From the NCBI RefSeq assembly GCF_030733845.1, contig NZ_CP132311.1:561501-625500 (forward strand): a DNA stretch of 64,000 nt. The letters are read 5' to 3'. The notes below the pieces were generated by a model that was not told the DNA's origin, ran no database searches, and saw only the letters and a list, made by a program, of their open reading frames with translations. Of this stretch, positions 1-64,000 are shown one piece after another. The translations under genes and the position numbers were made by a program. The first letter of the stretch is position 1. The number at the start of each line of letters is the position of its first letter. The stretch is from Shinella zoogloeoides (lineage in GTDB: Bacteria > Pseudomonadota > Alphaproteobacteria > Rhizobiales > Rhizobiaceae).

Positions 1-783
1 ATCTCGGAACTCTACGAATATGTGCAGAGCGTGCATCTTCTGCCGGCCGTCGTCTCGGTCATGCTCAACCCCACCAAGCCGACCTTCAAGGTCACGGCCA
101 AGGACGAATCGATCCGGGTGGCGCGGCTGTCCGAAATCAGCCGGCCGTTCTTCGTCATCTTCGCCGTGCTGTTCATCGCCTTCCTGATGAGCGTCTACCG
201 CTTCTACTCCGAGCCGTACAAGGCGGACGTGACCTTCGTCGTCGGCGGCTGGAACCTCCTGAACCTCATCATCGCCGGCTGCGCCCTCGGCGTCGTCTCC
301 GAGCGCAGCGAGCGGGCGGCGAGCCGGCGCGTCACCATCAAGCGCCGCTGCACCTTCATCGCCGAGGGGCGTGAATACCCCGCCACGCTGGAGAACGTCT
401 CGGCCAATGGCGCGCGCGTGCAGGTATTCGGGCTGGAAGGTGAGGCGCAGACGGGCAGCCGCGCTGAACTGCGCTTCACGCCCTATGGGGGCGATCACGA
501 GGAAGTCTTGCCGGTCGATATCCGCAATGTCGAAAATCTCGGCAATGTCGTCGCCATCGGCTGCCGTTTCATGCCCGAAGAGGCCCGGCACCATTCGCTG
601 GTCGCCGACCTCATCTTCGCGAACTCCAACCAGTGGAGCGATTTCCAGGTCTCGCGCCGCTACAACCCCGGCCTGCTGCGCGGATCGCTCTGGTTCCTCG
701 GCGTCGCGGTCTACCAGACGAGCCGCGGCCTGCTCTATTTCCTGCGGAGCTTCGGCGGCGGCAAGAAGGAGGCCGCACCGTGA
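1..783 (+). CDS. bcsA: Cellulose synthase catalytic subunit, C-terminal part (5' truncated by window)
   Basis: This is the last 260 residues of BcsA, the inner-membrane UDP-glucose glucosyltransferase that makes and extrudes cellulose. The reading frame is open from base 1, so the start lies outside the window. Visible are two membrane helices (about residues 48-66 and 82-100). A C-terminal PilZ domain follows, with the c-di-GMP-binding signature: R105-x3-R109 (RAASR) and N132-x-S-x-x-G137. The final 40 residues look like the amphipathic tail of BcsA. The GTG of bcsB overlaps the stop codon, so the two are co-translated. The PilZ motif implies activation by c-di-GMP. The catalytic GT2 motifs are outside the window. 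Confidence 0.93.
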   Translation: MSELYEYVQSVHLLPAVVSVMLNPTKPTFKVTAKDESIRVARLSEISRPFFVIFAVLFIAFLMSVYRFYSEPYKADVTFVVGGWNLLNLIIAGCALGVVSERSERAASRRVTIKRRCTFIAEGREYPATLENVSANGARVQVFGLEGEAQTGSRAELRFTPYGGDHEEVLPVDIRNVENLGNVVAIGCRFMPEEARHHSLVADLIFANSNQWSDFQVSRRYNPGLLRGSLWFLGVAVYQTSRGLLYFLRSFGGGKKEAAP

Positions 784-3122
784 CGCGCCTTCGCAAGCTG
801 CCGCTCCTCGGCCTCGCGCTCGCCCTGTCCGCCTCCGTCGCCTTCGCGCAGGAGCCCAGCGTGCCCTTCGACATGTCGGGCGAACGCCCGGCCGTCGAGA
901 CGAAGCCCGCGACGGGCGGCGACCAGCCCGTTACCACGCAGACGAGGGAGCCGGAGAAGAAGGCGGCGACGCCCGACACCACCGCGCGGCGCTACATCAT
1001 TCCGGCCGCATCCCTGCTGCTGGAAGGGGAGGTCGCCAGCCAGTCCTTCCCGGTCTTCCTCACCAAGCAGCAGGCGACGAGCGCCACCGCGATCAGCCTC
1101 GGCTATTCCAACGCCGTCGTGATCGCGCCTGAATCCTCCAGGCTCACCGTCATCGTCAACGACGCCGTCGTCGGCGAACTCCCCGTGCAATCGGCGGAGG
1201 GGACCAGGGACGTCCGCTTCGAGATACCCGCGGGCCTGCTGCGGCCCGGCATCAACCGGGTGACGTTCAATGCCGTACAGCGCCACAGGACCGACTGCAC
1301 GATCCGTTCGACCTACGATCTGTGGACGGCGATCGACCCCGCGCGCACCTTCCTCACGGTCGAGGCCGATCCGAGCGGCCGGTTGCTTACGACCGACGAC
1401 ATCGCCGCCATCGGCCTCGGCCCGACGGGCCAGACGAAATTCGTCATGGTCGTGCCGGAAATGGGCCAGCCCGCCGCCACCAACGCGCTGATGCGGCTGA
1501 GCCAGGGCCTTTCGCTGATGGCGAAGATGCCCAACCAGACCTTCGACGTCGTCGACACCCTGCCGGCCAAGGCCGGGGCGGGCGAAATGACCGTGCTGGT
1601 CGGCACGGCCGGCGACCTTGCGGCGCTGCTGCCGGGCCTGCCCGCGACGGCGCGCTCTTCCGCCGTCGCCACCTTCGTCGACGCGCCGGCCGGCGACCGC
1701 AAGATCTTCGTCGTCAGCGGCCCGGACTGGCCGTCCATCGAGGGTGCGGTCGAGGGCATGGTCTCGCCCGTCGACCGGCCGATCGGCGTGACGCGCGAGG
1801 CGCTCAGCGTGCGCCAACGCAACGCAGCGGACATGCCGCTCCTGACCGGCGAGACGTCGCTGACCTTCGCCGCGCTCGGCGTGCGCACCGGCGAATTCAG
1901 CGGCCGGCGCTTCCGTACCGGCTTCGATATCGGCATCCCCTCGGATTTCTACGCCGATGCCTATGGCGAAGCGATGCTGCTGCTCGATGCGGCCTATTCC
2001 GCCGAGGTGCTGCCGGGCAGCCATATCGATATCTACGTCAACGGCAACATCGCCTCGACCTTGCCGATCACCAATCGCAATGGCGGCATCTTCCGCCACC
2101 TGCCGATTCGCGTGACCATGCGGCACTTCCGTCCCGGCCCGAACCGCATCGACATCGAGACCGTGCTGATGACGCAGGCGGACAAGGTCTGCGCCCCCGG
2201 CGCCAGCGCGCTGGAGGAGCCGCGTTTCGCGCTGTTCGATTCGTCCGAGCTCCGCACGCCGCGTTTTGCGCGGATCGCCCAGTTGCCGAACCTCGCCGCG
2301 CTCTCGGGCACCGGCCTGCCCTATAACGGCCAGGTCGATCCGACCGCGCTCTATCTCGACCGCCTCGATGCCGACACGCTCTCGGCGAGCGCCACCTTCC
2401 TCGGCAAGCTGGCGGTGGCGAGCGGACGTGCCCTGCAGGTCCGGCCGGAAGCCTCCGCGCTGGCGATCGGCGAGCGCAACGCCATCCTGGTCGGCACCAT
2501 TTCGCAGCTTCCCCCGCTCGTGCTCGGCCAGACCCACATTGCCGGCGAGAGCGCGTCCTCCTGGGGCGCCAAGGCCGGCGACGGCCAGCAGGGCGCAACG
2601 CAGGAGGCCTTCAACGAGTGGCAGTCGCGCGTGCGCGGCGGCTCTTGGCGCGGACAGATTTCCGCACTCGAAACCTGGCTGCACGACACGTTCGATATTT
2701 CACTTTCCTCGCTTCGCCTCCTGCCCGGCGTGGAGGAGCCGGTTACGCCCGGCGAGGATGCCCGCTTCCTGATCGCGCAGGGCGACAGCCCCGACCAGAC
2801 GGCGACCTGGACTGTGCTCACCGCCCCCACCGGCGCGGACCTTCGCGCCGGCATGACCGCCGTCGCGCAGGACGATCGCTGGCGCCAGCTCGACGGGCAG
2901 GCGAGCCTCGACGGCAAGGGCGCCGAAGCGCTCGACACCCGGCCGGTGAACCGCACCCGTTTTGTCGTCACGCAGCCCTGGAGCTTCGCCAATCTCAGGC
3001 TCGTCGCCGCGAACTGGCTGTCCTCCAATATTCTTGCCTATGCGGTGCTGTTCTGCGCCCTGTCGATCCTGCTCGGTATCGCCACGTCGGGCCTGCTGCG
3101 CCGTTTCGGCCGGGGTGTCTAG
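780..3122 (+). CDS. bcsB: Cellulose synthase regulatory/periplasmic subunit BcsB
   Basis: BcsB is the periplasmic partner of BcsA that guides the nascent glucan; it is anchored by one C-terminal helix. I start it at the GTG overlapping the bcsA stop (GTGA). This gives a clean signal peptide (TRLRKLPLLGLALALSAS then AFA-Q) and about 780 residues, normal for the family; an upstream ATG in the same frame lies inside bcsA and is rejected. The body shows repeated carbohydrate-binding/flavodoxin-like stretches. The extreme C-terminus has a membrane helix (LAYAVLFCALSILLGIA) followed by a basic tail. It is translationally coupled to bcsA. No endoglucanase gene follows it, unlike several other rhizobial cellulose operons. 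Confidence 0.92.
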   Translation: MTRLRKLPLLGLALALSASVAFAQEPSVPFDMSGERPAVETKPATGGDQPVTTQTREPEKKAATPDTTARRYIIPAASLLLEGEVASQSFPVFLTKQQATSATAISLGYSNAVVIAPESSRLTVIVNDAVVGELPVQSAEGTRDVRFEIPAGLLRPGINRVTFNAVQRHRTDCTIRSTYDLWTAIDPARTFLTVEADPSGRLLTTDDIAAIGLGPTGQTKFVMVVPEMGQPAATNALMRLSQGLSLMAKMPNQTFDVVDTLPAKAGAGEMTVLVGTAGDLAALLPGLPATARSSAVATFVDAPAGDRKIFVVSGPDWPSIEGAVEGMVSPVDRPIGVTREALSVRQRNAADMPLLTGETSLTFAALGVRTGEFSGRRFRTGFDIGIPSDFYADAYGEAMLLLDAAYSAEVLPGSHIDIYVNGNIASTLPITNRNGGIFRHLPIRVTMRHFRPGPNRIDIETVLMTQADKVCAPGASALEEPRFALFDSSELRTPRFARIAQLPNLAALSGTGLPYNGQVDPTALYLDRLDADTLSASATFLGKLAVASGRALQVRPEASALAIGERNAILVGTISQLPPLVLGQTHIAGESASSWGAKAGDGQQGATQEAFNEWQSRVRGGSWRGQISALETWLHDTFDISLSSLRLLPGVEEPVTPGEDARFLIAQGDSPDQTATWTVLTAPTGADLRAGMTAVAQDDRWRQLDGQASLDGKGAEALDTRPVNRTRFVVTQPWSFANLRLVAANWLSSNILAYAVLFCALSILLGIATSGLLRRFGRGV

Positions 3123-3280
3123 GCTCCTGTTTACTAGCGGTTAACCCTATCGCGCTTTTATCGGGGCTGGTTGGCTCTTCTTGGGGGACGTGGCGACATG
3201 TCCCGGCGTTCTTGACGCATGGTGTCGTCACGGTCCAAGCCGGAGCTGGGTGTCATTCGATGTACCGAAGGAAATTCGGG

Positions 3281-5449
3281 ATGAAGTCGATCCTGATGGC
3301 GTTCGCCCTCATCTCAGCCGGCGCGGCGAGCGTCGCCGGCCTTTCCTTCGGCGTGCCCGGCGATCTGATGAAGGACCTGCCGCGCCTCGGCACCGGGTCG
3401 AATGGGCAGGAATCGGAAAACGGCGGCGTCGAGACGGGCAAGCAGCCGCGGCTGGAGGTGGCACAGCTCGAAAGCGGACAGGCGGTCCAGCCTTCCGGCG
3501 GCGCTGAAATCGCTGAGCGCAAGCCGGCCGTCGATGAAAGCGCGCTGCGCTATTTCGCGGCGCGCGGCGATACTGCCCGGCTGAACGCCGAGATCGCCCG
3601 CCTGCGCGCGCTCTACCCCACCTGGATACCGCCGGAAAATCCGCTTGCCGTGCCGGAGAACGAGGACCGGCAGCTCGAGGAGATGTGGGCGCTCTACAGC
3701 CAGTCGCGCTATGCGGACGTGCGCGCGGCGATCGCCAGGCGCCAACAGGAGGACGCGCAATGGACCCCGCCGGCCGATCTCGTCGAGCGTCTCGACATAG
3801 CGGAAAAGCGTGCCGCGCTGGTCGCGGCCTCGAATGCCGGCAAGCCCGAGGAGGTGGTGCGCATCGGTGCCGAAACGCCGAGCCTCCTGACCTGTAGCGA
3901 CGCCGACGTGCTGTGGCGTGTGGCCGAGGCCTTCTTCAAGACCGACCGCGTGCAGCGCGCCAAGGATGCCTACGGCTACATGCTGGACAACTGCACGGAA
4001 GGACCGGTGCGTGTCGCCACCGTGCAGAAGGCCTCGACCGTGCTCGGCTATGCCGACATGCAGGACCTCCTTGCCCGCGAGCGCACCGGGGCGGACGGTG
4101 TCAAGGAATTCGAGGCGATCCGCAACGATCTTGCCCGCCGCTTCGTCGGCGAGGGCGACGAGGATCCGGCGATCACCGTCTCGCCCGCCTACCTGAAGAT
4201 CGTTGAAAAGCTGGTGGCGGACGAGGGGCTTGCCTCCGACGCCCTCCTGCTCGGCTGGTATCACCTGCGGCGCGATCAGAATGCGCTCGCCGAACCCTTC
4301 TTCCGCAAGGCGCGCGCCGCCGAGGATTCCGCCTCGGCATCGCAGGGCCTTGCCCTCATCCTGCTCGCGCGCAAGATGCCGGCCGAGGCGGAGGAGGCGA
4401 TGTATGCCTGGCGCACCTCGTCCGACCAGGCGATGCAGACCTATCTTGCCGCCACCGCCAACCTGCTGGCGCTCGATCCGCTGCCGAAGCTAGAGCCGAA
4501 GGTGTTGAACCGCATCGCCGGGGTGACGCTGGAAGAGAAGCATCCGGAGACCGGCGAGCAGTTCGGCTGGTATGCGCTCGCCATGAACCAGCCGCGGACG
4601 GCCGAGGAATGGTTCGCTCAGGTCCTGAAGTGGAAGACGGACTACGAGCCTGCCGCCTACGGGCTCGGCGTTGCGCGACTGCGGCTGGAGGATGGCGCCG
4701 GCCTTGCCGCCGTCAAGCAGGCCTGGGGTGCTCGCTCCGAGCGCATCGCGCGGCTTGGCGAGGAGGATACCAGTGATGATGCGGCGCCCCTACGCCGCGA
4801 GCGCCAGCCGCGCATCGCCCGCACCGAGCGGCGCGTGCCGGTTGAGGAGATGGCCGGAACCCGCGCACGGGTCGTAGAGGAGGTTGCCGTCAGGCCTGAG
4901 CGCTCCGAGCGCACGGCGCGGCGGGTGGAAGGCGCCCCGAACTGCCGCACGACGCGCGACCCCAGCGGCCTGTCGCCAGCAAATGCGCTCGCCCTCGGCT
5001 GGTGCCTGATGGAGATAAACCGGCCTATGGAGGCGGCGCAGGCCTTCGAGGCGGCGCTTGCCGGCGGAGGAAGCATCCGCAGCGATGCCGCCTATGGCCA
5101 GAGCCTTGCCTATTTGCGGGCCGGCCTTACCAGCGAGGCGGCCGTCGCGGCCACCAAGGGCAAGCTCGACAGCCGCCGCGGTGCTGAACTGCAGGTATCG
5201 ATCCTTACGGACCGGGCCGTCAGCAGCTTCCGGGCGAAGCGCTTTCGCGAGACGCTGGTTTTCCTCGATCAGCGCAGTCAGGTCCGCGCCGAACCGGTCG
5301 ACCTGATGGTGCTGCGCGCCTATTCCTACAAGAATCTCGGCATGCGGGCGGATGCCTACCGCCTCTTCGAAGCCCTCGGCGAAACCGGCCGGCAGGACGC
5401 CATTCGCGCGCTTGCCGAAATGCGCGCCGAGCAGGCCGGACGGCAATAA
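3281..5449 (+). CDS. TPR-rich exported protein in the BcsC position of the cellulose locus
   Basis: A protein of about 722 residues, starting with a signal peptide or anchor (KSILMAFALISAGAASVAG). The rest is mostly helical hairpins of tetratricopeptide type; clear units contain ALGWCLMEINRPMEAAQAFEAAL and, further on, FRAKRFRETLVFLDQ. An Arg/Glu-rich low-complexity linker lies near residues 490-550. I start at the ATG preceded by GAAGGA at 8 nt; another ATG 21 nt upstream is possible. Its position after bcsAB suggests a periplasmic scaffold like the TPR half of BcsC. However, there is no C-terminal beta-barrel and the length is well short of BcsC. Function in export is inferred from context only. 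Confidence 0.75.
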   Translation: MKSILMAFALISAGAASVAGLSFGVPGDLMKDLPRLGTGSNGQESENGGVETGKQPRLEVAQLESGQAVQPSGGAEIAERKPAVDESALRYFAARGDTARLNAEIARLRALYPTWIPPENPLAVPENEDRQLEEMWALYSQSRYADVRAAIARRQQEDAQWTPPADLVERLDIAEKRAALVAASNAGKPEEVVRIGAETPSLLTCSDADVLWRVAEAFFKTDRVQRAKDAYGYMLDNCTEGPVRVATVQKASTVLGYADMQDLLARERTGADGVKEFEAIRNDLARRFVGEGDEDPAITVSPAYLKIVEKLVADEGLASDALLLGWYHLRRDQNALAEPFFRKARAAEDSASASQGLALILLARKMPAEAEEAMYAWRTSSDQAMQTYLAATANLLALDPLPKLEPKVLNRIAGVTLEEKHPETGEQFGWYALAMNQPRTAEEWFAQVLKWKTDYEPAAYGLGVARLRLEDGAGLAAVKQAWGARSERIARLGEEDTSDDAAPLRRERQPRIARTERRVPVEEMAGTRARVVEEVAVRPERSERTARRVEGAPNCRTTRDPSGLSPANALALGWCLMEINRPMEAAQAFEAALAGGGSIRSDAAYGQSLAYLRAGLTSEAAVAATKGKLDSRRGAELQVSILTDRAVSSFRAKRFRETLVFLDQRSQVRAEPVDLMVLRAYSYKNLGMRADAYRLFEALGETGRQDAIRALAEMRAEQAGRQ

Positions 5450-5517
5450 CCGGCCCTTTAAAAAATCGTTCTGGACAAAACGGGGTGGCCGGGAACATCC
5501 GGATGAACTGCGAATTT

Positions 5518-5538
5518 CTCCCTTTGCCTTGAAGGGAG
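5518..5538 (+). promoter_or_regulatory. Hairpin that includes the Shine-Dalgarno of the next small gene
   Basis: CTCCCTT pairs perfectly with AAGGGAG, 7 bp around an 7-nt loop. The right arm contains most of the Shine-Dalgarno (GGAGGG) for the start codon at 5545. It could limit translation or simply be chance in GC-rich DNA. Confidence 0.35.
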
Positions 5539-5544
5539 GGCGAG

Positions 5545-5754
5545 ATGAACGAACAGTCCAATATCCAGTTGCATTTCGATGTTCTGAGTTGCCGGGCGCT
5601 TCTGTGCTGCGAAGGCCGCGACTATGTTCTGCCCGATACCTACCCGAACCGGGAAGCCGCCGAAGCCGCTGCGAAGAAATTCGCCTGGGAGAAACTCGGC
5701 GCGCAGGCCCGCCGCGGGCGCAAGCCGTCCGATCTCGCGATCTGGCTGCGGTAG
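5545..5754 (+). CDS. Small conserved-looking hypothetical protein (69 aa)
   Basis: A 69-residue soluble protein of unknown function. It has a good Shine-Dalgarno (GGAGGG) 5 nt before ATG. The first half is beta-like (IQLHFDVLSCRALLCCEGRDYVL) with three cysteines. The second half is one amphipathic helix (NREAAEAAAKKFAWEKLG) followed by a basic tail ending in AIWLR. There is no signal peptide or membrane segment. It lies between the cellulose locus and a GreA-like gene, with no clear operon link to either. I do not recognise the family. Confidence 0.6.
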   Translation: MNEQSNIQLHFDVLSCRALLCCEGRDYVLPDTYPNREAAEAAAKKFAWEKLGAQARRGRKPSDLAIWLR

Positions 5755-5811
5755 CATTCCTGTTCGAATTTCCGTAGAGATCGAACGCAGGACAAGATAC
5801 GGAGTTCGAGC

Positions 5812-6294
5812 GTGAGCGTCGCATTCGTCAAGGAAGAAAGCGCGGAAACGGCAGCGGAAACCCTGCTGCCGGAGAGGCCCGTTTCACCCCACCCGAATCT
5901 CGTGACGGAGGCGGGCCTGAAGGCGCTGGAACGGCAGCTTCAGGAGGCTCGTGAGGCCTTCGAGGCGGCAAACGGCATCGACGACGTCAACGAGCGCCGC
6001 CGCCAGACGGCTGGCCCGGCGCGGGACATTCGCTATTTCTCCGAACGTCTGCGCACCGCCCAGCTCATCCCTCCGCCCAACTCGAACGATATCGTCGCCT
6101 TCGGCAGCATCGTCACCTTCAACCGCGACGACGGGCGCGTCCAGACCTACCGCATCGTCGGTGAGGATGAGGCCGACCCGAAAGCGGGCTCGATCTCCTA
6201 CGTCTCGCCCGTTGCCCGGCTGCTGATGGGCAAGGGCGTGGGAGATGTCGTCACGGTCGGAGAGCAGGAGCTGGAAATCGAGAAGATCGCGTGA
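5812..6294 (+). CDS. GreA/GreB-family transcription elongation factor
   Basis: A 160-residue protein with the Gre layout. An N-terminal helical hairpin (about residues 27-75, starting NLVTEAGLKALERQLQEA) is followed by a C-terminal FKBP-like domain. The conserved core there reads IVAFGSIVTF, then YRIVGEDEADPKAG and SPVARLLMGKGVGDVV. Gre factors enter the RNA polymerase secondary channel and stimulate transcript cleavage in paused complexes. The first 26 residues are an extra, poorly conserved extension. The start is GTG. Whether it acts as GreA, GreB or a Gre-fold polymerase regulator cannot be decided here; rhizobia often carry several Gre paralogues. Confidence 0.82.
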   Translation: MSVAFVKEESAETAAETLLPERPVSPHPNLVTEAGLKALERQLQEAREAFEAANGIDDVNERRRQTAGPARDIRYFSERLRTAQLIPPPNSNDIVAFGSIVTFNRDDGRVQTYRIVGEDEADPKAGSISYVSPVARLLMGKGVGDVVTVGEQELEIEKIA

Positions 6295-6313
6295 AGCACG
6301 CAATCAGACAATG

Positions 6314-6346
6314 AAAAGGCCGGCATCGCGCCGGCCTTCTCGTTTT
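6314..6346. terminator. Bidirectional intrinsic terminator
   Basis: AAGGCCGGC pairs with GCCGGCCTT around a short loop, flanked by an A tract on the left and CTCGTTTT on the right. It lies between the Gre-like gene and the convergent amidohydrolase, and would serve both. Confidence 0.8.
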
Positions 6347-7739
6347 ATGCGGTGGCCTTGCTGACGCTTCCCGAAACGAGGCGGCCCTTGTGGAATGTCG
6401 CGCTGCGGGCGGGCAGGCGGGCGACGGCCTCGGCCGAGCAGCTTGCGCCGGTCAGGGTGAAGCCGGCCTCGTCGCCGGCCTTCGGCCAGGCGCGGTTGCC
6501 GTCGTCGTCGAGCGGCAGGACGCCGCCGGTGGAAATGGCGAGCGAGCGGGAGAGATGGTATTCGTCCGAGCCGCGATAGAGCTGGGCGTACAGGTTCGCC
6601 TTCTCCAGCATGTCGCCGCTGCCGAAGGGCGACCAGTGGTCGATCACGCTGTCCGTGCCCGTCATGACGAAGACGCCGGCCTTGGAAAGCTGCGGCAGCG
6701 GCATCATCAGCCCGCCGATCGGAACGGTCGAGGCGATGGTGATGCCGCTCGCGGCGAAGCGGGCGGCCATTTCCTCCAGCCGCTCCGGCGAGAGCGTCGT
6801 CAGCGCGAAGGCGTGGCTGATCGTCACCTTGCCCTTGAGCGCCGGGTTCTTCTCCACCGTGTCGACCATGTAGTCGATCGCGGCAACGCCCGCCGGGCTC
6901 GTCTCGTGCAGGTGGATGTCCACGCCCTTGTTCGTGTCGAGCGCGATCTGGAACATGGCGTCGAGCGACTTTTCCATGGCGCCGTCGACATTGGTCGGGT
7001 CGAGCCCGCCGACATACTCGACGCCCAGCTGCATCGCCTCGCGCATCAGCCCGTCCACCTTGGAATGCAACAGGCCGTGCTGCGGGAAGGCGACGATCTC
7101 GCAGGCGAAGTCGTCTTCATGCTTTTCGAGCGCCAGCTTCAGGTGTTCGAGGCTTTTCAGGCCGCTCACCGGATCGATGTTGCAATGGCTGCGGGCGACC
7201 GTGCTGCCCTTCGATTGCAGGAGGGCGATCAGGCCCTCGGCGCGCTCGACGGAGGTCGGCAGCAGTTGCGGCAGCAGCTTCTCCTCCAGCGCGATCATGT
7301 CCATGATCGTCTTGCCCTGGCGCGGGCGCGGGGCCTGCCACGGGCCGCCGTAGAAAGTCTTGTCGAGGTGGATGTGCATGTCGCGCATGCCCGGCAGCGC
7401 AAGCTGGCCGCCCGCCTGGTAGGTTGGCAGCCCGGTGGGCAGCGCCGCGCCGGCCGCATGCAGCGCCGCGATCCGGCCGTCCTTGATTTCCAGCGTATGG
7501 AGCGCCGTGCGGGTGGCGACGATGACGTCGCCGTCCTTCTCGAAGCCCTCTTCCAGCCGCACGTCGGCAAGGAGGTAGTGGCTGTCCTTCACGGATGTCA
7601 CCATGGCATCCTCCTTGTTGTCGGCGGCGGCCGCGTGGCTCGCGCCGCCGGAAAGGCCGGCGACGGCGGCTGCGGTGGTAAGTTGGCCGGTGCGGCTCAG
7701 AAAGGCCCTGCGGCTCTGCGATACGGCGTGCTGCAACAT
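6345..7739 (-). CDS. Tat-exported cytosine-deaminase-like amidohydrolase
   Basis: A metal-dependent amidohydrolase of about 464 residues. I start at the ATG preceded by GAGGAG. This gives a twin-arginine signal (SRRAFLSRTGQ, then a hydrophobic stretch ending ASHAAA), so the enzyme should be folded before export to the periplasm. The TIM-barrel metal ligands are visible: HIHLDK near the start of the mature enzyme, DIHLHET mid-chain, ISHAF, and GTDSVIDHW for the catalytic Asp. Overall it resembles CodA/cytosine deaminase-type enzymes, but the substrate is unknown. It lies downstream of a LysR gene on the same strand, which may control it. A cytoplasmic relative lies at 17146-18345. Confidence 0.82.
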   Translation of the reverse strand: MLQHAVSQSRRAFLSRTGQLTTAAAVAGLSGGASHAAAADNKEDAMVTSVKDSHYLLADVRLEEGFEKDGDVIVATRTALHTLEIKDGRIAALHAAGAALPTGLPTYQAGGQLALPGMRDMHIHLDKTFYGGPWQAPRPRQGKTIMDMIALEEKLLPQLLPTSVERAEGLIALLQSKGSTVARSHCNIDPVSGLKSLEHLKLALEKHEDDFACEIVAFPQHGLLHSKVDGLMREAMQLGVEYVGGLDPTNVDGAMEKSLDAMFQIALDTNKGVDIHLHETSPAGVAAIDYMVDTVEKNPALKGKVTISHAFALTTLSPERLEEMAARFAASGITIASTVPIGGLMMPLPQLSKAGVFVMTGTDSVIDHWSPFGSGDMLEKANLYAQLYRGSDEYHLSRSLAISTGGVLPLDDDGNRAWPKAGDEAGFTLTGASCSAEAVARLPARSATFHKGRLVSGSVSKATA

Positions 7740-7844
7740 CGTCTCCTCGTCGTCATGCGTGAAAGGGATGGTGCATTCTAGGCAACGGGTACGCCCCATG
7801 GCAGCGACATTTGAGAATGCTGGCTATTCGATTCGCCAATAGGA

Positions 7845-8702
7845 CTAGCGCTTGAGGCCGCAAAACGTAATGAGCCGTTCGGCGAGGTCGAGCGTGATCG
7901 CCGCGGCATTGTCGCGATAAAACAGGGCAAGCTCGAAGTCGTCGACCGGCGGCAGGCCTTCGGCCTTGCCGAGAACGCGGTGATCGGGCAGCCGGCAGCT
8001 TGCCGGCAGCAGGCTGACGCCGAGCCCTGCGGCCGAGGCTGCGGCGAGCGCCGCCAGCCCGCCGCCGCTATAGCTGACGCGCCAGCGCAGGCCGAGGCCG
8101 TCCAGCATCCGGCACAGTTCCTCGCGGTAGAGCCCGTTCACCGGGAAGACGGCGATCGGCACCGGGGACTGTTCGATGGCGGGGTGCTTTTCGCTGTCGA
8201 GCCAGAGCAGCGGCTCCGGCCGGGCGGCGCGCGGCAGGTGCACCCGGCGCTGCTTGACCAGCACGAGGTCCAGCTCTTCCTGGAGATAGGCGCGGTGGAG
8301 GTCCGGGCTGAGCCCGCTGGTCACGTCGAGCCGCAGGTGCGGATGCGCGCGCTTGAAGGCGGCGAGCAGGTCGACCGTCGGCACGGTGAAGTCCTCCGGC
8401 ATGCCGAGCCTGAGCACGCCGTCGCGCCACGGCCCCGTCAGCGCGTCGTGCGCCTCCTCGTTGAGCGCGATGATGCGGCGGGCATAGCTCAGGAGCTTGA
8501 TGCCCTCCTCGGTCAGCCGCACCTCATGGGACGTGCGCTCGAACAGAACCTTGCCGAGAAGCTCCTCCAGCCGGCGCACCTGCTGGCTGACGGTGGATTG
8601 CGAGAGCGAGACGCGGTCGGCAGCGCGTGTGAAGCTGCTGGTCTCGCAGACGGCCACGAAGCTGACGAGGAGCTGCGGGCTGAACATGGGATAGCGATTC
8701 AT
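7845..8702 (-). CDS. LysR-family transcriptional regulator
   Basis: A 285-residue LysR-type regulator. The N-terminal winged HTH spans about residues 6-65 (SFTRAADRVSLSQSTVSQQVRRLEELLG), with the usual LFERTSHEVRLTEEG continuation. An effector-binding domain follows from about residue 92. It lies between the deaminase-like gene downstream and the polyamine dehydrogenase upstream, all on the minus strand. The gap to the amidohydrolase is about 105 nt. Control of the amidohydrolase is plausible by proximity, but it is not divergent from any gene, so the target is uncertain. Confidence 0.88.
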   Translation of the reverse strand: MNRYPMFSPQLLVSFVAVCETSSFTRAADRVSLSQSTVSQQVRRLEELLGKVLFERTSHEVRLTEEGIKLLSYARRIIALNEEAHDALTGPWRDGVLRLGMPEDFTVPTVDLLAAFKRAHPHLRLDVTSGLSPDLHRAYLQEELDLVLVKQRRVHLPRAARPEPLLWLDSEKHPAIEQSPVPIAVFPVNGLYREELCRMLDGLGLRWRVSYSGGGLAALAAASAAGLGVSLLPASCRLPDHRVLGKAEGLPPVDDFELALFYRDNAAAITLDLAERLITFCGLKR

Positions 8703-8776
8703 TCTTCCGCCGCCGCGTTATGCCATCGAAATGGCGATCGCTTCTTGTAGGGAATGCGGAAGACGCTTCCAAGGGG

Positions 8777-8810
8777 CGCCGGCCGCGCGAAGGGCGCGGC
8801 CGGCGGTTTT
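8777..8810 (+). terminator. Perfect 12-bp stem-loop (terminator-like)
   Basis: CGCCGGCCGCGC pairs with GCGCGGCCGGCG around GAAGG, followed on the plus strand by GTTTT. It separates the polyamine dehydrogenase from the LysR gene. Both genes are on the minus strand, where no U-tract follows, so its role there as a terminator is uncertain. Confidence 0.55.
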
Positions 8811-8816
8811 CGAGGC

Positions 8817-10055
8817 TTAGAAGCTGACGGCGCGGTCGCCGTCCTCGTCCTGGATGCGGGTCGGCAGGCCCATGCCGTTGAGCAGGTTGATGAAGGGCTT
8901 GGGCGGCAGTTCCTCGACATTCGCCATCTTCTTCACGTCCCATTCGCCGGTTGCGACGAGCATCGCGGCGGCGACCGGCGGAACGCCGGCGGTGTAGGAA
9001 ATGCCCTGCGAGCCCACTTCCTCATAGGCTTCCTTGTGGTCGGCCACGTTGTAGATGAAGACGGTCTTTTCCTTGCCGTCCTTCAGGCCCTTCACATAGT
9101 CGCCGATGCAGGTCTTGCCCTCGTAGTCGGGTGCCAGCGAGGACGGATCCGGCAGGACCGCCTTGACGACCTTGAGCGGCACGACTTCGAGGCCTTCGGC
9201 CGTCTTGACCGGCTGCTCGGACAGGAGGCCGAGGTTCTTCAGCACGGTGAAGACGTTGATGTAGTGATCGCCGAAGCCCATCCAGAAGCGCACGTCCGCG
9301 CCGTCCATGTTCTTGGCGAGCGAATGCACCTCGTCATGGCCGCACAGATAGGCCTTGCGCTTGCCGACGACCGGCAGGTCGTATTCCTTGCCGATCTCGA
9401 ACATCTTGTTGGTCTGCCACGCGCCGTTCTGCCAGGAATAGACGACGCCGGTGAATTCGCGGAAGTTGATTTCCGGGTCGAAGTTCGTGGCGAAGTATTT
9501 TCCGTGGCTGCCGGCATTGATGTCGACGATGTCGACGTCCGTCACCTTGTCGAGATATTCGTCCTTGGCGAGCTTGGCATAGGCATTGACGATGCCCGGG
9601 TCGAAGCCGGCGCCGAGAATGGCGGTGATGCCCTTCTCCTCGCATTCGGCCGCGCGCTTCCATTCGTAGTTGCCGTACCACGGCGGGGTCTCGCAGATCT
9701 TGCCCGGCTCCTCGTGGATGGCCGTGTCGATATAGGCGACGCCCGTATCCATGCAGGCGCGCAGCACCGACATGTTGAGGAAGGCGGTGCCGACATTGAT
9801 GACGATCTGCGCCTTGGTGGAGGTGATGAGCGCCTTGGTGGCCTCGATGTCGAGCGCGTCGAGCGCATGGCCTTCCAGCACGCCCGGCTGCTTCATCGCG
9901 TTCTTCTCATGGACCGACGCGATGATCTTGTCGCACTTCGCCTTGGTGCGCGATGCGATGTGGATGTCGCCGAGCACGTCGTTGTTCTGGGCGCATTTGT
10001 GCGCCACGACCTGTGCGACGCCGCCGGCGCCGATGATGAGCACGTTCTTCTTCAT
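8817..10055 (-). CDS. Carboxynorspermidine/carboxyspermidine dehydrogenase-like (saccharopine dehydrogenase family)
   Basis: A 412-residue NAD(P)-dependent enzyme of the saccharopine dehydrogenase fold. The N-terminal Rossmann motif is GAGGVAQVVAHKCAQ at about residue 9. A conserved core follows (GAGFDPGIVNAYAKLA, DINAGSHGKYFATNFDPEINFRE). It should condense aspartate semialdehyde with a diamine to give carboxy(nor)spermidine, which the decarboxylase just upstream converts to a triamine. The gap to that gene is only 35 nt, so they form an operon. This is the alternative spermidine route known in many Alphaproteobacteria. Whether the product is spermidine or norspermidine cannot be told from the sequence. 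Confidence 0.88.
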   Translation of the reverse strand: MKKNVLIIGAGGVAQVVAHKCAQNNDVLGDIHIASRTKAKCDKIIASVHEKNAMKQPGVLEGHALDALDIEATKALITSTKAQIVINVGTAFLNMSVLRACMDTGVAYIDTAIHEEPGKICETPPWYGNYEWKRAAECEEKGITAILGAGFDPGIVNAYAKLAKDEYLDKVTDVDIVDINAGSHGKYFATNFDPEINFREFTGVVYSWQNGAWQTNKMFEIGKEYDLPVVGKRKAYLCGHDEVHSLAKNMDGADVRFWMGFGDHYINVFTVLKNLGLLSEQPVKTAEGLEVVPLKVVKAVLPDPSSLAPDYEGKTCIGDYVKGLKDGKEKTVFIYNVADHKEAYEEVGSQGISYTAGVPPVAAAMLVATGEWDVKKMANVEELPPKPFINLLNGMGLPTRIQDEDGDRAVSF

Positions 10056-10090
10056 GTCGGGGAATATCTCCTTCTATCCGTTCTGCCGCC

Positions 10091-11191
10091 TCAGGAGAGG
10101 CTTGTCTCATAGTCCGCGTAGGTGAATTCGCGGACGGTGTTGATGCTGCCATCGAGCTCGCGGATGGCGATCGCCGGCATTTTCACGCCATTGAACCAGT
10201 TCTTCTTGACCATCGTATAACCGGCCGCATCCTGAATGGAGATGCGGTCGCCGACCTTCAGTTGTTGCTCGAAAGCGAATTCGCCGAAGATGTCGCCGGC
10301 CAGGCACGACTTGCCGCACACCATGTAGCGGTGCGGTCCCTTGTTGGGGGAGAGCTTGGCGCTCTCGCGGTAGATCAGGAGGTCCAGCATGTGGGCCTCG
10401 ATGGAGCTGTCGACGATGGCGAGATCCTTGCCGTTGTTCAGCGTGTCGAGCACCGTCACCTCAAGCGTGGTGGACTTGGTGATGGAGGCTTCACCCGGCT
10501 CCAGATAGACCTGGACGCCGTAGTCGCCGGCAAAGCGCTTCAGCCGTTCGGCGAATTGTTCCAGCGGATAGTTTTCGCCGGTGAAGTGGATGCCGCCGCC
10601 AAGGCTCACCCATTCCGCCTTCTTCAGGAGCGGCGCGAACCTCTCCTCGATCGTGCCGAGCATGCGGTCGAAGAGGTCGAAATCGCCGTTCTCGCAATTG
10701 TTGTGGATCATGAAGCCGGAAACGCGGTCCATCACCGCTTCCACCTGCCTCACATCCCATTCGCCAAGCCGCGAGAAGGGGCGGGCGGGGTCTGCGAGGT
10801 CGAAGCTGGAGGAGGAGATGCCCGGATTGAGGCGCATGCCCCTGACGATGCCGGCCGCCCTGTCGGCGAAGCGGTCGAGCTGGCCGATCGAGTTGAAGAT
10901 GATCTTGTCGGCGTGGCTGACGACCTCGTCGATCTCGTAATCGGCATAGGCGACGGAATAGGCGTGCGTTTCCTTGCCGAAGCGCTCGTGGCCGAGGCGC
11001 ACCTCGTTGAGCGAGGACGAGGTCGTGCCGTCCATGTAGTCCCGCATGAAATCGAAGACCGACCAGGTGGCGAAGCATTTCAGCGCGAGCAGCGCCTTGG
11101 CGCCGGAGATTTCGCGCAGCAGCGCCACCTTCTCCATGTTGGCGAGAAGCTTCGACTTGTCGATCAGGTAGTAGGGCGTGGTGAGGGACAT
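10091..11191 (-). CDS. nspC: Carboxynorspermidine/carboxyspermidine decarboxylase
   Basis: A PLP-dependent decarboxylase of 366 residues with the alanine-racemase/ODC-like fold. The PLP lysine is in ALLALKCFATWSVF. The catalytic cysteine motif is GKSCLAGDIFGEF near the C-terminus; SLGGGIHFTGENYP is also characteristic. It removes CO2 from carboxy(nor)spermidine in the last step of the alternative triamine pathway. I chose the ATG with AGGA 7 nt upstream, since it matches the family length; the frame stays open far upstream without coding character. First gene of a two-gene operon with the dehydrogenase, preceded by a leader of about 390 nt. Confidence 0.88.
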   Translation of the reverse strand: MSLTTPYYLIDKSKLLANMEKVALLREISGAKALLALKCFATWSVFDFMRDYMDGTTSSSLNEVRLGHERFGKETHAYSVAYADYEIDEVVSHADKIIFNSIGQLDRFADRAAGIVRGMRLNPGISSSSFDLADPARPFSRLGEWDVRQVEAVMDRVSGFMIHNNCENGDFDLFDRMLGTIEERFAPLLKKAEWVSLGGGIHFTGENYPLEQFAERLKRFAGDYGVQVYLEPGEASITKSTTLEVTVLDTLNNGKDLAIVDSSIEAHMLDLLIYRESAKLSPNKGPHRYMVCGKSCLAGDIFGEFAFEQQLKVGDRISIQDAAGYTMVKKNWFNGVKMPAIAIRELDGSINTVREFTYADYETSLS

Positions 11192-11588
11192 GAGGGTCCT
11201 GTCTTCTTGCGGTGGATGGGGCGGTGCCGGCATGCCGGCAGCACGATAGCAACGCCGGCAGCGGAGGCGAAAACCTCCTGCTTCAAGCGGCTGGAACGGA
11301 AAAGCCGATGTTACGGTATCGTCGTCCGGGCACGGCGATGTGACAGCGCCTTTGCGCTGTCGCCATGCTTGAGCGGGAAAAGGGCGGGCAGGCGCGGCGT
11401 CTTCGCCGGGCGCACGAGGCCCGGCGGCGAAACGGCATAAAAGCCTGACCGTGCCGCTGAGGCACCCATCAAAAAGCGTTCTTCCGTTCGGGGGGCGTCG
11501 ATCGAGCCCATCCCCGATTGGAAGAGGGCGTCGCAAGACATGGCGTCCTCCCCAACCAGCAGATGAAACCTGCAAATAAGTGGGCGCT
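11192..11588 (-). promoter_or_regulatory. Long structured 5' leader of the polyamine operon, with a possible leader ORF
   Basis: About 400 nt separate the predicted promoter from nspC on the minus strand. The stretch holds several stems: GACAGCGC/GCGCTGTC around 11342-11361, GCCGGGC/GCCCGGC around 11407-11427, and GCCGGC/GCCGGC at 11226-11239. A small frame (start 11541, stop 11311, 76 codons) has GGGAGGA 5 nt before its ATG, so a leader peptide is possible. Its sequence is Arg/Pro/Ala-rich and not recognised. Polyamine genes in this class are known to carry structured leaders, but I cannot match this one to a named motif. Confidence 0.45.
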
Positions 11589-11617
11589 GTCTAGCACAGG
11601 CACGCGGCGGATTTCAA
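11589..11617 (-). promoter_or_regulatory. Predicted sigma-70 promoter for the nspC operon
   Basis: On the minus strand TTGAAA is followed after exactly 17 nt by CTAGAC, close to the rhizobial housekeeping consensus (CTTGAC-N17-CTATAT). It lies about 400 nt upstream of nspC and back-to-back with the metal-ATPase promoter. Confidence 0.5.
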
Positions 11618-11654
11618 TGCGGTAGTTCGTCCGTATTTTTTTCGGCTGTGGCTC

Positions 11655-11685
11655 TTGCACCTCTAGTCGCTAGAGGTCGTAGAAC
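11655..11685 (+). promoter_or_regulatory. MerR-type promoter/operator of the metal-transporting ATPase
   Basis: TTGCAC and TAGAAC are separated by 19 nt, the over-long spacer typical of MerR-activated promoters. The spacer carries a perfect dyad ACCTCTAG-TCG-CTAGAGGT (11659-11677), resembling PbrR/CadR-type operators. The MerR protein at 14509-14925 is the obvious regulator. Confidence 0.82.
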
Positions 11686-11714
11686 ATCCTCACGAGACTG
11701 AAGAGGATTTTTCG

Positions 11715-13930
<2,216 letters not shown>

Positions 13931-13934
<4 letters not shown>

Positions 13935-14512
13935 TGCGGCGCAGGACTGTTGTCGCCCTTGCCGGCAGTTTTCTTGCCGGTGCCGCGATCGTCACAGTGA
14001 CGGTCGCGGCAAAGGCGCCGCCCCCCGGTGCAGCAAGGCAGCGCGCCTTCACGCTTCAGACCGTCGACGGAGCGCCCTTCCGTTCGGCCGATCTGGCGGG
14101 AAAACCCTATCTCGTCTTCTTCGGCTTCACCCATTGCCCGGATGTCTGCCCGACCGCGCTCTTCGAGCTGACGGCCCTCCTGAAGGATATCGGCCCGGCC
14201 GCGGACCGAATCACGCCGCTCTTCATCTCCATCGATCCGGAGCGGGACGCCGCGGAGCTTCTGAAGCTCTACATGACCTCCTTCGATCCGCGCATCGTCG
14301 CGCTGCGCGGCGATGCCGTCCAAACGAAAGCGGCGGCGGATGCCTTTTCGGCTTTCTACAGGAAGGTTCCGACGGCCTCGGACAGCTACACGATGGAGCA
14401 CACGGCCGGACTCTTCCTCATCCGCGCGGACGGCCGGCTGCAGGGCATGCTCGACATGCACGAGCCGCGCGAAACCCAGCTTGAGAAGCTGAAGCTGCTG
14501 GCGGGCTCCTAG
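13931..14512 (+). CDS. SCO1/SenC/PrrC-family thioredoxin-fold protein
   Basis: A 193-residue membrane-anchored periplasmic protein. It has an N-terminal anchor (RRRTVVALAGSFLAGAAIVTV) and then a thioredoxin fold with the copper/redox motif HCPDVCP (CxxxC) and the distal ligand His in MEHTAGLF. Family members deliver copper to cytochrome oxidase or act as thiol-disulfide reductants. It starts at the ATG overlapping the ATPase stop (ATGA), so it is co-translated with the metal pump, which suggests a role in metal or redox stress rather than oxidase assembly alone. Its 3' end overlaps the convergent MerR gene by 4 nt. Confidence 0.87.
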
Positions 14513-14925
14513 TCGTGCTCGTCGTGGCAGAGATCGTGGTTGGCGAGCGCGCGTATGACGTAGCAATCGCGGATCTGGTCGGTATGGCAATGGCTGGTGA
14601 TGCGCTCCAGCTCGGCCTCCAGCTTGCGCAAGCGTTCGATCTTGCGCCGCACCGTGGCGAGCTGCTCGGCGGCGATGCGGTCGGCGTCGCGGCAGGGGCG
14701 CTCGGGATGCTGGCTGAGTTCGATCAGCTCGCGGATGGCGTCGATGGTGAGGCCGAGGTCGCGGGCATGGCGGATGAAGGCGAGCCGCTCGCGCTCCTCG
14801 TTGGAATAACGCCGCTGGTTGCCCTCCGAGCGCTCGGCATGGGAAAGCAGGCCCATCTGCTCGTAGTAGCGGATGGTCGGAACCTTGACGCCCGTGGCCT
14901 TGGAAAGATCGCCGATCGTCAGCAT
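14509..14925 (-). CDS. MerR-family metal-responsive regulator (CadR/PbrR-like)
   Basis: A 138-residue MerR regulator. The N-terminal HTH is LTIGDLSKATGVKVPTIRYYE. A long dimerisation helix follows, then a C-terminal metal loop. Cysteines fall at 78, 113, 121 and 133, plus a His/Asp/Glu tail (LCHDEHD). C78 and C113 with a third cysteine near 121 match the pattern reported for PbrR/CadR-type Pb/Cd sensors. It should repress, and on metal binding activate, the 19-bp-spaced promoter upstream of the ATPase. It is convergent with the SCO1-like gene rather than next to its target promoter. Confidence 0.88.
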   Translation of the reverse strand: MLTIGDLSKATGVKVPTIRYYEQMGLLSHAERSEGNQRRYSNEERERLAFIRHARDLGLTIDAIRELIELSQHPERPCRDADRIAAEQLATVRRKIERLRKLEAELERITSHCHTDQIRDCYVIRALANHDLCHDEHD

Positions 14926-15285
14926 CGCTTTGCCTCATCAATGAACTGCACCACAGATGTGCCGGGCGCATCGGCAAATCAAGTTTTCTTTGCTTCTTCT
15001 TGCCACTGGACGGCTTCGAGCAAGCTTTTGACGTTTTTTTGTTCGTCCTGTGATCGCCGGACGAAAGAAAGCCGCAAATCTGGTCTTGAAGCTCAAGCAG
15101 CTTGAGCGTTTATGCTTCGCCGAAATGAAAGCCCCGGATTCGGGGTGCCGGACGGGGCATGATGCCGCGCATGGGCCGATGAAGGCCGCAGGATTAACGA
15201 AGTTCTAAGCAATCGCTTGGACTCTGAAGCCGAGATGCGCCGCTTCGATGCGGCGCGCCAGGACCCCTAACAACGAAAACGACCC
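14926..15285. other. Intergenic region, 360 nt, no gene seen
   Basis: The region between the MerR gene and the first L,D-transpeptidase holds no convincing ORF. A stem GCGCCGC/GCGGCGC with a 6-nt loop (about 15237-15256) lies just before the transpeptidase gene. Promoters for both divergent genes must lie here, but none is clear. Confidence 0.5.
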
Positions 15286-16329
15286 ATGTTTGCGCTCCGC
15301 CATCGTCTTTCTCGTGAAACCAGCCGCCTGCGCCTGCCGCTTCTCGCGCGGCTTGCCGCCGCGACCGTTGCGGGCGGCCTGCTGGCCGGCTGCATGGCCA
15401 TGGACGTCGCCTCGCTTGCCGAGGCGCCGCAGCTTTCCAACAAGGTGAAAGCGGAGATGTCGAAGAAGAAGATGCGGCCGGAAAGCCCCGTCCTCGTGCG
15501 CATCTTCAAGCAGGAAAGCGAGCTGGAGGTCTGGAAGGTCAATGCGAGCGGCCAGTATGCGCTCTTCAAGACCTATCCGATGTGCCGGTGGTCCGGCAAG
15601 CTTGGCCCCAAGACGAAGAGCGGCGACCGCCAGGCGCCGGAAGGCTTCTACCATGTCTCCGCCGGCATGCTGAACCCGAACTCGCAATATTACGTCTCCT
15701 TCAACCTCGGCTATCCGAACCGGCTGGAATCGGCGCTCGGCTATACCGGCGAGGCGCTGATGGTGCACGGCGCCTGCTCGTCGTCGGGCTGCTATGCCAT
15801 GACGGACCAGGGCGTCGGCGAGATCTATGCCATCGTGCAGAAGGCGCTGGACGGCGGGCAGCAGCGTTTCCAGGTGCAGGCCTATCCCTTCCGCATGACC
15901 ACGGAAAACATGGCCAAGCACAAGGGCGACCCCAACATGCCCTTCTGGCGCACGCTGAAGGAAGGCTACGACGCCTTCGCCTTCACCAAGCGCCAGCCGA
16001 AGGTTTCCGTCTGCGGCGGCCGCTATGTCTTCAACAGGGAATTTGCGGACGGCGAGCCGAGCGATCCGCTGGCGCAGTGCCCTGCCACCGTCGGCGGCGC
16101 CGAAAACGCCCTGATGGCGAAGATCGGCGCGGAACAAAAGAAGCTGGATGCGGCTTTCGCGAGCGCGACGCCGGTTTCCAGCTTCGCCTATTCGGACGGC
16201 GGCATGCATCCGAGTTTCCGTTCGCTTCTGAAGCAGAAGGGCGCGGAGGGCATGGCCGCCCGCATCTCGCGCACGAAATATCCGGTCAGCCGGCCCGAGG
16301 CCGCGCTTGCCGATCCCTATGACGATTGA
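15286..16329 (+). CDS. L,D-transpeptidase (YkuD domain) lipoprotein
   Basis: A 347-residue protein with a lipobox (GGLLAGC), so probably lipid-anchored. The YkuD catalytic motif is HGACSSSGCYAM (H and C conserved; about residues 166-177). Such enzymes form 3-3 cross-links in peptidoglycan or attach proteins to it; rhizobial walls are rich in 3-3 links. Upstream parts match the longer 'murein L,D-transpeptidase' type with a region after the catalytic Cys that includes CGGRYVFNREF. Its TGA overlaps the ATG of a second transpeptidase (TGATG), so both are made from one message. Confidence 0.88.
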   Translation: MFALRHRLSRETSRLRLPLLARLAAATVAGGLLAGCMAMDVASLAEAPQLSNKVKAEMSKKKMRPESPVLVRIFKQESELEVWKVNASGQYALFKTYPMCRWSGKLGPKTKSGDRQAPEGFYHVSAGMLNPNSQYYVSFNLGYPNRLESALGYTGEALMVHGACSSSGCYAMTDQGVGEIYAIVQKALDGGQQRFQVQAYPFRMTTENMAKHKGDPNMPFWRTLKEGYDAFAFTKRQPKVSVCGGRYVFNREFADGEPSDPLAQCPATVGGAENALMAKIGAEQKKLDAAFASATPVSSFAYSDGGMHPSFRSLLKQKGAEGMAARISRTKYPVSRPEAALADPYDD

Positions 16330-17054
16330 TGTATGAGGATTTTGTATTGACTGGTGAAAGCGTAACCCGCCGGTCCTTCCTGCTCGGCAGCGCAGGACTG
16401 GCGACCACCCTTCTGGCCGGCTGCACCACGACGCCGGTTCGCGAAAGGGTCGAAATCGAGCCCGAACCGGTCGATACCAGCATCTACGCCGCCATGTACG
16501 GGCCCAAGCCGGACGAGCAGTTCCCGCTGCCGGCCATTCCCTACCAGAAGATCGATCCGCGCTTCTATCGCCAGATGGTGCCGAACCCGACGGGCGAGCG
16601 GCCCGGCGTGATCGTCGTCGACACGGCGAGCCATTTCCTCTACCTCACCTATGAGGACGGGCAGGCCATGCGCTACGGCGTGGGCCTCGGCCGCGCCGGC
16701 TTCGAATGGGCCGGCCGCGGCGTCATCCAGTACAAGCGGCAATGGCCGCGCTGGACGCCGCCGGACGAAATGGTCGCCCGCCAGCCGGAACTGGAACCCT
16801 ACAGCATCCGCAACGGCGGCATGGAGCCGGGCCTCAAGAACCCGCTCGGCGCCCGCGCGCTCTACATCTTCCAGAACAAGGAAGACACGCTCTACCGCAT
16901 CCACGGCTCGCCGGAATGGTGGACGATCGGTAAGTCCGTCTCCTCCGGCTGCGTGCGCATGCTGAACCAGGACGTGGTCGATCTCTTCAACCGCGTGCAG
17001 AACGGCACGCCCATCGTCGTGCTCGGTTCGCCCGTCGTCGCTGCGGCCTATTGA
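16329..17054 (+). CDS. L,D-transpeptidase (ErfK/YbiS type), lipoprotein
   Basis: A 241-residue YkuD-domain protein. Its N-terminus has both a twin Arg (TRRSFLLGSAG) and a lipobox (LLAGC), suggesting a lipidated, possibly Tat-routed periplasmic enzyme. The catalytic motif is the short form, HGSPEWWTIGKSVSSGCVRM. The ErfK/YbiS group attaches lipoproteins to, or cross-links, peptidoglycan. I start at the ATG overlapping the stop of the previous transpeptidase; an in-frame TTG sits just before it. Two adjacent, co-translated transpeptidases of different subtypes suggest complementary roles in wall remodelling. Confidence 0.87.
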   Translation: MYEDFVLTGESVTRRSFLLGSAGLATTLLAGCTTTPVRERVEIEPEPVDTSIYAAMYGPKPDEQFPLPAIPYQKIDPRFYRQMVPNPTGERPGVIVVDTASHFLYLTYEDGQAMRYGVGLGRAGFEWAGRGVIQYKRQWPRWTPPDEMVARQPELEPYSIRNGGMEPGLKNPLGARALYIFQNKEDTLYRIHGSPEWWTIGKSVSSGCVRMLNQDVVDLFNRVQNGTPIVVLGSPVVAAAY

Positions 17055-17145
17055 CTGTATACGATTTTCGCGTCTTATTGTGTGCGATTGCGATCCGCTC
17101 TCTTGAAGGGCGGGCCGTGTCGTGCGGAAATGGAGGCGTTGAATC

Positions 17146-18345
17146 ATGGCCGGGATCGAAATCCTTTTCACCAATGCAAGGCTGGCGGACGGTTCGCTGA
17201 AGGATATCGGCGTTGCCGAAGGCCGCATCGTTTCGATCGCGTCGGCCGGCAGCGGCGAGGCGGGCGCGCGGCAGGTCGACATTGCCGGCGCATTGCTGGT
17301 CCCGGGCTTCGTCGAGGGCCACATCCACCTCGATACCAGCTTCTACGGCGACAAGTGGATACCGCACAAACCCTGCACCAACGGCTTCGACGTGCACGAA
17401 CGCGTCGCCTTCCAGGCCGAGAACATGGCCAAGGCCGCGCCGATGGAGGAGCGCGCCCGCAAGCAGCTCGAACTCTGCGTTGGAAACGGCTCCCTCCAGA
17501 TGCGCAGCCATGTCATGGTCGATGGCTCGGTGGGGCTGAAATCGCTCGAAACGATCCTCGATATCCGCGAGGAATATCGCGATATCATCGATATCCAACT
17601 CGTTGCCTTCCCGCAGAGCGGCATCCTGAAGAGCCCCGGCACGCCGGAGCTTCTGGATGAGGCGATCGGCCTCGGCGCCGACCTCGTAGGCGGTCTCGAC
17701 CCGGCAAGCTTCGACCGCGACGTGAGCGGTCATCTCGACGTCGTCTTCGGCGTGGCGGAAAAGCACGGCGTCGGCGTCGATATCCACCTGCACGATTTCG
17801 GCTCGCTCGGCGCCTTCACCGTCGAGGAAATCTGCGCCCGCACCGCGGCGCTCGGCATGCAGGGCAAGGTGGCGATCAGCCACGCCTACGGCCTCGGCGA
17901 CCTCGATGCGGACGCCGCCCGCCGGATCGGCGGAAAAATCGCCGCCGCCGGCGTCTCGATCATGACCAACGCCCCCGGCGATCACGCCTTTCCGCCGGTG
18001 GCGCTGCTGCGCGGCGAGGGCGTCACCGTCTTTTCCGGTAGCGACAATATCCGCGATTCCTGGTGGCCCTATGGTGACGGCGACATGCTCGGCCGCGCCA
18101 TGATGATCGGCTACCGCTCCGGCTTCTACACCGACGAGGAACTCTCCGCCGCCTTCGACGTGGTGACGGCAGCCGGCGCCAGGGCGCTCGGCCTCGAAGG
18201 CTACGGCATCGCCATCGGCGCCAAGGCCGATTTCGTGACGCTCGCCGCCGCGCATGTGCCGGAGGCCGTGGTGGCGGTGCCGAAGGGCCGCCGGGTGTTC
18301 AAGGCCGGGCGGCTGGTGGCGGAGAATGGGGTGGTGGTGCGCTGA
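17146..18345 (+). CDS. Cytosine-deaminase-like amidohydrolase (cytoplasmic)
   Basis: A 399-residue metal-dependent hydrolase of the amidohydrolase superfamily with a good Shine-Dalgarno (GGAGG). Metal ligands are visible in GHIHLDTSF (about residue 60), VDIHLHDFGS, ISHAYGLGD and the Asp of SGSDNIRDSW. There is no signal peptide, unlike the Tat-exported relative at 6345-7739, with which it shares the GGLDP and DMLxxA stretches. The CodA-like core suggests deamination or hydrolysis of a cyclic N-containing substrate. It is convergent with a dimethylglycine-dehydrogenase-like gene, so a shared pathway is not implied. Confidence 0.82.
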   Translation: MAGIEILFTNARLADGSLKDIGVAEGRIVSIASAGSGEAGARQVDIAGALLVPGFVEGHIHLDTSFYGDKWIPHKPCTNGFDVHERVAFQAENMAKAAPMEERARKQLELCVGNGSLQMRSHVMVDGSVGLKSLETILDIREEYRDIIDIQLVAFPQSGILKSPGTPELLDEAIGLGADLVGGLDPASFDRDVSGHLDVVFGVAEKHGVGVDIHLHDFGSLGAFTVEEICARTAALGMQGKVAISHAYGLGDLDADAARRIGGKIAAAGVSIMTNAPGDHAFPPVALLRGEGVTVFSGSDNIRDSWWPYGDGDMLGRAMMIGYRSGFYTDEELSAAFDVVTAAGARALGLEGYGIAIGAKADFVTLAAAHVPEAVVAVPKGRRVFKAGRLVAENGVVVR

Positions 18346-18404
18346 GGGGGCGCCGCTGCCTTTGCGCCCTAGCATCCCCGAACCGCCAGCGAGCAAGTCC
18401 CAAA

Positions 18405-18557
18405 CCTCTCTTCCGTCATGCCGGCCTTGAGCCGGCATCCAGCCACCGCGCGTCCGCGCGGTGAGAGGACTCGTGGCATTCGATGAAGAAAGTCTTTCCC
18501 GCGCAAGGACTTGCGCGGGCTGGATGCCGGCTCAAGGCCGGCATGACGGGAGAGAGG
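18405..18557. repeat. Palindromic intergenic repeat element, copy 1
   Basis: Forty-nt arms (18405-18444 and 18518-18557) are inverted repeats with one mismatch, built around GCCGGCCTTGAGCCGGC. Inside are two more stems: CACCGCGCG/CGCGCGGTG (18444-18463) and CCCGCGCAAG/CTTGCGCGGG (18498-18519). The whole can fold as a three-way structure. A second copy of the family is at 41863-41956 (shared CCTCTC, CGTCAT, CTTGA and ATCCA blocks). Confidence 0.8.
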
Positions 18558-18607
18558 TATGGCGGCGGAGCCAGAAAATGCAGAGCTTGCCGCAACCCAT
18601 CAAAGCA

Positions 18608-18642
18608 AAAAGGGCGCACCCGCTTCCACCGGCACGCCCTTA
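18608..18642 (-). terminator. Intrinsic terminator of the dehydrogenase-like gene
   Basis: On the minus strand AAGGGCG pairs with CGCCCTT across an 18-nt partly paired loop, ending in a T run. It lies 20 nt after the stop of the gene at 18663-21224. Confidence 0.65.
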
Positions 18643-18662
18643 ATTCCGTCCGCGACTCCGCG

Positions 18663-21224
18663 TTACGTCCGCGGCTTCAGGTTCTCGGGATCATACAGCG
18701 GCTTGTAGCCGATGCCGACCACCTCGACCGGGTAGGTCTCGGCGAAATATTCGATGTTGAGCTTGCGGCCCTCCTGGCAATAGGCGTGCGGCAGGTAGGC
18801 GAGCGCGATGTTCTTGCCGATGGTCGGGCCGAAGGCGATGGAGGTCGTGTAGGAGCGGCGGCCGAGTTCGTCGATCAGCACCTCGCCGGTTGCCGGATCG
18901 ATGACCGGCAGGTTGCCGAGCGGGTAGCGCTTGACGCCGTTCCTGTCGGTATTCTCCGTCATGACGAGTGTGCAGAGCATGGCGGGCTGGTGGTCGCGCG
19001 CCTTGTATTCCAGGTGCTTCGCCTTGCCGCGGAAATCGGCTTCCTTCACCTTCGGGCGTGCAAGGTCCGCCTCGATGAGGTTGTACTGGGTGAGGAGGTC
19101 GGCGTTCTGCAGGCGCAGGCTCTTTTCCATGCGGCGCGAATTCGCATAGGTCTCGACGCCGAAGGCCATGACGCCGGTGGCGCGCAGCGCGTCCCAGACG
19201 GCAAGGCCGTCCTCGTACTTCATGTGCAGTTCCCAGCCCTGCTCGCCGACATAGGAGATGCGGAAGGCGGTAACCGGCTTGCCGGCCATCTCGATCTGCT
19301 TGATCGCGGCAAAGGCGAAGTTCTCGATATCGAGGCCATCGGGATCGGCGACAACCTTCTTCAGGGTCTCGCGGGCGTTCGGGCCCCAGATGCCGATGGT
19401 GATGAACTTTTCCGAGACGTCTGTGATGGTGACGTCGAGGCCGCGGTCCTCGGCGACGCGCTTCATGTAATGGAAGTCGCGCGGGCCGGCATCGGCGCCG
19501 TTGACGAGGCGGCAGCGGTCGGCCATGCGGAAGACCGTGAAGTCGGCGCGCACCATGCCCTCGTCGTCGAGGAAGTGGGTGTAGATGCCCTTGCCGATAT
19601 TGCCGTCGCCGCCGATCTTTGCCGCGCAGAGCCATTCCAGGAGTTCGACGTGGTCGGGGCCTTCGATGTCGACCATGTGGAAATGCGAGAGGTTGACGAT
19701 GCCGCAATCCTCGCTCATCGCCAGATGCTCGGCATTGGAGACGCGCCAGAAGTGGCGGCTGTCCCACTCGTTCTCGCGCACCGGCACGCGGTCGCCGTAC
19801 TTTTCCAGCAGGTGCTCGTTGGCGGCGTAGCCATGCGCGCGCTCCCAGCCGCCGAGCTCCATGAAGTAGCCGCCGAGTTCCTTCTCGCGCTCATGGAAGG
19901 GCGAGCGCTTGGCACCGCGGCCCGAGGCATAGGGTTCGCGGTTGTGCACGGCCGGGAAGTAGATCTTCTGCGCGGCCTCGTAGCTGCGGCCCTCGATGAA
20001 TTCCTCCGTCAGCTGGTGCGGGTAGAAGCGGGAATAGTCGATCGAGTTGTGGTCGATCTCGGTGCGCCCGTCCGTCATCCAGTCGGCGATGAGCTTGCCG
20101 TAGCCGGGACCGTCCTTGACCCAGATGGCGACGCAGTACCAGAGGCCGCGCACCTTCTGGCTCTCGCCGCAGGACGGACCGCCGGCGGCGGAGACCTGCA
20201 GGAGGCCGTTGAAGGAATGGCCCTCGTTATAGCCGAGCTCGCCGAGGATCGGCGTCAGTTCCATCGCCTTTTCCAGCGGCTCGAGGATCTGCTCCATGTC
20301 GAGGTCACGCTGCGAGGGCGACAGGCGCGCCTCGTGTTTTTCGAGGATGTCGCGCGGGTGGCAGAGGCGCGGATTGGTCTGCTCGTAATAGCCCCACTCG
20401 ATCTGGCCGCCTTCGGTGGTCTTCGGGTCGCCCGTGTCGCGCATATAGGCGGAGTTGCCCTGGTCGCGCAAAAGCGGATAGCCGATTTCCTTGCCGGTGC
20501 CCTCGAACTCGTTATACGGGCCGAAGAAGGTGAGGGGATGGTCGACCGGCATGACCGGCAGGTCCTCGCCGACCATTTCGGCGATCAGGCGGCCCCAGAT
20601 GCCGGCGCAGACGATGACATGGTCGGCCATGATCGTGCCGCGATGGGTGACGACACCCTTGATGCGGCCGCCCTCGACGATCAGCGACTGGGCCGGCGTG
20701 TTGCCGTAGACCTGCAGCTTGCCGGATTTTTCCGCGGCATCGACCAGCTTGCCGGCGACGGTCTGCGAGCGCGGCACGACGAGGCCGGCATCGGGATCGA
20801 ACAGGCCGCCCATGACCTGGTCTTCCTCGATCAGCGGGAACATTTCTTTGATCTCGGAGGGCGAGACGTAATGCGCGCGCGTGCCGAAAGCCCGGGCGGA
20901 GGAAAGTTTGCGCTTGATTTCCTCCATCCAGGTGTCGTCGCCCGTGCGGGCGACTTCAAGACCGCCGATGCGGGCGTAGTGGCCCATCTTCTCGTAGAAA
21001 TCGATGGAATACTGGGTGGTCCAGACCGAGAGATAGTCGTGGCTGGTCGTGTAGCAGAAGTCCGAGGCATGCGCCGTCGAACCGATGTCGGTCGGGATGC
21101 CCGACTTGTCGATGCCCACGATATCGTCCCATCCGCGCTCGATGAGATGGTGGGCGATCGACGCGCCCACGATGCCACCCAAACCGATGATGACGACCTT
21201 CGCCTTTTGCGGAAACTCTGCCAT
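18663..21224 (-). CDS. FAD-dependent oxidoreductase with GcvT domain (dimethylglycine/sarcosine dehydrogenase-like)
   Basis: An 853-residue fusion. The N-terminal half is a DAO-type flavoprotein with the dinucleotide-binding motif GLGGIVGASIAHHLIERG at about residue 13 and GSTAHASDF near 48. The second half is a folate-binding GcvT/aminomethyltransferase fold (NLSHFHMVDIEGPDHVELLEWL, then GEQGWELHMKYEDG). This is the layout of dimethylglycine dehydrogenase and its relatives, which demethylate methylated glycines and pass the C1 unit to tetrahydrofolate. The exact substrate (dimethylglycine, sarcosine or another N-methyl compound) is unknown. It has no clear operon partner, and its own terminator. 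Confidence 0.85.
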   Translation of the reverse strand: MAEFPQKAKVVIIGLGGIVGASIAHHLIERGWDDIVGIDKSGIPTDIGSTAHASDFCYTTSHDYLSVWTTQYSIDFYEKMGHYARIGGLEVARTGDDTWMEEIKRKLSSARAFGTRAHYVSPSEIKEMFPLIEEDQVMGGLFDPDAGLVVPRSQTVAGKLVDAAEKSGKLQVYGNTPAQSLIVEGGRIKGVVTHRGTIMADHVIVCAGIWGRLIAEMVGEDLPVMPVDHPLTFFGPYNEFEGTGKEIGYPLLRDQGNSAYMRDTGDPKTTEGGQIEWGYYEQTNPRLCHPRDILEKHEARLSPSQRDLDMEQILEPLEKAMELTPILGELGYNEGHSFNGLLQVSAAGGPSCGESQKVRGLWYCVAIWVKDGPGYGKLIADWMTDGRTEIDHNSIDYSRFYPHQLTEEFIEGRSYEAAQKIYFPAVHNREPYASGRGAKRSPFHEREKELGGYFMELGGWERAHGYAANEHLLEKYGDRVPVRENEWDSRHFWRVSNAEHLAMSEDCGIVNLSHFHMVDIEGPDHVELLEWLCAAKIGGDGNIGKGIYTHFLDDEGMVRADFTVFRMADRCRLVNGADAGPRDFHYMKRVAEDRGLDVTITDVSEKFITIGIWGPNARETLKKVVADPDGLDIENFAFAAIKQIEMAGKPVTAFRISYVGEQGWELHMKYEDGLAVWDALRATGVMAFGVETYANSRRMEKSLRLQNADLLTQYNLIEADLARPKVKEADFRGKAKHLEYKARDHQPAMLCTLVMTENTDRNGVKRYPLGNLPVIDPATGEVLIDELGRRSYTTSIAFGPTIGKNIALAYLPHAYCQEGRKLNIEYFAETYPVEVVGIGYKPLYDPENLKPRT

Positions 21225-21395
21225 TTGCTGGACCCCGATGAAATATTGAGCCCGATTTTAGGGCCTCGTTCGGTGCCAGTGCAGCCTGTCTGCGACGGGT
21301 CCGCGACCAGTTCCGACAGTCCCCGGAAGAGCGCCCTGCGCCGGCGGCACGACCCTAGCGGATCGATAGGCGGGCGCAATGCTTTTCCGCCGGCG

Positions 21396-21998
21396 TCAGG
21401 CAGCGCCGTCAAGCGGGGCGACGCCCTCCTTCTCCAGCACGGTCCTCACGGCAGGCCGTGCCTCGATGCGGTCCGCCAGCGTCCGCAGCGGCCCCGGCAG
21501 CGCGATGCCGCACATCGCGGCCCAGCGCGCCATCACATAGAAGAAGGCATCCGAAGCCGAAAAGCGCGCGCCGAACAGATAGTCGCCTTCGATCCGCGTG
21601 GCGATCCAGCCGAAGCGGCGGCCAAGCGTTTCGGTCAGCCAGGCCTTCTCCTCGTCGTTCTGCGTGAAGAACAGCCGCACGAAGGGCTTTTGCAGCTCCG
21701 TCGAAAGGAAGGCGAGCATCTGCAGGTGGCGCGTGCGGCCGAGCGGCCCGTCCGGCACGAGGCCGTCACCCGCGTGGGCGATCCAGTCGAGCAGCGCGAC
21801 GTTCTCCGTGAGGAGCATGCCGTCCTCAAGAAGGAGGGCGGGCACGTAGCCGTTCGGATTGATCCTCTCGTAGGCGCTGCCGTCCTTCAGGGTGTGCTGG
21901 AAGAGATCGACCGCGTGCGGCCGGAAGGAAAGGCCGGCTTCGTGCAGCAGGATATGCGCGGCCTGGCTGCAGGCGGTGGGGGCGTAGTAGAAGTCCAT
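21396..21998 (-). CDS. Glutathione S-transferase (beta-class-like)
   Basis: A 200-residue GST. The N-terminal thioredoxin-like domain starts DFYYAPTACSQAAHILL, with Cys10 as expected of bacterial beta-class enzymes. The cis-Pro and glutathione-binding stretch is NPNGYVPALLLEDG followed by LLTENVALLDWIA. The C-terminal helical domain includes SASDAFFYVM. It should conjugate or reduce substrates with glutathione in the cytoplasm. It lies between the dehydrogenase-like gene and a GlxA-type regulator on the same strand, with gaps of about 170 and 96 nt, so co-transcription is unproven. Confidence 0.87.
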   Translation of the reverse strand: MDFYYAPTACSQAAHILLHEAGLSFRPHAVDLFQHTLKDGSAYERINPNGYVPALLLEDGMLLTENVALLDWIAHAGDGLVPDGPLGRTRHLQMLAFLSTELQKPFVRLFFTQNDEEKAWLTETLGRRFGWIATRIEGDYLFGARFSASDAFFYVMARWAAMCGIALPGPLRTLADRIEARPAVRTVLEKEGVAPLDGAA

Positions 21999-22094
21999 GT
22001 CACGTCTCCTCGTGTTTCGATGAGACGAGTGTGCCGGCGATGGTTCCCGAAGGTCAGAGGCAAACGGGCTGCTTTCGGGGCAAACCGGCCATCG

Positions 22095-23099
22095 TCAGCC
22101 GAGGCTGCGCGGGCGGTTGCGCTGGCGGTACTGCGCGGGCGTGACGCCGACGCGGCGGCGGAAGAGCTTTCGGAAGAAAGTCGGATCGCCATAGCCGACA
22201 GCGACCGCGATATCCTCGATGGCTTCAAGCCCGGTCTCCAGCATCTGCTTGGCCTCCTCGATGCGCATGGCCTGCACATAGTCCACCGGCGCATAGCCGG
22301 TGGCGGCCTTGAACTGGCGCTTGAAGGTACGCTCGGCCATGCCGGAACGGGCCACCATGGCGGCCACCGGGTTGGGGGCGGCATAGTTGTCGGCAAGCCA
22401 GGTCTGCACCTCTGCGATCGTGGCATTGCCGTGCTGGCGGGGCCGGGCCATGGCGGCGAAGGGAAGCTGTCCGTGACCCCGGTCGCCGATGAGGAAGAGC
22501 CGGGCGACGCGTGTCGCCTCCTCCGCTCCGCAGAAACGGCCGATGAGGTAGAGCGCCAGGTCCTGCCAGGAGGTGGCGCCGCCGGTGGTGATCAGCCGCC
22601 CGGCGCGGCCGCTGTCGCAGAGAATGCGCTCCGGCCGGAAGGCGACCTTCGGATAGTGATCGCGGAAGATATCCGCCAGGATCCAGTGCGAAGCCGCCTC
22701 CGTGCCGTCGAGCAGCCCGGCCTCGGCCAGCAGCACCGCGCCGCTGCAGGCCGAGCAGATCAGCGCCTCCGCCTCGATATGCCGGCGCACCCAGGCGATT
22801 TCCCGTGGCCACCGCCCGGCCGGTGACAGGCCCGCGTCGAGGTGGATGTCGCAGACGACGACGATATCGGCAAGGTGGCCGGAAAGCCCCTGCTGCGGTG
22901 TCACGCGCAGGCCGCTGCCCGTTTCGTGGGGCCGGGTCTCTGCGGAAACAAGTACGGGATCGAGGGCGCGCAGCGCCTTCGGGCCGCGACCGGCCTCGCC
23001 GAGGATTTCGTGCAGGCCATAGGGCGCCATGGTGCCGCTTTCCGGCAGGGCGAGGATGGCGACGGTGAGGGGACTGGTGGGTTTCGGACGTATCGGCAT
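22095..23099 (-). CDS. GlxA-family AraC-type transcriptional regulator
   Basis: A 334-residue regulator. The N-terminal DJ-1/class-I-amidotransferase-like domain (residues 10-200) has the nucleophile-elbow stretch ICSACSGAVLLAEAGLLDG. The C-terminal AraC HTH pair (about 230-330) reads MAERTFKRQFKAATGYAPVDYVQAMRIEEAK, then IAVAVGYGDPTFFRKLFRR. This is the GlxA group, often tied to catabolism of N-containing compounds. It is divergent from the SRPBCC gene at 23207 and upstream of the GST gene, so either could be its target. Confidence 0.88.
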   Translation of the reverse strand: MPIRPKPTSPLTVAILALPESGTMAPYGLHEILGEAGRGPKALRALDPVLVSAETRPHETGSGLRVTPQQGLSGHLADIVVVCDIHLDAGLSPAGRWPREIAWVRRHIEAEALICSACSGAVLLAEAGLLDGTEAASHWILADIFRDHYPKVAFRPERILCDSGRAGRLITTGGATSWQDLALYLIGRFCGAEEATRVARLFLIGDRGHGQLPFAAMARPRQHGNATIAEVQTWLADNYAAPNPVAAMVARSGMAERTFKRQFKAATGYAPVDYVQAMRIEEAKQMLETGLEAIEDIAVAVGYGDPTFFRKLFRRRVGVTPAQYRQRNRPRSLG

Positions 23100-23206
23100 G
23101 GCGCGAGATTGGCATATCTGCCCCGAAAGTGTCGAGAACGTCTCTATCGGTCGCGGTCGCTGGCGTTCATGCTCTTCCCGTTCCCAACGACAGGAAGGAG
23201 AAAACC

Positions 23207-23671
23207 ATGTCCATCGAATACGGCACCGTCGATATCACCCGCACCTTCGCCGCGCCGGCCGCGGCCGTCTTTTCGGCCTGGTCGCAGCAGGCGGCGCAGG
23301 AGGCCTGGGGCGATCCCGGCCCGGACTGGCAGATGCGTTTCGAGCGTTTCCGCTTTACAGTCGGCGAAAGCGATCTCTGCCGCTTCGGCCCCAGGGGCGG
23401 ACCCGTCTATCTCAACGAGAACCGCTACCTGCAGATCCTGCCGGAAAAGCGCATCGTCTATGCAAGCCTGCTGCGGGAGGGCGATGCGCTCACCTTCGCC
23501 GGCACGGTCGTCGTGACCTTCGAGGCGGTCCCCGACGGCACGCGCATGCGGCTCGTCGAGCAGGGGGCCTATTTCGATGGCCGCGACAGGGCGGAGGACC
23601 ATCTGGCTGGCTGGCAGGCCATGCTGAAAGCCATGGATCACTACCTCCGGCAACAGGCCCGCGCGGCGTGA
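23207..23671 (+). CDS. SRPBCC / AHSA1-domain protein
   Basis: A 154-residue single-domain START/AHSA1-like protein. It starts at the ATG preceded by AGGAAGGAG, not at an upstream GTG that lacks a site. The pattern is typical: DITRTFAAPAAAVFSAWSQ at the N-terminus, a beta-rich core with GPRGGPVYLNENRYLQILPEKRIVYAS, and a C-terminal helix (HLAGWQAMLKAMDHYLR). Such proteins form a hydrophobic cavity; many occur with ArsR regulators. It is convergent with the ArsR-AHSA1-GFA cluster next door, and divergent from the GlxA-type regulator. Biochemical role unknown. Confidence 0.8.
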   Translation: MSIEYGTVDITRTFAAPAAAVFSAWSQQAAQEAWGDPGPDWQMRFERFRFTVGESDLCRFGPRGGPVYLNENRYLQILPEKRIVYASLLREGDALTFAGTVVVTFEAVPDGTRMRLVEQGAYFDGRDRAEDHLAGWQAMLKAMDHYLRQQARAA

Positions 23672-23673
23672 GG

Positions 23674-24093
23674 TCAGAGATGGGCGTGGTGGGCCGGCGG
23701 GTTTTCGTAGTCGTCCACCATGCCATTCTCATAGATGACGGGCGCGGCGCTCAGTTCCTCCTCGGACACATCGTCCAGCGTGCCAGCATTGATGCAGTAG
23801 AAATGCCCCATGAAGTCCTTGTGATAGCCGCGGGAGAAGGAGCGGATGCCGCAGGTCTTGCAGAAGAAGTGGTCGATATCGCCTTCCAGCCAGCTCGAAT
23901 CCGCCGCGCGATAGGTGAGGAGCCGGTCCTCGCCCGAGAGAAGCTTGAAATCTTCGCGCCTGGTGAAGGTCTTCAGCATGCGCGTGCGCCGGCAGAAGGA
24001 GCAGTTGCAGCGCCGCAGGCCCTCGTCGAGGTCGAGCACGCATTCGTAGCGGACGGCGCCGCAATGGCAGCTTCCGTGATAGGTCTTCTTCAT
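23674..24093 (-). CDS. GFA-family (glutathione-dependent formaldehyde-activating-like) zinc protein
   Basis: A 139-residue protein with the GFA zinc-cysteine pattern: SCHCGAVRYEC, CNCSFCRR and FFCKTCGIRSF. The fold binds zinc and, in the type enzyme, promotes glutathione adduct formation with formaldehyde; most family members have no proven substrate. It is the last gene of a minus-strand run ArsR - AHSA1 - GFA, with a gap of 10 nt to the AHSA1 gene, so it is probably under the ArsR regulator. Confidence 0.85.
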   Translation of the reverse strand: MKKTYHGSCHCGAVRYECVLDLDEGLRRCNCSFCRRTRMLKTFTRREDFKLLSGEDRLLTYRAADSSWLEGDIDHFFCKTCGIRSFSRGYHKDFMGHFYCINAGTLDDVSEEELSAAPVIYENGMVDDYENPPAHHAHL

Positions 24094-24103
24094 CGCGTCC
24101 TCC

Positions 24104-24562
24104 TCAGGTGCGGTTTTGCAGGATGTAGGCGGTGAGCCGGTCGAGGCATTCGCCCCAGCCCTCGGCGTGGCTGTCGCGGGATTCGACCGTCTCGAACGGT
24201 GTCTGCGCGAAGGTCAGCCGGGTACGCGCGCCAACCGCCTCGAAGGCCACGCTCACCAGCGTTTCCGGCCCGTCCTCCCCGGTCCAGCGGAAGGTGAAGG
24301 TAAGGCCGCGGTTCTCGTCGATCGCGCGGTAGAGGCCGCCCATCGGATAGTCCGCGCCCTCCGGCGAGCGGATCACCGCCGACCATGCGCCGCCGGGGCG
24401 GAAATCCATGCGGATGGAATGGGCGGTGAAATCCTTCGGCCCCAGCCAGCGGGCAAGGTGCTCCGGTGCCGCCCAGGCCTTGAAGACGAGGGCGACGGGC
24501 GCGTCGATCAGGCGTTCGATGACAAGGCCTATGGGGTCCGCGGTCTCGGCTTTCTGTTGCAT
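24104..24562 (-). CDS. AHSA1/SRPBCC-domain protein in ArsR operon
   Basis: A 152-residue AHSA1 protein: IERLIDAPVALVFKAWAAPEHLARWLGPKDF, then the cavity-lining strands and a C-terminal helix (GWGECLDRLTAYI). The start chosen has GAGGAGG 8 nt upstream. It lies 11 nt after the ArsR gene and 10 nt before the GFA gene, a common ArsR-AHSA1 arrangement in which the regulator controls the SRPBCC protein. A second SRPBCC protein is convergent just beyond. Ligand unknown. Confidence 0.84.
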   Translation of the reverse strand: MQQKAETADPIGLVIERLIDAPVALVFKAWAAPEHLARWLGPKDFTAHSIRMDFRPGGAWSAVIRSPEGADYPMGGLYRAIDENRGLTFTFRWTGEDGPETLVSVAFEAVGARTRLTFAQTPFETVESRDSHAEGWGECLDRLTAYILQNRT

Positions 24563-24573
24563 GGCTTTCCTCC

Positions 24574-24915
24574 TCAGTTCTTCTTGTCCGGTTCGCCGGC
24601 CTGCAATTCCCGGAGATAGTCGTCGAGCCGGTCGAAGCTCGCCTCCCAGAAGCGCCGGTAGCCGGAAATCCAGCCGTTCGCGTCCTTCAGCGGCGCCGCT
24701 TCCAGATGGCAGGGCCGCCATTGCGCGGTGCGGCTGCGGGTGATGAGCCCGGCGGCCTCCAGAACCTTCAGGTGCTTGGAGACCGCCGGCAGGCTCATGT
24801 CGAAGGGCGCGGCAATCTCGTTGACTGTCGCATCTCCTTCGGAAAGCCGTGCGAGGATCGCGCGGCGAGTCGGGTCCGCAAGGGCGGCGAAGGTCAGGCT
24901 CAGCGGGTCGCTCAC
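24574..24915 (-). CDS. ArsR-family winged-helix regulator
   Basis: A 113-residue ArsR/SmtB-type repressor: ALADPTRRAILARLSEGDATVNEIAAPFDMSLPAVSKHLKVLEAAGLI is the HTH core (about residues 10-60). It lacks the CVC metal site of classic ArsR, as usual for the AHSA1-linked subgroup. The start is GTG. It heads a three-gene run and is divergent from chrA. The upstream region has a TTAATTAA dyad centre (24932-24939) that may be its operator. Confidence 0.87.
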   Translation of the reverse strand: MSDPLSLTFAALADPTRRAILARLSEGDATVNEIAAPFDMSLPAVSKHLKVLEAAGLITRSRTAQWRPCHLEAAPLKDANGWISGYRRFWEASFDRLDDYLRELQAGEPDKKN

Positions 24916-25043
24916 GAATTTATCCGTCCGGTTAATTAACTTATGGGTTTAATAATGCCGCCAGCCTCATCCGTCAACCCCACCGCCGACTTGACAGGGA
25001 GGGGCGCTGCTGCGATCGATCGTGGTGAAGCGGAGGGCAGCCG

Positions 25044-26435
25044 GTGAACGAGATTGGAGAAGGGCCTGTCCAACCGTCCGGCCACGGCGTGTCCTTCGGC
25101 GAAGCGCTGCGCGTCTGGTCGCGCGTGGCGGCCCTGAGCTTCGGCGGCCCCGCCGGGCAGATCGCCGTCATGCACCGCATCGTCGTCGACGAGAAGCGCT
25201 GGATCGGCGAGAGCCGTTTCCTGCACGCCCTGAACTATTGCATGCTGCTGCCGGGACCCGAGGCGCAGCAGCTCGCCGTCTATATCGGCTGGCTTATGCA
25301 CCGGACGCCCGGTGGTCTTGTCGCCGGCCTGCTGTTCATCTTGCCCGGTTTCCTCTCCATTCTCGCGCTGAGCTACGTCTACGTCATCTTCGGCGATGCG
25401 AGCGTGGTCGAGGGCCTGTTCTTCGGCCTCAAGGCGGCGGTGCTCGCCGTCGTCGTGCAGGCGGTGTTCCGCATCGGCAGCCGGGCGCTGGTCAATCCGG
25501 CGATGATCGCCATTGCCGCCGCCGCCTTCCTCGCCATCTTCGCCTTGAGAGTGCCGTTCCCGCTGATCGTTCTCCTTGCCGCGATCGTCGGCTATCTCGG
25601 CGCGAAATCCGGTTCGCGCTTCTTCCGCACGGCGGGCGGACATGCGGCGGCGAAAGGGGCGGTGTTGCAGGATCGGGATTCGCTGCTCGGCGAGGACACG
25701 CCTGCCCATGCGCGCCCCCAACTCGGCTGGTCGCTGAAAATCTCGGCGGTGCTGCTCGCTCTCTGGCTTGGCCCCGTCGCGCTGATCTGGTTCTTCGCGG
25801 GCAGCGACAGCGTCTTCACCGAGATCGGCGCCTTCTTCAGCAAGATGGCGGTCGTCACTTTCGGCGGAGCCTATGCGGCGCTCGCCTATGTCGCGCAGGA
25901 GGCCGTGCAGAACTATGGCTGGCTGAAGCCCGGCGAGATGCTCGACGGGCTCGGCATGGCCGAGACGACGCCGGGCCCGCTTATCATGGTGCTGCAATTT
26001 GTCGGCTTCCTCGGCGCCTGGCGCGATCCGGGCAGCCTCGACCCGATGGTGGCGGCGACGCTCGCCGCCGTGCTCACCACCTGGGTCACCTTCGTGCCCT
26101 GCTTCCTCTGGATCTTCCTCGGCGCGCCCTTCATCGAGAGGCTGCGTGGCCATGCGGCGCTGTCGGGCGCCATGGCGGCCATCACCGCCGCCGTGGTCGG
26201 CGTCATCCTCAACCTCGCGGTCTGGTTCGCCGTGCACACGCTGTTTGCCGAGGTGACGGTGCTTGCCGCCGGGCCACTGCGGATCGAGCTGCCCGTGGTC
26301 GCGACGGTCGTCATGCCGTCCGCGCTGCTTGCCGCGGCGGCCGCCTTCGCACTCTTCCGCCTCAAGGCGTCCGTGCTGCTGACGCTCGGCCTTGCGGCAC
26401 TCGCCGGCATCGGCTGGCGGCTGCTGTCCGGATGA
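25044..26435 (+). CDS. chrA: Chromate transporter, ChrA family (long form)
   Basis: A 463-residue polytopic membrane protein made of two homologous CHR domains. The first has ALSFGGPAGQIAVMH and LLPGPEAQQLAVYIGW; the second has VTFGGAYAALAYVAQEAV and ETTPGPLIMVLQFVGF. The duplicated FGG and PGP motifs are the ChrA signature. It should export chromate, protecting the cell from Cr(VI). There is no adjacent chrB. The gene is divergent from the ArsR cluster and convergent with an XRE-cupin gene. Confidence 0.92.
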   Translation: MNEIGEGPVQPSGHGVSFGEALRVWSRVAALSFGGPAGQIAVMHRIVVDEKRWIGESRFLHALNYCMLLPGPEAQQLAVYIGWLMHRTPGGLVAGLLFILPGFLSILALSYVYVIFGDASVVEGLFFGLKAAVLAVVVQAVFRIGSRALVNPAMIAIAAAAFLAIFALRVPFPLIVLLAAIVGYLGAKSGSRFFRTAGGHAAAKGAVLQDRDSLLGEDTPAHARPQLGWSLKISAVLLALWLGPVALIWFFAGSDSVFTEIGAFFSKMAVVTFGGAYAALAYVAQEAVQNYGWLKPGEMLDGLGMAETTPGPLIMVLQFVGFLGAWRDPGSLDPMVAATLAAVLTTWVTFVPCFLWIFLGAPFIERLRGHAALSGAMAAITAAVVGVILNLAVWFAVHTLFAEVTVLAAGPLRIELPVVATVVMPSALLAAAAAFALFRLKASVLLTLGLAALAGIGWRLLSG

Positions 26436-26438
26436 GGA

Positions 26439-27008
26439 TCAGGCAATCACGTTGCGCACGAAGCGGACGGGAACCGCGCCGGGATTGGCATAGGAATAGG
26501 CCTGGTCCGTGCCGTAGACGGTGAAGCTGCCCGCCGGATAGTCCCGCGTCGTGCCGGAAAGTTCGAGCCGCAGCGTGCCCTCGGTCACGAAGAGCATTTC
26601 GTGCCAGCCGGCGGGGTCCGGTTCCGCGTCGTAGCGCTCGCCGGGGCCGAGCGACCACAGCCACATCTGCGCCTCCCTCGTCGCCGGCGCGGAGCCGAGC
26701 AGGACGGCGGTGCTTTCCGGGTCCGCCCCGCGCCATGTCACCTCGTTGATCTCGGCTGAAGGCGCCCGGGCCGGGTCGCGCACGAGATCGACGAAGCGGA
26801 CACCCATGGCGGTCGCCAGCTTGTCGAGGCTGGAAAGGCTGATATTCGCATCGCCCCCTTCGAGCGCCACGATCATGCGCCGGCTGATGCCGGAGGCTTC
26901 CGCGAGCGCCGCCTGACTGAGGCCGGCCGCCTGACGAAGGCGGCGCAAATTGCCGGAGACATGGGCGAGCACGTCGCCACGTTCTTGACTGTGCAATATA
27001 TTGCTCAT
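26439..27008 (-). CDS. XRE-family regulator with cupin domain
   Basis: A 189-residue regulator. The N-terminal Cro/C1-type HTH is GNLRRLRQAAGLSQAALAEASGISRRMIVALE (about residues 19-50). A C-terminal cupin follows (about 105-185), with GWHEMLFVTEGTLRLELSG and YPAGSFTVYGTDQAYSYAN. It is divergent from the aminotransferase at 27073, the usual place for its regulator. A second XRE-cupin gene divergent from another aminotransferase lies at 33788. Confidence 0.88.
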   Translation of the reverse strand: MSNILHSQERGDVLAHVSGNLRRLRQAAGLSQAALAEASGISRRMIVALEGGDANISLSSLDKLATAMGVRFVDLVRDPARAPSAEINEVTWRGADPESTAVLLGSAPATREAQMWLWSLGPGERYDAEPDPAGWHEMLFVTEGTLRLELSGTTRDYPAGSFTVYGTDQAYSYANPGAVPVRFVRNVIA

Positions 27009-27072
27009 ACCGTTCCACTATCGAAGGGGCGGCACCGCCGCATGCGGCCTTCTAACCCGAAAGGACCCGGCC

Positions 27073-28209
27073 ATGAAGATACGCGATTTCGGCGTCGAGA
27101 TCTGGATGAACCGTTATGAGAACCATTGCGAGCTGAACCTCGCGGAGACCTGCGTCGAATCGCTGACGGTCGAAGAACTTCTGGACATGGCCGGCAAGCG
27201 GGAAGAAATCCTGTCCGAACTCCTGCCGATGAAGCTGACCTATGGCGCGATCGAGGGCAGCGAGCGCCTGCGCCGCCTGATCGCCGGCCTCTATGAAAAG
27301 CAGGTGATGGAGAACGTCGTCGTTACTCATGGCGCGATCGGCGCCAATGCGCTGGTGCACGAAACGCTGGTGGAGCCCGGCGACCGGGTCGTCTCGGTCC
27401 TGCCGACCTATCAGCAGCATTATTCCATCCCGGAAAGTTTCGGCGCGGATGTCAGGCTGCTGAAGCTGACGGCCGAGCACGGTTTCCTGCCCGACCTCGA
27501 AGACCTGCGCCGGCTCGCGACACCGGGCACGAAGCTCATCTGCCTCAACAACCCGAACAATCCGACCGGATCGTTGATGGACCGGGACTTCCTGCTTCAG
27601 GTCGTCGAGACCGCGCGGGCCTGCGGCGCCTGGATCCTCTGCGACGAAGTCTATCGCGGCACGGACCAGCAGGACGACGGCATGACAGCTTCCATCGCAG
27701 ACCTCTACGAGAAGGGCATCAGCACCGGCAGCATGTCCAAGACCTGGTCGCTGGCGGGCCTGCGCCTCGGCTGGATCGTCGGGCCAAAAGATTTTCTGCA
27801 CGCCGTTTCCATCCATCGTGACTACAACACGATCAGCGTCGGCATGCTGGACGATCACTTCGCCGCCATCGCGCTGGAAAACCGCGACAAGATTCTGGCG
27901 CGCAGCCACGGCATCACCCGCCGCAACCTCGCCATCCTCGCCGAATGGGTGGAGGGCGAGCCGCTGATTTCCTGGGTGAAGCCGAAGTCGGGCACGACGG
28001 CGCTGCTGAAATACGACCTGCCGCTCACCTCCGAAGCCTTCTGCACGCGGCTGCTGGAGCGCACCGGCGTCATGCTGACGCCCGGCAGCGCCATGGACAT
28101 GGAGGGGCATCTGCGCATCGGTTACGCCAACGGCGAGGCGATCCTGCGCGAAGGGCTGAAGCGGCTGTCCGCCTTTCTGAGGGAGGAGCAGGCGGCACGC
28201 GCCGCCTGA
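27073..28209 (+). CDS. PLP-dependent class I/II aminotransferase
   Basis: A 378-residue fold-type I aminotransferase. Recognisable are the NNPNNPTGSLMD loop (about residues 157-168), the cofactor-contacting Asp in ILCDEVYRG, and the Schiff-base lysine in STGSMSKTWSLAGLRLGWI. C-terminal HLRIGYA is the carboxylate-binding region. Start: the ATG opening KIRDFGVEIWMNRYE; earlier in-frame starts fall within the intergenic spacer. It is divergent from an XRE-cupin regulator. Substrate unknown; the length and motif pattern resemble aspartate/capreomycidine-synthase-like aminotransferases. Confidence 0.85.
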   Translation: MKIRDFGVEIWMNRYENHCELNLAETCVESLTVEELLDMAGKREEILSELLPMKLTYGAIEGSERLRRLIAGLYEKQVMENVVVTHGAIGANALVHETLVEPGDRVVSVLPTYQQHYSIPESFGADVRLLKLTAEHGFLPDLEDLRRLATPGTKLICLNNPNNPTGSLMDRDFLLQVVETARACGAWILCDEVYRGTDQQDDGMTASIADLYEKGISTGSMSKTWSLAGLRLGWIVGPKDFLHAVSIHRDYNTISVGMLDDHFAAIALENRDKILARSHGITRRNLAILAEWVEGEPLISWVKPKSGTTALLKYDLPLTSEAFCTRLLERTGVMLTPGSAMDMEGHLRIGYANGEAILREGLKRLSAFLREEQAARAA

Positions 28210-28386
28210 TGGGTGGAGCCGACGCGCTTCGTTAACGGAGGCTTACCAGACCCATGCGCCAATCGCATGGGTGGCGTGCCGCCTTTGCGCTATTCCGCAT
28301 TGCAGCATTCCGCTATAACACGGCCATCGAAAGACGCGGCGCCACGGAAAGGTGCCGAACAGAGAGCCTCACGAAAGGGGATCATC

Positions 28387-28533
28387 ATGAACATGGCACG
28401 TTCCTTCAACAATTGGCGCAAGTACCGTCAGACCGTCAACGAACTCGACCGCATGTCGGCACGCGAACTGCGCGATCTCGGCATCGAGCGTTCGGAAATC
28501 AAGTCGGTCGCCCGCGCAGCCGTCGGCTTCTGA
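28387..28533 (+). CDS. DUF1127 small protein (48 aa), upstream of tandem CCTCCTCCC hairpins
   Basis: A 48-residue Arg-rich protein. The DUF1127 (YjiS-like) core is NWRKYRQTVNELDRMSARELRDLGIERSEI. It has a good Shine-Dalgarno (GAAAGGGG) upstream of ATG. In Rhodobacter a DUF1127 protein (CcaF1) that acts on RNA is encoded just before four CCUCCUCCC small RNAs; the same order is seen here (hairpins at 28720-28875). An RNA-related role is thus an inference from synteny. A terminator directly follows the gene. Confidence 0.9.
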   Translation: MNMARSFNNWRKYRQTVNELDRMSARELRDLGIERSEIKSVARAAVGF

Positions 28534-28562
28534 TCGACGCGTCGAAAGCGCCGGAATTTCCA

Positions 28563-28590
28563 AGCGCCCGCCCTCCGGCGGGCGTTTTTG
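28563..28590 (+). terminator. Intrinsic terminator after the DUF1127 gene
   Basis: CGCCCGCC pairs with GGCGGGCG around CTCC and is followed by TTTTT: a textbook rho-independent terminator about 30 nt past the stop. Confidence 0.88.
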
Positions 28591-28599
28591 CATGTGCGA

Positions 28600-28719
28600 A
28601 CGAATCACCCTTTCAGGGCTTAATTCAACGGAATTGAGATATACGTTACGCGCATAACGCATAGCTGCATTGCAAAACAATGCCTATGAAATGACCAGGA
28701 ATCGTATATAGTCATATTT
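28600..28719 (+). promoter_or_regulatory. AT-rich region before the hairpin cluster; likely promoter
   Basis: This 120-nt stretch is far more AT-rich than its surroundings. It contains an imperfect dyad (CTTAATTC/GAATTGAG, about 28618-28637) and TATATA/ATATTT-like -10 candidates at 28705-28719. No -35 box is convincing. It probably holds the promoter of the small RNAs. Confidence 0.4.
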
Positions 28720-28876
28720 ATCGAAGCAACGTACCTCCTCCCACGAAGCTTCGATGATTGCAGAAGGCCCACTCCTCCTCCCAGGGCCGACTGCGGGAAT
28801 GACGGCACTCCTCCTCCCAGTCGTCATTCGGTTCTATCGGAAAGCCTGCCGCACCTCCTCCCGCGGCAGGCTTTTC
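28720..28876 (+). ncRNA. Tandem cluster of four CCUCCUCCC-loop small RNAs (CcsR/'cuckoo'-like)
   Basis: Four successive stem-loops each hold CCTCCTCCC in the loop, at 28734, 28774, 28810 and 28854. Stems: ATCGAAGC/GCTTCGAT; GGCCC/GGGCC; GAATGACG/CGTCATTC; and a perfect 12-bp AAAGCCTGCCGC/GCGGCAGGCTTT followed by T, which can also act as terminator. The stem sequences differ but the loop motif is constant, so selection on structure plus motif is likely. The motif is an anti-Shine-Dalgarno-like single strand. With the DUF1127 gene upstream, this matches the CcsR1-4 locus of Rhodobacter. No promoter or transcript evidence is available here. Confidence 0.82.
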
Positions 28877-29056
28877 CATTTCTGGACCTCTTTTCCCCGA
28901 AGAAACGAAAAAAGCCGCGACCTTTCTGCGCAATGCGCCGTCGAACCGTCAGGCGACGTTTCCAAGAGCCGGTGCGCCGGTTTTCGAGCCCCGGCTGCGC
29001 ATCGATGCTTTCCTCCCTTCGGCCGGTCGCTGCGGCCGATTTGCCTTCGTCACTTT
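28877..29056. other. Intergenic remainder before the mod promoter, nothing recognised
   Basis: About 180 nt between the last hairpin and the ModE-like site. Weak open frames only; no repeat or RNA structure stands out. Confidence 0.4.
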
Positions 29057-29080
29057 CATTATATTTTTGAAAATATAGCG
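29057..29080 (+). promoter_or_regulatory. ModE-type operator upstream of modA
   Basis: CATTATATT-TTTGAA-AATATAGCG is an imperfect dyad with 9-bp arms and a 6-nt spacer, like known ModE molybdate-repressor sites (CGxTATATT-N6-AATATAxCG). It lies about 75 nt before modA, and a ModE homologue is encoded at 31827-32186. Confidence 0.7.
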
Positions 29081-29099
29081 CTGGCCAAGTCGTAAACGT

Positions 29100-29123
29100 C
29101 GATATATTCAATCAGATATCACG
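29100..29123 (+). promoter_or_regulatory. Possible second, weaker ModE-type site
   Basis: CGATATATT-CAATCA-GATATCACG has the same 9-6-9 layout, with a good left arm and a degenerate right arm. Its centre is 43 bp (about four helical turns) from the first site, which would suit cooperative binding. Confidence 0.35.
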
Positions 29124-29156
29124 CTGCCGCGAAGGCAGGCTCATGGGAGAACAGGA

Positions 29157-29930
29157 ATGAACCGTCGTCTGCTTCTGAAACTCGTCGTCGCCGCCTTCGC
29201 GGCCATGCCGCTCGCCTTGCCGGCCGCCGCCGCGGAAAAGGTCACCGTCTTCGCCGCCGCCAGCCTCAAGAACGCGCTCGATGCGGCAAACGCTGCCTGG
29301 CAGAAGGAAACCGGCAACGAGACGACGGTCTCCTATGCCGCCAGCTCGGCGCTCGCCAAGCAGATCGAGGCGGCGGCACCCGCCGATCTTTTCATCTCGG
29401 CGGACCTTGCCTGGATGGACTACGTCGCCGAGAAGAAGCTGATCAAGGAGGACACCCGCTCCAACCTGCTCGGCAACCGCATCGTGCTCGTCGCGCCGAA
29501 GGACAAGGCCGAGACGGTCGAGATCAAGGAGGGCTTCGACCTTGCCGGCCTCGTCGGGGAGGGCAAGCTCGCCATGGGCGCGGTCGACAGCGTGCCGGCC
29601 GGCAAATACGGCAAGGCCGCGCTTGAAAAGCTCAGCGTCTGGTCTGCTGTCGAAGGCAAGGTGGCCGGCGCCGAAAGCGTGCGCGCGGCGCTCGCCCTCG
29701 TCTCGCGCGGCGAGGCGCCCTACGGCATCGTCTACCAGACCGACGCCGCCGCCGATCCCGGCGTCGCCATCGTCGGAACCTTCCCGGAAGACAGCCATCC
29801 GCCGATCATCTACCCGGTCGCGATCCTTTCGGAATCGCAGAGCACGGCTGCGGCGGCCTATCTCGACTTCCTGAAGTCGGACAAGGCCGCGCCCTTCTTC
29901 ACCGAGCAGGGTTTCACCCTTCTCAAGTAA
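29157..29930 (+). CDS. modA: Molybdate ABC transporter substrate-binding protein
   Basis: A 257-residue periplasmic protein with a signal peptide (RRLLLKLVVAAFAAMPLALPAAAA). Family motifs are VFAAASLKNALDA near the mature N-terminus, PADLFISADLAWMDY, and VDSVPAGKYGKAAL with YGIVYQTDA. ModA binds molybdate/tungstate and delivers it to ModBC. It is the first gene of modABC, but a strong stem-loop separates it from modB, so it may be made in excess of the membrane parts. Regulation by ModE is suggested by the operator-like sites upstream. Confidence 0.95.
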   Translation: MNRRLLLKLVVAAFAAMPLALPAAAAEKVTVFAAASLKNALDAANAAWQKETGNETTVSYAASSALAKQIEAAAPADLFISADLAWMDYVAEKKLIKEDTRSNLLGNRIVLVAPKDKAETVEIKEGFDLAGLVGEGKLAMGAVDSVPAGKYGKAALEKLSVWSAVEGKVAGAESVRAALALVSRGEAPYGIVYQTDAAADPGVAIVGTFPEDSHPPIIYPVAILSESQSTAAAAYLDFLKSDKAAPFFTEQGFTLLK

Positions 29931-29945
29931 GGCGAGCCTGGCGAT

Positions 29946-29979
29946 AGCCCCGGATGCTACGTCCGGGGCTGTTTGTGTT
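29946..29979 (+). terminator. Stem-loop between modA and modB (partial terminator/attenuator)
   Basis: AGCCCCGGA pairs perfectly with TCCGGGGCT around a 7-nt loop and is followed by GTTTGTGTT. It sits inside the operon and would lower or stabilise transcript 3' of modA. Confidence 0.6.
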
Positions 29980-30022
29980 GTCTGGCTGATGCCGGCACAT
30001 CGAAATTGACCGAGGAGCCCGC

Positions 30023-30724
30023 GTGGACTGGCTTGCCCTGAGCGATGAGGAATGGACGGCGATCCGGCTGAGCCTGAAGGTCTCGGCGGTTGCGGTCCTC
30101 GTCAGCCTGCCGCTCGGCATTCTCGTCGCGCTGGCGCTGGCGCGCGGCCGCTTCTGGGGCAAGTCGCTGCTGAACGGCGTCGTGCACCTGCCGCTCATCC
30201 TGCCCCCCGTCGTCACCGGCTTCCTGCTGCTCATCCTGTTCGGCCGGCGCGGCCCCGTCGGCGCGCTGCTTCATGACTGGTTCGGCATCGTGCTCTCCTT
30301 CCGCTGGACGGGCGCGGCGCTTGCCTGCGGCGTCATGGGCTTTCCGCTCATGGTGCGCTCGATCCGCCTTTCCATCGAGGCGGTCGACCGCAAGCTGGAG
30401 GAGGCGGCCGGCACGCTCGGCGCCAGTCCCGTCTGGGTCTTCCTCACCGTCACCCTGCCGCTCATCCTGCCCGGCGTCATCGCCGGCATGATCCTCGCCT
30501 TCGCGAAAGCCATGGGCGAATTCGGCGCGACCATCACCTTTGTTTCCAACATTCCCGGCGAAACCCAGACCCTCTCCTCCGCCATCTACACCTTCACCCA
30601 GGTGCCCGGCGGCGATGCCGGCGCCATGCGGCTCACCCTCGTCGCCATCGCCATTTCCATGGTCGCGCTGCTCGCCTCGGAATTTCTCGCCCATCGTATC
30701 GGCCGCAAGGTGCACCTCGAATGA
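30023..30724 (+). CDS. modB: Molybdate ABC transporter permease
   Basis: A 233-residue inner-membrane permease of the ModB type with about five or six helices. It carries the cytoplasmic EAA-loop sequence [26 protein letters not shown] and the family motif [23 protein letters not shown]. It forms the molybdate channel with ModC. The start is GTG with GAGGAG upstream. The stop overlaps the ATG of modC (ATGA). Confidence 0.95.
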
Positions 30725-31794
30725 GCCTCGTGGTCGAAGCAAGACACCGGCTCGGCGATTTCGCCCTCGACGCCGCCTTCACCTCGGATGGCGGGGTCAC
30801 CGCCCTGTTCGGCCGCTCCGGTTCGGGCAAGACCTCGCTGATCCGCATCATCGCCGGCCTGACGCGGCCAGGCGCGGGGCGCGTGCTGCTGGACGACGAC
30901 GTGCTGGTCGATACCGCGCGCGGCATTTTCGTGCCGCCCCATCGCCGCCGCTTCGGCTACGTCTTCCAGGAGGCGCGGCTCTTTCCGCACCTCACCGTCC
31001 GGCAGAACCTCAATTACGGCCGCTGGTTCTCGCCCAGGGGTGCCCGGACGGAACATCCGGACCGCATCATCGACCTGCTCGGCATTGCCGGCCTGCTCGA
31101 CCGCCAGCCGGCGAACCTTTCCGGCGGCGAAAAGCAGCGCGTCGCCATCGGGCGGGCGCTGCTGGCGTCTCCCCGCCTGCTGCTGATGGACGAACCGCTC
31201 GCCGCGCTCGACGAGGAGCGCAAGGCGGAAATCCTGCCCTATCTGGAACGCCTGCGCGACGAGGTCGGCATTCCCATCGTCTATGTCAGCCATTCCGTCG
31301 CCGAAGTCGCCCGCCTTGCCGACAGGGTGGTGCTGATGGCCGATGGCCGCATCGAAGCCGTCGGCCCCGCGTCGGACGTGCTCGGCGGCCCGCGCCTTGC
31401 CTCCGCGCTCGATCGCCGCGAGGCCGGCAGCGTGCTTTCCGGCCATGTCGAGACGCGCGATGCTGCCCATGGGCTTGCCACCATCCGCCTCGAGGGCGGC
31501 GCGGCGATCCTCGTGCCGGGGGCGGCGGTGTCGCCGGGCGAGACGGTGCGCCTGCGCATTCCCGCCCGCGACGTCATGGTGGCGACGGTGCGGCCGGAAG
31601 GGTTGAGCGCGCTCAACATCCTCGAAGGCATCGTGGAGACCGTCGAGCCGGACGGGGAGGGCATGGCGAGCCTGCGCATCGCCTGCGGCGGGGATCATGT
31701 CCGCGCCCGCATCACGGCCTTGTCCGTCGAACGCCTCGGCTTGACGCCCGGCCTGCCGGTTCACGCCGTCATCAAGACGGTGGCGTTGGAATAG
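30721..31794 (+). CDS. modC: Molybdate ABC transporter ATP-binding protein
   Basis: A 357-residue ABC ATPase. Walker A is GRSGSGKTS (about residues 31-39), the Q-loop is in [12 protein letters not shown], the signature is LSGGEKQR, and Walker B is [13 protein letters not shown] with the H-loop in YVSHS. The C-terminal portion (about residues 285-355) is a Mop/TOBE domain ([15 protein letters not shown]), which in ModC binds oxyanion and mediates trans-inhibition. It is co-translated with modB through a 4-nt overlap. Confidence 0.95.
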
Positions 31795-31826
31795 GCAATT
31801 TCAGCGGTGTTCGTATTCGCAGGGGT

Positions 31827-32186
31827 TTATTCGGCCAGATGTCCGACGATCCAGCCGATATCCTCGGCAAGCGCCGCCTGCGCTTTCTTCTCCATGGCGT
31901 GGTAGTGCGCGATCAGCGCCTCGCCGAAGGGCGTCAGCATCGCGCCGCCGCCCTGCTTGCCGCCGCGCTGCGATTCGACCACCGGCTCGCGAAACAGCCG
32001 GTTCATCTCGTCGACCAGCAGCCAGGCGCGCCGGTAGGACATGTCCATCGCCCGCCCGCCCGCGGAAATCGAACCGGTCTGCCTGATATGGGAAAGAAGC
32101 TGGATCTTCCCGCGGCCGATCCGGCCTTCCGGCTCGAACTGGAGCCGGAAGATGAGTTTCGGTTCGGTCTTGGCGGATGCTGACAT
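31827..32186 (-). CDS. modE: ModE-type molybdate-responsive winged-HTH regulator (DNA-binding domain only)
   Basis: A 119-residue protein matching the N-terminal ModE/LysR-like DNA-binding domain: GRGKIQLLSHIRQTGSISAGGRAMDMSYRRAWLLVDEMNRLF, with the GGKQGGGAMLTPFGEALI wing. The C-terminal Mop domains of full-length ModE are absent, as in many alphaproteobacteria. It probably represses modABC via the dyads upstream of modA. Oddly, its ATG comes only 5 nt after a strong hairpin and no Shine-Dalgarno is visible, so it may be translated leaderless or poorly. It is convergent with modC. Confidence 0.87.
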   Translation of the reverse strand: MSASAKTEPKLIFRLQFEPEGRIGRGKIQLLSHIRQTGSISAGGRAMDMSYRRAWLLVDEMNRLFREPVVESQRGGKQGGGAMLTPFGEALIAHYHAMEKKAQAALAEDIGWIVGHLAE

Positions 32187-32190
32187 GAAA

Positions 32191-32216
32191 CTGGGCCCGT
32201 ATGGATACGGGCCCAG
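32191..32216 (-). terminator. Perfect 12-bp stem-loop before modE / after the aminotransferase
   Basis: CTGGGCCCGTAT pairs with ATACGGGCCCAG around GG; on the minus strand TTTC follows. It probably terminates the aminotransferase transcript, but it lies immediately before the modE start codon. Confidence 0.65.
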
Positions 32217-32245
32217 ATATAACAGCGTTTCTTACCGAGAAAAGC

Positions 32246-33583
32246 TTAAGACGCGCGCTTCAGGGCATCGCCGAGGATCGAGACGATATCCTCGAAATGC
32301 TTCTTCTCGGCGATCAGCGGCGGCGAGAAGGCGATGATGTCGCCGGTGACGCGGATCAGCAGGCCCTTTTCGAAGCAGTCGACGAAGACGTCATAGGCGC
32401 GTGCGCCCGGCGCACCGTCGCGCGAGGCCAGCTCGATGCCGGCGATGAGGCCGATCGTGCGGATGTCGATGACATGCGGCAGGCCCTTCAGCGAATGCAT
32501 CGCCGCGTGCCAGTCGTCCTGCAGATCCGCCGCGCGGGTGAGCAGGCCCTCGTCGCGGTAGATGTCGAGTGTCGCGATGCCTGCGGCGCAGGCCGCCGGA
32601 TGGCCGGAATAGGTATAGCCGTGGAACAGCTCGATGGCGTTTTCCGGCCCATGCATCAGCGCATCGTGCACCTTGCGGCTGGCAAAGACCGCGCCCATCG
32701 GGATCGCGCCGTTGGTGAGGCCCTTGGCGGTGGTCACGAGATCCGGCGTCACGCCGAAATAGTCGGTGGCGAAGGCGGCGCCGAGACGCCCGAAGCCGGT
32801 GATGACTTCGTCGAAGATCAGGAGGATGCCGTGCTTGTCGCAGATCGCGCGCAGCTTCTCCAGATAGCCCTTCGGTGGGATCAGCACGCCCGTGGAACCG
32901 GCGACGGGCTCGACGATGCAGGCGGCGATGGTTTCCGCGCCGTGCAGCGCGACCAGCCGTTCGAGATCGTCCGCCAGATCCGCGCCGTGCTCCGGCTGGC
33001 CCTTCACATAGGCGTTCTTCGAAAGGTCATGCGTGTGGCGCAGGTGATCGGAACCGGCAAGCTGCGGGAAGACGCGGCGGTTGTTGAGGATGCCGCCGAC
33101 CGAGATGCCGCCGAAGCCGACGCCGTGATAGCCGCGCTCGCGGCCGATCAGGCGCGTGCGCGTGCCCTGGCCGATGGCGCGCTGGTAGGCGATGGCCATC
33201 TTCAGCGCGGTATCGACCGATTCGGAGCCGGAGCCCGTGTAGAACACGCGGTCGAGCTTGGCGCCCTCGGGGCCGGGGGCGATTTCGGCCAGCCGCTCGG
33301 CGAAGTCGAAGGCGATCGGATGGCCCATCTGGAAGGAGGGGGCGAAATCCATCTGCGTGAGCTGGCGCTCGACGGCGGAAGCGATCTGCCGGCGGCCGTG
33401 GCCGGCATTGACGCACCAGAGCCCGGCGGTGCCGTCGAGCACCGTGCGGCCGTCGGAACTCGTGTAATACATGCCCTCGGCGGCCGAAAGCAGGCGCGGC
33501 GCGGCCTTGAACTGGCGGTTGGCGGTAAAGGGCATCCAGTAGCTGTCGAGCACCGGTGCGTTGGGCTTGTTGTGAACGTTCAT
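32246..33583 (-). CDS. Class III aminotransferase (omega-amino acid:pyruvate type)
   Basis: A 445-residue fold-type I aminotransferase. I start at the ATG with GGAGGAG 9 nt upstream; a longer frame upstream lacks coding character. Signature elements are YHGVGFGGISVGG, the glycine-rich GSGSESVDTALKMA, LLIFDEVITGFGRLG, and the Schiff-base lysine in LVTTAKGLTNGAIPMGAV. SYWMPFTANRQFK near the N-terminus is typical of beta-alanine/omega-amino acid:pyruvate transaminases. A divergent XRE-cupin gene of the type often controlling amine catabolism (PuuR-like) lies upstream, fitting a role in polyamine or omega-amine breakdown. Confidence 0.87.
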   Translation of the reverse strand: MNVHNKPNAPVLDSYWMPFTANRQFKAAPRLLSAAEGMYYTSSDGRTVLDGTAGLWCVNAGHGRRQIASAVERQLTQMDFAPSFQMGHPIAFDFAERLAEIAPGPEGAKLDRVFYTGSGSESVDTALKMAIAYQRAIGQGTRTRLIGRERGYHGVGFGGISVGGILNNRRVFPQLAGSDHLRHTHDLSKNAYVKGQPEHGADLADDLERLVALHGAETIAACIVEPVAGSTGVLIPPKGYLEKLRAICDKHGILLIFDEVITGFGRLGAAFATDYFGVTPDLVTTAKGLTNGAIPMGAVFASRKVHDALMHGPENAIELFHGYTYSGHPAACAAGIATLDIYRDEGLLTRAADLQDDWHAAMHSLKGLPHVIDIRTIGLIAGIELASRDGAPGARAYDVFVDCFEKGLLIRVTGDIIAFSPPLIAEKKHFEDIVSILGDALKRAS

Positions 33584-33599
33584 GGCAGATCTCCTCCGA

Positions 33600-33649
33600 A
33601 GCAATTCCGGCAAAGCGCGCAGCGGTTTTGCGCCCGGAACTGCGATAAA
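33600..33649. repeat. Short palindromic intergenic repeat, copy 1
   Basis: AGCAATTCCGGCAAA and TTTTGCGCCCGGAACTGC form an imperfect hairpin. The same element, about 80% identical with one indel, is at 44733-44783. Both copies lie within 25 nt of the start of a catabolic-type gene. Confidence 0.7.
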
Positions 33650-33787
33650 ATTAAACTGGCTGAGGCGATAGACGCCATGATTTGCCATGCCGAACAAGTC
33701 CTTTTCTGGTTGACGTCAAGCGATTGAAATTAAAGGATGTGAAGTAAGCGGTTTTCGCTATTTCGAACATCTAGAACAGGAAATGCC

Positions 33788-34336
33788 ATGTCGGTCGATA
33801 TCGGGGGCAGGCTGCGCCACCTGCGCATGGCCCACAATCTCTCCCAGCGGGAGCTGGCCAAACGCGCCGGCGTCACCAATTCGACGATCTCGCTGATCGA
33901 ATCGAACGCCTCCAATCCCTCGGTCGGCGCGCTGAAGCGCATCCTCGACGGCATCCCGATCGGTCTGGCCGAATTCTTCGCCTTCGAGCCCGACCGCCCG
34001 AAAAAGGCGTTCTACCGGGCCGACGAGCTCGTGGAGATCGGCAAGGGGCCGATCTCCTTCCGCCAGATCGGCGACAACACCTTCGGCCGCAGCCTGCAGA
34101 TACTCAAGGAGTGCTACCAGCCCGGCGCCGACACCGGCAAGGTGCCGCTGGTGCATGACGGCGAGGAGGGCGGCATCGTGCTTTCCGGCCGGCTGGAAGT
34201 GACCGTCGACGACGAGCGCCGCATCCTCGGCCCGGGCGATGCCTATTATTTCGAAAGCCGCCGTCCGCACCGCTTCCGCTGCGTCGGCCCGGTGCCCTGC
34301 GAGGTCATCAGCGCCTGCACCCCGCCGACCTTCTGA
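33788..34336 (+). CDS. XRE-family regulator with cupin domain (PuuR-like)
   Basis: A 182-residue regulator. The N-terminal HTH is GGRLRHLRMAHNLSQRELAKRAGVTNSTISLIE (residues 6-38), followed by SNASNPSVGALKRILDGIPI, typical of the PuuR subgroup. The C-terminal cupin (about residues 105-175) has HDGEEGGIVLSGRLEVTVD and GPGDAYYFESRRPHRF. It is divergent from the omega-aminotransferase and probably controls it. An intrinsic terminator follows. Confidence 0.9.
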   Translation: MSVDIGGRLRHLRMAHNLSQRELAKRAGVTNSTISLIESNASNPSVGALKRILDGIPIGLAEFFAFEPDRPKKAFYRADELVEIGKGPISFRQIGDNTFGRSLQILKECYQPGADTGKVPLVHDGEEGGIVLSGRLEVTVDDERRILGPGDAYYFESRRPHRFRCVGPVPCEVISACTPPTF

Positions 34337-34340
34337 AACG

Positions 34341-34374
34341 AAAAAAGCCCGCCGGCGGAACCGGCGGGCTTCTC
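34341..34374. terminator. Intrinsic terminator between convergent genes
   Basis: AAGCCCGCCGG pairs with CCGGCGGGCTT around CGGAA, preceded by an A tract that becomes a U tract on the minus strand. It likely serves the DUF1508 gene and probably the XRE-cupin gene. Confidence 0.75.
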
Positions 34375-34388
34375 ATGGAAAAATTCGA

Positions 34389-34571
34389 TCAGGCCTGGCT
34401 GTTGTCTTCGACAGGCGCGCCGGGGCCGTTCTTCTTGATCGACTCGATGGCGTTCTGCGCGCTGGCCTTGCTGGAATAGCCTTCCGTCGAGAACATCACT
34501 TCGCTGTTGTACTTGAAGCGAACGCGATACTCGCCAGCCTTGTCCTTGTAGATTTCGAACTTGTGCGCCAT
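34389..34571 (-). CDS. DUF1508 (YegP-like) small protein
   Basis: A 60-residue protein with one YegP/DUF1508 unit: KFEIYKDKAGEYRVRFKYNSEVMFSTEGYSSKASAQNAIESIKKN. I start at the ATG with GGGGGAAG upstream, dropping an 11-residue extension. The fold is a small beta-beta-alpha unit of unknown function, often stress-induced. It lies beside tRNA-Gln, on the same strand and downstream of it. Confidence 0.88.
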   Translation of the reverse strand: MAHKFEIYKDKAGEYRVRFKYNSEVMFSTEGYSSKASAQNAIESIKKNGPGAPVEDNSQA

Positions 34572-34668
34572 GGGCTTCCCCCTGCAGGTGTGAATCAGAC
34601 ACATGCAACGTGCCAGCCGGCGAAACCGCTGGCAAGGGCGCGGGAATCTACTTTATGTGGGAAAAGTT

Positions 34669-34742
34669 TGGCTGGGGAACCTGGATTCGAACCAAGATTA
34701 ACGGAGTCAGAGTCCGTCGTTCTACCGTTGAACTATTCCCCA
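34669..34742 (-). tRNA. tRNA-Gln (anticodon CTG)
   Basis: The minus strand folds as a 74-nt cloverleaf with encoded CCA. The acceptor stem is TGGGGAA/TTCCCCA with discriminator G. The anticodon stem is ACGGA/TCCGT with loop CTCTGAC, anticodon CTG at positions 34-36. The T arm has GGTTCGAATCC. This reads CAG, so glutamine. Confidence 0.96.
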
Positions 34743-34981
34743 GCATGGCTGGTTCCGGCTGGGCCGGTGCCTGTGAGGCGGGCTTATAAACAAAAGAGGC
34801 GGAGATGCAAATGGTTTTTTTTGGGAAAATCGCATCGGCCCATTTCCCGCCCGATGCGTCGTCATTGCGTCACAAAAAGAATTTGGCGAACGGGCCGGGC
34901 GCTGGTAATGTCGCGCCAACGAAGATCGAGAGAGCGCCTGCTTGCAGCTTCAAGGCTTTGCGCGGCGCCATAGGCAGTAAC

Positions 34982-36526
34982 GTGAACGACCCCGACAGCG
35001 GCGCGAAGCCGTCTCTTTCCGGGGCGCGAGATGCGGACGATGCGGGGCGGCCGAAGCGGTCGCGCCGTCGCAAGGGAAAGCAGAAGGGTGCGACCAGCCC
35101 CTCTGCCGTTTCCACGTCCGCAGGCCAGGCGGCCGGTTCGTCCGCGCCCGCCGAGCGTCCCCAGGCCGCGAACAGCGGCATCAATGCGCGCCGGAACAAG
35201 CGTCGCAAGCACGGCAAGAATCCGGGCCAGGAAAATGTGCGTCCGCTCTCCCCAGTCGGGCAGCGCGAAGCGCCCGAGCACGAGCAGCGCCAGGCCGACG
35301 GCCGCAAGGCCCGCCGCAAGCAGCGCGGCAAGAGGTCCGCCGCGCGCGCGGCCTCGCCCGTCGCCGAAGCCGCCGTGCTTTCCCCGGCCGCAGGGCTGGT
35401 TGCCGAACAGCGCCCCGCCCATCCGCCATCCGAACAGCGCCGCGAGACGCCGCCCTATCGCTTCGCCGAGCGCGACCAGCACGATGCGCCGCTCTATGCC
35501 GCGCTCGACCTCGGCACCAACAATTGCCGCCTGCTCATCGCCCAGCCGACCCGGCCCGGCCAGTTCCGCGTCGTCGATGCCTTTTCGCGCATCGTGCGCC
35601 TCGGCGAAGGCCTTGCGGCAAGCGGCCTGCTGTCCGACGACGCCATGGACCGCTCGGTCGAGGCGCTGAAGATCTGCGCCGCCAAGCTCAAGCACCGCAA
35701 CATCCGCCGTGCCCGCCTCATCGCCACCGAGGCCTGCCGCGCGGCGGGCAATGGCGAGGCCTTCCTTGAGCGTGTGCGGGAAGAAACGGGGCTCGATCTC
35801 GAGATCATCAACCGCGAGACCGAGGCGCGGCTTGCCGTGTCCGGCTGCTCCTCGCTGGTCGGGCGCGAGGCGAAATCCGTCGTGCTCTTCGATATCGGTG
35901 GCGGCTCGTCGGAAATCGCGGTCATCCGCATCGGCGACAACCGCTCCAGCCGGCTTGCCAACCACATCACGCACTGGACATCCCTGCCGGTCGGCGTCGT
36001 CACGCTCTCCGAGCGCCATGGCGGGCGGGACGTCACGCCGGAAAGTTTTGCGGGCATGGTCTCGGAGGTCGAGGGCATGCTGGCGAATTTCGATTGCCCC
36101 GGCGACGGCGTCCATGCGCCGGAGGATTTCCACCTCATCGGCACGTCAGGCACGGTGACGACGCTCGCCGGCGTGCATCTCGACCTGCCGCGTTACGATC
36201 GCCGCCGGGTCGATGGCGTCTGGCTGTCGGACGACGAGGTCACGGCCATGCAGGCGCGGCTGCTGTCGTGGGATTTCACCGCGCGTGCGGCCAATCCCTG
36301 CATCGGGCCGGACCGGGCGGATCTCGTGCTTGCCGGCTGCGCCATTCTGGAGGCGATCCGCAAGCGCTGGCCCTCGCGCCGCATGCGTGTCGCCGACCGC
36401 GGGTTGCGGGAAGGCCTGCTCACCGACATGATGGCCGATGACGGCGTCTGGCGCCGTGGCCGCCACCGCCGCAACAATCGCGGCGGCCACCGCAACCCGG
36501 CAAAGCCCGAAGGACAGGCGTCATGA
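34982..36526 (+). CDS. Ppx/GppA-type phosphatase with long basic N-terminal extension
   Basis: A protein of about 514 residues. The C-terminal 345 residues are the Ppx/GppA sugar-kinase-like ATPase fold: [17 protein letters not shown] (phosphate 1), the [12 protein letters not shown] stretch, [10 protein letters not shown] (phosphate 2) and [12 protein letters not shown]. It should hydrolyse polyphosphate or pppGpp. The first 165 residues are low-complexity and rich in Lys, Arg, Ser, Ala and Pro ([31 protein letters not shown]). They probably bind RNA or polyphosphate. The GTG start is the best guess; the Shine-Dalgarno is weak. It overlaps rlmE by 4 nt. Confidence 0.85.
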
Positions 36527-37254
36527 CCAAGCCCCCAGTCAGCGGCAACCGCTCCGGCCGCAAGCTCGGCCAGAAGGTCAAGAAGGGCAAGCTCAAGGCC
36601 TCCTCGCGCCGCTGGCTCGAGCGCCATATCAACGATCCCTACGTGCAGCGCGCCAAGCTCGAAGGCTATCGCGCGCGCGCCGCCTTCAAGCTGCTGGAGA
36701 TCGACGAGAAGCACAACATCCTTTCCGGCGCGCGGCGCATCATCGACCTTGGCGCGGCACCGGGAAGCTGGTCGCAGATCGCCGCCAAGGTAACGGATTC
36801 GACCGATACCGATCCGCGCGTCGCCGCCATCGACTTCCTCGAAATGGACCCCTTGCCGGGCGTGCGCATCCTTCAGATGGACTTTCTGGACGATGACGCG
36901 CCGCAAAAACTCATCGACGCGGTCGGCGGCACGCCGAACCTCGTGATCTCGGACATGGCCGCGCCGACCACCGGCCACCGCCAGACCGACCATATCCGCA
37001 CCATGCATCTGTGCGAGGTCGCCGCGCATTTCGCGATCGAGGTTCTCGCCGAAGGCGGGCATTTCCTGGCAAAGACCTTCCAGGGCGGAACGGAGCGCGA
37101 CCTGCTCAACCTGCTCAAGCAGAATTTCCGGCAGGTCATCCACGTCAAGCCCGGCGCCTCGCGCGCCGAATCGGTGGAAATGTTCCTGCTCGCCAAGGGG
37201 TTCAAGGGCCGCCAGGCGCGCGATGAGGCGGCAGAGGCCGAAGAGGGCGCCTGA
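36523..37254 (+). CDS. rlmE: 23S rRNA (uridine-2'-O)-methyltransferase
   Basis: A 243-residue RrmJ/FtsJ-family enzyme that 2'-O-methylates U2552 of 23S rRNA using SAM. The K-D-K-E tetrad is visible: K in [13 protein letters not shown] in [14 protein letters not shown] in [10 protein letters not shown] in [15 protein letters not shown]. The SAM-binding motif is [13 protein letters not shown]. The basic N-terminus ([21 protein letters not shown]) is usual in alphaproteobacteria. It is translationally coupled to the Ppx-like gene upstream and to the VOC gene downstream (TGATG). Confidence 0.95.
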
Positions 37255-37637
37255 TGCTGCTCTATACGACCGTCGGCACGAACGACCTGGCGCGCGCCGG
37301 CCGCTTCTACGATGCGGTCCTGCCGCGCCTCGGCTACCGGCGGCAGAAGCAGGCGCCGGGCGAGATCGGCTACGGGGCTGACGGTGACGTGCGCTGCCGC
37401 TTCTGGGTGGTCGAGCCGTTCGACCGCGAACCCGCCACCTACGGCAACGGCGTCACCATCGCGCTGGTCGCCCCCGACCGCGCCGCCGTCGATGCCTTCC
37501 ATGCCGCCGCCCTTGCCGCAGGCGGCACCGACGAGGGCGCGCCGGGCCTGCGCCCCTTCCACGCCAGCTTCTACGCCGCCTTCATCCGCGACCCCGACGG
37601 CAACAAACTCGCCGCCGTCTGCGAACAGCCGGAGTAG
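37254..37637 (+). CDS. VOC-family (glyoxalase/bleomycin-resistance-fold) protein
   Basis: A 127-residue single-domain VOC protein. Its N-terminal unit is LYTTVGTNDLARAGRFYDAVLPRLGYRR and its C-terminal unit is FHASFYAAFIRDPDGNKLAAVCEQ. Such proteins bind a metal and act on small thiols or as resistance determinants; the substrate is unknown. The ATG overlaps the rlmE stop. It is the last gene before the CRISPR array. Confidence 0.85.
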   Translation: MLLYTTVGTNDLARAGRFYDAVLPRLGYRRQKQAPGEIGYGADGDVRCRFWVVEPFDREPATYGNGVTIALVAPDRAAVDAFHAAALAAGGTDEGAPGLRPFHASFYAAFIRDPDGNKLAAVCEQPE

Positions 37638-37690
37638 TGGCTCCGGAAGCGGGGTGCCCTCGTCCTCGCTACTCTCCGCGCTCTTGAGCA

Positions 37691-39023
37691 GTTTCAACCC
37701 ACGCCTCCGTGAGGAGGCGACTCTCAAGACGCCTCCTGCGGGCTGGATCAAGGAGTTTCAATCCACGCCTCCGTGAGGAGGCGACCGAACGGGCTGTTCG
37801 GCTATCGTCCGCTGAACTGGTTTCAATCCACGCCTCCGTGAGGAGGCGACGATGAGCATCACCGCGCATGGATGGTCCGGCCGGAGTTTCAATCCACGCC
37901 TCCGTGAGGAGGCGACAGCAGAGAGGAAGATTTTCCCGTCATCGATAACGTTTCAATCCACGCCTCCGTGAGGAGGCGACCACCAGCAAGAGCGCCGGCC
38001 CGCAAGGCCTTCGTGTTTCAATCCACGCCTCCGTGAGGAGGCGACCCCGCATGCGCGACTCCGCCTCCCGTAACACGGCAGTTTCAATCCACGCCTCCGT
38101 GAGGAGGCGACGGCGCCGTGGCGCTGGAGGTGCTGGAGCTGCTGGCGTTTCAATCCACGCCTCCGTGAGGAGGCGACCCGCCATGCTCGATGTGACTGGC
38201 GGCTGCCTCGGCGTTTCAATCCACGCCTCCGTGAGGAGGCGACAACGAATTCGGCATGACGCCTGCTTCCGAGCGCGGTTTCAATCCACGCCTCCGTGAG
38301 GAGGCGACCTCCCAGAAGGCGCGCGCCTCGTCCTCATCGTCGTTTCAATCCACGCCTCCGTGAGGAGGCGACATGTTGCCCTCGGCATCGACAAACGGCC
38401 CGCCAGTTTCAATCCACGCCTCCGTGAGGAGGCGACAACTGCGTGTTGCCTTCGATTACCGCCGTGCCGTGTTTCAATCCACGCCTCCGTGAGGAGGCGA
38501 CACCTCCACGACCCAGAAGTGCTGCCGCTCTTCGTTGTTTCAATCCACGCCTCCGTGAGGAGGCGACAGTTGTAGGCCGGGTTCGCGACCTCCACGACCC
38601 AGTTTCAATCCACGCCTCCGTGAGGAGGCGACCAACCGCAGACGGCCCGACTTGACGGCATCTTCACGTTTCAATCCACGCCTCCGTGAGGAGGCGACTG
38701 TAGGGGCTGAAATGCTTTTCTACGTTTTCGCTGTTTCAATCCACGCCTCCGTGAGGAGGCGACGGTCGCCTCGCCGCGGAAGAACGGGGCGATGGAGAGT
38801 TTCAATCCACGCCTCCGTGAGGAGGCGACATTGCTCACTGCCCCAAGCGTTCTGTTCCCGGCGGTTTCAATCCACGCCTCCGTGAGGAGGCGACTGGCTG
38901 AAGCCATGGGGCCAACAGGGGTCATGGTTTCAACCCACGCCTCCGTGAGGAGGCGACATGGCAACATCGTCCCAGTCGGGAACGACGTACTTGTTTCAAC
39001 CCACGCCTCCGTGAGGAGGCGAC
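37691..39023 (-). CRISPR. Type I-C-like CRISPR array: 21 repeats of 31 nt, 20 spacers of 32-35 nt
   Basis: On the minus strand the repeat begins GTCGCCTCCTCACGGAGG and ends CGTGGATTGAAAC, with the GCCTCC/GGAGGC hairpin and the GAAAC end of type I-C repeats. Repeats start at 37691, 37755, 37820, 37886, 37950, 38015, 38081, 38147, 38213, 38278, 38342, 38406, 38471, 38537, 38602, 38668, 38733, 38799, 38864, 38927 and 38993. The first and the last two carry one substitution (CAACCC for CAATCC). From repeat orientation the leader should lie at the high-coordinate end. No cas gene is in the window, and the 198 nt beyond is not AT-rich. Confidence 0.96.
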
Positions 39024-39221
39024 TGCCTATGTCTATTGCATTGCCAGCGCGGAGGAAAGCCGGGTGGGAGCGCGAACGGGTGCCTGGCGGGGCAGGGTTT
39101 CGGGGGCATGGACTGGTGTGCGGGGCCGGGAGTGAGGGATTTCAACGGAGTAGGGTGGGTGCGAACCGGACGGGGATGGGCCGCACGCTTTGGGTTCGCG
39201 CTGCGTCGCGATGATGCGCGG
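39024..39221. other. Region flanking the array on the predicted leader side
   Basis: These 198 nt between the last repeat and the MFS gene hold no gene. The sequence is G-rich rather than AT-rich, so a typical CRISPR leader is not evident; it may be degenerate or unusual. Confidence 0.45.
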
Positions 39222-40631
39222 TTACTTCGCCGCGGCAGGTTCTTCTTCCGGCGCGGCCATGCGGTGGCCGGAGACGGCGGCGCCGGCGTTTCTGGCCATG
39301 GCGAGGAAGGGGATGACGGCGAGAAGGGTCAGCGCCGAAATCACCATGAAGGCGATCTGGAAGTCGCGCAGTTCGAGCGGCGAGCCGGTCAGCGTGGTCT
39401 CGATTTCGAGGATGGCGCCCGCCACGGCGACGCCCATGGCAAGGCTGATCTGCTGGAGCACGGCGCTCATCGACGTCGCCTTGCTGGCGTCCTCGTCCGA
39501 GATGTCGGCGAAGGAGAGGGCGTTCACGCTGGTGAAGAAGAAGGAACGGGCGAAACCCGCGACCAGCAGGACGCCCGCCATGAACCAGAAGGGCGTTGCG
39601 GGCGTGAAGAGGCCGTTCACGAAGGTCAGCACCGCGCCGCAGATGGCGGCGGTGATCAGCGTCGTGCGGAAGCCGGCGAAGGTGAGCACGCGCTTTGCGA
39701 GGAATTTGGTGGTGATCGCCCCGACCGCGCCGGTGAAGGTGACGAGGCCGGACTGGAAGGGCGACAGGCCGAAGCCGACCTGCAGCATCAGCGGCATCAG
39801 GAACGGCACGGCGCCGACGGAAACGCGAAACAGCGAGCCGCCGATCGCGGCGGCGCGGAAGGCGCTGTCGCGGAAGAGCTTCAGGTCGAGCAGCGGCGTC
39901 GGGTGGCGCCGCGCATGGCGCACGTAGAGCATGGCGCAGACGAGGCCGACCGTGGTGGCGGCGACGCCGATGATCGGCGGCAGGGCGGGCAGGCTGACGA
40001 CCGAGAGGCCGAACATCGTGCCGGAGGCGGCGACGGCGCTGAGGAAGAAGCCGAGCCAGTCGAGCGGCGGCGGCGCGGCGGCGCGGATTTCCGGCAGGTA
40101 GAGCCCCGAGAGGATATAGCCGACGATGCCGACCGGCACGTTGATGAGGAAGATCCAGTGCCAGGAGAAATAGGTGGTGATGAAGCCGCCGAGCGGCGGG
40201 CCGGCGAGCGGGCCGACGAGCGCCGGGATCGTCAGCAGTGCCATGGCCGAGACGAGTTCGGACCGGGACGTGCTGCGCACCAGGACGAGGCGCGCGACGG
40301 GCGTCATCATCGCGCCGCCCATGCCCTGCAGGAAGCGGGAGACGACGAAGGCGACGAGGCTGCCCGAGACCGCACAGAGGATGGAGCCGGCGACGAAGAC
40401 GAGGATCGCAAGGCGGAAGATGCGCTTTGCCCCGAACCGGTCCGCCATCCAGCCGCTGAGCGGAATGAAGGTCGCCAGCGACACCATGTAGGAGGTAAGC
40501 GCAAGCTTCAGCGTGATCGGCCCGACGCCGAGATCGGCGGCGATGGCGGGCAGCGAGGTGGCGATGACGGTGGAATCCATCTGCTCCATGAAGAGCGCGA
40601 CGGCGAGGATGAGGGGAACGATACGGTTCAT
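39222..40631 (-). CDS. MFS drug exporter, DHA2 (EmrB/QacA)-like
   Basis: A 469-residue transporter with about 14 hydrophobic segments. It starts NRIVPLILAVALFMEQMDSTVIATSLPAIA, the typical DHA2 first helix with the D/T motif. Motif A (GWMADRFGAKRIFRLA) and the motif-C-like GPLAGPPLGGFITTYFSWHWIFLINVPVG follow. It should export a hydrophobic or cationic drug by proton antiport. I start at the ATG opening this helix; the frame continues upstream into the divergent promoter. It is divergent from the metallo-beta-lactamase-fold gene. Confidence 0.9.
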   Translation of the reverse strand: MNRIVPLILAVALFMEQMDSTVIATSLPAIAADLGVGPITLKLALTSYMVSLATFIPLSGWMADRFGAKRIFRLAILVFVAGSILCAVSGSLVAFVVSRFLQGMGGAMMTPVARLVLVRSTSRSELVSAMALLTIPALVGPLAGPPLGGFITTYFSWHWIFLINVPVGIVGYILSGLYLPEIRAAAPPPLDWLGFFLSAVAASGTMFGLSVVSLPALPPIIGVAATTVGLVCAMLYVRHARRHPTPLLDLKLFRDSAFRAAAIGGSLFRVSVGAVPFLMPLMLQVGFGLSPFQSGLVTFTGAVGAITTKFLAKRVLTFAGFRTTLITAAICGAVLTFVNGLFTPATPFWFMAGVLLVAGFARSFFFTSVNALSFADISDEDASKATSMSAVLQQISLAMGVAVAGAILEIETTLTGSPLELRDFQIAFMVISALTLLAVIPFLAMARNAGAAVSGHRMAAPEEEPAAAK

Positions 40632-40821
40632 CGGCAATTCGCGGGTAACGAGGTCCTGAAGCGCCTGTCTTCTGCGCCCCTGCCTGCCATCTGTCAAATC
40701 GCGCGCGGCGGCGCCTCCTATCACAAGCCCGTGAAGCGACGGGACCGGATCGTGACGGCGCCCTAGATGGACGCGTGTCATTCTGCCGTCGACGCAGCCA
40801 TTCCACCAAAGAGGAAGCCCC

Positions 40822-41832
40822 ATGGGAGACCATTCGACAATCTCGCGCCGATCCATGTTTCTGGCCGCCGGTATCGGCACATTGGCCGCGCCGCTTGTGC
40901 TGAACCGCGCGGCGGCCCTTGCTCAAACGGCCCCTGCTGAAGCGGAAAGCGATGCCACCGACATGCGCGTAAGCCCCCTCGAGACACGCAGCCTCAAGCT
41001 TGGCAGCTTTCGCATCCTGACGGTGCGTGACGGCATGCGCCCGTCCGGCGCGCCGAACGAGACTTTCGGCACCGACCAGTCCGCCGATGCGGTGGGCGCG
41101 CTCCTCAGCGAGAATTTCCTGCCCGCCGACAGCTTCGTCAACAGCTTCACGCCGACGCTCGTCGATACCGGCGCCGAGGTGGTGCTGTTCGATACGGGCA
41201 TGGGCGAGGGCGGGCGCGAGGCCGGCATGGGGCGCCTCCTCGAGGGGCTGAAATATGCCGGCTACACGGCGGACCAGATCTCGGTCGTCGTCCTCACCCA
41301 CATGCACGGCGATCATATCGGCGGGCTGATGGAGGGCGGCAAGCCGGCCTTTCCCAATGCACGCTACGTCACCGGCCGTACGGAATACGATTTCTGGGTC
41401 AATCCCGAGCGCATGGGAACGCCTGCCGAACAGGGCCACCAGGGCGTGCTCGCCAAGGTGCAGCCGCTCGCCGAAAAGCTCACCTTCATCGAGAACGAGG
41501 GCGCGGTCGTGCCCGGCATCACCGGCCTCGATGCCTTCGGCCATTCGCCGGGCCACATGATCTTCCGCGTCGAATCGGAAGGCAAGGCGATGATCCTGAC
41601 GGCGGACACGGCGAACCACTACGTGCTTTCCTTGCAGCGGCCGGACTGGGAAGTGCGCTTCGACATGGACAAGGGACAGGCGGCGGCGACCCGCAAGAAG
41701 GTCTTCGACATGATCGCCACCGACAAGCTCGCCTTCATCGGCTACCACATGCCCTTCCCGGCGGCCGGTTTCGTCGAGAAGAGCGGCGAGGGCTATCGCT
41801 TCGTGCCGGTGAGCTATCAGTTCGATATCTGA
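40822..41832 (+). CDS. Tat-exported metallo-beta-lactamase-fold hydrolase
   Basis: A 336-residue protein. The N-terminal twin-arginine signal is SRRSMFLAAGIGTLAAPLVL, with likely cleavage after ALA. The zinc motif THMHGDHIGG (about residues 158-167) is followed by downstream ligands in GHSPGHMIF and TADTANHYV. The fold covers lactonases, phosphonate and aryl-ester hydrolases; this looks like the generic periplasmic quorum-quenching/beta-lactamase-like subgroup. Substrate unknown. It is divergent from an MFS exporter, which could mean a shared regulator. Confidence 0.87.
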   Translation: MGDHSTISRRSMFLAAGIGTLAAPLVLNRAAALAQTAPAEAESDATDMRVSPLETRSLKLGSFRILTVRDGMRPSGAPNETFGTDQSADAVGALLSENFLPADSFVNSFTPTLVDTGAEVVLFDTGMGEGGREAGMGRLLEGLKYAGYTADQISVVVLTHMHGDHIGGLMEGGKPAFPNARYVTGRTEYDFWVNPERMGTPAEQGHQGVLAKVQPLAEKLTFIENEGAVVPGITGLDAFGHSPGHMIFRVESEGKAMILTADTANHYVLSLQRPDWEVRFDMDKGQAAATRKKVFDMIATDKLAFIGYHMPFPAAGFVEKSGEGYRFVPVSYQFDI

Positions 41833-41862
41833 TGGTTTGACGCAGGGTGCGCCACTCGCAAG

Positions 41863-41956
41863 CCTCTCGATCGTCATGGTCGGGCTTGACCCGACCATCC
41901 ACGCCACACCCGCAGCCTGGATCCTCGGGTCAAGCCCGAGGATGACGAAGGAGAGG
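41863..41956. repeat. Palindromic intergenic repeat element, copy 2
   Basis: The left half has TCGGGCTTGACCCGA and the right half TCGGGTCAAGCCCGA; the two halves are imperfect inverted repeats spanning 94 nt. It shares the CCTCTC, CGTCAT, CTTGA and ATCCA blocks with the element at 18405-18557. It lies between the hydrolase and guaB. Confidence 0.75.
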
Positions 41957-42132
41957 TGGGGAGGTCTGCCGACGTCTCCCGGAAGCGATTCCGGGCGTTT
42001 TGCTATTTCCAATCCGTCATGAACGTGTTACCAGCCCTCGCCAACTTCCAAGAATTTCTTGCAAGCGACCGAGGCGGACCGCTCCCAATGTCCCCCTTGG
42101 TGCGTGAGCTTTACCTTAAAGGAACTTGGCCT

Positions 42133-43629
42133 ATGGCGCGCATCATTGAAACGGCAACCGGTCTCGAAGCCCTGACCTTCGACGACGTTCTCCTGCAGCC
42201 CGGTCACTCCGAGGTCATGCCGGGCCAGACGAACATCGCCACCCGCATCGCCCACGATTTCGAGCTCAACCTGCCGATCCTGTCCTCCGCGATGGACACG
42301 GTCACGGAAAGCCGCCTGGCCATCGCCATGGCGCAGGCCGGCGGCCTCGGCGTCATCCACCGCAACCTGACGCCCGCCGAGCAGGCCGAGGAAGTCCGCC
42401 AGGTCAAGAAGTTCGAAAGCGGCATGGTCGTCAATCCGGTGACGATCGGCCCCGATGCCACGCTCGCCGATGCGCTGGCGCTGATGAAGGCGCACGGCAT
42501 TTCCGGCATCCCGGTCGTCGAGAACGGCGGCAGCGGCAAGGCCGGCCGCCTCGTCGGCATCCTGACGAACCGCGACGTGCGCTTTGCCTCCGATCCGGCC
42601 CAGAAGATCTACGAGCTGATGACCCGTGAAAACCTCATCACGGTGAAGGAAAGCGTCGACCAGCAGGAAGCCAAGCGCCTGCTGCACCGCCACCGCATCG
42701 AAAAGCTGCTGGTCATCGACGGCGACGGCCGCTGCGTCGGCCTCATCACCGTGAAGGACATGGAGAAGTCGCAGCTCAACCCCAATGCCTCGAAGGACGC
42801 ACAGGGCCGCCTGCGCGCCGCCGCCGCGATCTCCGTCGGCGACGACGGCTTCGAGCGCGCCGAGCGCCTCATCGATGCCGGCGTCGACCTGATCGTCGTC
42901 GACACCGCGCATGGCCATTCGCAGCGCGTGCTCGATGCCGTTGCCCGCGTGAAGAAGCTGTCCAACTCGGTGCGCATCATGGCCGGCAACGTCGCGACCT
43001 CGGACGGCACCAGGGCGCTGATCGATGCCGGTGCGGATGCGGTCAAGGTCGGCATCGGCCCGGGCTCGATCTGCACGACGCGCATCGTCGCCGGCGTCGG
43101 CGTGCCGCAGCTCGCCGCGATCATGGCCTCGGTCGAGGCGGCGCAGGCGTCCGACATTCCGGTCATCGCCGATGGCGGCATCAAGTTCTCCGGCGACCTC
43201 GCCAAGGCGATCGCCGCCGGCTCCTCGGCCGTCATGGTCGGCTCGCTGCTCGCCGGTACGGATGAAAGCCCGGGCGAGGTCTTCCTCTACCAGGGCCGCT
43301 CCTTCAAGGCCTATCGCGGCATGGGTTCCGTCGGCGCCATGGCGCGCGGCTCGGCAGACCGCTACTTCCAGGCCGAAGTGCGCGACACGCTGAAGCTCGT
43401 GCCCGAGGGCATCGAGGGCCAGGTCCCCTACAAGGGCCCGGTTTCGGGCGTGCTGCACCAGCTCGCCGGCGGCCTCAAGGCCTCCATGGGCTATGTCGGC
43501 GGCAAGGACCTCAAGGATTACCAGGAGAAGGCGACCTTCGTACGCATCTCCGGCGCGGGCCTGCGCGAAAGCCACGCCCACGACGTGACGATCACCCGCG
43601 AAAGCCCGAACTATCCCGGCGCCGTCTGA
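42133..43629 (+). CDS. guaB: Inosine-5'-monophosphate dehydrogenase
   Basis: A 498-residue IMP dehydrogenase that makes XMP, the committing step of GMP synthesis, in the cytoplasm. The TIM barrel is interrupted by two CBS domains (about residues 98-215, with [12 protein letters not shown] and [22 protein letters not shown]). The catalytic loop is [20 protein letters not shown]. The flap and end region ([11 protein letters not shown]) are intact. Start: the ATG opening [22 protein letters not shown], with AAGGA about 10 nt upstream. The frame runs open further upstream into the repeat element and is not coding there. Confidence 0.97.
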
Positions 43630-43655
43630 TCTTTCAGCACTTGCTTGGATGCCTG

Positions 43656-43684
43656 AAAATGCCCGGCTTTGCCGGGCATTTTTG
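43656..43684 (+). terminator. Intrinsic terminator of guaB
   Basis: AAATGCCCGGC pairs with GCCGGGCATTT around TTT and ends in TTTTTG. It lies 30 nt past the stop. Confidence 0.88.
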
Positions 43685-43775
43685 CTTCACGGCGTCGTGA
43701 TTCCTGTTCCGTTTCTCCGATCCTGTGCATAGGATGAAATGCCGGCAATCTCGCCGGTTCATCTGGGGGACATCA

Positions 43776-44135
43776 ATGAAGAAGATACTGGCTGGCGCCC
43801 TTGTGGGCCTGGGGCTGGTCGTGCCTGCGCATGCGCAGACGGTCAATGCCGGCACCTATGACGTCGAGGGCACGAACCTCGACGGTTCGGCTTATAGCGG
43901 CACGGCGACGATCGAATTGACGAGCGAGACGACCTGCTCGATCGAGTGGCATACCGGCTCCACCACCTCGAACGGCATCTGCATGCTCTACGACAACGCT
44001 TTTGCCGCCGGCTACGTGCTGGGGGATGCCATTGGCCTCATCGTATATCAGGTCAAGAGCGACGGGTCGCTGGAAGGCGCCTGGACGATCAGCGGCAAGG
44101 ACGGTTCGGGCACGGAAATCCTGACCCCGCAATAA
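43776..44135 (+). CDS. Small secreted hypothetical protein
   Basis: A 119-residue protein with a clear signal peptide (KKILAGALVGLGLVVPAHAQ). The mature part of about 100 residues is beta-rich, with repeated short motifs (GTYDVEGTNLDGSAYSGTATIEL) and two cysteines (TTCSIEW, NGICMLY) that could form a disulfide. GSLEGAWTISGKDGSGTEIL ends it. The Shine-Dalgarno is GGGGGA. The pattern resembles small periplasmic domains of unknown function seen in rhizobia; I cannot name it. It is monocistronic between guaB and a MAPEG gene. Confidence 0.72.
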   Translation: MKKILAGALVGLGLVVPAHAQTVNAGTYDVEGTNLDGSAYSGTATIELTSETTCSIEWHTGSTTSNGICMLYDNAFAAGYVLGDAIGLIVYQVKSDGSLEGAWTISGKDGSGTEILTPQ

Positions 44136-44250
44136 GCATTCGCCTTCGGCTTGCCGTAGCGGCCTTTCCGGTTGAGGCTTCCGCCGGAAACTCCTATTCA
44201 TCCGGAGCAATTCTGTCCGCAAGAGCCCAACGTCAAGCCGAAGGAACCCC

Positions 44251-44670
44251 ATGTCTCCCACGGAAGCCACGATCTGGCCGATCATCGCGCATGTCGCGCT
44301 CGTCTTCTGCCTCTACCTGTTGCTCTCCTCCCGCCGTGTCGGCGCGGTCAAGGAGGGGCGGGCCCGGCCCGACCAGTTCCGTGAGAACCGCGAGGAGCCG
44401 GCCGAAAGCCTCGTCGTCAAGAACGCCATCGCCAACCAGTTCGAACTGCCGGTGCTCTTCTACGCGGTGAGTATCCTCCTCTACCTCGTCGATGCCGACA
44501 ATCCGGTTACCGTTGCCGGCGGCTGGCTGTTCGTGGCGCTGCGCTACGCCCATGCCTATGTGCATGTCACCAGCAACCGCCTGCGCCATCGCCGCCCGCT
44601 CTTCATCGCCGGGCTTCTGGTCGTCATGCTGCTATGGGTCTGGCTCGGCGTCTGGCTCGCCATGACCTGA
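44251..44670 (+). CDS. MAPEG-family membrane protein
   Basis: A 139-residue protein with four hydrophobic helices and the MAPEG pattern: the conserved ENREEPAESLVVKNAIANQFELPVLFYAV and ALRYAHAYVHVTSNRLRHR. MAPEG proteins in eukaryotes are glutathione- or eicosanoid-linked enzymes; bacterial members are mostly uncharacterised. It has no operon partner: the upstream gap is 115 nt and the downstream gap about 137 nt, the latter holding a palindromic repeat. Confidence 0.86.
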   Translation: MSPTEATIWPIIAHVALVFCLYLLLSSRRVGAVKEGRARPDQFRENREEPAESLVVKNAIANQFELPVLFYAVSILLYLVDADNPVTVAGGWLFVALRYAHAYVHVTSNRLRHRRPLFIAGLLVVMLLWVWLGVWLAMT

Positions 44671-44732
44671 CGGGCCGGTAACGCAGTTGTGTGCGGCGGC
44701 TTTCCGGCGGCGGCCTATCTTATGCGTTGGCT

Positions 44733-44783
44733 AGCAATTCCAGCAAAAGTGTGCAGCGGTTTTGCGTCCGGAATTGCGGTAAA
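44733..44783. repeat. Short palindromic intergenic repeat, copy 2
   Basis: AGCAATTCCAGCAAAA pairs imperfectly with TTTTGCGTCCGGAATTGC. It is the partner of the copy at 33600-33649 and ends 24 nt before the start of the dienelactone-hydrolase-like gene. Confidence 0.7.
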
Positions 44784-44807
44784 CGAAAGAAAACCGGAGG
44801 ATCCGCC

Positions 44808-45683
44808 ATGGACAAGCCGCAGATCACGCAGGCGATGATCAACGCCTATGACGAATACACCCACCTGACCCTCGACCGCCGCCGCTTCATGGAGCGCCTG
44901 ACGGCGCTCGCCGGATCGGGCGCCGCCGCGGCCGCCATCGCGCCCCTGCTGGCGGCCAGTTCCGCCAGCGCCGAGATGATCGCGGCGGGCGACGAACGCC
45001 TCTCCGCCAAGGACGTCGTCTATGGCGGCGGTTCCGGCGAGATGAAGGGGTATCTCGTACGCCCGAAGGAGACGACCGGCCCCCTCGGCAGCGTCATCGT
45101 CATCCACGAGAACCGCGGCCTCAACCCGCATATCCGCGATGTCGCCCGGCGCATGGCGCTGGAAGGCTTCATTGCGCTTGCGCCCGATTTCCTGTCGCCT
45201 GCCGGCGGAACGCCGGAGAATGAAGACCAGGCGCGCGAGATGATCGGCAAGCTCGACCCGGCGGCAACGGCCGCCAATGCGGAAGCGAGCCTGCAGTTCC
45301 TCGCCAAGCTCGACGGCGCGAACGGCAATGTCGGCGCCATCGGCTTCTGCTGGGGCGGCGGCCTCGTCAACCGCTTCGCCACGAAGTCGCCGGAACTCAA
45401 GGCGGGCGTCGCCTATTACGGCGCGCAGCCCCCGGCCGAGGACGTGCCGGCCATCAAGGCGGCGCTGATGCTGCACTATGCCGGCCTCGACGAGCGCATC
45501 AATGCCGGCATCGAGGCCTATCGCAAGGCGCTTGAAGCGAACGGAAAGAGCGTCGAGATCCACATCTATGACGGCGTCAACCACGCCTTCAACAACGACA
45601 CCTCCGCCGCGCGCTACGACAAGGCCGCCGCCGACCTCGCCTGGCAGCGCACGGTGGCGTTCCTGAAGAAGAATCTCGCCTAG
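44808..45683 (+). CDS. Dienelactone-hydrolase-family protein
   Basis: A 291-residue alpha/beta hydrolase. An N-terminal segment (DRRRFMERLTALAGSGAAAAAIAPLLAASSASA) looks like an export signal, possibly Tat-type, after a 25-residue lead. The catalytic domain has the DLH nucleophile Cys in IGFCWGGGLVNR, with Asp and His supplied from ALMLHYAGLDERI and YDGVNHAFNND. VIVIHENRGLNPHIRDVARRMALEGFIALAPDFLSP is the typical family block. Start: ATG with GGAGG upstream. Family members hydrolyse dienelactone or related esters; this subgroup (YghX-like) has no firm substrate. Confidence 0.87.
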   Translation: MDKPQITQAMINAYDEYTHLTLDRRRFMERLTALAGSGAAAAAIAPLLAASSASAEMIAAGDERLSAKDVVYGGGSGEMKGYLVRPKETTGPLGSVIVIHENRGLNPHIRDVARRMALEGFIALAPDFLSPAGGTPENEDQAREMIGKLDPAATAANAEASLQFLAKLDGANGNVGAIGFCWGGGLVNRFATKSPELKAGVAYYGAQPPAEDVPAIKAALMLHYAGLDERINAGIEAYRKALEANGKSVEIHIYDGVNHAFNNDTSAARYDKAAADLAWQRTVAFLKKNLA

Positions 45684-45860
45684 GCCGGTGAGCATGCAGA
45701 ATAAAGCAAATAACTGATCCGTTTGACAAAACGGGGCCGGGTTCCAGGCGGATCCGGCCTCGTTTCTTCAAGGGGCAACAGCAGCATCGCGCGCATGCGG
45801 CCAAGCAAGTCAGTGCGGCCTCCAGCGAGCGGTTCCGGCATCACAAACAGGACGAACTCC

Positions 45861-46217
45861 GTGAAATCCATCGCAACCAAATCGATTGCCGCCTTCGCCG
45901 CGGCGACGCTGCTCATCTGTGCGCCGGCCGCCTTCGCCGCCGGCATGAAATTCGATATCAAGAACGATTCCGACTACATCATCGACGGCTTCTACACCGG
46001 CGAAGACGGTGAATGGAGCGCCAACTGGATGGACTTCAAGCTGAATGGCGGCGAGACCGCCAGCATGGAGTTCAACTACGACGGTCCGTGCGACGTCGAA
46101 TTCTACGTCACCTGGGAGGCCGAGGATGGCTCCAGCATCAAGGGCGACGAGACGACGATCAACATCTGCGAAGCCAACACGATCTATTTCGACGGCAAGG
46201 AAGCCACCTACGACTGA
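45861..46217 (+). CDS. Small secreted hypothetical protein
   Basis: A 118-residue protein starting at GTG with AGGAC upstream. The signal peptide is KSIATKSIAAFAAATLLICAPAAFAAG. The mature part (about 90 residues) is acidic and beta-rich: MKFDIKNDSDYIIDGFYTGEDGEWSANWMDF, then CDVEFYVTWEAEDG and INICEANTIYFDG, with two cysteines likely forming a disulfide. Similar small periplasmic proteins occur in rhizobia, with no known function. It is monocistronic with its own terminator. Confidence 0.72.
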   Translation: MKSIATKSIAAFAAATLLICAPAAFAAGMKFDIKNDSDYIIDGFYTGEDGEWSANWMDFKLNGGETASMEFNYDGPCDVEFYVTWEAEDGSSIKGDETTINICEANTIYFDGKEATYD

Positions 46218-46241
46218 TCGCGGCGTACGACGTGACGATTG

Positions 46242-46270
46242 CCCCGGCGTGGCGGCATGCCGGGGTTTTA
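46242..46270 (+). terminator. Intrinsic terminator after the secreted protein
   Basis: CCCCGGC pairs with GCCGGGG across a 10-nt loop and is followed by TTTTA. It overlaps the stop codon of the convergent GNAT gene. Confidence 0.7.
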
Positions 46271-46843
46271 CGCGCCGGGCCCGGCCAGCAGCATGGCGCA
46301 GCGCGTGTCGCGCGCCAGCCCGTGTTCGGCTTCCGCGTCGAGAACGCCCGCAAGGCGCGGCGAAAGCTCTGCATCGTCAAGCGTGCGGAAACCGAGCCGT
46401 TCGTAGAACGGGCAGTTCCAGGGAATGGTGCGGAAGGTCGTGAGCGTCACGGCGTCGAGATCGCGCCTCGCCGCTTGCCCGATCGCGTGCTGGATCAGCT
46501 TGCGCCCGATCCCGAAGCCCTGCTGCAGGTGATCGACGGATATCTCCCAGATATGCAGGTCGCGCCCGAAGATCTCGGCGCTGAGAAAGCCGACCGGATG
46601 GTCGTCGCTAGCAGTTGCCACCCAGTTCGTGCCCTTGCTTATCAGGTCGCGGTGTCGCTCGGTGCTCTGCACGTCGCCCACCGCCAGCCAGGAGAAGGCT
46701 TCGATCAGCCGGAAGGCCTGCGCGGCGGAGCGCTCGATCCGCCGCAGCGTCTCGATCTCGTCTTCGCGGGCAAGGCGGATCGTCACCTTCGACGGCCCGG
46801 CCTTGCCGGCGGGGATGCCGTCGAGCGGAAGCTGCGTCACCAT
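46268..46843 (-). CDS. GNAT-family N-acetyltransferase
   Basis: A 191-residue GCN5-type acetyltransferase: IRLAREDEIETLRRIERSAAQAF at the N-terminus. The acetyl-CoA loop is in the segment IWEISVDHLQQGFGIGRKLIQHAI (Q/RxxGxG/A form), followed by VTLTTFRTIPWNCPFYERLGF. The start overlaps the end of the LysR gene upstream by 7 nt, so the two are co-transcribed. The small-molecule acceptor is unknown. Confidence 0.87.
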   Translation of the reverse strand: MVTQLPLDGIPAGKAGPSKVTIRLAREDEIETLRRIERSAAQAFRLIEAFSWLAVGDVQSTERHRDLISKGTNWVATASDDHPVGFLSAEIFGRDLHIWEISVDHLQQGFGIGRKLIQHAIGQAARRDLDAVTLTTFRTIPWNCPFYERLGFRTLDDAELSPRLAGVLDAEAEHGLARDTRCAMLLAGPGA

Positions 46844-47802
46844 CCCGGCAGGATATGTCCGGGCCGCAACCGCGGCATGCGCGGGAAGATCTTCACCTCG
46901 GCCTCGGGCAGGTCGTCGGCGGCCGTCAGCGGCGTGATGTTGTCGAGGCAGGCCGTGATGTGGCTGGTGATGGCGTTGGAGAGCGAGGGCGAGAGGCCCG
47001 GCCGCCGCATGATGCCGATCTGCACCGGCGCGAGCGGGGGAAAGCCGTCCGCCTGCGTCAGCACCTTCATGCCGGGGCGCAGCGCCGATTCCGGCAGCAC
47101 CGAGACGGCCATGCCTGCCATGACGGCGGCGGCGACGACGGTCGAAGACCAGCTCGTGAACAGGACCTGATAGTCGCGCCCGACCGAATCGAGCGCCGCG
47201 CAGGCGATCTGCCGCCACTGGCAGTCGCGCCGGCCGACGGCGAGCGGCACCGGCGCGTTTTCCGGCAGGGGATGGTTGGCCGACATGACCCAGCAGAGCG
47301 GCTCGGTCCTGACGACGTCGGACTGCCGCTGGCGCGGATTGTGCGTCACGAGCGCGATGTCGAGTTCGCCCTTGGCCATCTTCTCGGCCAGATCCACCGA
47401 GGGCTCGCAGACGATGTAGAGCTCGACATTGGGATGCGTCTTGGCGAAGCGCATGATGATTTCCGGCATGTAGCGGTCGGCATAATCATCCGGCGTGCCG
47501 ATGCGCAGCATGCCCTCAAGGCGATTGTCGTCGAAGGCGGCGATGGCCTCGTTGTTGAGGCGCAGCATGCGGCGGGCATAGTTGAGCAGGCGCTCGCCTT
47601 CGGCGGTCAGCCGGTTGCCGCGGCCGTCCTTCATGAAGAGCTGCTTGCCGATGCGCTCCTCGAGGCGCCGCATCTGCATCGAGACGGCCGACTGGGTCTT
47701 GAAGACCCGCTCCGCCGCCCGCGTGAAACTCCCGGTATCTGCAATCGCAACGAAGGTCTGGAGCTGGTCGATGTCTAACGGAGCGGACATAACGATACTC
47801 AT
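46837..47802 (-). CDS. LysR-family transcriptional regulator
   Basis: A 321-residue LysR regulator. The HTH is LDIDQLQTFVAIADTGSFTRAAERVFKTQSAVSMQMRRLEERIG (about residues 9-52), followed by LFMKDGRGNRLTAEGERLLNYARRML. The effector domain has GTPDDYADRYMPEIIMRFAKTHPNVELYI. It overlaps a GNAT gene downstream. The 264-nt gap upstream separates it from a divergent DUF1127 gene. Targets are unknown. Confidence 0.9.
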   Translation of the reverse strand: MSIVMSAPLDIDQLQTFVAIADTGSFTRAAERVFKTQSAVSMQMRRLEERIGKQLFMKDGRGNRLTAEGERLLNYARRMLRLNNEAIAAFDDNRLEGMLRIGTPDDYADRYMPEIIMRFAKTHPNVELYIVCEPSVDLAEKMAKGELDIALVTHNPRQRQSDVVRTEPLCWVMSANHPLPENAPVPLAVGRRDCQWRQIACAALDSVGRDYQVLFTSWSSTVVAAAVMAGMAVSVLPESALRPGMKVLTQADGFPPLAPVQIGIMRRPGLSPSLSNAITSHITACLDNITPLTAADDLPEAEVKIFPRMPRLRPGHILPGW

Positions 47803-47971
47803 AAGATTGTTTGATTGATACTATTAGAAACATTCGTTGGACTGATCAATGGGATTCTGCGAAAAAGCAATTGTTGAACGATTGATCCGGGATGCCGGGC
47901 ACGTTCGGCAGGATCTGCCGCTTCGCCAAGACCTCCCGGCTGTGGCTCTTCTTGAGACTTGACCTTTGAAC

Positions 47972-47996
47972 CGCCGCCCAAACCCTGTGGGCGGCG
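47972..47996 (+). other. Stem-loop upstream of the second DUF1127 gene
   Basis: CGCCGCCC pairs perfectly with GGGCGGCG around a 9-nt loop. It lies in the 5' region between the LysR gene and the DUF1127 gene, about 70 nt before the start codon, with no U tract. It may be part of the leader. Confidence 0.4.
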
Positions 47997-48066
47997 AACG
48001 ATCACGGGCGTCGTGCGAAACCCCATCGAAGGACGATGGAGCGCCGCGCCGGAAAGGAGAAATGCC

Positions 48067-48363
48067 ATGCGCATGATCGACCGCAGAATGGAAATCGATA
48101 TTCTCGCAACGCGCCGTCCGGCTCCGAGCCTCTTCGGGCGTGTCCGCAGCGCCGCCGGGAAACTCGTCCGCGCCTGGCAGAATCGCCGCGTGATCAACCG
48201 GCTCAGCGAGCTCGACGACTACCAGCTCTATGACATGGGGCTGTGCCGCAACGACGTTCACGAGCTCCGGTCCGCGTCCTTCTTCTCCGATGCGGGCCTG
48301 CATCTGACGATCACGGCGCGCGAGCGCGCCCGCCGTCACCTGCGCAACGGCCGCCTGGATTGA
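48067..48363 (+). CDS. DUF1127 domain-containing protein (98 aa)
   Basis: A 98-residue basic protein. The C-terminal half of the core is a DUF1127 unit: LVRAWQNRRVINRLSELDDYQLYDMGLCRNDVHEL. A 33-residue N-terminal lead and a C-terminal Arg-rich tail surround it. AAAGGAG lies 6-7 nt before the ATG. DUF1127 proteins are often stress-induced and some bind RNA. This is the longer type; the short one at 28387 precedes the CCTCCTCCC hairpins. Confidence 0.85.
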   Translation: MRMIDRRMEIDILATRRPAPSLFGRVRSAAGKLVRAWQNRRVINRLSELDDYQLYDMGLCRNDVHELRSASFFSDAGLHLTITARERARRHLRNGRLD

Positions 48364-48482
48364 TTTTTACCGGCGTCGTCCTACCTCTGAGGGCGGCACC
48401 TAGCTTCCCCGCAGGGTGAGAGCCAATAACCCTGCCGCTTGCCCGGCGCGTGACTCCCAAGGTCCGCGTCGGGCTTTTTCGT
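48364..48482 (+). ncRNA. Structured 3' region / candidate small RNA ending in a terminator
   Basis: Downstream of the DUF1127 gene are GCAGGGT/ACCCTGC (48411-48435) and a strong stem CCCGGCGCG/CGCGTCGGG with one wobble (48442-48473), ending CTTTTTC. This is at least the terminator of the gene. The preceding structured 80 nt could be a 3'-UTR-derived small RNA. There is no motif I can name. Confidence 0.4.
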
Positions 48483-48511
48483 TCGGTGCTAGATTTCGGT
48501 TAGCGCCCGCG

Positions 48512-48865
48512 TCATTTCACGACGATGGCGACGACGCCCGATTGATAGCGGTGCACCTCCGAGCCGGCGGCGACGCCGGTCGCGTTCACGGCGCGGGTGG
48601 GAACGCGCCTCCCGCAATCCTTGCTGACGCGGCTGGACGGCCCGCCGTCCGAATAGGTGACGATGGCCGATTTCGGCAGGCGGCTGGCGATCGCGTCGAA
48701 GCTCGGCGGCGTCCCGCCGCAACCGTTCGCCCGGTAGGCGGTCAGATGCCGGGTTTGCCCCACGGAAAGCTCGACCGTCTTGTCCGCGCTGCCGGCGCTG
48801 ACGCAGCCCGTCATCACCAGTGCGGCAAGTGAAAGGCCGGCTAGAATTCTGTATTCCCTCATCAT
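48512..48865 (-). CDS. Lipoprotein with the C-x34-C periplasmic domain (family of three)
   Basis: A 117-residue lipoprotein: signal peptide MREYRILAGLSLAALVMTG, lipobox Cys21. The mature part carries the same domain as the two proteins across the divergent promoter: VGQTRHLTAYRANGCGGTPP, then LPKSAIVTYSDGGPSSRVSKDCG, VPTRAV and AGSE. Cys49 and Cys84 are 35 residues apart, exactly as in the two neighbours, so a conserved disulfide is likely. Start: ATG with GAGGGA upstream; a longer frame runs into the promoter and is rejected. I do not recognise the family. It may be a soluble or lipid-anchored partner or competitor of the membrane sensors. Confidence 0.78.
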   Translation of the reverse strand: MMREYRILAGLSLAALVMTGCVSAGSADKTVELSVGQTRHLTAYRANGCGGTPPSFDAIASRLPKSAIVTYSDGGPSSRVSKDCGRRVPTRAVNATGVAAGSEVHRYQSGVVAIVVK

Positions 48866-49072
48866 TTTTCCCTCGATCGATAGAGCGCCCCAGGCGCTGC
48901 CCAGCAGGTCCGGATGTTCGGACCCGGAAGGATTGAGGGCGGAGATCGCGCTGCCCCGCAAAGGAAAAGTCGAGTGATTTTCGGAAAGTCCGGAAACTCC
49001 GCAGCAAATCCGTATTCCTATCAACCTGAAACGACTTATAATTCCGGTCTCTGCGAGTAGGGGCGGGGTGAT
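48866..49072. promoter_or_regulatory. Divergent promoter region of the three-gene family, with a dyad
   Basis: This 207-nt region separates the lipoprotein from the membrane proteins. It holds GGTCCG-N6-CGGACC (48907-48924), a perfect dyad with 6-bp arms, and nearby repeats of CGGAAA (48976-48996). These are candidate operators for the HTH-like proteins. Confidence 0.4.
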
Positions 49073-49861
49073 TTGTTGGAACTCGAAAACCGGGAAGATT
49101 TCCGGACCTGGCATGAAATGTTCGATCTGCTTTGCCAGCGTGCGGGCTATAGCGGCAATGCCGAGCTGGCGAGCCGCTATTGTTCACGGATCGGCAAGAC
49201 GGGGCGGGATGATTTCGAGGCGGTCCAGAAGAATTTGAGAAACTGGCGTCTGGGGCGCCATCTGCCGCTGCGCCGCAATCTCGTCCTGCTGGCGGACCTG
49301 CTGCGCGTGCAGGAGGACCGGGAGCTTCTGCGCCGGTGGAACGCACTCTACACGGCGGCGCGCGGAGAGGTGCCGCAGGCCGACCTCGTGGCGGATGCCA
49401 GTGGTGAAGCGACAGCAACGGCCGTCTCTCCTTCCGCGTCTCCCTCGCATCTGCGGCGGCTCGCGCCCTGGGCGGCGCTGGCGCTCGGGATCACGGTCGG
49501 CGGCGGCCTGGCATGGAGCGCCTTCGACGAGCACCGGCAATTCAAGCGCCTTCCAATGATCGGATACGATGCGAGGGTGAAGATGGTGGTGGGCGAAACG
49601 CGTCTCATCCATGGAGACCGCGGCGATTGCGGGGGAGAGCCGCCGGACTGGTACTACATCCTGCCGCAGGTTCCGCCGAGCGCGCTGGGCATTTTCTCGG
49701 ACGGCGGGATCGCCCGCAAGATGGACAATGGCTGCAACGCGGTGGTGCGGGCGCGGGCGGTCCGCTTCACGGCAAGGACAGCTGGTTCCGAAGAGCTCAA
49801 ATTGCTTGGGGACTACATGAAGATCGTCGTGACGGACCGCGGCCATCCGCGGACCGAGTGA
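49073..49861 (+). CDS. Single-pass membrane protein: HTH-like cytoplasmic domain plus periplasmic C-x34-C domain (paralogue 1)
   Basis: A 262-residue protein of three parts. Residues 1-100 are soluble and helical: FDLLCQRAGYSGNAELASRYC, then NLRNWRLGRHLPLRRNLVLLADLLRV, which resembles the recognition end of Cro/C1-type HTH domains (W-x-x-GR-x-LP). A Ser/Ala/Thr-rich linker follows. One membrane helix spans 131-151 (APWAALALGITVGGGLAWSA). Residues 160-255 are the periplasmic domain with VVGETRLIHGDRGDCGGEPP, SDGGIARKMDNGC and RFTARTAGSEE; Cys186 and Cys221 are 35 apart. The start is TTG after GGGGTG. It looks like a membrane-bound transcription factor with a periplasmic sensor. Its paralogue follows 21 nt later. 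Confidence 0.78.
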   Translation: MLELENREDFRTWHEMFDLLCQRAGYSGNAELASRYCSRIGKTGRDDFEAVQKNLRNWRLGRHLPLRRNLVLLADLLRVQEDRELLRRWNALYTAARGEVPQADLVADASGEATATAVSPSASPSHLRRLAPWAALALGITVGGGLAWSAFDEHRQFKRLPMIGYDARVKMVVGETRLIHGDRGDCGGEPPDWYYILPQVPPSALGIFSDGGIARKMDNGCNAVVRARAVRFTARTAGSEELKLLGDYMKIVVTDRGHPRTE

Positions 49862-49882
49862 TTATTCTGCCGGAGGGGAAGG

Positions 49883-50665
49883 ATGGAAGAACAGGATCTG
49901 ATCGATGCCGAGACATGGCATGTGCTCTTCAACGAATTGTGCAATCGCGCCGGCTATTTCGACGATGCCGCCCTAGCCGCGGCCTATTGCGGCCTGATCG
50001 GCAACAAGGACCAGAAACAGTTCGATACGGTCCTGCGCAACCTCAACAACTGGCGCTCCGGCCGCCATCTGCCTCGTTCCGGCAACCTGCGCATCCTCGA
50101 AAACCTCCTCGCGATCCGCAAGGGAACCGCATTGCAGGCGCGCTGGCGCGAACTCCACCGCATGGCAAAGCCCCTCGAGGAAGAGGTGCGCGCGATGCCA
50201 GACACGACGAGGGTGCAGACGTCCCCTCCCGTGCCGACGCGCGCAAGCCAGGCCGGGCGCTGGAAGGTGGCGCAGGCGGTTTGCGCGGGGATCGCCCTGT
50301 TCTGCGCCGGCGCCTTGGCGGGCGGCGGCGTGGTGGCGTCCGGCTGGCGCCCCTGGGCGGGCCCCGCCGACAACGCCCCGATCATTCCCTTCCGTCCTGA
50401 CATCACGATGAAACGCGGGGAAACCCGGCCCATCTATGCCGTTCGCGGCGATTGCGGGGAACTGCCGAAGGACTGGGCGGACCTGTTGCCGGATCTCCCC
50501 GAGACCCGGACGGGAAGCCTTTCCGACGGCGGTCTCGCCCGCCGTCACAGCAAGTTCTGCCAGGGCCTGACGCCGGCGCGCGCCATCCGCTTCACCGCCA
50601 GCGTCGTCGGCACCGAGGAATTCGAGATTCAGGGCGATTTCTTCAAGATGACAGTGACGGAGTAG
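49883..50665 (+). CDS. Single-pass membrane protein: HTH-like domain plus periplasmic C-x34-C domain (paralogue 2)
   Basis: A 260-residue paralogue of the preceding protein, with the same order. The N-terminal helical domain has TWHVLFNELCNRAGYFDDAALAAAYC and NLNNWRSGRHLPRSGNLRILENLLAI. A membrane helix spans about 129-152. The periplasmic domain has MKRGETRPIYAVRGDCGELP, SLSDGGLARRHSKFC and RFTASVVGTEEFEIQGDFFKM. Cys191 and Cys226 keep the 35-residue spacing. GGAGGGGAAGG precedes the ATG. The tandem copies plus the divergent lipoprotein point to a local duplication that has been kept, perhaps as a heteromeric sensor. Confidence 0.8.
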   Translation: MEEQDLIDAETWHVLFNELCNRAGYFDDAALAAAYCGLIGNKDQKQFDTVLRNLNNWRSGRHLPRSGNLRILENLLAIRKGTALQARWRELHRMAKPLEEEVRAMPDTTRVQTSPPVPTRASQAGRWKVAQAVCAGIALFCAGALAGGGVVASGWRPWAGPADNAPIIPFRPDITMKRGETRPIYAVRGDCGELPKDWADLLPDLPETRTGSLSDGGLARRHSKFCQGLTPARAIRFTASVVGTEEFEIQGDFFKMTVTE

Positions 50666-50713
50666 AACCGCGCGGAGGGTCCGGACGATACGCCGCCGGC
50701 GAACGCCTGTGCG

Positions 50714-51559
50714 TCAGGCCTTCTTGCCGCCATCGGCTGCCGCGCCACCTCGCATCGTCTCGAAGATCGTCTCGACATTGCGCTGGTAGTCCTTCTGCAT
50801 GTCGAGGCCGGTGTCGAACATCGTGTTGACGAGGGTCTTCAGCGAATCCGCCGGCGAGGCGTCGGGCTCGCTCGGCTTCTCGCTTGCCGCCGTCTGGCCG
50901 CCGGCGCTCGCCATCATGTCCTGGAAGGCCTTGGCGAACGGATTGTCGGTGAAGGGGTTGGCCGGCGCATCCTTCTTCTGGTTCGTGCCGAAGAATTCCT
51001 GTGCCGCCTGCGTGAAGGGGTTGTCGGTGAAGGGGTTGGCCGGTTCCGGCTTCTTGGCAAGACCTGTCGCCTCGGCCCATTGCTGCATCATCTCGGCGAA
51101 GGGATTGGCCTGCGACGTGCCGGCGCCGGGGAAGAACGGCGCGAGCGACTGCTTGAAGATGCCGCCCATCAGCGTGCTCGCCATGACCGGCAGCATCTGC
51201 TTGTAGATTTCCTGGCCGATGCCGGTCATCTGGGCCGCCTGCGCGGCGATGGCGCGGGAGACGTCCTTGTTGCCGAAGAGATGGCCGAGAATGCCGTTGC
51301 CCTCCGCCATGCCCTGCGGCGTGAAGGCCTTGCTGATATCCTCGAAATACTTGGCGTGCTCGCCCGATGTCAGCGCCTTCATGAAGGCGGCAAGGTCGTA
51401 GGGGTTGGCGGCGTTGCGCTTGAAGCCCTCGGAAAAGGCCGGCATCAGCGCGGCGACAGCCTTGGCCGCCTGCTCCTGCGCGAGGCCGAACTGCCGCGCC
51501 ATGGTCTCCACGGCATGGCCGTTCTGCGCCTGCATCATCATGTCGTAGAGCGAAAGCAT
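50714..51559 (-). CDS. DUF937-family protein
   Basis: A 281-residue cytoplasmic protein. The N-terminal part is the DUF937 helical domain (MARQFGLAQEQAAKAVAALMPAFSEGFKRN, then GILGHLFGNKDVSRAIAAQAAQMTGI). The C-terminal part contains an internal duplication: ANPFTDNPFT and ANPFTDNPFAK, with near-identical DNA at about 50931-50961 and 51013-51043. The ATG chosen opens LSLYDMMMQAQNG. Function unknown. It is the last of a minus-strand series after gshA, with a gap of about 93 nt. Confidence 0.82.
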   Translation of the reverse strand: MLSLYDMMMQAQNGHAVETMARQFGLAQEQAAKAVAALMPAFSEGFKRNAANPYDLAAFMKALTSGEHAKYFEDISKAFTPQGMAEGNGILGHLFGNKDVSRAIAAQAAQMTGIGQEIYKQMLPVMASTLMGGIFKQSLAPFFPGAGTSQANPFAEMMQQWAEATGLAKKPEPANPFTDNPFTQAAQEFFGTNQKKDAPANPFTDNPFAKAFQDMMASAGGQTAASEKPSEPDASPADSLKTLVNTMFDTGLDMQKDYQRNVETIFETMRGGAAADGGKKA

Positions 51560-51652
51560 GGCGAACCTCTTCCCGTTGGCAGGCCTGTGGCAGGCATGTA
51601 TCTGCACTATAACGGGAATTTCGGCCGCGCAAACTGCTTTCTTAGGGGGCGC

Positions 51653-53026
51653 TCAGTACTGGTAGTCGGTGAAGACCGGCTCGACCGAACCGTTCCAGCG
51701 CCCGTTGTAGAGCGCCAGCATGTCCTCGGCGAGCGTCGCCTTCTTGGCCAGAACCTCGTCGAGCGGCGCGAGGAAGATCGTCTCGTCGATGCCGTCGCCA
51801 TTGAGGCGGGCGCGGGCGGCAAGGCCCTGGCGGGAGATCGAGACCACCTCGCGCGCGACGTCGAGGAGCGGCTTGCCGCGGAACTCGGCCCTGAGGCCTT
51901 GCGCGGGCACGGCATTGCGCAGCGCGGTGACTTCCTCGACCGTCCAGTCGCGCGTCAGCCGCTCGGCGGCGTCGAGCGCGCCGTCGTCGTAGAGCAGGCC
52001 CACCCAGAAGGCGGGCAGCGCACAGATGCGCCGCCACGGCCCGCCGTCGGCGCCGCGCATTTCGAGGAACCGCTTCAGGCGCACGTCCGGGAAGAGCGTG
52101 GAGAGATGGTTCGTCCAGTCGCCGAGGTTTGGCTCCCAGTCGGATATCTCGCCCTTCAGCGCGCCGGCCATGAACTGGCGGAAGGTGATGTGCGTGCAGT
52201 CGTGGTACTTGCCGTCGCGCACGACGAAATACATCGGCACGTCGAGCGCCCATTCGACATAGTCGGTGAAGCCGAAGTCCGGCTTGAAGGCGAAGGGAAT
52301 GAGGCCGGAGCGGTTGTTGTCCGTGTCGCGCCAGATGTCGCCGCGCCAGGAGAGCAGGCCGTTCGGCTTGCCGTCCCTGAAGGGCGAGGAGGCGAAGAGG
52401 GCGGTCGCCATCGACTGCAGCTTCAGCGAGACCTGCATCTTGCGGCGCATGTCGGTCTCGGAGGAGAAGTCGAGGTTCACCTGGATGGTGCAGGTGCGGT
52501 ACATCATGTCGAGGCCCTGGCTGCCGACCTTCGGCATGTAGCGGGTCATGATGTCGTAGCGGCTTTTCGGCATGCGCGGCGTCTCGGCGAAGGTCCATTT
52601 CGGGCTGCCGCCCATGCCGAGGAAGCGGATGCCGAGCGGTTCGGCGATCTCGCGCAGCGTCGCAAGGTGCTGGTTCGATTCCTTGCAGGTCTGGTGCAGG
52701 TTCTCAAGCGGCGCGCCGGAAAGCTCGAATTGGCCGCCCGGTTCCAGCGAGATCGCGCCCATGCCCGAGGGCTCGGCCAGGCCGATGATGTTGCCGGCAT
52801 CCATGATCGGCTCCCAGCCGGTCTTGGCCTGCATGCCGTTGAGCAGCGCCGAAATGCTCGCCTCGCCGAAATAGGGGACGGGGCTGTTGTCGGCCGTAAA
52901 GAAGACGAATTTCTCGTGCTCGGTGCCGATGCGGAACTTCTCCTTCGGCTTGTTGCCGGCGGCGAGGTATTCCGCCATGTCCGCGACGGTGCGGACGGGC
53001 GTCTGGTCGGTGGTGTCACGGGCCAT
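51653..53026 (-). CDS. gshA: Glutamate--cysteine ligase (plant/alphaproteobacterial type)
   Basis: A 457-residue enzyme that joins glutamate and cysteine, the first step of glutathione synthesis, in the cytoplasm. The motifs of this class are present: RIGTEHEKFVF near residue 32, SLEPGGQFELSGAPLENLHQTCKE, GMGGSPKW and MMYRTCTIQVNLDFSSETDM. ADGGPWRRICALPAFWVGLLYD marks the C-terminal half. Length matches the plant-type GCL found in rhizobia. It lies downstream of rsmE with a gap of about 136 nt, so it may have its own promoter. Confidence 0.95.
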   Translation of the reverse strand: MARDTTDQTPVRTVADMAEYLAAGNKPKEKFRIGTEHEKFVFFTADNSPVPYFGEASISALLNGMQAKTGWEPIMDAGNIIGLAEPSGMGAISLEPGGQFELSGAPLENLHQTCKESNQHLATLREIAEPLGIRFLGMGGSPKWTFAETPRMPKSRYDIMTRYMPKVGSQGLDMMYRTCTIQVNLDFSSETDMRRKMQVSLKLQSMATALFASSPFRDGKPNGLLSWRGDIWRDTDNNRSGLIPFAFKPDFGFTDYVEWALDVPMYFVVRDGKYHDCTHITFRQFMAGALKGEISDWEPNLGDWTNHLSTLFPDVRLKRFLEMRGADGGPWRRICALPAFWVGLLYDDGALDAAERLTRDWTVEEVTALRNAVPAQGLRAEFRGKPLLDVAREVVSISRQGLAARARLNGDGIDETIFLAPLDEVLAKKATLAEDMLALYNGRWNGSVEPVFTDYQY

Positions 53027-53162
53027 GGGCGTCTTCTTCTGAACGGATGGCGCCCGGCGGAACCGTCGGGCCTTGAGAGGGTGCTTGAACCGGAATTAGA
53101 TGCGGTGCAAGCGAATTCCTTTCAAGGCAGATTCAAAAAAACCCATTCGACTTTCGGAAATA

Positions 53163-53900
53163 TTATTCCCAGTCCCCGATCGCTGCCTGGATGACCGCCA
53201 TCGCCGCCACGGCCGCCGTATCGGCGCGCAGGATGCGCGGGCCGAGCGGAATGGCGGTCACGAAGTCGAGGCCGCGCAGAAGCGTGCGCTCCTCGTCGGA
53301 AAAGCCGCCTTCCGGGCCGACGAGCAGGGCCAGCTTGCGCTCCTTTATGCCTTGCAGCACCGGCAGCGGATTCTGGCTGCCATGGCCCTCGTCGCAGAAG
53401 ACGATGCGCCGCTCGCGCGGCCAGTCGGCGAGGAGGTCGTCGAGCCTCCTCGGCGCCGCCACCTGCGGAATGGCCAAAATGCCGCACTGTTCCGCCGCTT
53501 CGACGGCATTGGCCTCCAGCCGTTCGAGGCTGGTGATCTTGCCCTGCACATGCTGCGTCATGACGGGCTGGAGAACGCCGGCGCCCATTTCCACCGCCTT
53601 CTGCACCAGATAGTCGAGCCGCCCGACCTTCAACGGCGCGAAGAGATAGTGAAGGTCGGAAGGGGCGGGCTGCGGCCGGGTCTGTTCCACCGGCATCAGC
53701 AGCAGGCGCTTGCGGGTCGGGAAGGAAAGCTCGGCCCGCCACTCGCCGTCGCGCCCGTTGAAGACGAGCACGGCATCGCCTTCGGCCATGCGCAGCACGT
53801 TGGCGAGATAGTGGAAATGTTCCTTCGCGGCCTCGAAGCCTTGTCCCGCTGCGAGGGCGTCGCCGACGAAGAGGCGCTGCATCCGATAGTTGGCGCGCAT
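53163..53900 (-). CDS. rsmE: 16S rRNA (uracil-N3)-methyltransferase
   Basis: A 245-residue SPOUT-class methyltransferase that modifies U1498 of 16S rRNA. Visible are the N-terminal PUA-like part ([31 protein letters not shown]), the [25 protein letters not shown] block, and the SAM knot [13 protein letters not shown] followed by [17 protein letters not shown]. It lies 10 nt downstream of the phosphate transporter on the same strand, so they are probably co-transcribed. Confidence 0.96.
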
Positions 53901-53910
53901 GGTCGGCCTC

Positions 53911-55413
53911 TTACGTGAACAGCAGGTTGAGGGCGAGGAAGACGAGGGCGGAAAGGACCGCCGAGATAGGCAGGGTCACGATCCAGGCCGAGACGATGGT
54001 CATGAAATGCGAGCGCCGCACGAGATAGCGCCGGCGCGTCTCGTCCGGGTTCGACGGCTCTTCTTCAGGCGCGATGCGGTTGCCGCGGTTGCGGATATAG
54101 TCGATGCGGCGCTGCGAGTTGCGCGTGTACCATTCGCGGAACAGGCCGACGCCGAAGACGGCCCCGACGGCGATGTGCGTCGAGGAGACGGGAATGGCGA
54201 AGGCGGAGGCCGTCAGCACGGCGACAGCGGAGGAGAGCGCCACGCAGAAGGCGCGCATCGGGTTGAGCTTGGTGATCTCGTTGCCGACGATGCGGATGAG
54301 GCGCGGGCCGAAGAGCAGCAGGCCGAGCGAGATGCCGAAGGCGCCGATGACCATCACCCAGAGCGGAATGGCCGCCGTGCTGCCGTCCGTGCCGGAGCGC
54401 AGCGCCGAGACCACGCCGTAGAGCGGGCCGACGGCATTCGACACGTCGTTCGCCCCGTGTGCGAAGGAAAGCAGCGCCGCCGAACAGATCAGCGGGATGC
54501 GGAAGAGCGTGCGCAGCGACTGGTTGCGGTTGTCGAGGCCTTCCGCATGGCGGCGGATGATCGGGCGCGTAACGACATAGGTGGCGATGCCGAAGGCAAG
54601 GCCGATGAGGAGCGCCTTGGAGAAGGAGAGATCGTAGAAGCGGTTCGTGCCGCCATTGGCGAGGAACGCGGCGAAGGAGCCCGCCATGATCGCCACGAGC
54701 ACCGGAACCCAGGTCTTGGCCGCGTCGATCTTGTCGTCGCGGTAGATGATGAATTCCTTGATGAAGTAGAGGAAGGCCGCCGCGATCACGCCGCCCAGGA
54801 TCGGCGAGACGGTCCAGCTCACGACGATGACGGCGATGGCGTCCCATTGCACGCTGTGGAAGCCGCTGGCCGCCGCGCCGGCGCCGATGACGCCGCCGAT
54901 GATGGCATGGGTGGTGGAGATCGGCGCATTGGCGAGCGTTGCGATGTTGATCCACAGCGCGGCCGAGACGAGGGCCGCCATCATGGCAAGCGCGTAGGCA
55001 TCGGGGGTCGGAAAGATCGCGCGGTCGACGATGCCGGAGGCGACGGTCTGCGCCACGCCCTGTCCGGCCAGCAAGGCCCCGGCGATCTCGAAGACCGCGG
55101 CGATGACGAGCGCGACACCCATGCTCATGGCGCGCGCGCCGACGGCAGCGCCCACATTGTTCGTCACGTCGTTCGCGCCGATGTTCATGGCCATGTAGGC
55201 CGCGAGCGCCGCGGTGACGGCGACGACGAGCACGCCCGGCGTGCCGGTGGCGAAACTGCTGGCGACGGCCATGGCGATCAGCAGGAAGACCAGGGAGATG
55301 CCCACGCCCGTCCACGACCGCAGCACGAAATGCGTGGCCTGTTCGGTGAAGGTGAGTTTTTCGAGGTCCTTGTCCAGCGTCGGCTTGCGAAGCTGGACCT
55401 GAGAATTCGCCAT
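53911..55413 (-). CDS. pit: Inorganic phosphate transporter, PiT family
   Basis: A 500-residue polytopic membrane protein. The two inverted-repeat PiT signatures are [20 protein letters not shown] (about residue 77) and [18 protein letters not shown] (about 315), each with the conserved GANDVxNxxG. It imports metal-phosphate by proton symport at low affinity. A 40-residue cytoplasmic N-terminus precedes the first helix. A loop with [29 protein letters not shown] lies near the C-terminus. It is the first gene of a run with rsmE. Confidence 0.93.
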
Positions 55414-55484
55414 TCATGCTGCTCCGTCTTTGCCGACAGGCACTATCGCCTCATGGCATCGGCGGCAATATGACAATGGCCAGA

Positions 55485-56009
55485 TCAGGTGCCGGTCGTG
55501 CCGTTTTTGGCAATGGGTCCGAGCCCGGCGAGGATTTTCTGCTCGAAGGCGAGGATGAGCGTCTTCAGGCCCGGTTCCTGCACGCGGCTTGCCGCCTCCG
55601 CGCAATCGACCCATTCGGCCTGGCGTTCGCCCTTTTCGGGAAAGTTCTTGCAGATGTCGTCGACGGCGAGGGCGAAGACGCGCACCCGGCAATCGACCTT
55701 CAGCCCTTCCGGCAGGCCCTTCATATAGTGGTAGTTGCCGATCGGTTCGTTGTCGACGACGCCCTTGACGCCGGCTTCTTCCCAGGCTTCCCGGGCAGCG
55801 GCGGCGGACGCGCTCTTGCCGTCCATCGGCCAGCCCTTGGGAATGACCCAGCGGCCGGTATCGCGGCTGGTGATGAGGAGGATCTCGACCGCCGAACGCT
55901 TCTTCTTCACCCGATAGCACAGCGCTCCATATTGCTCGCGGACGGGCCGCCGGAACATGAGATGAACGTCGCTGGCAATACGGTTGAGAATGTTCAAGGT
56001 CTTTTTCAT
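55485..56009 (-). CDS. NUDIX hydrolase
   Basis: A 174-residue Nudix protein. The Nudix box reads GWPMDGKSASAAAAREAWEEAGV. The catalytic REAWEEAGV end is intact, but the first conserved Glu (Gx5E) is Lys. VIPKG just before it is typical of the diphosphoinositol/diadenosine polyphosphate-type branch. It hydrolyses a nucleoside-diphosphate-like substrate; which one is unknown. The gap to the pit gene downstream is about 70 nt. The Shine-Dalgarno AAAAGGA sits almost against the ATG, so the true start may lie slightly downstream. Confidence 0.87.
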   Translation of the reverse strand: MKKTLNILNRIASDVHLMFRRPVREQYGALCYRVKKKRSAVEILLITSRDTGRWVIPKGWPMDGKSASAAAAREAWEEAGVKGVVDNEPIGNYHYMKGLPEGLKVDCRVRVFALAVDDICKNFPEKGERQAEWVDCAEAASRVQEPGLKTLILAFEQKILAGLGPIAKNGTTGT

Positions 56010-56078
56010 TCCTTTTATCGGGATACGCTCGCTGAGTCGTTATCGGATATCTTGCTTGCGCGAGATTTGCGGCGCAAG

Positions 56079-56873
56079 TCAGGCTTGTGGGAGAGTCCCG
56101 TGTTTTTGCATGCGCAATTGGGAGATTCTCTGCCATTCGCCACTGCGCTCGGCTTCCCGGATCGCGACGGCGATATAGTCCATATGCGCTTGGGCGGCAT
56201 GCCGCGCCGCAGGCCCGTCGCCGGCCATGATCGCGGCATAGATCGCCTCGTGCTGGGCGAGCAGGTGTCCGCGCGCTTCCGGCGAGGAGAAAACGAGGTG
56301 GCGGTGGAAAAAGATCCCCTGCGCCAGCAGCCGGTAGCAGGCCCTGAGCGTATGGAGCAGCACGATATTGTGCGCCGCCTCGCCGACGGCGTTGTGTAAT
56401 TCGACATCGGTTTCCAGCTCCGCGTCGAACGAGCCGTTTTCATGCGCCGCGCGCATCGCCCCCATGATGCGGGTCAGCATCTGCCGGTCGTAGTCCGTCG
56501 CCCGGCGCGCGGCGAGTTCCGCAGTGATGCCCTCCAGCTCGCGGCGGTATTCGATATAGTCCTCCGTCGCCCGCTGGTGGCGGGCGATGAGGTCGACGAC
56601 GGGGCGGGAGAAGACCTGGCCGATGATGTCGGCGACATAGGTGCCGCCGCCGTGCTGGCTGATCAGCAGCCCGCGGTTCTCCAGCTCCTTCAGTGCCTCG
56701 CGCAGGATCGGCCGAGACACGTCGAAACGCTTGGAAAGTTCCCGCTCACCGGGCAGCCGGTCGCCGTCGCGCAGCACGCCCTCGAGCAGCAATAGCTCGA
56801 TCTGCCGCACGACCTCGTCGGAGGTCCGGCTGTGGCTGATGCGGCCGAAAAGGTCGAAGGCGGTGTCTGTCAC
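56079..56873 (-). CDS. GntR-family regulator, FadR/FCD subfamily
   Basis: A 264-residue regulator. The winged HTH is DEVVRQIELLLLEGVLRDGDRLPGERELSKRFDVSRPILREALKELENRGLL (about residues 19-70), followed by GGGTYVADI. The FCD helical domain (about residues 90-245) includes RRELEGITAELAARRAT and the metal-ligand-like LHNAVGEAAHN and HEAIYAAIMAGD. FCD members sense organic acids such as glycolate or lactate. The glycolate oxidase genes lie 3 kb away, so a role there is possible but not supported by adjacency. It is divergent from the DUF3422 gene. Confidence 0.9.
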   Translation of the reverse strand: MTDTAFDLFGRISHSRTSDEVVRQIELLLLEGVLRDGDRLPGERELSKRFDVSRPILREALKELENRGLLISQHGGGTYVADIIGQVFSRPVVDLIARHQRATEDYIEYRRELEGITAELAARRATDYDRQMLTRIMGAMRAAHENGSFDAELETDVELHNAVGEAAHNIVLLHTLRACYRLLAQGIFFHRHLVFSSPEARGHLLAQHEAIYAAIMAGDGPAARHAAQAHMDYIAVAIREAERSGEWQRISQLRMQKHGTLPQA

Positions 56874-57017
56874 GCCGCCACTCTACCAATGCGCGCGGAA
56901 ACTGGTCAATAATCTTGTCCACTCTTCTCCTGTGGCCCTGCGTCAATGCGCCCTATCGGCGCATCCCTGACATTTGTTAAGACTATGCTGTTGCACATGA
57001 GGGGAAGGTGCAGACAC

Positions 57018-58295
57018 ATGGCAAAAGGCAGCTTCGCCTTTCCGCAGGCGACAGCGCGTGCGCAGGCGCTCGGCGAAATTCATGCAAGACCGTATGCGCT
57101 GGTGCCGTCGCCGCGCGTCATCTTCCAGCTTGCGTTCCTCACGGAAGGCGGCTCGGCGGTGGACCATGCGGTAATGGCGGAACTGTCGCGCTCGCGCGGC
57201 ATCTCGCCGCCGGGGCGCGATTCCAGCCACCACGTTTTGAGCTGGGGGCAGGGCACGCTGCGCTGGGAGCGGCATACGGAATTCTCGACCTATTTCTGGG
57301 ATGCGCCCGCGCCGGAGAAATTCGGCGGCGAGGTTCCGGTGCATCCGTTCGGCGACAGCTTTTCGCCGCCCGGCACGCTGATCTCCGGCATCCGCCTCGA
57401 AATCCGGCCGGATTCGCCGGAAGCGCGCGAGGCGGTCTCGGCGTTCGACCCGACGAGCCTCTGTTACAGCGAGATCAAGAACGGCCAGGGCGTCGTGCTC
57501 ACCGACTTCCGCCAGAACGGTGACGGGCTGACGCAGATCCTCGTCATCGACCGCGGCATGACGGAGGCCGGGCGCGGCGCGCTCGTCCAGCGCCTGCTCG
57601 ACATCGAGACCTATCGCACGCTGGCCATGATGGGCCTGCCGCTCGCCCAGTCGCTTTCGCCGGATATCCGCCGCATCGAGGACGGGCTGACGGGCATCAC
57701 CAACGCGATGAAGCAGCACGCCCGCGAAAAGGCCGACGAGCTGCTGACGGAAATCACCCGGCTTGCGGCGGAGCTGGAGGCGAATGCCGCGCTCAGCCTC
57801 TACCGCTTCGGCGCCAGCCGCGCCTATTACGGCATCGTGCAGGAGCGCATCCGCACCCTGGCGGAAATGGCGGTGCCCGGCTACGAAACGCTCGGCTTCT
57901 TCCTCGAGCGGCGCCTGGCGCCCGCCATGCGCACCTGTCAGTCGGTCGAGGAGCGGCAGGCGAACCTGTCACGAAAGCTCGCCCGCGCCACGGCGCTGCT
58001 CAGGAGCTGGATCGACGTGGAGCTGGAACAGCTCAACTCGACGCTGCTCAATTCGATGGACCGGCGCGCCAAGCTGCAGCTCCGCCTGCAGCAGACCGTC
58101 GAAGGCCTGTCCGTGGCGGCGATCTCCTACTATGTCGTCGGGCTTTTCGGTTATGTCGCCAAGGCGGCGCACGGGTTGGGCCTGCCGGTGAAGCCGGAAA
58201 CGCTGACCGGCATCGCGGTGCCCTTCGTCATCCTCGGCATGTGGCTGCTCGTTCGCGCGATCCGTCATCGCCACGCGGAAGAGGACAAGCACTGA
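57018..58295 (+). CDS. DUF3422-family membrane protein
   Basis: A protein of about 425 residues starting KGSFAFPQATARAQALGEIHARPYALVPSPRVI, the family's N-terminal motif. The central region is a long helical, coiled-coil-like segment (NAMKQHAREKADELLTEITRLAAELEANAAL, then a second stretch ending RRAKLQLRLQQTVEGLSVAAISYYVVGL). The C-terminus has two membrane helices (about residues 360-378 and 395-415). Earlier in-frame ATGs exist, but this one matches the family start. Function unknown. Such proteins look like membrane-anchored coiled-coil proteins. Confidence 0.87.
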   Translation: MAKGSFAFPQATARAQALGEIHARPYALVPSPRVIFQLAFLTEGGSAVDHAVMAELSRSRGISPPGRDSSHHVLSWGQGTLRWERHTEFSTYFWDAPAPEKFGGEVPVHPFGDSFSPPGTLISGIRLEIRPDSPEAREAVSAFDPTSLCYSEIKNGQGVVLTDFRQNGDGLTQILVIDRGMTEAGRGALVQRLLDIETYRTLAMMGLPLAQSLSPDIRRIEDGLTGITNAMKQHAREKADELLTEITRLAAELEANAALSLYRFGASRAYYGIVQERIRTLAEMAVPGYETLGFFLERRLAPAMRTCQSVEERQANLSRKLARATALLRSWIDVELEQLNSTLLNSMDRRAKLQLRLQQTVEGLSVAAISYYVVGLFGYVAKAAHGLGLPVKPETLTGIAVPFVILGMWLLVRAIRHRHAEEDKH

Positions 58296-58304
58296 TCCGG
58301 CAGG

Positions 58305-58814
58305 TCAGGTGGAAAGGTCGCACTGGTAGCTGGGCTCGCCGTTCGTGACGGCAAAGCCCGTCGTCCAGCCGAAACCGCTTTGGTCCTGCGCCGCGAGCTT
58401 CTTCTGCGCCGCAAGGCCGCGTGCCTTGAAGGCTGCCTCCGCTGCTTTCAGGGCGTCCGCCGGAAAGACCACGGCGTGCGAGCTGAACCCGCTTTCGAGC
58501 GGGGTGATATAGGCGTCGATCTGCCTCACCGGCACGCCCCGCCAGGTGCCGTCCGTCACCGGCAGGGCGATGTGCAGATAATCCTCCACCGGCGTGACGG
58601 TGGGCGTGCCGAAGGCCGCCTCGTAGCCGGCGGGGATGACCACTGTGCCTTCCTTGCGGGCGAAGGCATAACTCGACTGGAGCAACGCGCCCAGCGCATC
58701 GGTATAGCTGCAGGCGTCGTCGAAGCCTTCGAGCAGCGGATCGAGCGGCACGGCGCTCGCCGGTGCCGCCGCCAGCCCGAGCAGGGCCGCCAAGCCTATC
58801 GTTCTGCCGATCAT
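58305..58814 (-). CDS. Secreted hypothetical protein
   Basis: A 169-residue protein with signal peptide IGRTIGLAALLGLAAAPASAV. Start: the ATG with GGGAGGA upstream; the upstream part of the frame overlaps the LysR gene end. The mature region is mixed alpha/beta with two cysteines (DDACSYTD and the C-terminal YQCDLST) that may form a disulfide. No catalytic motif was seen. It lies directly downstream of the LysR gene on the same strand (41-nt gap) and could be its co-transcribed partner. The family is not recognised. Confidence 0.72.
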   Translation of the reverse strand: MIGRTIGLAALLGLAAAPASAVPLDPLLEGFDDACSYTDALGALLQSSYAFARKEGTVVIPAGYEAAFGTPTVTPVEDYLHIALPVTDGTWRGVPVRQIDAYITPLESGFSSHAVVFPADALKAAEAAFKARGLAAQKKLAAQDQSGFGWTTGFAVTNGEPSYQCDLST

Positions 58815-58855
58815 GCATCTTCCTCCCTGGATATCTGCAAGCCAGCCGGTCGTCG

Positions 58856-59752
58856 TCACCGCTCCCAATAGGGCAGGGGACCGTAGAGATCGGCGAGATA
58901 ATCGATGAACAGCCGCACCTTGACCGGCAGGAACTGCCGGCTCGGATAGACGGCGGAGAGCACCACGTTGCGCGAGCCTTCATAGTCCGGCAGCACCTGG
59001 CTGAGCTCTCCGGTCTTCAGCGCCGGGCCGACATCCCAGGTCGAGCGCAGCGCGATGCCCATGCCGGAGAACACCGCCTCGCGCACCACCTCGCTGGAAT
59101 TGGTGTAGAGCGGTCCGTGCGGGCGATAGGTGACGTTGCCTTCCGGGCCCTCCAGCCGCCAGACATCCTGCGTGTGCGGCGGCAGGCAGACGTGGTTCGC
59201 TAGGTCCTCCAGCGAGGCCGGCATGCCGTGGCGGGCGATGTAGTCCGGCGAGGCGCAGAGCACGCGCCGCACCGAGGCGAGCCTGCGCGCGACGAGCGAG
59301 GAATCCGACAGTTCGCCGATGCGGATCGCCAGGTCGAAGCCGCCGCCGACGATGTCGGAGAAGTCGTCGGTCAGGAGGAGATTGACGACGAGTTCCGGAT
59401 AGGCGTCCATGAAGCCCTTGAGATTGGGCGCGATGTGCATGCGGCCGAAGGAGGTGGGGGCGGAAATCCGCAAGGTGCCGCGCACCGCGCCGGACCGGCC
59501 GGAAACGAATGCTTCCGCCTCCTCGATCCCAGAGAGAATGCCGACGATGCGCTCGTAGAAGCCCTGGCCCGCTTCCGTCAGTGAAATCTGCCGGGTGGTG
59601 CGCTGGAAAAGTCGGGTGCCGAGGCGTTCCTCCAGCCGTTTCACGCGCTTGGAGACGACGGCGGGCGAAAGCCCGAGGGCCCGCCCCGCCGCCGACATGC
59701 TTCCCATTGAAATGACGCGGGAGAAGATTTCGAGATCGCCGAGATTTGTCAC
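58856..59752 (-). CDS. LysR-family transcriptional regulator (CrgA/AaeR-like subgroup)
   Basis: A 298-residue regulator. The HTH is LGDLEIFSRVISMGSMSAAGRALGLSPAVVSKRVKRLEERLG, then LFQRTTRQISLTEAGQGFYERI. The effector domain has GTLRISAPTSFGRMHIAPNLKGFMDAYPELVV and the FDLAIRIGEL block of this subgroup. It is divergent from glcD with a 239-nt spacer, so the glycolate oxidase operon is the natural candidate target. Confidence 0.9.
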   Translation of the reverse strand: MTNLGDLEIFSRVISMGSMSAAGRALGLSPAVVSKRVKRLEERLGTRLFQRTTRQISLTEAGQGFYERIVGILSGIEEAEAFVSGRSGAVRGTLRISAPTSFGRMHIAPNLKGFMDAYPELVVNLLLTDDFSDIVGGGFDLAIRIGELSDSSLVARRLASVRRVLCASPDYIARHGMPASLEDLANHVCLPPHTQDVWRLEGPEGNVTYRPHGPLYTNSSEVVREAVFSGMGIALRSTWDVGPALKTGELSQVLPDYEGSRNVVLSAVYPSRQFLPVKVRLFIDYLADLYGPLPYWER

Positions 59753-59950
59753 GCGCCGTTTTCCTTAAAGCCGCCCCTGGCCGGGTGGTAGGCTGCATGC
59801 GATTGCGCCGACTCCCGGGCACGCGACTGTCGCATTCGCGCTCCGGACGGTCAATCGCCTCTCGTTGCTACCGCCGCGTTTGGCGGTGGACGGCGGGTTG
59901 ATGGTTGCCGGTGCGGCGGAAGTGCTTAGTATTTGCACCATGAAGGTGTG

Positions 59951-59973
59951 AGTGGTAAAGAAAAAAGACCACT
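59951..59973 (+). promoter_or_regulatory. Dyad in the glcD leader
   Basis: AGTGGT and ACCACT form a perfect inverted repeat around an 11-nt A-rich spacer, 18 nt before the glcD start and next to its Shine-Dalgarno (GGAGG). It may be an operator for the divergent LysR or another regulator. Confidence 0.35.
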
Positions 59974-59991
59974 TGAAAATGGAGGACGGAG

Positions 59992-61428
59992 ATGGATCAG
60001 ATCGGGTTCCTGGAGCCGCGGCCGGCGGTTCTTGCCCGCCGCCGCGAGATCGTCGCCGACCTTCTCGATCTCCTGCCGGAAGGCTGTCTCGTGCATGAGC
60101 CGCGCGAGCTCGTGCCCTTCGAGACCGACGCTTTCGTCTCCTACCGCCGCCTGCCGCTCGCCGTCGCCCTGCCAGAGACGACGCGCGAGGTCGCCGCCGT
60201 GCTCAAATACTGTCATCGCTACGGCGTGCCGGTCGTGCCGCGCGGTGCCGGCACCTCGCTTTCGGGCGGCGCGATCCCGCAAGAGGACGCCGTCGTCATC
60301 GGCCTCTCGAAGATGTCGAAGATCCTTGATGTCGATTACGCCAACCGGACGGCGACCGTTCAGGCCGGCGTCACCAATCTCAACATTTCCGAGGCCGTGT
60401 CCGCCGACGGCTATTTCTATGCGCCCGATCCGAGCTCGCAGCTCGCCTGCACGATCGGCGGCAATATCGGCATGAATTCCGGCGGCGCGCATTGCCTGAA
60501 GTACGGGGTGACGACCAACAACCTGCTCGGCGTCAAGCTGGTGCTGATCGACGGGACGATCGTCGATCTCGGTGGCAAGGCGCTCGATGCTGGCGGGCTC
60601 GACCTGCTCGGCCTCGTCTGCGGCGGCGAGGGCCAGCTCGGCATCGTCACCGAGGCGACGGTGCGCCTCATCGCCAAGCCCGAGGGCGCGCGCCCGGTGC
60701 TCTTCGGCTTCGACAGTTCGGAGGAGGCGGGCGCCTGCGTCTCCGATATCATTGCCGCCGGCATCATCCCCGTCGCCATCGAGTTCATGGACAAGCCGGC
60801 CATCGAGATCTGCGAGGCCTTCGCCCAGGCCGGCTATCCGATGGATGTCGAGGCGCTGCTGATCGTCGAGGTCGAGGGCTCCGAGGCGGAGATGGACGCG
60901 ATGCTTTCAAGCATCATCGAGATCGCGGGGCGCCATGGCGTGAAGGTCGTCAAGGAAAGCCAGTCGGCGACCGAGGCGGCGCTCATCTGGAAGGGCCGCA
61001 AATCCGCCTTCGGCGCCACCGGCCGCATCGCCGACTATATCTGCATGGATGGCACGGTGCCGCTCGGCCAACTGTCTCATGTGCTGCGCGGCACGGCGGA
61101 GATCGTCGCGAAATACGGCCTGCGCGTCGCCAACGTCTTCCACGCCGGCGACGGCAACATGCATCCGCTGATCCTGTTCAACGCCAACGACCCGGAGGAC
61201 GCGGCGCGCGCGGAAGCGGCCGGCAACGATATCCTGAAACTCTGCGTCGATGCTGGCGGCTGCCTTACCGGCGAGCACGGCGTCGGCATCGAGAAGCGCG
61301 ACCTGATGCGCCATCAATATTCGCAAACTGACCTCGCCCAGCAGATGGCCGTGCGCGCCGCCTTCGATCCGCAATGGCTGCTCAATCCCTCGAAGGTCTT
61401 CCCGCTTGAAGGGCGCCCCGCCGCATGA
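59992..61428 (+). CDS. glcD: Glycolate oxidase FAD-linked subunit GlcD
   Basis: A 478-residue FAD-binding oxidase of the GlcD/D-lactate dehydrogenase type. The FAD loop is VPRGAGTSLSGGAIPQEDAVVIGLSKM, then IGGNIGMNSGGAHCLKYGVTTNNLLGVKLV and GGEGQLGIVTEATVRL. The C-terminal cap includes VFHAGDGNMHPLILF and CLTGEHGVGIEKRDLM. GlcDEF oxidises glycolate to glyoxylate and passes electrons to the quinone pool. GGAGG precedes the ATG. The stop overlaps the glcE start (ATGA). A divergent LysR gene lies upstream. Confidence 0.94.
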   Translation: MDQIGFLEPRPAVLARRREIVADLLDLLPEGCLVHEPRELVPFETDAFVSYRRLPLAVALPETTREVAAVLKYCHRYGVPVVPRGAGTSLSGGAIPQEDAVVIGLSKMSKILDVDYANRTATVQAGVTNLNISEAVSADGYFYAPDPSSQLACTIGGNIGMNSGGAHCLKYGVTTNNLLGVKLVLIDGTIVDLGGKALDAGGLDLLGLVCGGEGQLGIVTEATVRLIAKPEGARPVLFGFDSSEEAGACVSDIIAAGIIPVAIEFMDKPAIEICEAFAQAGYPMDVEALLIVEVEGSEAEMDAMLSSIIEIAGRHGVKVVKESQSATEAALIWKGRKSAFGATGRIADYICMDGTVPLGQLSHVLRGTAEIVAKYGLRVANVFHAGDGNMHPLILFNANDPEDAARAEAAGNDILKLCVDAGGCLTGEHGVGIEKRDLMRHQYSQTDLAQQMAVRAAFDPQWLLNPSKVFPLEGRPAA

Positions 61429-62624
61429 CGCCGATCCACGAACCGCTTTCCGAAGAAGGGGCCGCGCGCCTCATCCAGGTTGCCGCCCTCTCCAGGACGC
61501 CCCTTGTCATCCGCGGCGGCGGCACACGCAGCCTCCATGCCGCGCCCGACGGGGCGGATGCGCTTTCGGCGCGCGGCCTTTCCGGCATCGTCGCCTACAA
61601 TCCCGCTGAGATGACCATGACGGCCCGCGCCGGCACGCCGCTGGAGGTGGTGGAGGCGGCGCTGGCCGAAAAGCGCCAGATGCTCGCCTTCGAGCCGAAC
61701 GACCTGCGCGGCGTGCTCGGCACATCCGGTATCCCCACCATCGGCGGCGTCTTCGCCACCAACGCCTCCGGCCCCCGGCGCTTCGTGGCGGGCGCGGCGC
61801 GCGACAGCCTGCTCGGCGTGCGCTTCGTCAACGGCAGGGGCGAGATCGTGAAGGCCGGCGGCCGGGTGATGAAGAACGTCACCGGCCTCGATCTCGTCAA
61901 GCTGCTTGCCGGCTCGCACGGATCGCTGGCGCTCCTGACGGAAGTCACCTTCCGCCTGCTGCCCGTGCCGGAAACATCGCTCACCCTCGTCGTCTCCGGT
62001 CTCAACGACGCCGAGGCCGCCGCCGCGATGGCGACGGCCATGTCCATGTCGGTGGAGGTCTCCGGCGCGGCCCACCTGCCGGAAAGCGTGCGCGGCCGTT
62101 TCGCCGGCGGCGCGCTGCCGGACGGCGCGGCCACCGTGCTGCGCCTCGAAGGCCTTTCCGCCTCCGTCACCGTGCGCGCGGAAAAGCTTGCCGCCGCCAT
62201 GACCGGCTTCGGTTCGCTCTCGCGCCTCGACGCGGACGTCACGCGCCGCCTCTGGCGTGAGATCCGCGACGGCGCGCCCTATGCCGACGGCACGCCGCGC
62301 CCGCTCTGGCGCGTCTCCGCCGCCCCGATCGCCGGCCAGCAGCTCGTCGCAGCCCTTCGTCTGGAAACCGGCGTGGATGCCTTCTACGACTGGCAGGGCG
62401 GCCTCGTCTGGCTGCGCATGGAGGCCGATCCCGAAGCCGAGATGCTGCGCCGTTACCTCAAGGCCGTCGGCGGCGGGCATGCCACGCTGCTGCGGGCCCG
62501 GCCGGACGTGCTGGCGGCGACCGAGGCGTTCCAGCCGCAGGCCGACGCCGTCGCGGCGCTTTCGGCGCGGGTGAAGGCGAGCTTCGATCCGGCGGGGTTG
62601 TTCGTGTCGCGGATGGTGGGGTGA
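61425..62624 (+). CDS. glcE: Glycolate oxidase subunit GlcE
   Basis: A 399-residue second FAD-binding subunit. Typical blocks are VIRGGGTRSLHAAPDGADALSARG, LRGVLGTSGIPTIGGVFATNASGPRRFVAGAARDSLLGVRFV and GGRVMKNVTGLDLVKLLAGSHGSLALLTEVTFRLLPVP. It pairs with GlcD, and both are needed for activity. The ATG overlaps the glcD stop by 4 nt. A long inverted-repeat element follows before glcF, so operon continuity depends on read-through of that element. Confidence 0.93.
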   Translation: MTPIHEPLSEEGAARLIQVAALSRTPLVIRGGGTRSLHAAPDGADALSARGLSGIVAYNPAEMTMTARAGTPLEVVEAALAEKRQMLAFEPNDLRGVLGTSGIPTIGGVFATNASGPRRFVAGAARDSLLGVRFVNGRGEIVKAGGRVMKNVTGLDLVKLLAGSHGSLALLTEVTFRLLPVPETSLTLVVSGLNDAEAAAAMATAMSMSVEVSGAAHLPESVRGRFAGGALPDGAATVLRLEGLSASVTVRAEKLAAAMTGFGSLSRLDADVTRRLWREIRDGAPYADGTPRPLWRVSAAPIAGQQLVAALRLETGVDAFYDWQGGLVWLRMEADPEAEMLRRYLKAVGGGHATLLRARPDVLAATEAFQPQADAVAALSARVKASFDPAGLFVSRMVG

Positions 62625-62657
62625 GGGGACATTTATGGACGGTATTGCAATGATCCA

Positions 62658-62810
62658 CCCCCCTCTGGCCTGCCGGCCATCTCCCCCTCACGGGGGGAGA
62701 TCGGATGGAGAGCCGCTTCGCCCATCTTCGACGGTGCAATTCGAGCGAGGTTTCCGCCTCTTGCCGATCTCCCCCCTTGAGGGGGAGATGGCCGGCAGGC
62801 CAGAGGGGGG
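62658..62810. repeat. Long palindromic mosaic repeat between glcE and glcF
   Basis: The outer 31-nt arms (62658-62688 and 62780-62810) are a perfect inverted repeat. It contains CTCTGGCCTGCCGGCC and CATCTCCCCCT. Within each end is a smaller hairpin (ATCTCCCCC/GGGGGAGAT type). The element resembles the RIME-type intergenic mosaic repeats described in rhizobia, but I have not matched it to a named family. It lies inside an operon. Confidence 0.8.
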
Positions 62811-62849
62811 TATCCCCGCCGCGCCCTTCGACGAAAAGGACGCTCGCTG

Positions 62850-64000
62850 ATGCAGACCAACTTCACCGCCGAGCAACTCGCCGACCCGCATGTCGCGACA
62901 TCGGAAAAGATCCTCCGCAAATGCGTGCATTGCGGCTTCTGCACCGCGACCTGTCCCACCTATGTGACGCTCGGCAACGAGCTCGACAGCCCGCGCGGCC
63001 GCATCTACCTCATCAAGGACATGCTGGAGAACGGCCGGCCGGCCGATGCCGAGGTCGTCACCCATATCGACCGCTGCCTTTCCTGCCTTGCCTGCACGAC
63101 CACCTGTCCCTCCGGCGTCGACTATATGCACCTCGTCGATCACGCTCGCATGCATATCGAGGAGACCTACCGGCGGCCCTTCTGGAACCGCTTGACGCGC
63201 AATGTGCTTGCCGCAGTGCTGCCCCATCCCGGCCGCTTCCGCCTCGCGCTGAGGGCGGCAAATATCGGCCGTCCCTTCGCCGGTCTCCTCAAGCGTTTCA
63301 AGCCGCTCGAACCGTTCGGCGCCATGCTGGACCTTGCGCCACGCAGGCTGCCCAAGGCTTCCGGAAGCGCCGGTCCGGGCACGCATCCGGCCATCGGCCC
63401 CCGCCGCGGGCGGGTGGCGATCCTCTCCGGCTGCGCCCAGCCGGTATTGAAGCCGGAGATCAACGCGGCGACGATCCGGCTGCTCACCCGTCTTGGCGTC
63501 GAGGTCGTGGCGCCGGCGGGCGAGGTCTGCTGCGGCTCGCTCGTGCACCATATGGGCCGTGAGGCGCAAGCGCTGGAAGCGGCGCGGCGCAATGTCGATG
63601 TCTGGCTCGACGAGGTCGAGAAGGGCGGGCTCGATGCCATTATCATCACGGCTTCCGGCTGCGGTACGACCATCAAGGACTACGGCTTCATGCTGCGCCT
63701 CGATGCCGCCTATGCCGGCAAGGCGGCGCGGGTCTCCGCCCTAGCCAAGGACGTGACGGAATATCTGTCGTCGCTCGACCTGCCGCAGCAGGAGGCGAAG
63801 GGCCTGACCGTCGCCTATCACTCCGCCTGCTCCATGCAGCACGGCCAGAAGATCACCATGCTGCCGAAGACGCTCCTCAAGAAGGCCGGCTTTACTGTCC
63901 GCGACCCGGCCGAAGGGCACCTGTGCTGCGGCTCCGCCGGCACCTACAACATCCTCCAGCCGGAGATTTCGGCAAAGCTCAAGGCGCGCAAGGTCAGGAA
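62850..64000 (+). CDS. glcF: Glycolate oxidase iron-sulfur subunit GlcF (3' end beyond window)
   Basis: The first 383 residues of GlcF are present and the frame is open to the end. Two 4Fe-4S clusters are visible: CVHCGFCTATCPTY (about residues 26-39) and CLSCLACTTTCPSG (about 76-89). The CCG domains follow, with GEVCCGSLVHHMGREAQA and HLCCGSAGTYNILQPEIS, typical of quinone-linked lactate and glycolate oxidases. AAGGA lies 9 nt before the ATG. Roughly 40-60 residues are missing. It transfers electrons from GlcDE to the membrane. Confidence 0.94.
   Translation, partial: MQTNFTAEQLADPHVATSEKILRKCVHCGFCTATCPTYVTLGNELDSPRGRIYLIKDMLENGRPADAEVVTHIDRCLSCLACTTTCPSGVDYMHLVDHARMHIEETYRRPFWNRLTRNVLAAVLPHPGRFRLALRAANIGRPFAGLLKRFKPLEPFGAMLDLAPRRLPKASGSAGPGTHPAIGPRRGRVAILSGCAQPVLKPEINAATIRLLTRLGVEVVAPAGEVCCGSLVHHMGREAQALEAARRNVDVWLDEVEKGGLDAIIITASGCGTTIKDYGFMLRLDAAYAGKAARVSALAKDVTEYLSSLDLPQQEAKGLTVAYHSACSMQHGQKITMLPKTLLKKAGFTVRDPAEGHLCCGSAGTYNILQPEISAKLKARKVR

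Follow-up and report, generated by a model that had tools for sequence, protein, structure and literature searches.

Among membrane-anchored bacterial regulators, BcrR has an XRE-type DNA-binding domain. Its four-helix transmembrane (TM) domain is reported to sense bacitracin. HigX is likewise anchored in the membrane, and the available portion of PMC13384398, whose authors call it the first alphaproteobacterial member of its class to be characterised, describes a LytTR domain, four predicted TM helices and no periplasmic domain. ToxR/CadC-type regulators (TTRs) combine an N-terminal cytoplasmic helix-turn-helix (HTH) domain, one TM helix and, at the C-terminus, a periplasmic sensor that contains a pair of cysteines, and in CadC the periplasmic disulfide is reported to support the inactive state (PMC3096576, in extract). 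In ToxR/ToxS and VtrA/VtrC, the membrane-tethered regulator is encoded beside a periplasmic partner, which the extract of PMC9214523 describes as lipocalin-like and encoded by a gene mostly overlapping that of the regulator.

The locus analysed here shares the TTR layout but differs from ToxR/CadC proper in three respects: the DNA-binding domain is predicted to be all-helical and lambda-repressor-like instead of a winged helix, the scans made revealed no relation of the periplasmic module, and the regulators are tandem paralogues accompanied by a lipoprotein with the same module. In contrast to ToxS and VtrC, this candidate partner is not lipocalin-like; it is encoded divergently and bears the regulators' own module. 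No open-access paper about this cassette was found by title, and the terms 'XRE' and 'HTH' are absent from the main text of PMC10269533 in the portion available.

The locus and its shared two-cysteine module

The locus lies in a 64,000-nucleotide stretch of Shinella zoogloeoides DNA, referred to as the window. A lipoprotein gene and, across a divergent promoter, two tandem genes for single-pass proteins had been proposed from the letters of the DNA, and all three were found where that sequence-only reading placed them:

48512..48865, minus strand: predicted lipoprotein of 117 aa; its signal peptide carries the lipobox VMTGC and is followed by the two-Cys module (C49, C84, SDGG at 72); mean pLDDT of the model 85
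48963..48997, minus strand: conserved operator-like element GTTTCCGGACTTTCCGAAAATCACTCGACTTTTCC (35 bp), from intergenic alignment and from pattern and matrix scans
49073..49861, plus strand: S1, the first sensor, 262 aa from a TTG start; a predicted HTH domain is followed by one TM helix and the two-Cys module (C186, C221)
49883..50665, plus strand: S2, the second sensor, 260 aa; HTH-like domain at about 10-103, predicted TM helix at 129-152, two-Cys module at about 168-260 (C191, C226)

The lipobox occupies residues 17-21, and the protein is thereby predicted to be a bacterial lipoprotein; the lipobox column holds a cysteine in 36 of the 39 aligned homologues. Some of the lipoprotein homologues, such as P0128 and P0131, have by eye a plain signal peptide instead. 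A small ORF adjoining the lipoprotein gene (47959-48363) presumably encodes a protein of the DUF1127 kind.

That all three proteins have a module in common was confirmed by shuffle tests and by conservation among homologues, and the cysteines are 35 residues apart as had been claimed (49/84 in the lipoprotein, 186/221 in S1 and 191/226 in S2), with the SDGG motif between them in each protein. The lipoprotein scored 133 and 100 against the two sensor C-domains (shuffle maxima 50 and 47), and in each of four comparisons among the three proteins none of 1000 shuffles reached the real score. Protein searches provided a homologue set of 73 sensors and 63 lipoproteins, with an SDGG-type motif in 70 and 61 of them, respectively; the three sensors and two lipoproteins without it were left out of the cysteine count. 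From 28 residues before this motif to the C-end, exactly two cysteines are present in every protein counted (70/70 sensors, 61/61 lipoproteins), and their spacing is 35 in 68 of the 70 sensors and in all 61 lipoproteins, and 33 or 34 in the remaining two sensors. Since the pair is invariant and the module holds no further cysteine, a disulfide is suggested.

Searches of the three proteins against Pfam, NCBIfam and PHROGs gave no credible family, and those homologues that carry a name in their source are called 'hypothetical protein', 'Lipoprotein' or 'Uncharacterized protein'. Foldseek returned no match in the PDB at E 0.001, and PDB sequence searches with the sensor and lipoprotein alignments gave nothing below E 0.4, the weak rows including a LexA-like protein at E 1.7 and, at E 0.5-0.69, the antitoxin HigA-2. 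The module is tentatively predicted to adopt an Ig-like fold; its structural comparison gave weak matches to Ig-like, Big_2 and chagasin-like folds and nothing stronger. The module also occurs free-standing with a signal peptide in other genomes of the order, and a profile search for it collected 118 proteins, mostly lipoprotein relatives already found or close to them. Six loci (L054-L059) encode small predicted secreted proteins that consist of the two-Cys module alone, and show no sensor within the fetched stretch.

The cytoplasmic domain and topology of the sensors

The N domains of S1 and S2 scored 215 against each other, compared with a maximum of 60 in 1000 shuffles. The NWRxGRHLP motif, noted earlier as resembling Cro/C1-like proteins, is indeed present in the cytoplasmic domain, and it is on this NWRxGRHxP segment that the N domain aligns to Cro/C1-type HTHs. 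Structure prediction returned an all-helical domain with lambda-repressor-like HTH proteins as best structural matches, and a non-DNA-binding fold did not emerge; an HTH-type fold is thus predicted for the cytoplasmic domain. When 35 sensors were scanned against Pfam, the rows were all weak (best E 0.0083), and none rose above the curated cut-off for HTH_3 (Cro/C1, XRE; PF01381), which a single sensor matched at E 0.12. Winged-helix domains are absent from the Pfam matches of these sensors at E 1, and the N domain of the S2 model is all-helical. The proposal of a ToxR/CadC-style one-component pair therefore stands with regard to architecture and is not supported with regard to the predicted fold.

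A single-pass topology with the N-terminus inside, as proposed earlier, is predicted from the hydropathy and charge of the 35 sensors and from the helix at 129-152 in the S2 model. The best 19-residue hydropathy ranged from 1.35 to 2.29 (mean 1.91), and net charge averaged +2.06 over the 15 residues flanking the helix on the N side, where it was positive in 33 sensors and zero in two, and -0.2 on the C side.

In all 35 aligned sensors the cytoplasmic domain contains a second invariant pair of cysteines, separated by 16 residues (C20/C36 of S2, C21/C37 of S1), which possibly form a thiol or metal site. These residues, the intergenic element and the conservation of the whole cassette go beyond the sequence-only reading.

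Conservation and distribution of the cassette

When the alignment of lipoproteins was used to scan named genomes, 16 loci emerged, from Agrobacterium, Mesorhizobium, Aquamicrobium, Nitratireductor, Oryzicola, Corticibacterium and Rhodobacter. At 12 of these the lipoprotein gene diverges from two tandem sensor genes as in the window, so the homologues do co-occur in the neighbourhood survey that had been suggested. Two further lipoprotein genomes (L025 and L026) have the sensor pair elsewhere, and a genome search found no sensor in another two (L014, Agrobacterium; L029, Rhodobacter); L016 was judged from its locus, which shows the sensor pair, and the other lipoprotein genomes were searched for sensors. 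Conversely, some sensors have no lipoprotein within the fetched stretch. Besides the lipoprotein and sensor clusters, none of the neighbour clusters listed, the widest ones, is present at more than 8 of 17 compared loci. Those common to several loci form at least two groups by synteny among the clusters listed; the clustering includes antisense ORFs.

The sensor profile matched in 13 of 397 sampled genomes of the order, a count that includes module-only and N-domain-only genes, and the lipoprotein profile matched in 10, the one strong match being the window's own; the system is therefore sporadic. With tblastn, two plasmid records matched S2 (30% and 38% identity), no plasmid record matched the lipoprotein, and S2 had no phage match.

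In a midpoint-rooted tree of 40 sensors, which has some long branches, 15 distal genes (S2) group in a single clade (support 99/99) and 15 proximal genes (S1) in another, where they are joined by the first gene of the G444 pair (100/99). As S1 and S2 fall into separate, well-supported clades, we read them as products of an old duplication whose gene order has been fixed since. The recognition segments also differ by clade across the 13 cassettes, being K[KNS]LRxWRxG[KRQ][RH]xPL in S1 and RNL[NS]NWR[ST]G[RK]HxPR in S2. Both genomes with a split cassette carry a third, unlinked single sensor (L083 at G443 C5:985542; L084 at G444 C1:463155), and at L081 (G444 C2:1259853-1260628) the second sensor reads in two frames, as a result of either a broken gene or a sequencing error.

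The 35-bp intergenic element and the proposed circuit

The divergent intergenic region between the lipoprotein gene and S1 is 207 bp long (48866-49072). Alignment of 13 such regions, from the 12 cassette loci and the window, revealed one conserved 35-bp block, TTTTCCGnnnTTTCCGnnnATnnCCCGATTTTTC, in all 13, with the copy at L023 deviating in the first repeat. In the window the element lies 75 bp before the start codon of S1 and 97 bp before that of the lipoprotein gene. A strict pattern (23 fixed bases, up to 3 mismatches) had a single match in the window's genome, at the cassette, and its reversed control had none; this pattern was drawn to fit the window's site, and the informative part is the absence of other matches. 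A looser pattern (up to 2 mismatches) gave 13 matches in 12 of 26 genomes and none in the controls. Twelve of these adjoin a sensor gene, and the remaining one (G000 C2:1741692) is probably due to chance.

The 13 sites were also used to build a weight matrix (left-out scores of 31.0 to 56.0), which recovered held-out copies. Where the cassette is split (L025 and L026 genomes), lipoprotein and sensors each have their own copy, scoring 43.5 and 37.2 ahead of the unlinked sensor pairs and 32.7 and 31.5 ahead of the unlinked lipoproteins; the copy ahead of the G028 sensors scored 39.0. With 20 Markov shuffles per locus as the control, the element was counted at seven of the 14 held-out loci of the sensor family (L044, L045, L046, L047, L051, L081 and L082); L048, L049, L050, L083 and L084 gave no supported copy. 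The matrix found no copy at the lipoproteins of the two sensor-less genomes or at any of the six module-only loci; the best scores, 9.6 and 7.3, lay at a distance from the genes. Because copies stand at unlinked sensors and lipoproteins and are missing from sensor-less lipoproteins and module-only loci, the element, by comparative genomics, accompanies the HTH genes together with their lipoprotein and not the periplasmic module. This comparative footprint suggests sequence-specific DNA binding by the sensors, and the best reading is that the recognisable target of the regulator pair is its own cassette.

At the sequence level, the three genes, their shared module, the divergent arrangement, the two sensor clades and, within the searched genomes, the near-exclusive placement of the element next to these genes are facts. 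The explanation that we favour, with fair though not strong confidence, is a self-addressed envelope circuit in which paired membrane-anchored HTH regulators bind the 35-bp element and control their own operon together with the lipoprotein gene. S1 and S2, predicted to be lambda-repressor-like, would bind the element between the divergent genes and so set expression of both the sensor operon and the lipoprotein gene, most likely as activators; the choice of activation over repression is a guess by analogy with ToxR/CadC. The periplasmic two-Cys module would serve as input and read a signal, either its own redox state or a ligand. Since the lipoprotein carries the sensors' module, it may pair with them or share their ligand and thereby close a feedback loop. 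This step is the weakest part of the explanation, as the correlation of module distances between lipoprotein and sensors is weak (0.20 and 0.36) and gives no support for pairing, and as sensors without a nearby lipoprotein exist.

If correct, the circuit would define an unnamed alphaproteobacterial family of membrane-bound regulators with a cognate DNA site that comparative genomics reveals. For regulators of this kind that would be an unusually direct way in, and the near-private regulon would make the circuit readily testable. Regulators whose output bears the same sensory module would also represent a simple design for envelope feedback. A more specific proposal, which we put forward only tentatively and consider doubtful as a whole, is a new class of one-component membrane switches with private regulons. 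Here two non-interchangeable, lambda-repressor-like regulators would each read a different half of one composite element per genome; the sole other output would be a lipoprotein with the sensors' periplasmic disulfide module, feeding back by pairing, and the cysteine pairs on both sides of the membrane would constitute a two-compartment thiol sensor.

Alternatively, the element could be a core promoter or the site of an unlinked regulator, and the sensors would not read it. The element does sit in a divergent promoter region, sensor binding is itself deduced from comparison, and 7 of the 14 held-out sensor-family loci have no counted copy. A sigma-70 scan, which found no site anywhere in 48300-50800, is neutral on the core-promoter version. 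We nevertheless judge this alternative unlikely, as roughly one site per genome fits poorly with a general sigma factor or a global regulator, and as the element tracks the HTH genes even where lipoprotein and sensors are unlinked.

It is quite improbable, in our estimate, that the sensors are instead RodZ-like scaffolds in a structural cassette, with an HTH-like domain that binds a protein partner and not DNA. The layout of RodZ is the same, with a cytoplasmic XRE-family HTH, one TM helix and a folded, beta-rich periplasmic domain, and its HTH is reported to bind MreB and RodZ itself, not DNA (PMC6946637, in extract). Here, in contrast, a conserved DNA element accompanies the HTH genes. None of the 35 sensors matched HTH_25 in Pfam at E 1, and hhalign of the N domain gave P 0.046 against seven HTH_25 segments compared with 4.5e-4 against Cro/C1 HTHs. 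Profile scans of the window's genome found neither a clear RodZ nor a clear MreB: the single HTH_25 match falls slightly under the cut-off and lies within an HTH_3 protein, and the MreB model, which also matches in 12 of 14 control genomes, gave two partial matches above its 27-bit cut-off (52.5 and 30.6 bits) in ORFs of 648 and 756 aa. From their size we take these ORFs to be Hsp70-like. Highly improbable, finally, is a module that is itself an inhibitor, adhesin or carrier of the chagasin-like or Ig-like kind, with the HTH fusion secondary.

Returning to the element, its right half was also considered as a dyad and left out as too weak. Two N-domain-only genes (L052 and L053), which have no recognisable periplasmic module and were not counted as having a copy, carry the right-half-like sequence AATCGCCCGATTTTTT near their starts, and this match exceeded the shuffles in L052 and not in L053.
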